Below, in pieces: positions 1-29,907 of a stretch of DNA of 29,907 nucleotides; positions within the stretch are counted from its first letter, which is position 1; the number at the start of each line of letters is the position of its first letter. The DNA comes from a virus. The stretch lies in IMG/VR virus record IMGVR_UViG_3300044825_001465, positions 1 to 29,907 of that record. One strand, written 5' to 3'. The position numbers were made by a program, and so were the translations under genes. The notes under the pieces are model-generated. The model saw only the letters and a list, made by a program, of their open reading frames with translations. It did not search any database and was not told the DNA's origin.

Positions 1-837
1 CTCAAGAAGTTGCGCGATTCGTGGAAGGCCGCTGCCAGCACGCAGCAGCGCGCCTCAGTCATCAAGCAGTTGACGGAGGTCAAGTCTGCCATCCGCGCGC
101 TCACCTCAAACAAGCGGGTCAAGAAGAGCCTTGTCGTAGACGAGGAGCAGGCGCACATTGACGTGCTGTACGTCAAGGCCAAGCACCTCCTCGCGCTGTA
201 CAAGTCGGAGTACAGCGCCGAGCTCATCGCCAAGGGCGAGGGCTTCGTGCCTCCGCAAGGCGTCCGCTCCGCAGCGCGGCGTGGCCTTGAACTGCGCCGC
301 AAGCACAAGCGTGGTGGGCTCGACACCAAGCAGGCCAAGAAGGCAGGCGTTGGCTCGGGCGTGCAGCGCGCGTCTGACCTGATGCACGGCGAGGCGCTTT
401 CCATTGAGACGGTGAAGCGCATGAAGAACTTCTTCTCGCGCCACTCCAAGTACAAGGACAAGCACAGCGACAAGACGTCCGCCGCCTACATCAGTTGGAT
501 GCTGTGGGGTGGCAACGCTGGACAGCGCTGGGCTGAGAAGGTGGTGCGGCAGTACGAGGCCAAGAAGGGCATCAAGAAGTCCCTCGCACCTGAAATCATT
601 GCCAAGGGAATCTGCGACCCACGCCCCGCCACGGCCCTCATGGATGACTACGTCCGCGAGACCTGCGCGATTGACTACCGCAACACCCTCGGGGCACAGG
701 ACTACATCCTGCGGATGCTGCGCGACGGCGGGCGCACCGCAGTCGAGTTGCAGACGTTCCTTCTTCAGAAGGGCGCCCCCGCAGCCATCACGCACATCGA
801 GCACGTCATGAAGGAGGTGCGCGATGGTCGCGCGTAA
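1..837 (+). CDS. Phage head-cluster protein with RRGLE/LWGG domain (5'-truncated)
   Basis: The reading frame is open from the first base, so the gene starts upstream of the window; a TTG at 10 is only the first possible start inside it. About 278 residues remain, very Lys/Arg-rich. The middle holds a conserved-looking domain: GVRSAARRGLELRRK near residues 88-102, then SGVQRASDLMHGEALS, VKRMKNFFSRH and WMLWGGNAGQRWA. I recall similar strings (ARRGLE..., RM.SFFARH, WALWGGDAG) in proteins beside or fused to phage portal and prohead protease genes, but I cannot name a biochemical function. The C-terminal 80 residues look like a helical domain that may be a degenerate winged helix. It carries two KKSL and two IAKG motifs (see findings). 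The last 14 bases overlap the portal gene, whose near-perfect Shine-Dalgarno sits inside this ORF. A DNA-packaging or head-assembly role is inferred from position only. Confidence 0.8.
   Translation, partial: LKKLRDSWKAAASTQQRASVIKQLTEVKSAIRALTSNKRVKKSLVVDEEQAHIDVLYVKAKHLLALYKSEYSAELIAKGEGFVPPQGVRSAARRGLELRRKHKRGGLDTKQAKKAGVGSGVQRASDLMHGEALSIETVKRMKNFFSRHSKYKDKHSDKTSAAYISWMLWGGNAGQRWAEKVVRQYEAKKGIKKSLAPEIIAKGICDPRPATALMDDYVRETCAIDYRNTLGAQDYILRMLRDGGRTAVELQTFLLQKGAPAAITHIEHVMKEVRDGRA
811..818 (+). promoter_or_regulatory. Strong Shine-Dalgarno for the portal gene
   Basis: AAGGAGGT lies five bases before the ATG at 824, inside the 3' end of the preceding gene. It is the best ribosome binding site in the head module and fixes the portal start at 824, giving a 14-base overlap and probable translational coupling. 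Confidence 0.8.
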
Positions 838-2287
838 GAACAAGGCCAAGGCACCCGTTCCTCGCAGCGTTGCCGTGGTCTCGCCCGAGGGCGCGAACGT
901 CGACCCGCTCAATGCGTCGCTCGCCGCCATCACCTCGACGCAGTCCACGGGCCTGCACATTGGCGTCACGCCGCTCACCTATCACACGCTGTTCGCGATG
1001 GCGCGCACCCCGGTGGTCGCGTCCATCATCAGCACGCGCATGAATCAGGTGTCGGACTTCGCCAACCGACTGCGCAGCCAGATGATGAACGGCTGGTCCA
1101 TCCAGTTGCGACAGCCTAACGCCATCCCTTCACGCGTTGACCGCTACCGCATGGACCACATTGCGTCCATCATCGACACCGCCGGCGGGCAGTGGCAGGA
1201 CGGAGGCTTCGAGCAGATTCTCCGCTCGCTGACCTACTACACGCTGACTGTCGACCAGGCGCACCTGCAGCCCATCAAGACCAAGCTCGGCAAGCCCTGC
1301 GCGTTCCGCCTGCTGGACCCCACGACCATCCGGCGCAACATTCAGCTCGACGAGTACGTCAAGGACGGCAAACTCGACTACGCCAAGACAGGCACCTGCC
1401 AGTACATCAACAACAAGAAGGTTGCTGAGTTCGCCCCAGGGGAAATCTCTTGGTCAGTGCGCAACTCGCTGCCTGGCATTACGACGTTCGGCTATGGCTA
1501 CCCTGAGCTGGCCATGCTCGTCACCACCGTGACGGCACTGCTCAACGCCCAGACGCACAACAGCCAGATCTACACGACCGGCTACCACGGCAACAACATG
1601 GTCACCATCAAGTCTCTGATGGGGCCCGAGCGGTTCAAGGCTTTCGAGAACAGCATTCAAGCCATGCTCGTCGGCGTCCGCCGCAACAAGTCCGTGCCTG
1701 TTGTCCAGCTCAACCCCAACCTCAACGAGTCCATTGAGGTCCACCCGTTCGGCAAGCCACCGGGTGACATGGAGTTCGCCAACTGGATCAACTGGCTCGT
1801 CAAGCTGATGTGTTCCCTCTACGCCATGGACCCGGTCGAGCTCGGCTTCACATTCGGTGACGAGCAGGCGCGCGTTCGCAACAAGTCCGACATCTCGCCG
1901 CAGGACAAGATTGTCGCCTCCAAGGAGCGCGGCCTACGACCGCTGCTTCGCTGGATTGCGCGGCAAATCAACGAGTCCATCATCTGGCCGTACTGGCCCG
2001 ACTACCAGTTTGAGTTCTACGGCTTCGACTCCATCAGCGAATCGCAGCGGCAGAAGAACCTCATCGACGCCGTGCAGAACTACATGTCTGTCAACGAGGT
2101 CAGGTCCATGTACAACCTGCCTCCGTGGAAGGACCCGGTCTCCAACCGTCCGCTGAATGCCTCGTACCAGATGTATCAGCAGAAGCTTGTCGAGCAGGGT
2201 GTCACCATGAATCCCGACATCATCCAAGACGACGTCGCTGCTTTTGTCGGTGGGCGCCGGATGACATATCGTGTTGAACCAGCTTGA
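824..2287 (+). CDS. Portal protein (HK97-type)
   Basis: This 487-residue protein would form the dodecameric ring at the unique capsid vertex through which DNA is packaged and to which the tail attaches. Typical portal features are seen in order: a basic N-terminal leader, the helix RTPVVASIISTRMNQVSDFA near residues 60-80, a clip/wing region with FGYGYPELAMLVTTVTALLNAQ near residues 221-243, the YTTGYHGNNMV segment, then a DPVELGF motif near 338 followed by a long helical stem and crown. The C-terminus has NEVRSMYNLPPW, like the N..R...gLpP ending of HK97-family portals. Length fits the family. It precedes the protease, scaffold and capsid genes, the standard head order. The start is set by a strong Shine-Dalgarno at 811-818. 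I am confident of the class; the exact Pfam family needs a profile search. Confidence 0.9.
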   Translation: MVARKNKAKAPVPRSVAVVSPEGANVDPLNASLAAITSTQSTGLHIGVTPLTYHTLFAMARTPVVASIISTRMNQVSDFANRLRSQMMNGWSIQLRQPNAIPSRVDRYRMDHIASIIDTAGGQWQDGGFEQILRSLTYYTLTVDQAHLQPIKTKLGKPCAFRLLDPTTIRRNIQLDEYVKDGKLDYAKTGTCQYINNKKVAEFAPGEISWSVRNSLPGITTFGYGYPELAMLVTTVTALLNAQTHNSQIYTTGYHGNNMVTIKSLMGPERFKAFENSIQAMLVGVRRNKSVPVVQLNPNLNESIEVHPFGKPPGDMEFANWINWLVKLMCSLYAMDPVELGFTFGDEQARVRNKSDISPQDKIVASKERGLRPLLRWIARQINESIIWPYWPDYQFEFYGFDSISESQRQKNLIDAVQNYMSVNEVRSMYNLPPWKDPVSNRPLNASYQMYQQKLVEQGVTMNPDIIQDDVAAFVGGRRMTYRVEPA

Positions 2288-2320
2288 TTAGTAACGCATG
2301 GGCGTTTGACGTTCGGCGAC

Positions 2321-3205
2321 ATGAGCGCGACCGCCCATTTGAACACCGTGACGCGGCAACTTATTGATGCCAGTCGTGAACTCATTGCCAAGGGCGCCAA
2401 TGGCGTGCCTGGCTTTGATGTCTCGCTGTTCAATGATGCCGACCGTATCAGCCTGTGGGCACCTTTTGAGGTGCTGGCCAAGGGTGCCAATGATGACCCC
2501 AAGCTTGGGTACATCTCCGGCATTGCCACCACGGAAGCCCCGGATGCCGATGGCGACATCGTACTGACGGATGGAATCGACTGGAGCTACTTCGTTGGCG
2601 ACAAGGCCACCGAAGGGAAAGGTTTCCTTATCGATGAACATCCTGTTGGCAATCACAACGTCGTAGGGTATCCCATCTCCGTGGCAACTGTTCAGGTCCC
2701 GAACGGCGAAGAGATGGTCAAGGGCGCCAAGGTCAAGGGCGCGCTCTACCTTGAGGACCGCCGGGGTGCCGAGCTCTACCAGAAGGCGTGCACGATGAAG
2801 CGCGCTGGTGGAGACCGGAAGCTGGGCTTCAGCATTGAAGGCTCAGTGAAACCCGGCGGTCGCAGGGGCAAGGTCGTCGAGAAGTCGCAGGTCAAGTGGC
2901 TTGCCATCACGGCTGCTCCCAAGAACGAACTCTCGTGGTGGGAGCCTGTTGCCAAGTCGCTGCTCAACGCCGCTGGCCACAAGCTGCACAAGTCGGACGT
3001 GTCTACGAAGCACGTCGTTGATGTTGCGTCGGTTGTCCTTGAGAACCTGACTGGCAGCATCTCTCCGGACCAGATGGCGGAAGCGCTGGTCGTCCGTCTC
3101 CTGAAGTCTCACCAGGATATGTCTTGGCGAGACGCTGTGAGCGTTCTTCAGCACGTCTTGAGAACGGTCTCCTCGCCCAACGCACCGCAGTCCGTGCGTG
3201 GTTGA
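2321..3205 (+). CDS. Head maturation (prohead) protease, XkdF-like
   Basis: A 294-residue protein placed between portal and scaffold, where head maturation proteases normally sit. Visible signature: a beta-rich core with GIATTEAPDADGDIV, a histidine in FLIDEHPVGNHNVVGYPI, then GALYLEDRRGAELYQ and RKLGFSIEGSV, where the serine of GFS is the likely nucleophile. The G.a...PD.DGDiv ... H ... lGFSieG order matches the XkdF-type phage serine protease family. The role would be to cleave scaffold and the capsid N-terminus after procapsid assembly. The first 60 residues contain two near-identical AKGAN motifs and may be a self-cleaved propeptide; the C-terminal 80 residues are helical. Start choice is weak: ATG 2321 has no good Shine-Dalgarno, and a TTG at 2306 in frame would add five residues. 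Confidence 0.85.
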   Translation: MSATAHLNTVTRQLIDASRELIAKGANGVPGFDVSLFNDADRISLWAPFEVLAKGANDDPKLGYISGIATTEAPDADGDIVLTDGIDWSYFVGDKATEGKGFLIDEHPVGNHNVVGYPISVATVQVPNGEEMVKGAKVKGALYLEDRRGAELYQKACTMKRAGGDRKLGFSIEGSVKPGGRRGKVVEKSQVKWLAITAAPKNELSWWEPVAKSLLNAAGHKLHKSDVSTKHVVDVASVVLENLTGSISPDQMAEALVVRLLKSHQDMSWRDAVSVLQHVLRTVSSPNAPQSVRG

Positions 3206-3222
3206 AGCAAGGTAGTTCAACT

Positions 3223-3238
3223 GTGCTCGACTGAGCAC
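3223..3238 (+). other. Small perfect hairpin between protease and scaffold genes
   Basis: GTGCTC and GAGCAC pair as a perfect six-base stem around a four-base loop (GACT) in the 51-base gap between the protease and scaffold genes. No T-run follows, so it is not a convincing intrinsic terminator. It could be an mRNA stability or processing element, or chance. The rest of the gap shows only a weak GAAGG ribosome site before 3257. Confidence 0.35.
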
Positions 3239-3256
3239 CTTCACGAAGGCAGTCTT

Positions 3257-3997
3257 ATGATGAAAGCAAGTGAGCTTCAGAAGCTGTTGGGTGACGTTGA
3301 CGGTGCGGGCGACATCATCGCTCGTCGCATCGCCGATGGGACCCTTGAGAATGACCTCGGCACCCAGCCGATCTTCAAGTCGGACGCGGTTGCGTCGCTG
3401 TACTCCGACCTCGCCGCCGCCATTGAGCGTCTCGGCAAGATCCCGGAGGCCGCGCCTGCCCGCGCCAATGACCGCGCTCAGCGCCTCGCGAAGTCGGCTG
3501 CGGCCGAGAACGCCCCCGAGGTTGTTGGCGCCGTGACCGACATGGCGGCTGCCATCGACAACGTCGAGAAGGCCACCATCGAGAACGCCGCTGCGCTCGC
3601 GAAGGGCATCGTCAAGCTGGCCGAGGCTGCGACCACGTCGCTCAAGGGCCTCGTCGAGATGGCGGCGCGCTTCGGCTCGCTCGAGGACAAGGTCAACGAG
3701 CTCCACAAGGGCTTCAGCAGCACGGCCGTTGCGCCGGCTGGCGTTGCCGCTGTCGTCGCCCCGACCCCGCTCGACGCGTCCCCTGCGGCTGCGGCGGCGA
3801 AGTCGGCTGACTTCGACATCGAGAAGTACCAGGTTGAGTTCGAGCGTGCGACCTCCCTCATCAAGGGCGCCATGCAGAAGCTCACCCCCGCCGAGCAGAC
3901 TGGTGCGCCGGGCGCTCGCCTCGCGGCTGCTTCGACGGCCCTGACCTTTGGTCACAAAACCCCGGCCGACGTTCTCGTCGAGCTCGGCCTTCAGTGA
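3257..3997 (+). CDS. Putative capsid scaffolding protein
   Basis: A 246-residue, Ala-rich, strongly helical protein immediately before the major capsid gene. The low-complexity, coiled-coil-like composition (residues about 85-160 are almost all helix formers), a Pro/Ala/Val-rich linker near residues 160-180, and the position between protease and capsid gene fit a scaffolding protein that guides procapsid assembly and is then degraded. No enzymatic motif is visible. It contains LAKS, LAKG and AAKS tetrapeptides, like motifs in the neighbouring protease and upstream gene, which may be protease cleavage sites. The gene opens with two consecutive ATG codons (3257, 3260) behind a modest GAAGG. The capsid gene's GAGGTGAG ribosome site overlaps its stop codon, suggesting coupled translation. 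The function is inferred from context and composition, not from a recognised family. Confidence 0.7.
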   Translation: MMKASELQKLLGDVDGAGDIIARRIADGTLENDLGTQPIFKSDAVASLYSDLAAAIERLGKIPEAAPARANDRAQRLAKSAAAENAPEVVGAVTDMAAAIDNVEKATIENAAALAKGIVKLAEAATTSLKGLVEMAARFGSLEDKVNELHKGFSSTAVAPAGVAAVVAPTPLDASPAAAAAKSADFDIEKYQVEFERATSLIKGAMQKLTPAEQTGAPGARLAAASTALTFGHKTPADVLVELGLQ

Positions 3998-4005
3998 GGT
4001 GAGTC

Positions 4006-5523
4006 ATGAGCATGAGTCCCGACCAGCTTCTCCTTTCCCTTGACCGCCTCCAGTCGCTCGCGGCGCGCGGCGGTGACGTTCAGATTGCTGAGCTTCGCCA
4101 GCTGCAGCACGCCCTCAACCAGAACATGCTGAAGTCGCATGCCGAGCTCCGCAAGGCGGGCGTCGGCTACCCGCTTCAGGGCATGCCGTTCGACAGCTCG
4201 ACCATTCCGGGCGGCTCGTACGCTCCGCTGGTTCCGCAGAGCATCCAGCCCATCATCGACAACGCGACCTTCACCGAGGACACCCTGGTGTTCTGGAAGA
4301 TGCTCGCGAAGCAGTCGGTGACCACGCCGGTGCTCGAGTGGGTCCGCCGGAAGAGCTACGGTGGTACCGCGACCTCGCCGTTCATCGCGGAAGGTGGCGT
4401 GCCGGCCATCACGCAGTCCGAGTTCGACCGCAACGTCGTCCGGATGAAGTACATGGCGGTCTTCCGTCAGGTCACGGACGTCCTCGCCAACACGCAGCTC
4501 CTTGGCAACGTGGGTCAGGCCCGCGCGCTTGAGGCCGCTGACGGCGCGGTCGAGCTCCTGTTCCGCCAGGAGAAGTTCCTCTTCCATGCTGACTCGAGCG
4601 TCAACCCGCTTGAGTACGATGGTCTCGTCGCCTCGATCGAGAAGGGTGCTCCCCAGAACGTCTTCGACGCTCAGGGCGCCACCATCTCGGGCCAGGAGCT
4701 GCAGGAGATCATCGGTCAGCTCGTGTCGGCGCCGAACTACGCGTCGCCCACGCACGTGCTGATGAGCCCGCGCCACTACGCGTGGTACCAGAACAGCCTG
4801 CTGCCCTTCAAGCGTGGTGACCTGGCCGTCAATGGCCCGCTCACGTTCAACACGCAGGGCATCTCGGTGGGTTGGTCGCGCGGCTCGGTCCCGCTGACCG
4901 AGGTCGTCCACATGGCGTGGGACGAGCACCCCATCATCCGTACGCAGGGCGATGGCCCTCCCGCGTCGGTTGGTATCACGGTTGCCAAGGTTCCTGCTAC
5001 CGTCGCTGGCAGCAAGTGGCGTGCGCAGGACGTCGCTGGCCTCGACTTCTACTACACGCTTGAGGCGGTCGGTGACCAGGGTGTGACCCGTCTTCCGATC
5101 TCGCTTGAGGTTGACTCGCTCGCCGCTGGCGGTGCTGTCGACATCACGCTCAACGACGACTCGGCGCCTGCTGCTGGTACCGGCTCCATCCGGTACTACA
5201 ACATCTTCCGCGCCGCCGTTCCGAACGGTGAGGCGGCTCCGACCGACCCGCGCAAGTTCTTCTTCGTTGGTCGTAAGGCGCGCAGCCTCGACGGGGACAC
5301 GGTCATCCGTGACCTCAACGAGCAGCGCCCGAACTCGGCGCCGATCATCATCATTCAGAACCGCCCGGACGTCCTTGAGTGGCGCGAGTTCCTCTCGACC
5401 ACCATGCGCCCCATCACCCTCTCGCGTACGACGCTCGAGCAGTTCCTGCTCATGATGTTCGGCGCCCTGAAGGTGTCGGTCCCGACCAAGATGTTCCTCA
5501 TCAAGAACGTCGGGTACGGTTGA
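4006..5523 (+). CDS. Major capsid protein (HK97 fold) with fibronectin-like insertion
   Basis: This 505-residue protein is the main shell subunit. Seen in order: a helical N-terminal arm of about 43 residues ending MLKS, a possible cleaved delta domain; then the E-loop/P-domain region with TFTEDTLVFWKMLAKQSVTT, SYGGTATSPFIAEGGVPA, KYMAVFRQVTDVLAN, and FRQEKFLFHADSSVNPLEYDG; and a C-terminal LLMMFGALKVSVP...FLIKNVGYG. These strings match the pattern of a myovirus capsid family I recall (F..EGG.p, lf.GDssl.p..fDGi, fGAL....P....ri.NV.Y). Between about residues 335 and 430 lies an inserted beta-sandwich-like segment (LDFYYTLEAVGDQGVTRLPI, IRYYNIFRA) resembling FN3/Ig-like surface domains. The start has an excellent GAGGTGAG ribosome site. 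A strong terminator follows. Class is confident; cleavage is inference. Confidence 0.93.
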   Translation: MSMSPDQLLLSLDRLQSLAARGGDVQIAELRQLQHALNQNMLKSHAELRKAGVGYPLQGMPFDSSTIPGGSYAPLVPQSIQPIIDNATFTEDTLVFWKMLAKQSVTTPVLEWVRRKSYGGTATSPFIAEGGVPAITQSEFDRNVVRMKYMAVFRQVTDVLANTQLLGNVGQARALEAADGAVELLFRQEKFLFHADSSVNPLEYDGLVASIEKGAPQNVFDAQGATISGQELQEIIGQLVSAPNYASPTHVLMSPRHYAWYQNSLLPFKRGDLAVNGPLTFNTQGISVGWSRGSVPLTEVVHMAWDEHPIIRTQGDGPPASVGITVAKVPATVAGSKWRAQDVAGLDFYYTLEAVGDQGVTRLPISLEVDSLAAGGAVDITLNDDSAPAAGTGSIRYYNIFRAAVPNGEAAPTDPRKFFFVGRKARSLDGDTVIRDLNEQRPNSAPIIIIQNRPDVLEWREFLSTTMRPITLSRTTLEQFLLMMFGALKVSVPTKMFLIKNVGYG

Positions 5524-5555
5524 TTCTGGTAGAGCCCTGCATCTTCCAGTAGGGT

Positions 5556-5591
5556 AAGGGGCGGCCGTTCGCGGTCGCCCCTTTTTCTTTT
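5556..5591 (+). terminator. Strong intrinsic terminator after the capsid gene
   Basis: A 12-base stem (AAGGGGCGGCCG with CGGTCGCCCCTT, one G-T pair) closes a TTCG tetraloop and is followed by a T-rich tract to 5591. It lies 32 bases after the capsid stop codon. It would end or attenuate transcripts after the most heavily expressed structural gene and protect their 3' ends. Confidence 0.9.
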
Positions 5592-5604
5592 CAAGAGGTT
5601 CACC

Positions 5605-6147
5605 ATGAAAGTCCGACACAAGAAGCTGCGCCGTGGCTCCATTGCTTTTACCTGCGGTGCGTTCCGCATTGGCCCCGATGGCCTGCTGTCGCCTGAGCCT
5701 ACAGAAGCGCAGTGGAAGCAGTTCGGTACTGCGCAGATGTACTTCGAGGTCGTGCGCGAGGGCGCCCTTGAGCGGCGCACTGACGTGACCCCGGAGGCAC
5801 TGGCAAACATCGCTGCTGCTGTCGCCGCCGCGCCTGCTCCCGAGTATGCCCCCGTGCCTATGCCTGCACCTGCGCCCGAGCCCGCACCTGCGCCCGAGCC
5901 CGAGCCTGAGTCCCAGGAGGAGGTCTTCTCCATGGACGATGACGAGGACGACGAGGGCGAGGAGGAAGAGGCCGATGGCTTCAGTGATGATGTCGATCCG
6001 AATGCGGACACGGCTGACGCCACCCGCTACTCTGGCATGTCTACTGAAGAGTTGCGTACGCTCTGTCGCGAGCGTGGGATTCGTACGGCGCGCGTGAACA
6101 AGGCCGACCTCATCTCGCTGCTCAACGCCTCTGACCTCGGAGTCTGA
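5605..6147 (+). CDS. Small head protein with acidic/Pro linker and SAP/HeH-like C-terminus
   Basis: The 180-residue protein has three visible parts. Residues 1-70 form a compact domain (RRGSIAFTCGAFRIGPDG, FEVVREGALERRTDV). Residues about 72-140 are an extended linker: a proline-rich APAPEP repeat, encoded by a perfect 18-base tandem duplication, followed by a run of Asp/Glu. Residues 145-178, MSTEELRTLCRERGIRTARV then NKADLISLL, match the helix-extension-helix pattern of SAP/HeH/LEM-type domains, which often bind DNA. Similar small proteins with C-terminal HeH domains occur beside capsid genes in several phages. By position it may sit at the head or head-tail junction. It starts after the capsid terminator with AAGAGG seven bases upstream; no promoter is obvious between terminator and start, so expression probably relies on read-through. 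The exact function is unknown. Confidence 0.75.
   Translation: MKVRHKKLRRGSIAFTCGAFRIGPDGLLSPEPTEAQWKQFGTAQMYFEVVREGALERRTDVTPEALANIAAAVAAAPAPEYAPVPMPAPAPEPAPAPEPEPESQEEVFSMDDDEDDEGEEEEADGFSDDVDPNADTADATRYSGMSTEELRTLCRERGIRTARVNKADLISLLNASDLGV
5866..5901 (+). repeat. Perfect tandem 18-bp repeat (two copies) coding APAPEP
   Basis: GCACCTGCGCCCGAGCCC occurs twice head to tail, at 5866-5883 and 5884-5901, and encodes part of the proline-rich linker of the 5605 gene. In-frame slippage here would change linker length without breaking the protein. Confidence 0.9.
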
Positions 6148-6150
6148 ACC

Positions 6151-7128
6151 ATGGCCGTCACCGACATCGTAACGCCGGACTACTTGCGCACGCGGATTCT
6201 GGATGGGGTGGTGAACCTCATCACTGCGCGTGGCATTGCGCTGACGGATGACGGCCTCTGGGCGAAGATTGACGAGGCCGTGGGTACCCTTGAGTCGGAG
6301 TTCGGGCTCGCGCTCAGGCAGAGCCAGTTCTCCGCCGAGATTGACCGCACGCGCATCACGCAGTTTTCCGACGAGGGCTACCAGATTCAGACCTCGCTCA
6401 AGCGCCCCATTCAGCAGGTCGACAAGCTTAGCATCGTCGTCGGCAACCTCGAGTGGTACGACCTTCCCAAGGAGTGGGTGTGGGTAGCCTCTGCCAACCA
6501 AGGGCAGGTCCACATCATCCCGTCGAGTCAGGGCCCGGTGCGCCTGCAGGCCAACAACCGCGCCTACCTCTACACCGCCACCGCGTCCTCGGGCTACGTG
6601 CCTGGCATGTACTCAATCAACTACAAGGCCGGGTTCGAGAAGGACCTGCCCGGTGTGCACACTGCCACTGGTCCGGTGGCGCCTGCCACTGAGGGCAGCA
6701 AGAACGTGACGGTAGCCGACTTGCCTACGGGCACGGACCTGCGCACGCTCATCATGGCAGGTGACTGGGTGTCGCTGGGCGGCGCGGGCTACCGCGTGGC
6801 CTCGGTGGGCGCCGCCTCCTACACCCTGACGGTGGGTGCGTCTGCGTCGTTTACAGGCACCGCCGTGGTCATGCGCTACGACGCTGACATCCTGCAGTTC
6901 ATTGGTTACTCCGCAGCCATGCCCATCCTCGCCAGCCTCGGCGCAGTCTTCTACGGGCCTGGCGTGCTCGGCACCAGCCTGCGCCTCGACGGGCTCGCGC
7001 AGTCGAACAACATCCACCCGCGCGGTCCGTTCGCTAACCTCATCGACGCCTACCGCGAGAAGATTGCCACCGCCAAGGCGGCCATCTATTCCAAGTACGC
7101 GCCGGTCAACATGGCGGTGATGGGATGA
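6151..7128 (+). CDS. Putative head-tail connector/adaptor protein
   Basis: A 325-residue protein, first of four genes between the head module and the tail sheath. The N-terminal half shows a helical segment with TLESEFGLALRQSQFSAEID, then ITQFSDEGYQIQTSLKRPIQQV, LEWYDLPKEWVWV and GQVHIIPSSQGPVRL, a pattern I associate with phage neck or adaptor proteins that dock under the portal. A beta-rich insertion (about residues 165-245) precedes a helical C-terminus with LDGLAQSNNIHPRGPFANLIDAYREKI. Seven bases separate a GGAG ribosome site from the ATG, and its last four bases overlap the next gene (ATGA). It contains no catalytic motif. The connector call rests on position and general pattern; it could be another minor virion protein. 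Confidence 0.65.
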   Translation: MAVTDIVTPDYLRTRILDGVVNLITARGIALTDDGLWAKIDEAVGTLESEFGLALRQSQFSAEIDRTRITQFSDEGYQIQTSLKRPIQQVDKLSIVVGNLEWYDLPKEWVWVASANQGQVHIIPSSQGPVRLQANNRAYLYTATASSGYVPGMYSINYKAGFEKDLPGVHTATGPVAPATEGSKNVTVADLPTGTDLRTLIMAGDWVSLGGAGYRVASVGAASYTLTVGASASFTGTAVVMRYDADILQFIGYSAAMPILASLGAVFYGPGVLGTSLRLDGLAQSNNIHPRGPFANLIDAYREKIATAKAAIYSKYAPVNMAVMG

Positions 7129-8012
7129 CCTACATTCCGATCATCACGGAGTCGAACCTCGACAAGAACCGGGTCGACTTCAACCAGCACGACTTCCGTC
7201 GTGTCCTTCTGCAGCACGGTGTTCCGCTGCGGTGGGAGTTCGCCCTCGTCTGTCCGTGCAAGCGCATCCAGTCGCGCGGCATCGTGGTGGTGCAGTCCAC
7301 CGAGGCGCGCACTGACTGTCCGGCTTGCTCGGGCACCGGCGTCCTGTATGGTGGCGCGCAGAACACGATTGGCCTCGTGCACGACACCCGCGAGAAGGCC
7401 ATCATGTCCACGGCGCATGGGCAGTACAGCGAAGGCGACGTGCTCATCAGCATGCTGCCCGAGCACCTGCCCGACCGGTGGGACCGCCTCACCATGCAGT
7501 CCGGCGCCCGCGTCTACAACGAGAGCCGCCGGCGCACCGACGCTCGCTACGAGCGCCTGCGCTATCCCATCGTGCGCCGCAAGTTCCCCGTTGGTCACGA
7601 GGATGGCAGCCAAGGAATGGCGGGCATCATGGAGCTCGGCGTCATCTACGCGCGAGCCACCAACGTTGACGGCACCATCCGTGCTGAAGTCCTCGTCGAG
7701 AACGAGGACTTTGCCGTCACGGACGACGGTCGCATCGACTGGGACCTCGGAGAGGAGGCGGGCACTGCTCCTGTCGAGGGCGCTTGGTACACCATGCGCT
7801 ACTTTGCCCGTCCGGTCTTCGTCGTCAAGGGCCTGCCCTACGTCCGCCGGGATGGCTTCGCCCAGCCCTACGATGCTCCGCAGGCGCAGCTTGAGCTCGC
7901 GCCCGTACTCGTCCATGCCTCACCCGAGTTCCTCGGTAACGAGGGCGTGCCTGAGGTTGAGGAGCAGGTGCCAAACCCTGACTTCACCCCGGTGTACCGC
8001 GATGCAATCTAA
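7125..8012 (+). CDS. Putative neck protein with CxC...CxxC zinc-knuckle motif
   Basis: This 295-residue protein overlaps the preceding gene by ATGA and the following gene by 11 bases. Near the N-terminus there are four cysteines, C43-P-C45 and C65-P-A-C68, the second pair followed by SGTG. The CPCK ... CPACSGTG arrangement looks like a zinc ribbon or knuckle similar to the CxxCxGxG units of DnaJ. The rest is beta-rich (GQYSEGDVLISMLPEHLP, YERLRYPIVRRKFPV, VLVENEDFAVTDDGRIDWDL). Its position between connector and tail-terminator candidates suggests a head-closure or neck role, with metal used for structural stability. There is no strong Shine-Dalgarno, so translation is probably coupled to the upstream gene. 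I know of phage neck-cluster proteins with similar cysteine pairs but cannot name the family. Confidence 0.65.
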   Translation: MTYIPIITESNLDKNRVDFNQHDFRRVLLQHGVPLRWEFALVCPCKRIQSRGIVVVQSTEARTDCPACSGTGVLYGGAQNTIGLVHDTREKAIMSTAHGQYSEGDVLISMLPEHLPDRWDRLTMQSGARVYNESRRRTDARYERLRYPIVRRKFPVGHEDGSQGMAGIMELGVIYARATNVDGTIRAEVLVENEDFAVTDDGRIDWDLGEEAGTAPVEGAWYTMRYFARPVFVVKGLPYVRRDGFAQPYDAPQAQLELAPVLVHASPEFLGNEGVPEVEEQVPNPDFTPVYRDAI

Positions 8013-9012
8013 CGTAGAGTACATCTTCAAGCAGAAGAACGGGAAGGTCATCTACCGTGGGACGGACATCAACCGCCTCACGATGGCTGTCATTCACCAA
8101 GTTGGATTCTCTGAGGAACAGGGCGTAGAGATCGGCGACTACATCTACGCCACGTGGAAGCAGCACGCCTCTCAGATTGAGCAGCGGTCGCAATCGTGGC
8201 GCGCGACCGATTACCGCCAAGATTACATGGAGGGCATGCAGGTGTGGACACGCCGAGGGCGCGACCTCGTGTTCGCTCTGCACGGCGCTCGGGCCAACGC
8301 CGTCGAGCACGGCTGGGCGCCGCCGAGCTCGCAGGACTGGGCCGACGGCATCGGTACTTACGATGGCGAATACAAAGACATGCGCCCGTGGCTCCTGCAC
8401 TCAGGCCATCCGCAAGTTCGCCACACCAACCGAGACCCCAAGAAGGGTACAGACTTCACCGTCTATCGGTTCCTGAAGTTCGACACGCCTGAGTTGTCTC
8501 AGATGGTCGAGACAACTGCGCAACACTTGGCTGCGACCGAGGCAGCCAAGATGCTAGCGGACCACCAGACGCAGATGAACGACGAGGCACGCGAGCGCCT
8601 GATTGCAAGCGCCCGCAAGCAGATTCAGCACACGGCGCGCAGCAGCCTCGAGCGCCGAGAAGATGGAAGCTTGGTGTTCCGTCCACTGGACCTGAAGCAC
8701 GTTCCGCCGACGCCTGCGTACGGTGAGCACCACAACTGGATCTATCACGGCGCGTCGATGCAGAGCGACCTTCCCTTCAAGACTGTGCGCGCAGCCATGA
8801 AGTTCGCGATGCACAAGGCTAAGTTCACAGTGTTCCGCACCATCACGGACTCGCAGCAGCAGCTTGATAGAAAGCTTTTCTTCACGAAGGGCATCAGCCC
8901 GGCGAAACTCATCTCAGACCAGAACTCTCCGGTCGTTCAGGCCGCCAAGCAGGCAATCATCAACGTGATGTCCGGCAAGAACCCGGATGGGAGCGAGCGC
9001 GATGGCAGCTGA
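8002..9012 (+). CDS. Putative head-tail joining / tail completion protein
   Basis: The protein has 336 residues when started at the ATG at 8002, which overlaps the previous stop. The frame is open further upstream (to 7201), but that stretch is a Ser/Arg/Pro-rich shadow of the 7125 gene. The stretch LVFALHGARANAVEHGWAPP near residues 91-110, followed by DMRPWLLHSG and GTDFTVYRFLKF, resembles HK97 gp10-type tail-completion proteins (An.vE.G..P, DmkP.LL, G..Y..ipF). The centre is helical and charged (EAAKMLADHQTQMNDEARERL), and the end has a conserved-looking FRTITDSQQQLDRKLFFTKG segment. The protein is longer than the HK97 class, so extra domains are present. The neighbours (neck genes before, sheath after) support a role at the head-tail junction. 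The assignment is moderate. Confidence 0.65.
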   Translation: MQSNVEYIFKQKNGKVIYRGTDINRLTMAVIHQVGFSEEQGVEIGDYIYATWKQHASQIEQRSQSWRATDYRQDYMEGMQVWTRRGRDLVFALHGARANAVEHGWAPPSSQDWADGIGTYDGEYKDMRPWLLHSGHPQVRHTNRDPKKGTDFTVYRFLKFDTPELSQMVETTAQHLAATEAAKMLADHQTQMNDEARERLIASARKQIQHTARSSLERREDGSLVFRPLDLKHVPPTPAYGEHHNWIYHGASMQSDLPFKTVRAAMKFAMHKAKFTVFRTITDSQQQLDRKLFFTKGISPAKLISDQNSPVVQAAKQAIINVMSGKNPDGSERDGS

Positions 9013-9736
9013 CCCCGACCTCCTCATTGAACTTTCCCTCAACCACGCGTGGAACCACGTGGCCACTGAGGGCATTGAGGCATGGCGCCGCACCCAAGAT
9101 TATGCCTTCTACGACCAGCAAGCGGTGGACGCCGTCTACGAAGTGCTGACGCGCACGAACGGCATCCGCATTCGCTCGGCGGACATTCCCGTTCAGGAAT
9201 CCCACAACACCACCATCGTGGGTGTGGGCCTGCACGCCGAGGCCATCAACAAGAAGTTCCTCGGTAATGACGCACACTTGCGCGCTGCCGTCATCGGTCC
9301 AAGCGGCGAGACCATGACCGGGCAGAAGTTCCAGTTCATGACCGACGTGGCAGTTTCAGTCTACGTCATCGCACCGACAAAAGACATCATGCGCATGGTG
9401 TCACGCTTCGTGAAGACTGCCATCGTCTCCATGGGCAAATGGTTCGTGCAGCAGGGAATGGAGACGCCGCCCTCGTTCCAGGTTGCGTCAGACCTTGAGC
9501 CGCTCGCTGTGATGAGTGGGCGCGAAACTGTTATGAAATTTGTGCGCCGCATGAACTTCGACGTGCGCGGGATGGAGCGCATCACGCCGCTTGACATCAC
9601 GCCGCCGCCGCAGAAGTTCCCGCTGGTTCACGCGGAAGGCACGGTGGTTACGGCGATACCTGACCCTGAGACTCGTACGTTTACGCCAATCAGCCCCATA
9701 AGCTTTGGAAAGGTTGGCTGGCGCGCTGACCAATGA
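9002..9736 (+). CDS. Putative tail terminator protein
   Basis: A 244-residue protein directly before the sheath gene, the usual place for the tail terminator that caps the tube and sheath and joins them to the neck. I chose the ATG at 9002 because GGGAGCG lies about seven bases upstream; an in-frame ATG at 8987 would add five residues. Visible features: an N-terminal helical domain (LLIELSLNHAWNHVATEGIE), a mixed alpha/beta middle with VSVYVIAPTKDIMRMVSRFV, and FVRRMNFDVRGMERITPL, consistent with a small alpha/beta tail-terminator-like fold. A proline-rich tail (DITPPPQKFPL) ends the protein. No catalytic motif is seen. The call is mostly from gene order. Confidence 0.6.
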   Translation: MAADPDLLIELSLNHAWNHVATEGIEAWRRTQDYAFYDQQAVDAVYEVLTRTNGIRIRSADIPVQESHNTTIVGVGLHAEAINKKFLGNDAHLRAAVIGPSGETMTGQKFQFMTDVAVSVYVIAPTKDIMRMVSRFVKTAIVSMGKWFVQQGMETPPSFQVASDLEPLAVMSGRETVMKFVRRMNFDVRGMERITPLDITPPPQKFPLVHAEGTVVTAIPDPETRTFTPISPISFGKVGWRADQ

Positions 9737-9757
9737 ACTTCCACAAGGATACATCTC

Positions 9758-11899
9758 ATGGCAGGTGGAATCGTTATCAATGGCCGCTTCGTAGCGCGAC
9801 CGGGCATCTACAGCAACATCAACTACATCAACCTCCCCGGCGCGCCTACGCAGGGGACGGTGCTGGCCGTTGTTGGTGACTTTCCGTTCCTTGAGCAGAA
9901 CGTGCCCTACGTCAGCACGTCGCAGCGTGACTTTGAGGCGCTTGCGCCACAGAGCAAGTTGCTGAAGCAGATGTCGGGCATCATCTACAACCCGCTCGCT
10001 GATGCCAACCTTACTGCGGCTCCTGCGCAGGTGTACCTGCTCTCGCCGCGCGGCAACGAGCAGGCGAATGCTACGCTGCCTACCTCGACTGGCACTCAGG
10101 CCCCCAATGTCATTGACATCAAGGCCAAGCAGTGGGGCGTCATGGGCAACAAGACCACCCTGCGCGTCACTGTGAATCAGGCGCGTGGCGGGTGGGATGC
10201 ACTGGTGGCCAACAACGGTACGCAGGAGAACATCCGCGTTCCTAGCGAAGCTCCTCCGCTGACGCTGCGCTACATCAACCCGACTGCCGTGCCTAGCCCG
10301 GTCACGTACCCCGTCAAGGGCTTTGGTACATGGGGTGCCAGCACCTGCACGGTCGACCTGAGTGCGGGTGTTGCTGCTGCGGGCACGGTGCGCTTGGCCT
10401 TCACGCGCAACATCGCCGTTGCCGCGGGCATTGACACCGTCAATAACGCGTGGATGCCCGAGGGCCCAGTCAGTGGACCAATCACGGTGGTCGGGTCGGG
10501 CATTACCGTTGGTGGGGGTGCTGGGGCCAAGGTCATCGTTACCGTGACTGGCGTCGACGAAGCAACCGGCTTGGCTGTTTCGGACCTCCTTGAGTTCACC
10601 TCCGCCGACATCTCGACGGCGCAGACTACCGACATTAGCTTCTCGTCCGTGACGTTTGTGCGCGTGACGCTTGACGGTGGTGCGACCATCACTGGTGGCA
10701 ACTTCGTCATCACGGGACAGTGCTTCGACGACATGAACGAAGCTGCCGGCCAGAAGTATGTCAGCGACGTCATCAAGCTGATCTCCGCTTACGCCAACAA
10801 GGGCTTCCTCGCCACCACTGAGTCCTCGCGCGTCACCAGCATCAAGCTGTCTGACCTCGACAAGCAGTCGGCGGTGGACATCGTGGCGGCTGCTCGTTCA
10901 CTGACCGTGGAGGGATGGAAGCTTGTCACTACCATCAACAACGCCTCCAAGCTCATTGAGCTCACCCGCGGAAACACCGGCAACCTCAGCAGCATCGTCG
11001 CCGGTACGCCTTTCTTCACGCGTCTGGCCGGAGGCTCTGAGGACTCCCTTCTCGAAGCGGCTGACTGGGGCAGCGCTCTTGATCAGCTTGTGTGGTACAA
11101 CATTGATGTCGTCACGGCTTTCTACGACCCGACAGGTACGCCGGCTGCTGACGATGCTGTCCTCGCGCAGTTCAGCGACCACATCACCCGCATGTGGGCC
11201 GATGGAGCCAACGAGCGAACCCTGTGGCTCGGAGCCGGACATGACGAGTCCCTCGACGTCCTCGTGCAGCGAGCTGCCGCCTTCAACAGCGAGCGTGTGA
11301 ACGTCGTCGTTGACAGCGCCTACATCCAGCAGCCGGATGGCAGCACTGAGCTCATGCGCCCCTATTGGTACGCGCTACTGCTCGCCGCTGCGGACGCCTC
11401 GCTCGCGAACGTTGAGACGCTGACCCGCGCCCGCCCCCGCGTCCTTGGCACCGAGCGTGCCGAGGGCTTGAATTCGCAGGAAGACGTCAACGAACTCATC
11501 CGTGCTGGCCTCATCATCTCGACCACGCCGCCGGGTGGTGCTACGCGCGTTGAGCGCGAGGTTACGACCTGGACGGCTGATGAAAACCCGGCTCGTACCG
11601 AGGCCATCTGCACGCGCTCTGTGCGCGCTAGCACGAAGGCCATGCGCGCGGCGCTTGACGCGCTCATCCAGCCGGGCTCTGGCGTGCTGGTCCTCGCCGA
11701 CGTTCGCTCTACGGTGACTGCGGAGCTCGAGCGGCAGGCCCGCTCTGTTTCGCCGCTCATCACGAGCTACGACGACCGCAGCATCAGCATCGTTGAGACG
11801 GCCGACCGGTATGAGATTGGCTACACCATCACGGTCCGCATCAACAAGAACTTCATCACCCTGAATGTCGGTGTGACCGTCCCGGTCGGCACCATCTGA
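9758..11899 (+). CDS. Tail sheath protein
   Basis: This 713-residue protein forms the contractile sheath around the tail tube; its presence defines the phage as myovirus-type. The C-terminal 150 residues are diagnostic: STKAMRAALDALIQPGSGVL, then LERQARSVSPLI, IVETADRYEIGYTITVRINK and FITLNVGVTVPVG, the handshake and inner-core part conserved in sheath proteins. The N-terminus (RPGIYSNINYI, GTVLAVVGDFP) is also typical. Residues about 185-330 form a Gly/Val/Thr-rich beta segment absent from minimal sheaths and probably an outward-facing insertion. It is larger than T4 gp18 (659 residues). An AAGGAT ribosome site lies seven bases before the ATG, and the tube gene follows after 15 bases. Confidence 0.93.
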   Translation: MAGGIVINGRFVARPGIYSNINYINLPGAPTQGTVLAVVGDFPFLEQNVPYVSTSQRDFEALAPQSKLLKQMSGIIYNPLADANLTAAPAQVYLLSPRGNEQANATLPTSTGTQAPNVIDIKAKQWGVMGNKTTLRVTVNQARGGWDALVANNGTQENIRVPSEAPPLTLRYINPTAVPSPVTYPVKGFGTWGASTCTVDLSAGVAAAGTVRLAFTRNIAVAAGIDTVNNAWMPEGPVSGPITVVGSGITVGGGAGAKVIVTVTGVDEATGLAVSDLLEFTSADISTAQTTDISFSSVTFVRVTLDGGATITGGNFVITGQCFDDMNEAAGQKYVSDVIKLISAYANKGFLATTESSRVTSIKLSDLDKQSAVDIVAAARSLTVEGWKLVTTINNASKLIELTRGNTGNLSSIVAGTPFFTRLAGGSEDSLLEAADWGSALDQLVWYNIDVVTAFYDPTGTPAADDAVLAQFSDHITRMWADGANERTLWLGAGHDESLDVLVQRAAAFNSERVNVVVDSAYIQQPDGSTELMRPYWYALLLAAADASLANVETLTRARPRVLGTERAEGLNSQEDVNELIRAGLIISTTPPGGATRVEREVTTWTADENPARTEAICTRSVRASTKAMRAALDALIQPGSGVLVLADVRSTVTAELERQARSVSPLITSYDDRSISIVETADRYEIGYTITVRINKNFITLNVGVTVPVGTI

Positions 11900-11914
11900 T
11901 AAGGAGTCACACCC

Positions 11915-12397
11915 ATGGCCAGTGATCGTCCCGATAGAGCAGTATCCTCACTTGTTGCGGGCATCCGCATCAAGAACACGGAGATTGGTTGGGTGCAGGG
12001 CTTCCGCATTCAGGAGTCCTTCACGCAGTTCCCGATTGATGCGCTTGGTGACCCCTACACTAAGTACCACGAGTTGACTCGCATCCGCGTGTCCGGTTCG
12101 TTCGACCGCATTCGCATCTACAACAAGCCACTGTCGCACCTGCTCGACAACGACCTGTGGCTGCGGCAGGGTAGCCCGATTGAGTTCGTGCGTCAGTACG
12201 TCACGAGCTTCGTCGTGTACAACATCTACACGGGCGAGGACCTCTATACGGTGGAGCAGTTCAAGCCGACCGACCGTTCTATCACGCTGACCACCGATGG
12301 TGTCATCATGGAGAACTGCTCGTTCGTCGCTCGCCGCATGACTGAGTCCTCGCCGCGACGCACGGTTGATGGTCAGGAGCCTGGAGGCACCGCCTGA
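11915..12397 (+). CDS. Tail tube protein
   Basis: This 160-residue protein immediately follows the sheath gene, the standard position and size for the myovirus tail tube (T4 gp19 is 163 residues). The sequence is beta-rich: SLVAGIRIKNTEIGWVQGFR, TKYHELTRIRVSGSFDRIRI, FVRQYVTSFVVYNIYTGEDL and SITLTTDGVIMENCSFVARR, compatible with the hexameric tube beta-barrel. It would stack as hexameric rings to make the DNA conduit. A strong AAGGAG ribosome site precedes the ATG, as expected for an abundant protein. A terminator hairpin follows 40 bases after the stop. The Pro/Gly/Ser-rich C-terminal 20 residues are probably disordered. Confidence 0.9.
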   Translation: MASDRPDRAVSSLVAGIRIKNTEIGWVQGFRIQESFTQFPIDALGDPYTKYHELTRIRVSGSFDRIRIYNKPLSHLLDNDLWLRQGSPIEFVRQYVTSFVVYNIYTGEDLYTVEQFKPTDRSITLTTDGVIMENCSFVARRMTESSPRRTVDGQEPGGTA

Positions 12398-12408
12398 TCC
12401 GACAGAGC

Positions 12409-12436
12409 TTGACACCTGCCTTACCAAGGGCATAGT
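12409..12436 (+). promoter_or_regulatory. Possible sigma70-type promoter (TTGACA-N16-CATAGT)
   Basis: A perfect -35 hexamer TTGACA (12409-12414) is followed after 16 bases by CATAGT (12431-12436), which matches four of six -10 consensus positions. It lies in the gap between the tail tube and the chaperone genes. Initiation would begin inside the terminator stem, so these transcripts could not form the full hairpin and would not be stopped by it. In a GC-rich genome one such match can be chance. Confidence 0.35.
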
Positions 12437-12437
12437 G

Positions 12438-12467
12438 AGGGTCGCCGCAAGGCGGCCCTTTCTATTT
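12438..12467 (+). terminator. Intrinsic terminator after the tail tube gene
   Basis: GGGTCGCC pairs with GGCGGCCC (one T-G pair) around a GCAA tetraloop, extended by an A-T pair, and is followed by TTTCTATTT. It is shorter than the hairpin after the capsid gene but has the same design: a GC-rich stem, a stable tetraloop and a T-rich tail. It would reduce transcription into the chaperone and tape measure genes after the abundant sheath and tube genes. Confidence 0.85.
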
Positions 12468-12477
12468 GGAGGTCACG

Positions 12478-13020
12478 GTGGACGAGCTTGAGTTGATGAA
12501 GCAGGCCTTTGAGGCGAAGCAGAAGGCCAAGAGCCTTGATGAGATTCAGCAGCAGAAGCAGGACTTCACCAAAGCTCTGACAGAGAAGCCGGCACCAGCG
12601 GATGACGTAGTCGCCGCTGTGGCGCAGATCAACGTGCGCTACCGCGACCCGACCACAGGGCAGGAGCTCTCAGCCACGGTGCCATCGCGCGTGCTGCTGA
12701 AGACCGACGACCGCATGCTGGTCTGGAACGTGGCCACGGCCACGCTGGGCATGCCTTGGAACAGCGCGCCGCCGGCCGCTCGAGAGGAAGCATATGCGAC
12801 GGCCATATGCCGAGTGCAATGGGACCGTGACAAGGATGTCCCGGAGTGGTTCAAGCACGCCTACCTCAATGATGCTGAGTTCGCCGAGACGCTTGCGCTT
12901 GAGGTAGGTGCGCATGCCGACTTGTACTTTCGCGGCTACCGAGGAACGAGTGAAGCAGATGCGCGCCCAAGATTTGTGGTCGGTCGTGCAGCCCTATCTG
13001 CCACCGCCACCGGCATCTGA
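12478..13020 (+). CDS. Putative tail assembly chaperone (upstream member)
   Basis: The 180-residue protein starts at GTG 12478, chosen because GGAGGT (12468-12473) sits just upstream; a TTG at 12466 lies inside the terminator tail and is unlikely. The first 45 residues are a charged helix (MKQAFEAKQKAKSLDEIQQQ). The rest is mixed alpha/beta with VRYRDPTTGQELSATVPSRV, MLVWNVATATLGMPW and VPEWFKHAYLNDAEFAETLA. Between tail tube and tape measure, myo- and siphophages normally carry one or two chaperones (lambda G/GT, P2 E/E') that keep the tape measure soluble. Its 3' end overlaps the next ORF by about 107 bases in the +1 register, the setting for such a pair. No detectable family motif beyond this context. 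Confidence 0.7.
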   Translation: MDELELMKQAFEAKQKAKSLDEIQQQKQDFTKALTEKPAPADDVVAAVAQINVRYRDPTTGQELSATVPSRVLLKTDDRMLVWNVATATLGMPWNSAPPAAREEAYATAICRVQWDRDKDVPEWFKHAYLNDAEFAETLALEVGAHADLYFRGYRGTSEADARPRFVVGRAALSATATGI

Positions 13021-13216
13021 GTACAACCCTGTACTGCCGGGCCTCGTCCCGTCCGCACTACTTGAGCACCGCCTCCTGTCCCTGACAGACGCGGAGTGGT
13101 CTTCCTACCTTACGCGCCGGTCCGCCAAGAGTGGCGGCCCAATCGAGACAGGCATCCCCGAGATTGATGCCCTCGAGGCGCAGATGTTTGAGAAGTTCAG
13201 CAAGAAGAGCGGGTGA
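12914..13216 (+). CDS. Putative tail assembly chaperone (downstream member, overlapping)
   Basis: This ORF overlaps the 3' end of the 12478 gene in the +1 frame. It encodes 100 residues from ATG 12914, which has GAGGT eight bases upstream; the in-frame GTG at 12908 directly after a stop codon is less likely, and a later GTG at 12950 also has a nearby AGGA. Visible features: VKQMRAQDLWSVVQPYLPPP, LEHRLLSLTDAEWSSYL, and a helical C-terminus IDALEAQMFEKFSKK. Size and place, directly before the tape measure gene, fit the second chaperone of a G/GT-type pair. It may be made by independent initiation, by coupling, or as a fusion by +1 (or -2) frameshifting. The frame is clearly coding to 13216; the mode of expression is open. 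Confidence 0.65.
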   Translation: MPTCTFAATEERVKQMRAQDLWSVVQPYLPPPPASEYNPVLPGLVPSALLEHRLLSLTDAEWSSYLTRRSAKSGGPIETGIPEIDALEAQMFEKFSKKSG

Positions 13217-13219
13217 GCC

Positions 13220-15910
13220 ATGGCGACTGAGAAGATCCAGACAGAGCTTGTCATCACCAACCTCGCCCACGGGCAGTCCCAGCAGGACTTGCAGGGCGCT
13301 ATCCAAGCGCAGCAACTCCTTTCCGCAGGACCGCGCAAGCAGGTGGCCCAAGCTCTGGCTGGGTCTGGCGCCCTAGGCGACGAAACTCAACTGCTCAATG
13401 CGTTTGCCCGCATGCTCGGTGCGCGTGCTGGCTCAATTATACGCGCGGCAGGCACGCCTGTGCCCACGGGACGCAACCGCGTAAACCGGCGCGGCGAGGT
13501 TCTGCTAGACGAGGAGGGCAACCCTATCCCGGAGATGCAGACGCCGACCGTGAGCGCGCGGGTGCGCAGTGACCCGAACGCACACCTAAGCGAGACCGCG
13601 CGCACAATCATGAATCGGCGCATGCGCAACAAACTGTTGGGCACGCCAGATCCGCTGAATGTGCCGACGGCCCAGCGGATGTCCGAAATCATCGACCGCG
13701 CTTCCGCAGAAGATGTTTCTGAAGATGAACTCCTTGAACTGCAGTATCAGACTGACCTGTTCAAACAAGCACAGAAAGAAAAGGCCGAGGTTGAGCGCGA
13801 AAAGACGTCAATTCGACGCAAAGCACTGATTCACAAGACTGGCTTGGAGACCTATGACCCTGAGACAGGCCTGCGTTCTTTCCAGCGTCCGCTGACGCCT
13901 GAGCAGGTTGCTATCCATGCCAAGCGCATTCAGGATCCCTTAGCGAGTGAATCGGACAAAGTTGAGTCCGAGTTCATCCTCAAGGAAGAGATGCGCACGC
14001 GCCGTGAGCGTGCCCGCCACACGCGCGAGACATCCAAGTACGACCAGAAGGCACTCAAGGAAATCGACCAGATTGAGAAGGACGTCGAGGCTACCCGCAA
14101 GCGGTTGGACACAACCAAGATGCGCGAGCGCTTGGATGCAGCCAACGCCAAGCTCGACCGCCCTGGCTTCATGTCGATGCTGCGCGACGTCCTTGGGAGC
14201 AAGCCTCTAGATTTCCGAGTTGCGCCCGAAGGTCCGACACCGGCTTCGCGCCGCGTTATGACTCCTCTTGAGGAGCAGCAGCAGCGCTACTTGGACCAAG
14301 ACGCCGCATTGGCACAGAAGATTGCTGATTACCGCGCGATGCCTCGCGATGAGCGCACGTCGCCCCAAGGGCGTGAGGCACTAGCCAACATCCGAGAGGA
14401 GCGCAAAGCACTCAAAGCGGATGCCACAGAAGCGCAGAGGCAGCAGGCTGCCGAGGAGGCGCGGCAACGCGCTCTGGAGAGCGTCCAACTGCAGAAGCGT
14501 CGGGCACTCACTGATGCGGTCACAGGCTCCGGGCGTGATTTGTTCAACTCAGATAGGTCTATCGCGACCACAGGACTGCTCGGTGCTGCGGACAAGACCT
14601 CCGACATTGCCATGACGGGGGCACTCCTGACTGGCAACCCTCTGGCCATTGCCGGTGCAGTCGCGCGCAAGTTTTTGACCTCCAGCCTAGTTGGTGGGCT
14701 TGAACGCGGCACCGAGATCCAAAAGCAGGCAGAGAAGGTTTACATCGACGCCGAGCCCATGTTTGCGCGTGAGGACCAGTTGCGTGCCTCTCGCGGGCTC
14801 GGCTCTGTTAAGCAGTACTCCAGAGAAGCCCAGAAGCGTGCCGACGCTGCTCAGCGCAAACTGACTGACCCTGACCTTCCGACGGCAGGTTCGGGTACGC
14901 CTGAAGACGTGGACGTCTACACCAATGTCACCACCAAGCGTCTGAAGATTCTGCAGCAGAACCTCGGGTCCGTCATGGGCTTGTCTGCTGCGAGTCAAGC
15001 ATATGGTCAGTTCCGTCGCCAAGCGGGTGTGATCGACATGGACACCAGCGATGCCTCGCTGGCCATGAAGACGGGTTATATGGCGGGCACACCGATTGAA
15101 CTCTTGGCGCGCGCGGCTCAACTTGGTGCCATCCGTGGCAACGTTGGCGGCGGCATTCGTCAAGGACACGACTACCGCACAGACATCGGCACTGTCCGCT
15201 ACCAGCAAGAGACGCTTGAGCGCGCCGGCCTCATGGGTGCACCCGCTGAAGCTATCCTAGGGCAGACTTTGAGCCGCCAAGAGTCCATGGCAGCCCTCGG
15301 CATGCGTGTTGACTTTGACCAAGACGCCAAGTTTCAGCGCGTGCTGCAGGAGTCCAAGATTGCGCCGCAGCAGTTCGGCAACATCACCGGCTCTATCGAC
15401 GACATGCGCATGGGTCTGATGCAGCAGTTGCAAGAACCCGGCAAGCAGATCATGTCAGGCATGATGATGGTCGAGGCCTTCCGCCAAGGCAAAACGGTGC
15501 AGGGGGCGGCTGAGTACCTCGCCAAAACATCAGGAGCCAAGACGCTGCAAGACATGCAGACCGGTGTTGGCTTGGGTCCAGGGCTCATGGAGTTTGTCGG
15601 GACTACGCTAGCCCCGGCGGACCAGCCGCAAATCAAGGACGCGCTACTCAAGATTCGTGAGGGCGTTACCTCCGGTCCCGCACTGGCCGTCGGGTCTGGT
15701 ACCATGGACGACGCCGCACGGAATCGTGGAATGTACGACTTCATGGCAGAGTACTCCGGCATTGGCGGTGCTCGTAACATGACGGACAAAGCCAAGATTG
15801 CGACGTTCCAGTCCTCACTTGACAGCGCTGCTAAGGCCATCCGCTCCGCCGCTGACTCCATGCAGGGCTTGGTGGCCAACGTCAACGCCATTCTCCCCTT
15901 CGGTAACTAA
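13220..15910 (+). CDS. Tape measure protein
   Basis: At 896 residues this is the longest protein between the tail tube and the baseplate genes, following the chaperone pair: the standard tape measure position. It is overwhelmingly helical and charged for residues about 180-430 (for example EKAEVEREKTSIRRKAL, QIEKDVEATRKRLDTTK, ATEAQRQQAAEEARQRALES), as expected for a coiled ruler inside the tail tube. Residues about 460-493 are a hydrophobic stretch (MTGALLTGNPLAIAGAVARK, FLTSSLVGGL) like the membrane-active segments of many tape measures. The C-terminal third is Gly/Ala/Met-rich and globular. At roughly 0.15 nm per residue it predicts a tail near 130 nm. It would fix tail length and help DNA entry. 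I see no lytic domain in it. Confidence 0.88.
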   Translation: MATEKIQTELVITNLAHGQSQQDLQGAIQAQQLLSAGPRKQVAQALAGSGALGDETQLLNAFARMLGARAGSIIRAAGTPVPTGRNRVNRRGEVLLDEEGNPIPEMQTPTVSARVRSDPNAHLSETARTIMNRRMRNKLLGTPDPLNVPTAQRMSEIIDRASAEDVSEDELLELQYQTDLFKQAQKEKAEVEREKTSIRRKALIHKTGLETYDPETGLRSFQRPLTPEQVAIHAKRIQDPLASESDKVESEFILKEEMRTRRERARHTRETSKYDQKALKEIDQIEKDVEATRKRLDTTKMRERLDAANAKLDRPGFMSMLRDVLGSKPLDFRVAPEGPTPASRRVMTPLEEQQQRYLDQDAALAQKIADYRAMPRDERTSPQGREALANIREERKALKADATEAQRQQAAEEARQRALESVQLQKRRALTDAVTGSGRDLFNSDRSIATTGLLGAADKTSDIAMTGALLTGNPLAIAGAVARKFLTSSLVGGLERGTEIQKQAEKVYIDAEPMFAREDQLRASRGLGSVKQYSREAQKRADAAQRKLTDPDLPTAGSGTPEDVDVYTNVTTKRLKILQQNLGSVMGLSAASQAYGQFRRQAGVIDMDTSDASLAMKTGYMAGTPIELLARAAQLGAIRGNVGGGIRQGHDYRTDIGTVRYQQETLERAGLMGAPAEAILGQTLSRQESMAALGMRVDFDQDAKFQRVLQESKIAPQQFGNITGSIDDMRMGLMQQLQEPGKQIMSGMMMVEAFRQGKTVQGAAEYLAKTSGAKTLQDMQTGVGLGPGLMEFVGTTLAPADQPQIKDALLKIREGVTSGPALAVGSGTMDDAARNRGMYDFMAEYSGIGGARNMTDKAKIATFQSSLDSAAKAIRSAADSMQGLVANVNAILPFGN

Positions 15911-15920
15911 GCAGGTATAC

Positions 15921-18900
15921 ATGCATCCGGACTCGCTCAAGCTCTTCCGCTACCGCTATGGTACCGCACCTGTCATGGAACTGCAGGACCGCCTTCAGGC
16001 GGCCTCCGTCATCAAGGACATCTCAGGTAAGGAAGACATCCAGCTGTCCATGCTAGGTTCGTTTGAGGAGCCGCAGACGGCGTTCACCCCAGGCGACTTC
16101 ATTGCGCTGAAGGACGACAAGGGCATCGCATGGAGCTGGGGCCGCGTGTCGGTAGTGCGCAGCACCATGAAGCGAGACCCCGGCGGAATGCTCACGCATG
16201 CGCCCTACGCAGTGACGGTGCAGGGTTGGTATGACTTCCTGACACGCTCGAAGGTGCACGTCATGACGACGTCGAACCGTCCGAGCGTGGGCACGCTGTT
16301 CAACTTCCCTGATTGGTCTGCGTTTGTCGGCGAACTGACCAAAATGTATGGTACCCCGGCGGGCCAGCAGTTGCAGTTCATGCTGCGCAAACTTCTGCGC
16401 ATTCGCCTGCCGCCTAGCTTGGGCGGGGGCTGGTTCCACGATGAGATTCCTGTCGTCTACGACCGCGCGACAGCACTGCGCTATGCCCCTGAGTTCGCGG
16501 ATATGGAGCCTGTAGAGTTCGGCAATCTCATGCCGCAACTCTCCGTCAACAACCTGCCGATTCGCTCGTCAGACATTGGTTCGCTGATTGCGAACATGTT
16601 CCTGTTCGAGACGTCCCTCGTCGAACTCATTCCGTACTTGTCGATCACCCCCGGAGATGTACCCGTACCCTCGACCAATCCCCCATCGCCCAACGCGCCA
16701 ACAGCCGCCGCATCGCAAAACCAAAGCTCGTCCGCGCCTCCTGCTAACAGCGGGCCATCAACACCTGTTGACACACGCATAGTGCCCGGATGGACCAAGC
16801 TGGGTAACATCTTGGGTGCACAGCCTGTGCTGGTCTACCGCATCAAGCCCTTCCGGGCAGAACCCTTGTATCGCGCAGCCGTTGCGCGCATTGGCTACCG
16901 CGCGGAGAACGCGGAGCAGGGTTACCTTGACCGTGACTTGTCGCTGTACGATTCCAAGTCTCGCGCACAACTCATTGCCTTACGCGCCGAAGCACGCGCG
17001 CAGACTACCACCAAGCTTGTTGATGATGGCTTGTTCAAGCAAGTGACTTTTGAAAAGTCGACCATCACCCCTCTTCCCTACGACCACATCATCAGTGTGT
17101 CGCGCCAACGCTCTGATGCAGACCGCCTCAACGCATCAAGCATCAACGCGGTGCCCCCGGCGCAGCCAGCCGGTCCCGGTGCCCAGATCACGGACGTCGA
17201 CTTCATCGGACTACCGGTCGCGATTGAGAACCAGATTGAGAACCATGGTCTTCGTCTCCGGTTCGCTCGGTGGAGCATGTATCCGGATGATACCAAGATG
17301 ACTGACCCTACAGTCTACATTTACTATCGCGCGGTCGCTGCGCAGGTGATGCAGTTCTACGAGAAGGCTCACCTGTACGAGACTGGCTCCATGCAACTCC
17401 ACTTCACGCACACCCTGCGCGCCACCGAGGACAACATTCTTGAGTTCTCGACGTACGACAAGTCCGTGCTCAACCTCGAGCCAGGGAACTGGTTCCGCAC
17501 ACCTATCCGTGGGCCAGAAGGACTCGCGCTAGGGCGTGCGCTCACTCCAAGCGCAGATGCGCCTGAGCCCGCGACACCAGACAAAAATCAACTCCAGCAT
17601 GGGCCAAAATCCGAGAGCTACTCCAACGATTACTTTGGGTACATCACCACAGTATCGCACAACATTCAGCGCATGGCCTCCGGTAATTTGGCGGCCAGCA
17701 GCCAGCTGAACTTCATTCGAGGCCACTTCGCTGATATGTGGGACGTGCTGCACGGCATCAACGTTCCGATGGCAGAGCAGGGTCAGCCCCCCAATGGCGC
17801 AGGCGGCGCCCAAGGGCAGTCTGTCGGTGGCGGCGGGGCCTGTGGACTGCGCCTAGCAGAGCCCGCTAATGCTCTCGACCCCATCACCTGCAGCGCCTAC
17901 CCCCTGTTCGAGGTGGCAGCTAGGCAGTTTAATCTTGGTGAGTTTCGCACAAACTGGGGTCCTGCCGCTGTAGTTCCGCCTCTGATGAACAACCCGTTCA
18001 GCACCGGTCCGACCGATAATTTTGCGCCAAACCTAGGGCAGAACGACTACAACAGAATCACCCAGACCTATATTACCCAACGTCCCCTGTGGCTCAGGTG
18101 CTGGTTCTTGGAAGCTATCTCCGTGATGCCAGGGAATGAGTATGCCAGCATTGCGCAGTTCATGACGACTTCGACATCTGCCTACAGTGCTGATCCTGCT
18201 ACAGCTGCGAATCACGCCAACCTTTGGGCCCTCGCCGCGTGTGCCTACGTCATTGAGAGCTACTGGCGCACCTACCCTGGCTACGAGAACGTGCACTTGC
18301 GCGTGCGCGCAATTCCTCGAGCCAAGGACGCCGGCTACCACCTGCTGTACGCAGCCATGGACTTCTACTTGGAGTACCCTGCAGACTTTGCAGGTGAGCA
18401 GGCCGGCGCGCTGCAGGTGTGGGCCTCACTGTACAAGTTGGCCAAAGAGGGGCGCATACCCTACGGCGGGCGCGGCCTTTACTTGAACGTCAACCCTGAG
18501 ACCGGCATCAAGGGTACCGCATTTTCCGAGGCAGGCTCCCCCAGCAAGTCGAACTGCCAGTATCCACCAGGGGGTTCTTCGTGGACCCACTACGACATAC
18601 GGGGCATGTGGGGTATTACCACCCGCAAAAACAGCCAAGGTTCGTTCCTACCTGGCTTCTTTACGTCATGGGTGGGCACTGACTGGAACGGCGACGGCTC
18701 TGACGAGATCACGCTCAGCAACTCGTTCAGTCCGCCTAAAAGCCGCACGCAGAACGGAGGCGTTGAGGACACTGCGGCATACACGTGGGCCAACGTCGCT
18801 GACTCCGACTTCAAGCTGCTTGAGGAGTACGTGTCTGGAACCAAGTCGACTCAGGCACCTGGCGTGGCTGCAGTCATGCGCGCGCGAAAGGCCCGCTCGG

Positions 18901-19763
18901 ACTATTTGGATGTAGAGAAAGCACGCGACCCCGTGCGCGCCGTTCTGCGCAGTTACTTTGAGTCCAACGGCACGAACGACAAGTGGCTGAAGCCGGTCAC
19001 GACGCGCGTCCCCAACATGTTTCAAGTCTTTGAGTTGGAGCAACTGCTCGGCGCAAGCCTTAATCCCATTACACCCTACATTGCGCCAGACAAAAAGAAC
19101 TTCAAGGCCAAGCTGTTCTTCGCTAAGGACATTGCCGGACAAATCATCAACGCTCCGGTCATCGTGTTCTTTGGCGGCGCGCGCGTTAATGGCCAATCCG
19201 CTGGTACCTACATGGAGACCTACGCGTCGTACCTCAAGGGACGCAACCATCTCGTCATCGCCGAGAACGACAAGGTGACCTACGGCGACGTCGAACCCTT
19301 TATCACCGAAGCGCAGTTTCACGCCGCAGGTCATCCCAGCACACTGTTCATCTTCTCGAACGGCGTTGTACCCACGCGCAGTTGGGTTGCAGCACGCGGT
19401 AATGTGGTACCAAACTCTGATTTCTCGGTCGTGTGTCTGGTTGACGCATTCCTAGGCGGTAATCCGGCCATACCCGTTGGGCAGCGCACGCGAGCGAACG
19501 AGATTACCGACACCTTCCTATCTGCGATGGGCACAGCACAGAGCCTCTACCGCTTCTTCTACACTGAGGTGTGGAACATGACGGGCAATGGCATGTATCA
19601 GCAGACCCGTGATCGCATCCTCGGTGGAGGGTCCTACACGGGTATGACCAATCTCTACCGTCAGCTCGTTCCCAAGGGCAACGCGACTACTGACATCGAG
19701 TGGCACATGGATGCAAACCGAGTCGCGATCCAGTATCTACTCGACAGCGGTCTCGCTAAGTGA
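15921..19763 (+). CDS. Giant baseplate hub protein with M15-like peptidase module
   Basis: It has 1280 residues from ATG 15921 (AGGT upstream); the frame is open to 15798, but that part shadows the tape measure end. Residues 1-615 look like a gp27/hub-type structural part (TPGDFIALKDDKGIAWSWGR, YAVTVQGWYDFL), interrupted by Pro/Ser/Asn-rich linkers near 245-285 and 540-568. A Gly-rich linker near 618-640 leads to a second half. There, GYHLLYAAMDFYLEY (H807, six residues, D814), IPYGGRGLYLNVNP and SSWTHYDIRG (H890, D892) match the H-x6-D ... HxD zinc-ligand order of M15-type peptidoglycan peptidases. Residues about 1078-1280 form another alpha/beta domain of unknown function. It follows the tape measure, where hub and tail-lysin genes lie. 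It probably cuts the cell wall during injection. Catalysis is unproven. Confidence 0.75.
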   Translation: MHPDSLKLFRYRYGTAPVMELQDRLQAASVIKDISGKEDIQLSMLGSFEEPQTAFTPGDFIALKDDKGIAWSWGRVSVVRSTMKRDPGGMLTHAPYAVTVQGWYDFLTRSKVHVMTTSNRPSVGTLFNFPDWSAFVGELTKMYGTPAGQQLQFMLRKLLRIRLPPSLGGGWFHDEIPVVYDRATALRYAPEFADMEPVEFGNLMPQLSVNNLPIRSSDIGSLIANMFLFETSLVELIPYLSITPGDVPVPSTNPPSPNAPTAAASQNQSSSAPPANSGPSTPVDTRIVPGWTKLGNILGAQPVLVYRIKPFRAEPLYRAAVARIGYRAENAEQGYLDRDLSLYDSKSRAQLIALRAEARAQTTTKLVDDGLFKQVTFEKSTITPLPYDHIISVSRQRSDADRLNASSINAVPPAQPAGPGAQITDVDFIGLPVAIENQIENHGLRLRFARWSMYPDDTKMTDPTVYIYYRAVAAQVMQFYEKAHLYETGSMQLHFTHTLRATEDNILEFSTYDKSVLNLEPGNWFRTPIRGPEGLALGRALTPSADAPEPATPDKNQLQHGPKSESYSNDYFGYITTVSHNIQRMASGNLAASSQLNFIRGHFADMWDVLHGINVPMAEQGQPPNGAGGAQGQSVGGGGACGLRLAEPANALDPITCSAYPLFEVAARQFNLGEFRTNWGPAAVVPPLMNNPFSTGPTDNFAPNLGQNDYNRITQTYITQRPLWLRCWFLEAISVMPGNEYASIAQFMTTSTSAYSADPATAANHANLWALAACAYVIESYWRTYPGYENVHLRVRAIPRAKDAGYHLLYAAMDFYLEYPADFAGEQAGALQVWASLYKLAKEGRIPYGGRGLYLNVNPETGIKGTAFSEAGSPSKSNCQYPPGGSSWTHYDIRGMWGITTRKNSQGSFLPGFFTSWVGTDWNGDGSDEITLSNSFSPPKSRTQNGGVEDTAAYTWANVADSDFKLLEEYVSGTKSTQAPGVAAVMRARKARSDYLDVEKARDPVRAVLRSYFESNGTNDKWLKPVTTRVPNMFQVFELEQLLGASLNPITPYIAPDKKNFKAKLFFAKDIAGQIINAPVIVFFGGARVNGQSAGTYMETYASYLKGRNHLVIAENDKVTYGDVEPFITEAQFHAAGHPSTLFIFSNGVVPTRSWVAARGNVVPNSDFSVVCLVDAFLGGNPAIPVGQRTRANEITDTFLSAMGTAQSLYRFFYTEVWNMTGNGMYQQTRDRILGGGSYTGMTNLYRQLVPKGNATTDIEWHMDANRVAIQYLLDSGLAK

Positions 19764-19770
19764 GGTACGC

Positions 19771-20628
19771 ATGAGCTCTGGTGTAAGCATCATGTACGCG
19801 TTCAACCAGAAGGTCACTGCCGACGGCCGCCGTCGTGTAGACCTTGTGGACAGATTCGGCAACATCACGCGCAGTGCCTACGTCATGAGTGGCGCAGGCC
19901 TGCCGTTGAACGTACCCCCAGCAAATGAGACTAACCCAAAGGACTACACCAGCTATCCTCAAGTCGTCGTGGGCATGATGGAGGGCGATGCCCTACCTGT
20001 TGTGCTCGGTGCCCTAGACACACCGGAGGTCTCGTACACGCCTGTGTCCGAAACCAATACAGGGTACGACGCCAAGGGATTCCTAGGTCCAAAGCTGAGC
20101 AATGACGCGGACGCAGACAGCGAGCTGAACTTCCGAGGCATGGAGGAAGCAGTCATCGCTGCGCCCAATGGTGGGCGCTTTATTCTGAAGCGCAATGGGC
20201 ACGCTGTTATCGCCGGCGTAGGCGTCAGCGTACAGATACCTGAGGGCTCGTACATGCGCATCTCCGCTGGCGGCGACAGCGAAGGGCGTGTGCCTCTGGT
20301 AGACCCATTGGTGGCCGTGATGAACGACATCATCGACACGGTCAACGAACTGCAGCAGGAGGTGACCGCCCTGCGCGCTACGCTGAGCAGCGGCGTGTCT
20401 ATCACGCACCCCGAGATAACCCTCTTGCCTATCACCGTGCCGCCCAAGCCCGACCCGGTGTATGTATTGGCCATGGTCACACCGCCTGTTGACCCAACTA
20501 ACGTAGTGTTCCTGAACGAGGTAGCACTACTGGATGTAGGTACTTCGTCGAGCGAGCCTCTCATCCCCCTTGACTCACTCACCATTGCCTCAGCCACACT
20601 GCGGGTCAGTTCAGCCACCGAGGTGTGA
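19771..20628 (+). CDS. Baseplate spike protein (gpV/gp5 OB-fold type)
   Basis: A 285-residue protein from ATG 19771 with GAGGT just upstream. The first 90 residues look like the OB-fold of central spike proteins: a basic VTADGRRRVDLVDRFGNITR, then YPQVVVGMMEGDALPVVLGA, matching the characteristic pattern of gpV and gp5 N-terminal domains (vG...Gd.PvvlG.l). Residues about 140-170 (GRFILKRNGHAVIAGVGVSV then IPEGSYMRISAGG) resemble a beta-helix stalk. Residues about 184-208 (MNDIIDTVNELQQEVTALRA) form a probable trimeric coiled coil. The Pro/Val-rich C-terminal 75 residues are beta-like, with no recognised tip domain. As a trimer it would sit below the hub and puncture the outer layer of the cell. 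It ends just before the next gene's start. Confidence 0.8.
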   Translation: MSSGVSIMYAFNQKVTADGRRRVDLVDRFGNITRSAYVMSGAGLPLNVPPANETNPKDYTSYPQVVVGMMEGDALPVVLGALDTPEVSYTPVSETNTGYDAKGFLGPKLSNDADADSELNFRGMEEAVIAAPNGGRFILKRNGHAVIAGVGVSVQIPEGSYMRISAGGDSEGRVPLVDPLVAVMNDIIDTVNELQQEVTALRATLSSGVSITHPEITLLPITVPPKPDPVYVLAMVTPPVDPTNVVFLNEVALLDVGTSSSEPLIPLDSLTIASATLRVSSATEV

Positions 20629-20630
20629 CG

Positions 20631-22760
20631 ATGAGTCTTTTGGACAGGCTAGCGGCTAAGGCTACTGAGGCAATCGACAGCGCCGTGACTGCGGTCACAA
20701 CCGCTGTCACCGGCGCCGTCGCGAGCCTGACGGAGGAAGCCAAGCGCCAAGCACGAGAAAAAGTTGAACAGAAAGTAAAGGACATCCTAGGTGACGCCGC
20801 AGGTGAGTTTGCGTCCGTCTTCGTGGAGGACGCCGCCAAGAACGGCGTCGACATTACAAACCCCAACGCACTTCTGACAGAGGCTGAGCGCCTCGCCAAA
20901 GAGAAGAAGGCAGCACTTGAAGCGGAAGCATCGTCCGCCGCCGATGCTGCAATTACTAAGGTCACTGCAGAGAAGGTTGCAAGACAGCTTGAGGTTGCAC
21001 GCAAAAACGCGGCGGCAGCCTACAAAGAAATCTACACTAGCACTGAATATAGCGACCCCTACTTTGAGGACCCTGAAAATCCTAAACTATCCAATGAGTA
21101 TCGCCTCACGCGCTACGAAGACTGGTCTGCAGCGAGCGACGAGAACGATAACAAGTCGGTCTCTGTCGACCTGCCGTTCGTTCACCGCATCACGATGCAG
21201 GCTCCCAACGCTGTATCGCGCACGCGCACCCTTGCAGGCGCTGTCTACGCGGAGCACGCCGGTTTCATCCAGCGCACGTTTGTGATTGAGGGGCGCTCGG
21301 GCGCGGTGTGGAACGCCGATGGTGCGGATCGACTCGCCATCTCTCGGTTCACGGCACTGCGCAACTTCTTGGAAGCGTACGGCAAAGAGCACGCGGCTAA
21401 CAAGAACGCGTTCTTTCGGTTCAAGAACTCGCGGCTTGTGTTGCGCGCTACGTTTGAATCCGAGGCTGTATTCTGCGATGTGACAAACTTCACTTATCGG
21501 CGCAGCACAGACACCAGTACGTACAGCTTTGAGTACAGTCTTACGATAGTCACGAACGGCTTTGTTGGCTCGGGTTCGCAGGCCGGCAGGCTGCTGGACA
21601 TTGGAAGTAAGACGACCCCCACGTGGATACCTGCCGACAACTTCTACCAGCCCAATCTGCTTTCAAGCAGAAACCCTGCAGCCTTCCGCATTCTGTTTGG
21701 AGGTATGCCCCGTGAAGCAGATACGGTTCGTAACTTCTTAAACTGGAATGAGTCGCGCAACCAACTAAGCACCCTGAGTTGCTCCGCCCTGCAAGACATC
21801 AGGTCCTCGGTCTCAGTTCTGAACTCCGCCCTCGATACCAGTGTGTGGACGTTCAACTCCACCATCAGTGACTTCACCGATTCCATTCGTTCGCGCGCAG
21901 AGACCAAGGCCGCCCTTGCTTGGGGCTCCCTTGGCCTTGACCTTGCGCACACTTTCAAGGGCCTCGGAGGCACGCCGTGTCCTGTGCCTGTGTGGTCAGA
22001 CCTGTACTACAATGCTGCGCCGTACGTGAACGCAGGTGCTGCTGCTATCGAGTACCTCAAGGATCAGTTCGGCACCACGCGCGGTACCGAGTACAGTTAC
22101 ACCATCACGAACACGCAGCCGGTGCGCACTGCGTTTGAGGCGCGCGCAACGACCAGTCCTACTCCGCCGTTCGCTGCCGTCAACCACTTCGTGACGGTCA
22201 ACGGAGCGGACGCCTACAGCATCGCCGCTGCGGCTTTAGGCGACATCAACCAGTACTGGCGCATCATTTCCCTGAACAACATGCGCGATGCCTACACACG
22301 CGCTGACGGCACGCCGCTGTCGCCAGGCAGTGCAGTGCTTGTGCCCAATGCTGCCGTACCGGCCAGTCGCGCCACTGATGTCCTAGGTACTGACCTGCTG
22401 CTCGTAAACGGCGACCTCATGCTCGTCGGCAACAACGACGTCATGCGCGTCAGCGGCTACGCCAACTACACCCAGAACCTGCTGAACCGCATGCGTACCC
22501 CGCGCGGCAGCAATCGGGTGTTCCCTAGGTACGGCTTGTCGTCCACTATCCACACGCGCTCTGACGCTACTGTTCCTGCCACGATCCGCACTGAGGTATC
22601 CAGCCAAGTCATGCAGGACTACCGCACGGAAGACGTGGGCAACATTCAGCTTGAGGTTCGTGCGGACACGGTCAAGGTCAGCATGGTGGTGACCGCCATC
22701 ACAACGCCTAAGCGCATCTTCACGTTCAACTATGACCTCAACTCGCAGGTGACCGCATGA
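20631..22760 (+). CDS. Baseplate fusion protein: helical region, beta domain, LysM-like, gp25-like
   Basis: 709 residues from ATG 20631 (AGGTG upstream; GTG 20625 is an alternative). Residues 1-130 are an Ala/Glu/Lys-rich amphipathic helix. Residues about 160-320 are a beta-rich structural domain (LPFVHRITMQAPNAVSRTRT, RFFKN-like FRFKNSRLVLRATF). Residues about 519-570 match a LysM-type fold: VTVNGADAYSIAAAALGDIN, QYWRIISLNNM, then LSPGSAVLVP. Residues about 587-709 match gp25/gpW wedge proteins: YTQNLLNRMRTPRGSNRVFP, RYGLSS, EDVGNIQLEV. In T4 the LysM-bearing gp53 and gp25 are separate wedge proteins; here the two modules appear in one chain. It probably joins baseplate wedges around the hub. 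The last four bases overlap the next gene (ATGA). The domain calls are from pattern; the first 320 residues are uncertain. Confidence 0.78.
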   Translation: MSLLDRLAAKATEAIDSAVTAVTTAVTGAVASLTEEAKRQAREKVEQKVKDILGDAAGEFASVFVEDAAKNGVDITNPNALLTEAERLAKEKKAALEAEASSAADAAITKVTAEKVARQLEVARKNAAAAYKEIYTSTEYSDPYFEDPENPKLSNEYRLTRYEDWSAASDENDNKSVSVDLPFVHRITMQAPNAVSRTRTLAGAVYAEHAGFIQRTFVIEGRSGAVWNADGADRLAISRFTALRNFLEAYGKEHAANKNAFFRFKNSRLVLRATFESEAVFCDVTNFTYRRSTDTSTYSFEYSLTIVTNGFVGSGSQAGRLLDIGSKTTPTWIPADNFYQPNLLSSRNPAAFRILFGGMPREADTVRNFLNWNESRNQLSTLSCSALQDIRSSVSVLNSALDTSVWTFNSTISDFTDSIRSRAETKAALAWGSLGLDLAHTFKGLGGTPCPVPVWSDLYYNAAPYVNAGAAAIEYLKDQFGTTRGTEYSYTITNTQPVRTAFEARATTSPTPPFAAVNHFVTVNGADAYSIAAAALGDINQYWRIISLNNMRDAYTRADGTPLSPGSAVLVPNAAVPASRATDVLGTDLLLVNGDLMLVGNNDVMRVSGYANYTQNLLNRMRTPRGSNRVFPRYGLSSTIHTRSDATVPATIRTEVSSQVMQDYRTEDVGNIQLEVRADTVKVSMVVTAITTPKRIFTFNYDLNSQVTA

Positions 22761-24118
22761 CCTTCTCGCCTCGTCTTCCGCCGGAGATTCTCTCCCAACT
22801 GCTCGCGCGCGTCGTGGCCAGTAATGAGGCTGGCCTGACCGACGTCAGTGAGGGCGGCGTGCTGGCCACCATCCTAGGCTCTGTTGCGCAAGAGTTCAGC
22901 AACCTCGAGCTCCGACTCTATAACCTGAATCAGAACTTCTTCCTGCAGACGCAGGGGGCTGACCTTGACCGGCGCATTGAGGAGTTCCCCTCTAGCTTTG
23001 CTCGGCGCCTGCGCGCGTCCGCTGCCTCCGGTGGTGCGTTCCGCGTCACACGTACAGACGACCTCGCCACACGCAACCAGCCTCACATTGTTCCTGCGCG
23101 CACGCTTGTGGTGCAAGCCTCGTCCAACCCCGATGTGTCGTACACCAACCTTGCGCCCATCGTGTTTGATGCAGGGCAACTCGTCTCTGAGAACAACGCA
23201 TTTGTGGCCAGGAGCACCGGCACGATCAGCAACTTGGCCAATGTGCTTGCTATCGACACTGTCATCTCCAGCTATGCACAGATTGTGGAGTGCACCAACA
23301 CCGTCGCCATCGCTGGTGGCAAGGACTTGGAGGCCGACCCGTTCTTGCGCTACCGCGCGCAGCAGTGGGTCGCGTCCTTGGCGCTGTCGCAGAACAGCGC
23401 CATGGAAGTACTCGCGCTCAGCTTCCGCGATAGCAACAACAGCGGCCTCACGCACGCTCGCATGTGGAACGACCCCGACATGCGCGGCTATTCCGAGCTC
23501 GTTGTGGACAACGGCACCGCCATGGCGGGTCAGACTGTCACCATACCGTCGCGTACTATCACGCTGCCGCGCCTTCAAAGCGATGCGAACCGGTACCTGC
23601 TCTACTTCCCCGCACCTGCCGTGACCACGCCTACGTTCTACGTGAACGGTGTTGAGCTTCCGTCCTCGGACGTCACCGTAATTCACGAGAAGGGGATCGC
23701 TTGGATCAAGGAGTCGCCTAGCATCGACATTGGGTACGGCGATGACGTGCTCATCAGCTCTTACGAGTGCTTCACAGGCACCATTGACGAGTTGCAGACA
23801 GTACTGAACGAGAGCGCCATCGCTGCCGGTACCCGTGTTCGCGTCGTTCCGCCCACGCCTCAGCCGATTGAGATCTCGGGCGACATGACTGTCGTGTCCG
23901 GCACCGACATTCGCACGTTGCGCGAGCGTGTGGCTTTGGCTATTCAGGAGTTCCTGCGCGCCATTCCGCCGGGCGAGCCGCTGTTCATGTACAAGCTGAT
24001 TGGTTACCTCAACTTGATCCCAGGAGTACTGAACATTGTCTTCGACCAGACGGACATGTATCCAGGCTCCACCCGGCACAAGCTCACCGTCAGCCTCGAG
24101 AACATCACGCTCAGGTGA
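22757..24118 (+). CDS. Baseplate wedge protein J-like (gpJ/gp6 family)
   Basis: A 453-residue protein overlapping the upstream wedge gene by ATGA. The N-terminus has LPPEILSQLLARVVASNEAG, then EGGVLATILGSVAQEFSNLE, the helical start of baseplate J proteins (G..l..ll...a.e.a.le). The middle is beta-rich and contains GGKDLEADPFLRYRAQQWVA, matching the GGtdlEtdd.lR.R motif. The C-terminus has GTDIRTLRERVALAIQEFLR then IPPGEPLFMYKLIGYLNLIP, the typical paired helices of the family. It would form the wedge dimer at the periphery of the baseplate, like T4 gp6 or P2 gpJ. The order gp25-like then J-like is the canonical baseplate arrangement. Length fits the family. Confidence 0.9.
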   Translation: MTFSPRLPPEILSQLLARVVASNEAGLTDVSEGGVLATILGSVAQEFSNLELRLYNLNQNFFLQTQGADLDRRIEEFPSSFARRLRASAASGGAFRVTRTDDLATRNQPHIVPARTLVVQASSNPDVSYTNLAPIVFDAGQLVSENNAFVARSTGTISNLANVLAIDTVISSYAQIVECTNTVAIAGGKDLEADPFLRYRAQQWVASLALSQNSAMEVLALSFRDSNNSGLTHARMWNDPDMRGYSELVVDNGTAMAGQTVTIPSRTITLPRLQSDANRYLLYFPAPAVTTPTFYVNGVELPSSDVTVIHEKGIAWIKESPSIDIGYGDDVLISSYECFTGTIDELQTVLNESAIAAGTRVRVVPPTPQPIEISGDMTVVSGTDIRTLRERVALAIQEFLRAIPPGEPLFMYKLIGYLNLIPGVLNIVFDQTDMYPGSTRHKLTVSLENITLR

Positions 24119-24134
24119 GCCCCTTCCGCTACGC

Positions 24135-24443
24135 ATGGTCTCCATGCTGTGGGCCAACGACCGCCGTGAGGTACGAGAGTTCTACGACCCTGAAGACCTG
24201 CTGAGCCTCAACTGGCTCTACATGCTGAGCGAAGAAGACCCCCGCCTGCTGCGGGCCACCATCATCGACCAGTGCCCCTTGGACGATGACGACCATTGGG
24301 GTGGTCCCTCCTACTTCGTGACCGACGTCATCATGTTCCGAGGCTACAGCGTATACCCTTCTTGCTGGTACGCTGAGCCGCCCGCACCAGAGCAGCACGA
24401 AGACGCGACAGTGGCCAAGCCCAAGAAGGGGAAGAAGCGATGA
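24135..24443 (+). CDS. Small unknown baseplate-region protein
   Basis: A 102-residue protein starting at ATG 24135 (or 24144). The frame is open upstream to 24036, but that part overlaps the wedge gene and looks like a shadow (Ser/Arg/Pro-rich). The protein is acidic in the middle (LSEEDPRLLRATIIDQCPLD then DDDHWGGPSYFV) and ends in a Lys-rich tail (AKPKKGKKR). Aromatic residues are frequent (YFVTDVIMFRGYSVYPSCWY). I do not recognise a family. It sits between the J-like wedge gene and the fibre genes and overlaps the next start by four bases, so it is probably a structural adaptor or fibre-region protein. There is no good Shine-Dalgarno close to the start; an AGGTGAG lies about 17 bases before it. 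Confidence 0.55.
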   Translation: MVSMLWANDRREVREFYDPEDLLSLNWLYMLSEEDPRLLRATIIDQCPLDDDDHWGGPSYFVTDVIMFRGYSVYPSCWYAEPPAPEQHEDATVAKPKKGKKR

Positions 24444-26029
24444 CGAACCGGATTGGTGACAGGCCACAGTTCCCGCTCCAGAACCAGCGGTTCGACAAGG
24501 GCGATGCGAACGCGATCTCGACGTACTATGAAGACCTCATCGCGCGGTTCACTGGTAGCGTCTACGGTCAGGCTTGGGGCTGCATGTCCAACCCTGGTTT
24601 TGGCATCCGCACCGTGCCCGTGCTCGGTGCTCCCAGCCGCAACTACATCACCATCAGCCCTTGTGTGCTGATGTACTCCATGCCCGTAGATGGCACGGAC
24701 AACTTCCAGTACGACGATAAGGGGCCATGGAAAGCCACCATCTTGGCATACGACCCCGCCAAGGCGGGGCAGCCCGTACAAGAGCTCAGCACCAATGAAT
24801 GGTTTGCGTCCACGCCCATCAAACGCCCGTGGATTCTGTTCCGCCGCCAAGAGGCCGACACCAACACCGGCAACAAAGCCTATTGGAACACGGCGAGCAA
24901 CACCGAAGAGATTGCTGCTGCTCCTCTGCAGCGCTCTGAGTGGGTAGAGTTTCGCCTGAGCCTACTGTACAGCGATAATGACCGTCTCTCGGGATGGCAC
25001 CGTATGGCGTACATTGACTCTTGGGGAGGTACGCTGGGCTCGGCCTCCACCCCGGTCATCGTGCCTGTCCATTGGATGGACAGCTTGTACTACAACCAGA
25101 CAAGCCCGCCCACACAGGGAACCCGTGTGGGCATGGCGCTGACTCATCCGGATTCCTCTGCAGATGCCTACGCCACGGGCTTCAGCCCCACGCGTGAGAT
25201 GCCCGCGCTCGGTAAACTTGTGCACTGGCTCGCGGGCAAGCTGGGTCAGCACTACAGCACCGCCAACGTGGCGCAGCTGGAGGGCACTGCAGCAACGAAT
25301 GTTAACCTGAAGAACGGTGCGTTCATCACGGTGAATGCAGGCGAGGGCGGCTGGCTCAGCACCCCGCCGCGCGGACTGCTTGAGTTAGACACCGACCTAA
25401 CTCAAGTGGAAGACGTTCAACTGCCTCAAGTTGACTCGCGCCTCGCTGCTATTGACGTGTTCATGCAACGCTACAGGCTTACGCCTCGTTTGCTGCAAGT
25501 AATGTACGTTACGCCGACAGTCTCCGGATCGTGGTCGTCAGCGACGTTCGCTGTGTCTGCCGTCAATACAGATAGCGTTGAGTCCTTCTCACCCGACCTG
25601 CGGGATACCGCTGGTGGTGGTCCTGGAGGCTCATTGCTGGCCAACGATTTGGTCTATCAACTGGCGCCCATCGGTACAGAAACGCTGCAGGTTCAACTCA
25701 CCCTCAGCGCAGGTGCTGCCTTCGAGATTGACTCTGTTCAGGTGTTTGCCCACCACACGGTCAACGCCGAGCTCGGGACCTACCAATCGCTAGTGCTCAC
25801 ACAGAACTACCGCACGGTTGTGTTCCCCCCAGTTACTCCTCCGGGAGGCACGCCGGTGACGCCGCCTCCTATCACGCTGCCTCCAGGTAGATTCATCCGT
25901 GTGCAGTTTGTGGTCCGAAATGCTTACGACTCTCCAAGCATTCCAGCGCCTTCGTTCGGTGGCGACGACCCTCTTGTAGACGTTGTGCGGCCCTTCACCA
26001 TCCACATCTACGGCAGGAGTATTGTCTGA
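24440..26029 (+). CDS. Putative tail fibre / baseplate appendage protein, paralogue A
   Basis: 529 residues, starting in an ATGA overlap. The N-terminal 47 residues (RIGDRPQFPLQNQRFDKGDA through YGQAWG) and a central region (PWILFRRQE, GNKAYWNTASNTEE, VPVHWMDS, GKLGQHYS) are closely shared with the next gene, so the two arose by tandem duplication. The shared part probably anchors the protein to the baseplate. The C-terminal half diverges: residues about 345-460 are beta-rich, followed by a polyproline stretch (PPVTPPGGTPVTPPPITLPP) near 462-481 and a final beta segment ending HIYGRSIV. It follows the wedge genes, where fibre and receptor-binding genes usually lie. I do not recognise a named family; the fibre role is inferred from position and the conserved-N/variable-C pattern. 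Confidence 0.65.
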   Translation: MTNRIGDRPQFPLQNQRFDKGDANAISTYYEDLIARFTGSVYGQAWGCMSNPGFGIRTVPVLGAPSRNYITISPCVLMYSMPVDGTDNFQYDDKGPWKATILAYDPAKAGQPVQELSTNEWFASTPIKRPWILFRRQEADTNTGNKAYWNTASNTEEIAAAPLQRSEWVEFRLSLLYSDNDRLSGWHRMAYIDSWGGTLGSASTPVIVPVHWMDSLYYNQTSPPTQGTRVGMALTHPDSSADAYATGFSPTREMPALGKLVHWLAGKLGQHYSTANVAQLEGTAATNVNLKNGAFITVNAGEGGWLSTPPRGLLELDTDLTQVEDVQLPQVDSRLAAIDVFMQRYRLTPRLLQVMYVTPTVSGSWSSATFAVSAVNTDSVESFSPDLRDTAGGGPGGSLLANDLVYQLAPIGTETLQVQLTLSAGAAFEIDSVQVFAHHTVNAELGTYQSLVLTQNYRTVVFPPVTPPGGTPVTPPPITLPPGRFIRVQFVVRNAYDSPSIPAPSFGGDDPLVDVVRPFTIHIYGRSIV

Positions 26030-26057
26030 TGCTGTCCTCGCACAGGAGTCCCTCGCC

Positions 26058-27587
26058 ATGACCTCACGCATTGGTGACAGGCCTAGGTTTCCGCTGCCCA
26101 ACCAGCGGTTCGACAAGGGCGATGCCGAGAACATCGCGCGCTACTACGAAGAGATCATCGCCCGCTTTACGGGCAGCATCTACGGACAGGCTTGGGGTTT
26201 CGTATCTGCACCTATGTTTGAAGTGGTCTCCGTTACTGACCCCTTCACAGGCACGTTAAACTACATTCGTCCTAAGCGCTGCGCGCTGCTGTACTCCGTG
26301 CCGGCAAGCCCTGTATCTGGTGGTACTGCGCCGTTGAACACTACGGGGCGCGACGAGGGTCCGTGGGCTGCTACTATCGTTCAATTCGATCCTGCTAGGC
26401 CAGGGCAACCCGTTCAATCGCTCCTGACGTTACCCGCGTTCGATGCTCTGCAGCGCCCTTGGATTCTGTTCAGGCGTCAAGAGACCAACACTGCCACCGG
26501 CAACAAGGCCTACTGGGATACCGCGTCCAACACCGAAGAGGTCGGTGCTGCCCCCTTGCAGCGCACGGAGTACGTCGAGTTCAGGCTGAGTGCCGCGTAC
26601 AGCCCCAACGACCGCACCGATGGTTGGTACCGCTGCGCTTACATTGATTCATGGGGCACGCCCGCTTCAGCGGCCACGCCTGTCATCGTGCCTGTCCATT
26701 GGATGGACAGCCAGTACTACGCCGACACGTTGCCGCCGACGCAGGGCACACGCGTAGCTAGTGCGCTCGCGCACCCGGAAGTCACGTCGCCTAGCACCAC
26801 AGGCTTCAGTCCTCAGACAGAGATGCCGGAGTTGGCGAAACTGCTGCACTGGATTGTGGGGAAACTGGGTCAGCACTACAGCGCGACAGTGCAACAAGTA
26901 TATGCACAGAACGCTGGTGTGTACAATTTGAAAGAAGGCGCCTTCGTTAACTCTAGTGCTACTGAAGGTTGGCTTGGTCGCCCTGTTAGAGGACTACTGG
27001 AGATTGAGTCCTACCTAAATACCTTGGAGACGATTCGCCTTCCGGAATTAGACGCAGACATTATTGCCAACGAAAATCTGTGGGATAAGTACACCCAAAC
27101 TCCACGCCTACTGCACACGCTGTATGTGAAGCCGACGAACGCGCCTACGGGTTTCACCGAGTGGCTCAACTACACATTCACGGTAACGTCGCTAACCACT
27201 ACACCCAGCGCGCCTGTCAGTGCCTCCAACTCTTTTTCACCGACGCTCGTACCCTATAGCGGGTCCGCCGTGGGCGCCTCTGAGCTCGGTTACCGCATCG
27301 CCACTGCAGTGCAGGGCGGTAATTCCGTATTGAATGTCGACCTGATAGCTGGTTCTAACTTTGTGGTGACCTCACTGGAGATCAGCTTCCAAGCGGACGA
27401 GGCTGCATTTGGCGGTGGATGGCCCACCCCGGCCCCAGAGCTTACTTTGAAGTATAGCACCACCGCTCCTGCCTCGATGCCGCCAAGCTCTTACGTGCGT
27501 GGCACAACCTTGGTCCGCACAACCGAAGAGTTTGGTGCCCTAGATCGGCGCGCTATCGTAATCAATGTCTATGGGAGGAACGTCTGA
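26058..27587 (+). CDS. Putative tail fibre / baseplate appendage protein, paralogue B
   Basis: A 509-residue paralogue of the preceding gene. I start it at ATG 26058, preceded by CAGGAG, because MTSRIGDRPRFPL then aligns exactly with the paralogue's N-terminus; the frame is open further upstream without similarity. By my count 37 of the first 47 residues are identical. The central block PWILFRRQE, GNKAYWDTASNTEE, APLQRTEYVEFRLS, IVPVHWMDS and GKLGQHYS is also shared. The C-terminal half differs and has its own beta-rich sequence (STATEGWLGRP-like, NSFSPTLVPYSGSAVGASEL), but both proteins end in a short INVYGR/HIYGR-type motif. The last base overlaps the next start. It may form a heteromeric appendage with paralogue A or provide a second receptor specificity. 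The family is unrecognised. Confidence 0.65.
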   Translation: MTSRIGDRPRFPLPNQRFDKGDAENIARYYEEIIARFTGSIYGQAWGFVSAPMFEVVSVTDPFTGTLNYIRPKRCALLYSVPASPVSGGTAPLNTTGRDEGPWAATIVQFDPARPGQPVQSLLTLPAFDALQRPWILFRRQETNTATGNKAYWDTASNTEEVGAAPLQRTEYVEFRLSAAYSPNDRTDGWYRCAYIDSWGTPASAATPVIVPVHWMDSQYYADTLPPTQGTRVASALAHPEVTSPSTTGFSPQTEMPELAKLLHWIVGKLGQHYSATVQQVYAQNAGVYNLKEGAFVNSSATEGWLGRPVRGLLEIESYLNTLETIRLPELDADIIANENLWDKYTQTPRLLHTLYVKPTNAPTGFTEWLNYTFTVTSLTTTPSAPVSASNSFSPTLVPYSGSAVGASELGYRIATAVQGGNSVLNVDLIAGSNFVVTSLEISFQADEAAFGGGWPTPAPELTLKYSTTAPASMPPSSYVRGTTLVRTTEEFGALDRRAIVINVYGRNV

Positions 27588-29206
27588 TGCCCGCTCCAGT
27601 ACCTAACGTCACCGGCTCCCCCATTGAGCTCGACGTAATCCCCGCTGGAGGCACGCAGCCTCTCAGTTGTACGCTGGTTCCAAGCGCCACTTACCTTTGG
27701 CGCTTGGTCGAGAAGCCACTGGACAGCAGCGCGCAACTCCTCAACGCCACGACACCGACGCCGACCTTGTCGGGCATTGACAAGACGGGCACGTACATCG
27801 TGTTCCTGCAGGTGACTACCAGCGAAGGCAGCTCGCATCCCGAGCCGTTCCCTACGCAGTCGCCTGTGCCCCCCTACAACTTCACTGCGCCCCTCGTGTC
27901 TGCGTTCGGCATCGTGCGCATCCGCGAAGCGTCCGGCTTGTTCAAGCCTGGACGCGGCGAGTACGGCTGGTTCGAGAAGGGCCTGTGGCCCCTGTTCGAC
28001 AAGGTGGCGGAGGGCTCCTCGTTCATCCGGTACAACGACCCGACGCGTACGCTGACCGCGAACGCCATCGTGCCTGACCTTACGGTCGCACCGAACGACA
28101 GCATCGTTGCTGTCGCAGGTCTGAACGTGCGCAACGACACGACGCAGGCGGAGCACGAGCTCTACAGCCCGGCGCACGACAAGATCAACGTGCTGTCCAA
28201 CCTCGCGGTCACGGGCAAGGACCTGACGGTTTCCGGTGGTGTACTCAAGGCAGACAATGTGCGTGATGCTAGTGGGGGCAATCTAGCTCTAGAGGCTAAC
28301 GCGAGCATGACGTTTATCGCTGGGGACAATATCAACTTCGATGCCGACGACGTGGTCGTTCAAGTAAATGGAGGTATCGACCTTACCGCGGAAACGATTG
28401 TAGCGCTCGCTGCGGGATCAGGCGACGTGCAGATCTCGGCTGGCGACGACATCACGCTCACAGCCCAAGATGACATCTCGCTTTCCGCTGCCGATGACAT
28501 CGCAATTACCGCCTCCGATGACATCACCATCAACGCCACAGGCGCGAATGGCAACCTCAACCTGTTTGCTTATGGCACCGGCGGCGACATTTGGGTGCAG
28601 GCGGGTACTGAAGTCAAACTCGAAACAACCCGACCGTTGAGCTCTATTTTGCTCAAGCCAGTCGTGGACACGACCACTGACAAGCCATTGCGTGCACCAG
28701 GCTTGGCCCTGTGCCGAACTGTGTATGCGCAGTCCGCCGTGATTTTTGGCCCCGGACCCTTGTTCACGAGCCCACCCACGTACAGCCGCTATGAGCTTGG
28801 CTCTGAACTCGACACTCACATCATGGTTGTGGCCTATGCGCCCAAGGATGCGGACATTGAGCTTGTTCTTACCCGTGATGTAGGTGGCGACGTGACGACT
28901 CTCGCTACGCTCAACAGTGGCGTGTTGGATAATGCGGCATACTTCTTGTTCAACATCCGATGCCGCACCAAGATCACTAAGCTGGGCCACATTGTTACGC
29001 AGCTTGAGCATGACCGCGTGGGTCCTCTGACCAGCTTTGACGTACCTTCTACACCCAGCAGCCCGGTCAGGACTTACACGCTCCGCAACGAGGACTTCAA
29101 CAACAAGCTGGTCTCCTTCCAAGTCAGCACGAACATCGCGCTGGCGCAGTACTCCGCCCAGATGACCTGCGTGCTGTACAACCCCCACGACCAGGACGTG
29201 CTCTGA
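27587..29206 (+). CDS. Beta-helix tail protein with PKD-like N-terminus
   Basis: 539 residues. Residues about 1-90 look like a PKD/Ig-type domain (TYLWRLVEKPLDSSAQLLNA, then GIDKTGTYIVFLQV). A block FGIVRIREASGLFKPG follows. Residues about 230-317 are built of eight-residue repeats, clearest as GDDITLTA, QDDISLSA, ADDIAITA, SDDITINA, with hydrophobics at alternating positions and Ala at the end. This matches the octad spacing of the triple-stranded beta-helix of T4 gp5 and related spikes. The C-terminal 200 residues are beta-rich (LGSELDTHIMVVAYAPKDAD, NIRCRTKITKLG). It probably trimerises into a needle or shaft in the fibre region. It could be a fibre, a spike or a baseplate tip; position favours a fibre-associated role. 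Confidence 0.65.
   Translation: MPAPVPNVTGSPIELDVIPAGGTQPLSCTLVPSATYLWRLVEKPLDSSAQLLNATTPTPTLSGIDKTGTYIVFLQVTTSEGSSHPEPFPTQSPVPPYNFTAPLVSAFGIVRIREASGLFKPGRGEYGWFEKGLWPLFDKVAEGSSFIRYNDPTRTLTANAIVPDLTVAPNDSIVAVAGLNVRNDTTQAEHELYSPAHDKINVLSNLAVTGKDLTVSGGVLKADNVRDASGGNLALEANASMTFIAGDNINFDADDVVVQVNGGIDLTAETIVALAAGSGDVQISAGDDITLTAQDDISLSAADDIAITASDDITINATGANGNLNLFAYGTGGDIWVQAGTEVKLETTRPLSSILLKPVVDTTTDKPLRAPGLALCRTVYAQSAVIFGPGPLFTSPPTYSRYELGSELDTHIMVVAYAPKDADIELVLTRDVGGDVTTLATLNSGVLDNAAYFLFNIRCRTKITKLGHIVTQLEHDRVGPLTSFDVPSTPSSPVRTYTLRNEDFNNKLVSFQVSTNIALAQYSAQMTCVLYNPHDQDVL
28442..28537 (+). repeat. Four clearest tandem 24-bp (octapeptide) repeats
   Basis: Codons for GDDITLTA, QDDISLSA, ADDIAITA and SDDITINA run in register at 28442, 28466, 28490 and 28514, each 24 bases. 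Looser octads extend upstream to about 28274. Synonymous changes between units show this is a protein-level repeat rather than a recent DNA duplication. Confidence 0.85.
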
Positions 29207-29790
29207 TGTCGTTCCCCTTCACCGGCGGCGGAGATAGTCTCAGCTTTGGTTTCCCCGCCGGTGGTGGGGATGCCCTGCCCCTCTTTGGGCTCGGCGCAGG
29301 TAACTACCTTGACCGCGTCATCTCAAGTATCCCGTTCATTCTCACATCCTCGTACGACTTTGGTCCTGCCCAGATGGATGACCTTGCTGTCGTGGTGGGA
29401 GAAGAGGGCGGCTACTTCTTGGAGTTGGCTACGCCTATTGCAAACTACTTCAGCATCGACCCTGACCCCGTGCGCGGCGGTATCCCACATCTTGTTCAGT
29501 TGCTTGATGCTGACGAACAGGTGTGGCCACTGCTGGCGCCGGGGTGCTACGGCGGAGTTCCTACACTGGCCTATGTCCTAATCCCTCGAGCGGATGGGCG
29601 CGTACTGCGCTTCGCTTCGCCGCAGGCTCCAGAGGGCATCTACTCCGTGCGCGTGTCTCGTCCGACCGAGGGTTGGTCCGTCACCATCCCCGGTGTACAA
29701 GTGCGTGTGATACCCGCGCCGTTCAGTCGCGAGGTCAACACGGTGCGGGCAGCGTTCCCGATTGAAGTCTACAACCCATACCCGGACTGA
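29206..29790 (+). CDS. Unknown tail-region protein with Gly-rich start
   Basis: A 194-residue protein whose start overlaps the previous stop by one base. The first 40 residues are Gly/Phe/Pro-rich (FPFTGGGDSLSFGFPAGGGD); the rest is beta-rich with DDLAVVVGEEGGYFLELATP, GVPTLAYVLIPRADGRVLRF and YSVRVSRPTEGWSVTIPGVQ, the last part resembling an Ig/FN3-like strand pattern. I do not recognise a family. By position it belongs to the fibre or decoration region of the tail module; an adhesion or structural role is only an inference. Confidence 0.55.
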   Translation: MSFPFTGGGDSLSFGFPAGGGDALPLFGLGAGNYLDRVISSIPFILTSSYDFGPAQMDDLAVVVGEEGGYFLELATPIANYFSIDPDPVRGGIPHLVQLLDADEQVWPLLAPGCYGGVPTLAYVLIPRADGRVLRFASPQAPEGIYSVRVSRPTEGWSVTIPGVQVRVIPAPFSREVNTVRAAFPIEVYNPYPD

Positions 29791-29793
29791 CGC

Positions 29794-29907
29794 ATGGCCT
29801 TCACGAGCGCCACCCTTGAACCGCAGTCACCCATACTGCTGCGCGTCATCACGGACCCTGTCTTGTCAGACACGCCCACTTTTTCACTGGGGGGCCCGGG
29901 TAACCCA
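29794..29907 (+). CDS. Start of an unidentified gene (3'-truncated)
   Basis: An ATG three bases after the previous stop opens a frame that runs to the window end without a stop, giving 38 residues beginning MAFTSATLEPQSPILLRVIT. The packing and strand match the neighbours, so it is probably the next gene of the tail region. Too little is present to assign a function. Confidence 0.5.
   Translation, partial: MAFTSATLEPQSPILLRVITDPVLSDTPTFSLGGPGNP

Follow-up and report, generated by a model that had tools for sequence, protein, structure and literature searches.

Lytic domains fused to the hub or spike of a phage tail are exemplified by gp5 of phage T4. Among baseplate and needle proteins, endopeptidase and hydrolase domains have been called common (PMC11948020). 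Two known chains bear directly on the tail hub examined in this article. The spike of Ochrobactrum phage vB_OspM_OC (QIG65729) combines Gp5_OB, Peptidase_M15_3 and Phage_lysozyme2 in one gp5-like chain and resembles this hub in carrying an M15 domain inside a central baseplate chain, beside a second lytic domain; however, its M15_3 domain is a clear Pfam match (5.7e-13) and the carrier is a gp5 OB spike, of another family than the hub studied here. Tal (gp59) of Staphylococcus phage 80alpha likewise joins a gp27-like N-terminal hub to a hydrolase-like C-terminal domain (PMC7048315), although it belongs to a siphophage and has a GDSL/SGNH esterase-like domain in place of M15.

Among the M15 enzymes themselves, MepK (YcbK) of E. 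coli (Peptidase_M15_2 / DUF882) agrees with the domain described below in the order and identity of H-x6-D, GGxGxY and HxD, and its YHxxxxAMDF string is a near match; in contrast to that domain, MepK is a free-standing protein of 182 aa with canonical SGYR and HxxG strings and without an insertion of ~35 residues before HxD. Peptidoglycan zymograms have been run with the M15_3 enzyme of phage Jorvik, a free-standing protein that was judged lytic (PMC10589892), and metal binding by the SxHxxGxAxD motif is documented for phage enzymes of the M15/VanY type (PMC5977269). The closest tails are those of the PHB04-like myophages (PHB04, Touem01, Dolphis and ST4), in which capsid, sheath and hub are related to those described here and the tail genes follow the same order; unlike the present hub, theirs measure about 500-520 aa and are devoid of any extension, a lytic transglycosylase being encoded towards the end of the gene in tape-measure position.

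The DNA analysed, referred to as the window, is a 29.9-kb virus fragment that encodes portal, protease, major head protein, sheath, baseplate wedge and related proteins, and its source is an uncultured phage with a contractile tail. The tail genes are arranged as sheath, tube, (chaperone), a long 896-aa tape-measure-position gene, a 1280-aa protein, a spike-position gene, sheath initiator and wedge J, which is the gene order of Bordetella phage PHB04 and its kin. The features of the 1280-aa chain and of the gene that follows it are these:

15921..19763, + strand: hub gene P0001, 1280 aa, an open reading frame between the 896-aa tape-measure-position gene and the spike-position gene; homologue P0002, 43% identity
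15921..17780, + strand: hub core, residues 1-620, common to the short hub P0008 of the relative L017 (three-way alignment; PHB04-type hub profile match)
17784..17849, + strand: Gly/Gln-rich stretch, residues 622-643, read from the sequence and poorly aligned between homologues
18069..18710, + strand: M15-like peptidase domain, residues 717-930, 47% identical to the corresponding domain of the relative L015 and aligned by profile to the M15 set A6
19143..19760, + strand: C-terminal alpha/beta domain, residues 1075-1280, 30% identical to L015; AlphaFold pLDDT 57, Foldseek match in BFVD
19771..20628, + strand: spike-position gene, 3' of the hub, its start picked by alignment to relatives, in the position of the PHB04 spike gene

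Other genes of the window were also annotated. A small protein encoded immediately 3' of the head protein gene (5605-6147, +) carries a C-terminal SAP-like motif slightly under the Pfam cut-off. Beyond the spike-position gene, a 711-aa protein (20625-22760, +) resembles sheath initiators of the gp25 type in its last ~110 residues (E 2.8e-4 for PF10934, E 2e-16 for a PHROG baseplate family). Its first ~520 residues, otherwise unexplained, may stem from fusion with the tube initiator, for which PHB04 has a gene of its own. A 539-aa protein (27587-29206, +) matches DUF2345, the needle-like C-terminal part of VgrG (E 9e-12), and is additional to the spike-position gene.

The assignment of the 1280-aa chain as the tail hub, made in the preliminary description, is well supported because both its placement and its profile lead to hubs. 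The placement between tape measure and spike is shared with PHB04, Dolphis, ST4 and L017. The core (residues 1-620) was aligned with hub-position proteins of two uncultured relatives (alignment A3, 48% and 37% identity), L018 being left out as no hub is readable 3' of its sheath; compared by hhalign with the hubs of PHB04-like phages (A7), which are themselves hubs by position, the A3 profile scored 38.6 against a best of 26.7 in 100 shuffles. A sequence search with the hub against PDB found no solved hub. What the window hub has beyond the short L017 hub is confined to the C-terminal ~650 aa, and the Gly/Gln-rich residues 622-643 would probably act as a flexible linker joining the core to the enzymes.

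Within this extension, residues 717-930 carry the order of ligands typical of M15 peptidases, with the following elements:

18309..18320, + strand: A797-x-x-R800, counterpart of S-x-x-R (SGYR); S713-x-x-R716 in P0002, register by eye
18339..18362, + strand: H807-x6-D814 (YHLLYAAMD), predicted zinc ligands one and two, which hhalign places on SxHxxGxAxD; SNHNNGSAID in P0002
18465..18482, + strand: GGRGLY, residues 849-854, the M15 GGxGxY block, invariant in both hubs and aligned to GGVGYY/GGIGxY of M15
18585..18605, + strand: T889-H890-Y-D892-I-R-G895, third predicted ligand and HxD block, identical in P0002; second colinear hhalign match, to FVHIDTR

The strings from which the M15 reading had been proposed (H807, D814, GGRGLY and H890) all occur at the residue numbers originally given in the 1280-aa frame (15921-19763, +), the codons being 18339-18341 for H807, 18360-18362 for D814, 18480-18482 for Y854 (the end of GGRGLY), 18588-18590 for H890 and 18594-18596 for D892. 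The M15 order, H-x6-D followed by HxD, is likewise confirmed (H807, D814, H890-x-D892) and recurs in P0002. As also pointed out at the outset, the SGYR and SxHxxGxAxD strings are altered: the window reads GYHLLYAAMD with Ser and Gly replaced, the Gly of HxxG having become Y810, and the Ser of SxxR is A797, in a register that was set by eye since MAFFT put gaps into the stretch. The domain keeps R800, H807, A812, D814, H890 and D892. The spacing from GGxGxY to HxD is about 35 residues, compared with 6 in MepK.

The homologue P0002 is encoded in L015 (contig 3300043772_003212) and is 43% identical to the window hub over the chain and 47% within the M15-like domain. At the matching place it reads ASVLRKDSNHNNGSAIDFYL, that is, S-x-x-R and then a complete S-x-H-x-x-G-x-A-x-D (SNHNNGSAID); the counterparts of the window residues are S713-x-x-R716, H721, D728 and H803-x-D805, and the strings GGRGLYLN and SSWTHYDIRG are identical between both hubs. 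Since P0002 keeps every ligand and has the canonical motif, the M15 signature can be regarded as real and conserved; the key residues are present in both proteins and the boundaries of the domain are defined. L015 lies on the same contig as L004, and between this contig and the window (4006-5523, 15921-19763) identity is 92% for the major head protein, 65% for the sheath and only 43% for the hub, a difference that suggests fast change or recombination in the tail module.

The altered motif raises the alternative that the domain is an M15-derived pseudo-enzyme, with the metal site kept and a role in peptidoglycan binding or as a purely structural part of the hub. In its favor, A797 and Y810 stand where the M15 set has invariant or nearly invariant residues, and a second possible hydrolase domain located downstream in the hub could be the active one. 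However, the three ligands, D892, R800 and GGxGxY have all been retained at 47% identity and the canonical motif is complete in the homologue, so that loss of activity is considered improbable.

The bare pattern H-x6-D ... HxD is on its own a weak signature, being found in 1407 of 20,000 shuffles of the hub protein (7%); a stricter pattern (an upstream Arg, Ala two before the Asp, GxGxY and then HxD) occurred in one of 20,000. This frequency, together with the lack of a Pfam or PDB match and an uninformative AlphaFold model, could be taken to mean that the signature arose by coincidence in a phage-specific structural domain unrelated to M15. Pfam M15 models gave no match reaching the gathering score for P0001 or P0002, a six-frame search with PF08291 and PF05951 was empty, and neither the hub nor the domain drew a relevant sequence match from Pfam, PHROGs or PDB. 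When viral contigs were searched with the hub, the M15-like domain, the hub core and the GGRGLYLNV DNA pattern, and in two genome scans, the domain turned up only in L015 and the core only in L017; tblastn against named phages found nothing. Two sequences of the M15-like domain were found in all, the window hub and P0002; the AlphaFold model built from these two reached a pLDDT of 37.9, and the Foldseek matches of that poor model, none of them to M15, were disregarded.

Profile comparison, on the other hand, speaks against coincidence. Set A6 aligns MepK with eleven M15 domains from phages. Once both sides had been trimmed to the domain, hhalign gave two matches: H807...GGRGLY fell on the H-x6-D...GGxGxY block of A6 and, in matching order, SSWTHYDIR fell on FVHIDTR; these colinear matches sum to 42.3, compared with 32.6 for the best of 500 column shuffles, none of which was as good. 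An untrimmed comparison with A6 was uninformative, the alignment having fallen on a tail of one template. Because trimming came after this failure, a scan of the whole hub serves as a check: stretches of fixed length, taken step by step along the entire hub pair, were compared with the trimmed M15 set and gave a single peak, at the M15-like domain. In view of these results and of the canonical motif in P0002, coincidence appears very improbable, and the original proposal of a divergent M15-like zinc peptidase domain is supported by that motif and by an in-register profile alignment above all nulls.

A comparison of related tails provides a context for the function of this domain. The hub of L017 consists of the core without the extension; the next gene, which overlaps it by four bases and lies between hub and spike, encodes an Amidase_2 (L017 17857-18846; Pfam E 2.9e-8). 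The tape-measure-position gene encodes an SLT transglycosylase in PHB04, Touem01 and Dolphis, an M23 peptidase in Thermus phage Lalka27b and, by annotation, a lytic transglycosylase in ST4, and Pfam detected no SLT/M23-type domain in that of the window. Because the short L017 hub is paired with a separate Amidase_2 gene, the wall enzyme is seen to vary in class and carrier among these tails; the simplest reading is that each retains one such enzyme, which in the window would be the M15-like domain on the hub. A target other than peptidoglycan, e.g. tail proteins processed during assembly, is conceivable in that M15-like active sites cleave short peptides, but hardly credible given that the relatives have wall enzymes (amidase, SLT, M23) elsewhere in the tail module instead.

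The window hub is therefore likely, judging from sequence comparison, to bear a divergent M15-type (MepK/Peptidase_M15_3-like) zinc peptidase that cuts peptidoglycan locally at the site of DNA entry. The points to be set against an M15 assignment are the null Pfam and PDB sequence searches, the pLDDT of 37.9 with no M15 match by Foldseek, the A797 and Y810 substitutions, the longer spacing before HxD and the small number of domain sequences found (two). Homology, the position in the tail and the replacement with other wall enzymes in relatives suggest an M15 fold, zinc binding, peptidoglycan as substrate and a role at entry. According to this model, residues 1-620 would form the hub, followed by the Gly-rich linker and by the divergent M15-type zinc peptidase at residues ~717-930, in which H807, D814 and H890 are the predicted Zn2+ binders and D892 and R800 the predicted helpers in catalysis and substrate binding. 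Upon tail contraction the domain, located at the tail tip, would make local cuts in the peptide stems or cross-links of peptidoglycan, and the small hole made in the bacterial wall would allow the tail tube to pass and the DNA to enter.

A second domain in C-terminal position after the M15-like domain was less expected than the M15-like domain itself. Residues 1075-1280 possibly form an alpha/beta hydrolase with S1146, D1175 and H1262, residues conserved in the two sequences available (window and L015). Foldseek comparison of the model (pLDDT 57) matched an uncharacterised phage protein in BFVD (A0A6J5PV24, E 2.9e-4) and, in PDB, alpha/beta hydrolases without significance (best E 0.029). That a single hub chain carries two enzymes degrading the wall or envelope, a divergent M15 with a relaxed substrate motif and an alpha/beta hydrolase belonging to a phage family as yet undescribed, is put forward as a doubtful proposal; if true, a single hub trimer would cleave, one after the other, peptide stems and ester bonds in the envelope.

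The M15 enzyme family and the idea of an enzyme fused to a hub are already known. The preliminary description considered the fusion of a peptidase to the hub unusual, a view that does not hold given the OC spike with its M15_3 and lysozyme domains, the hub-esterase fusion of 80alpha Tal and the frequency of such domains in baseplates. New in this hub family is a divergent M15-like domain that Pfam does not detect and that has a longer insertion ahead of HxD; mechanistically the domain is ordinary, if divergent. The finding leaves the understanding of phage entry unchanged and is of use to annotators and to those who seek new muralytic domains, as it adds to the phage tail lysins a predicted wall-cutting enzyme that family searches miss. 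It also presents one group of related tails in which the lytic enzyme occurs as a hub extension, as a separate gene or as a tape-measure domain, with the enzyme class varying among them.
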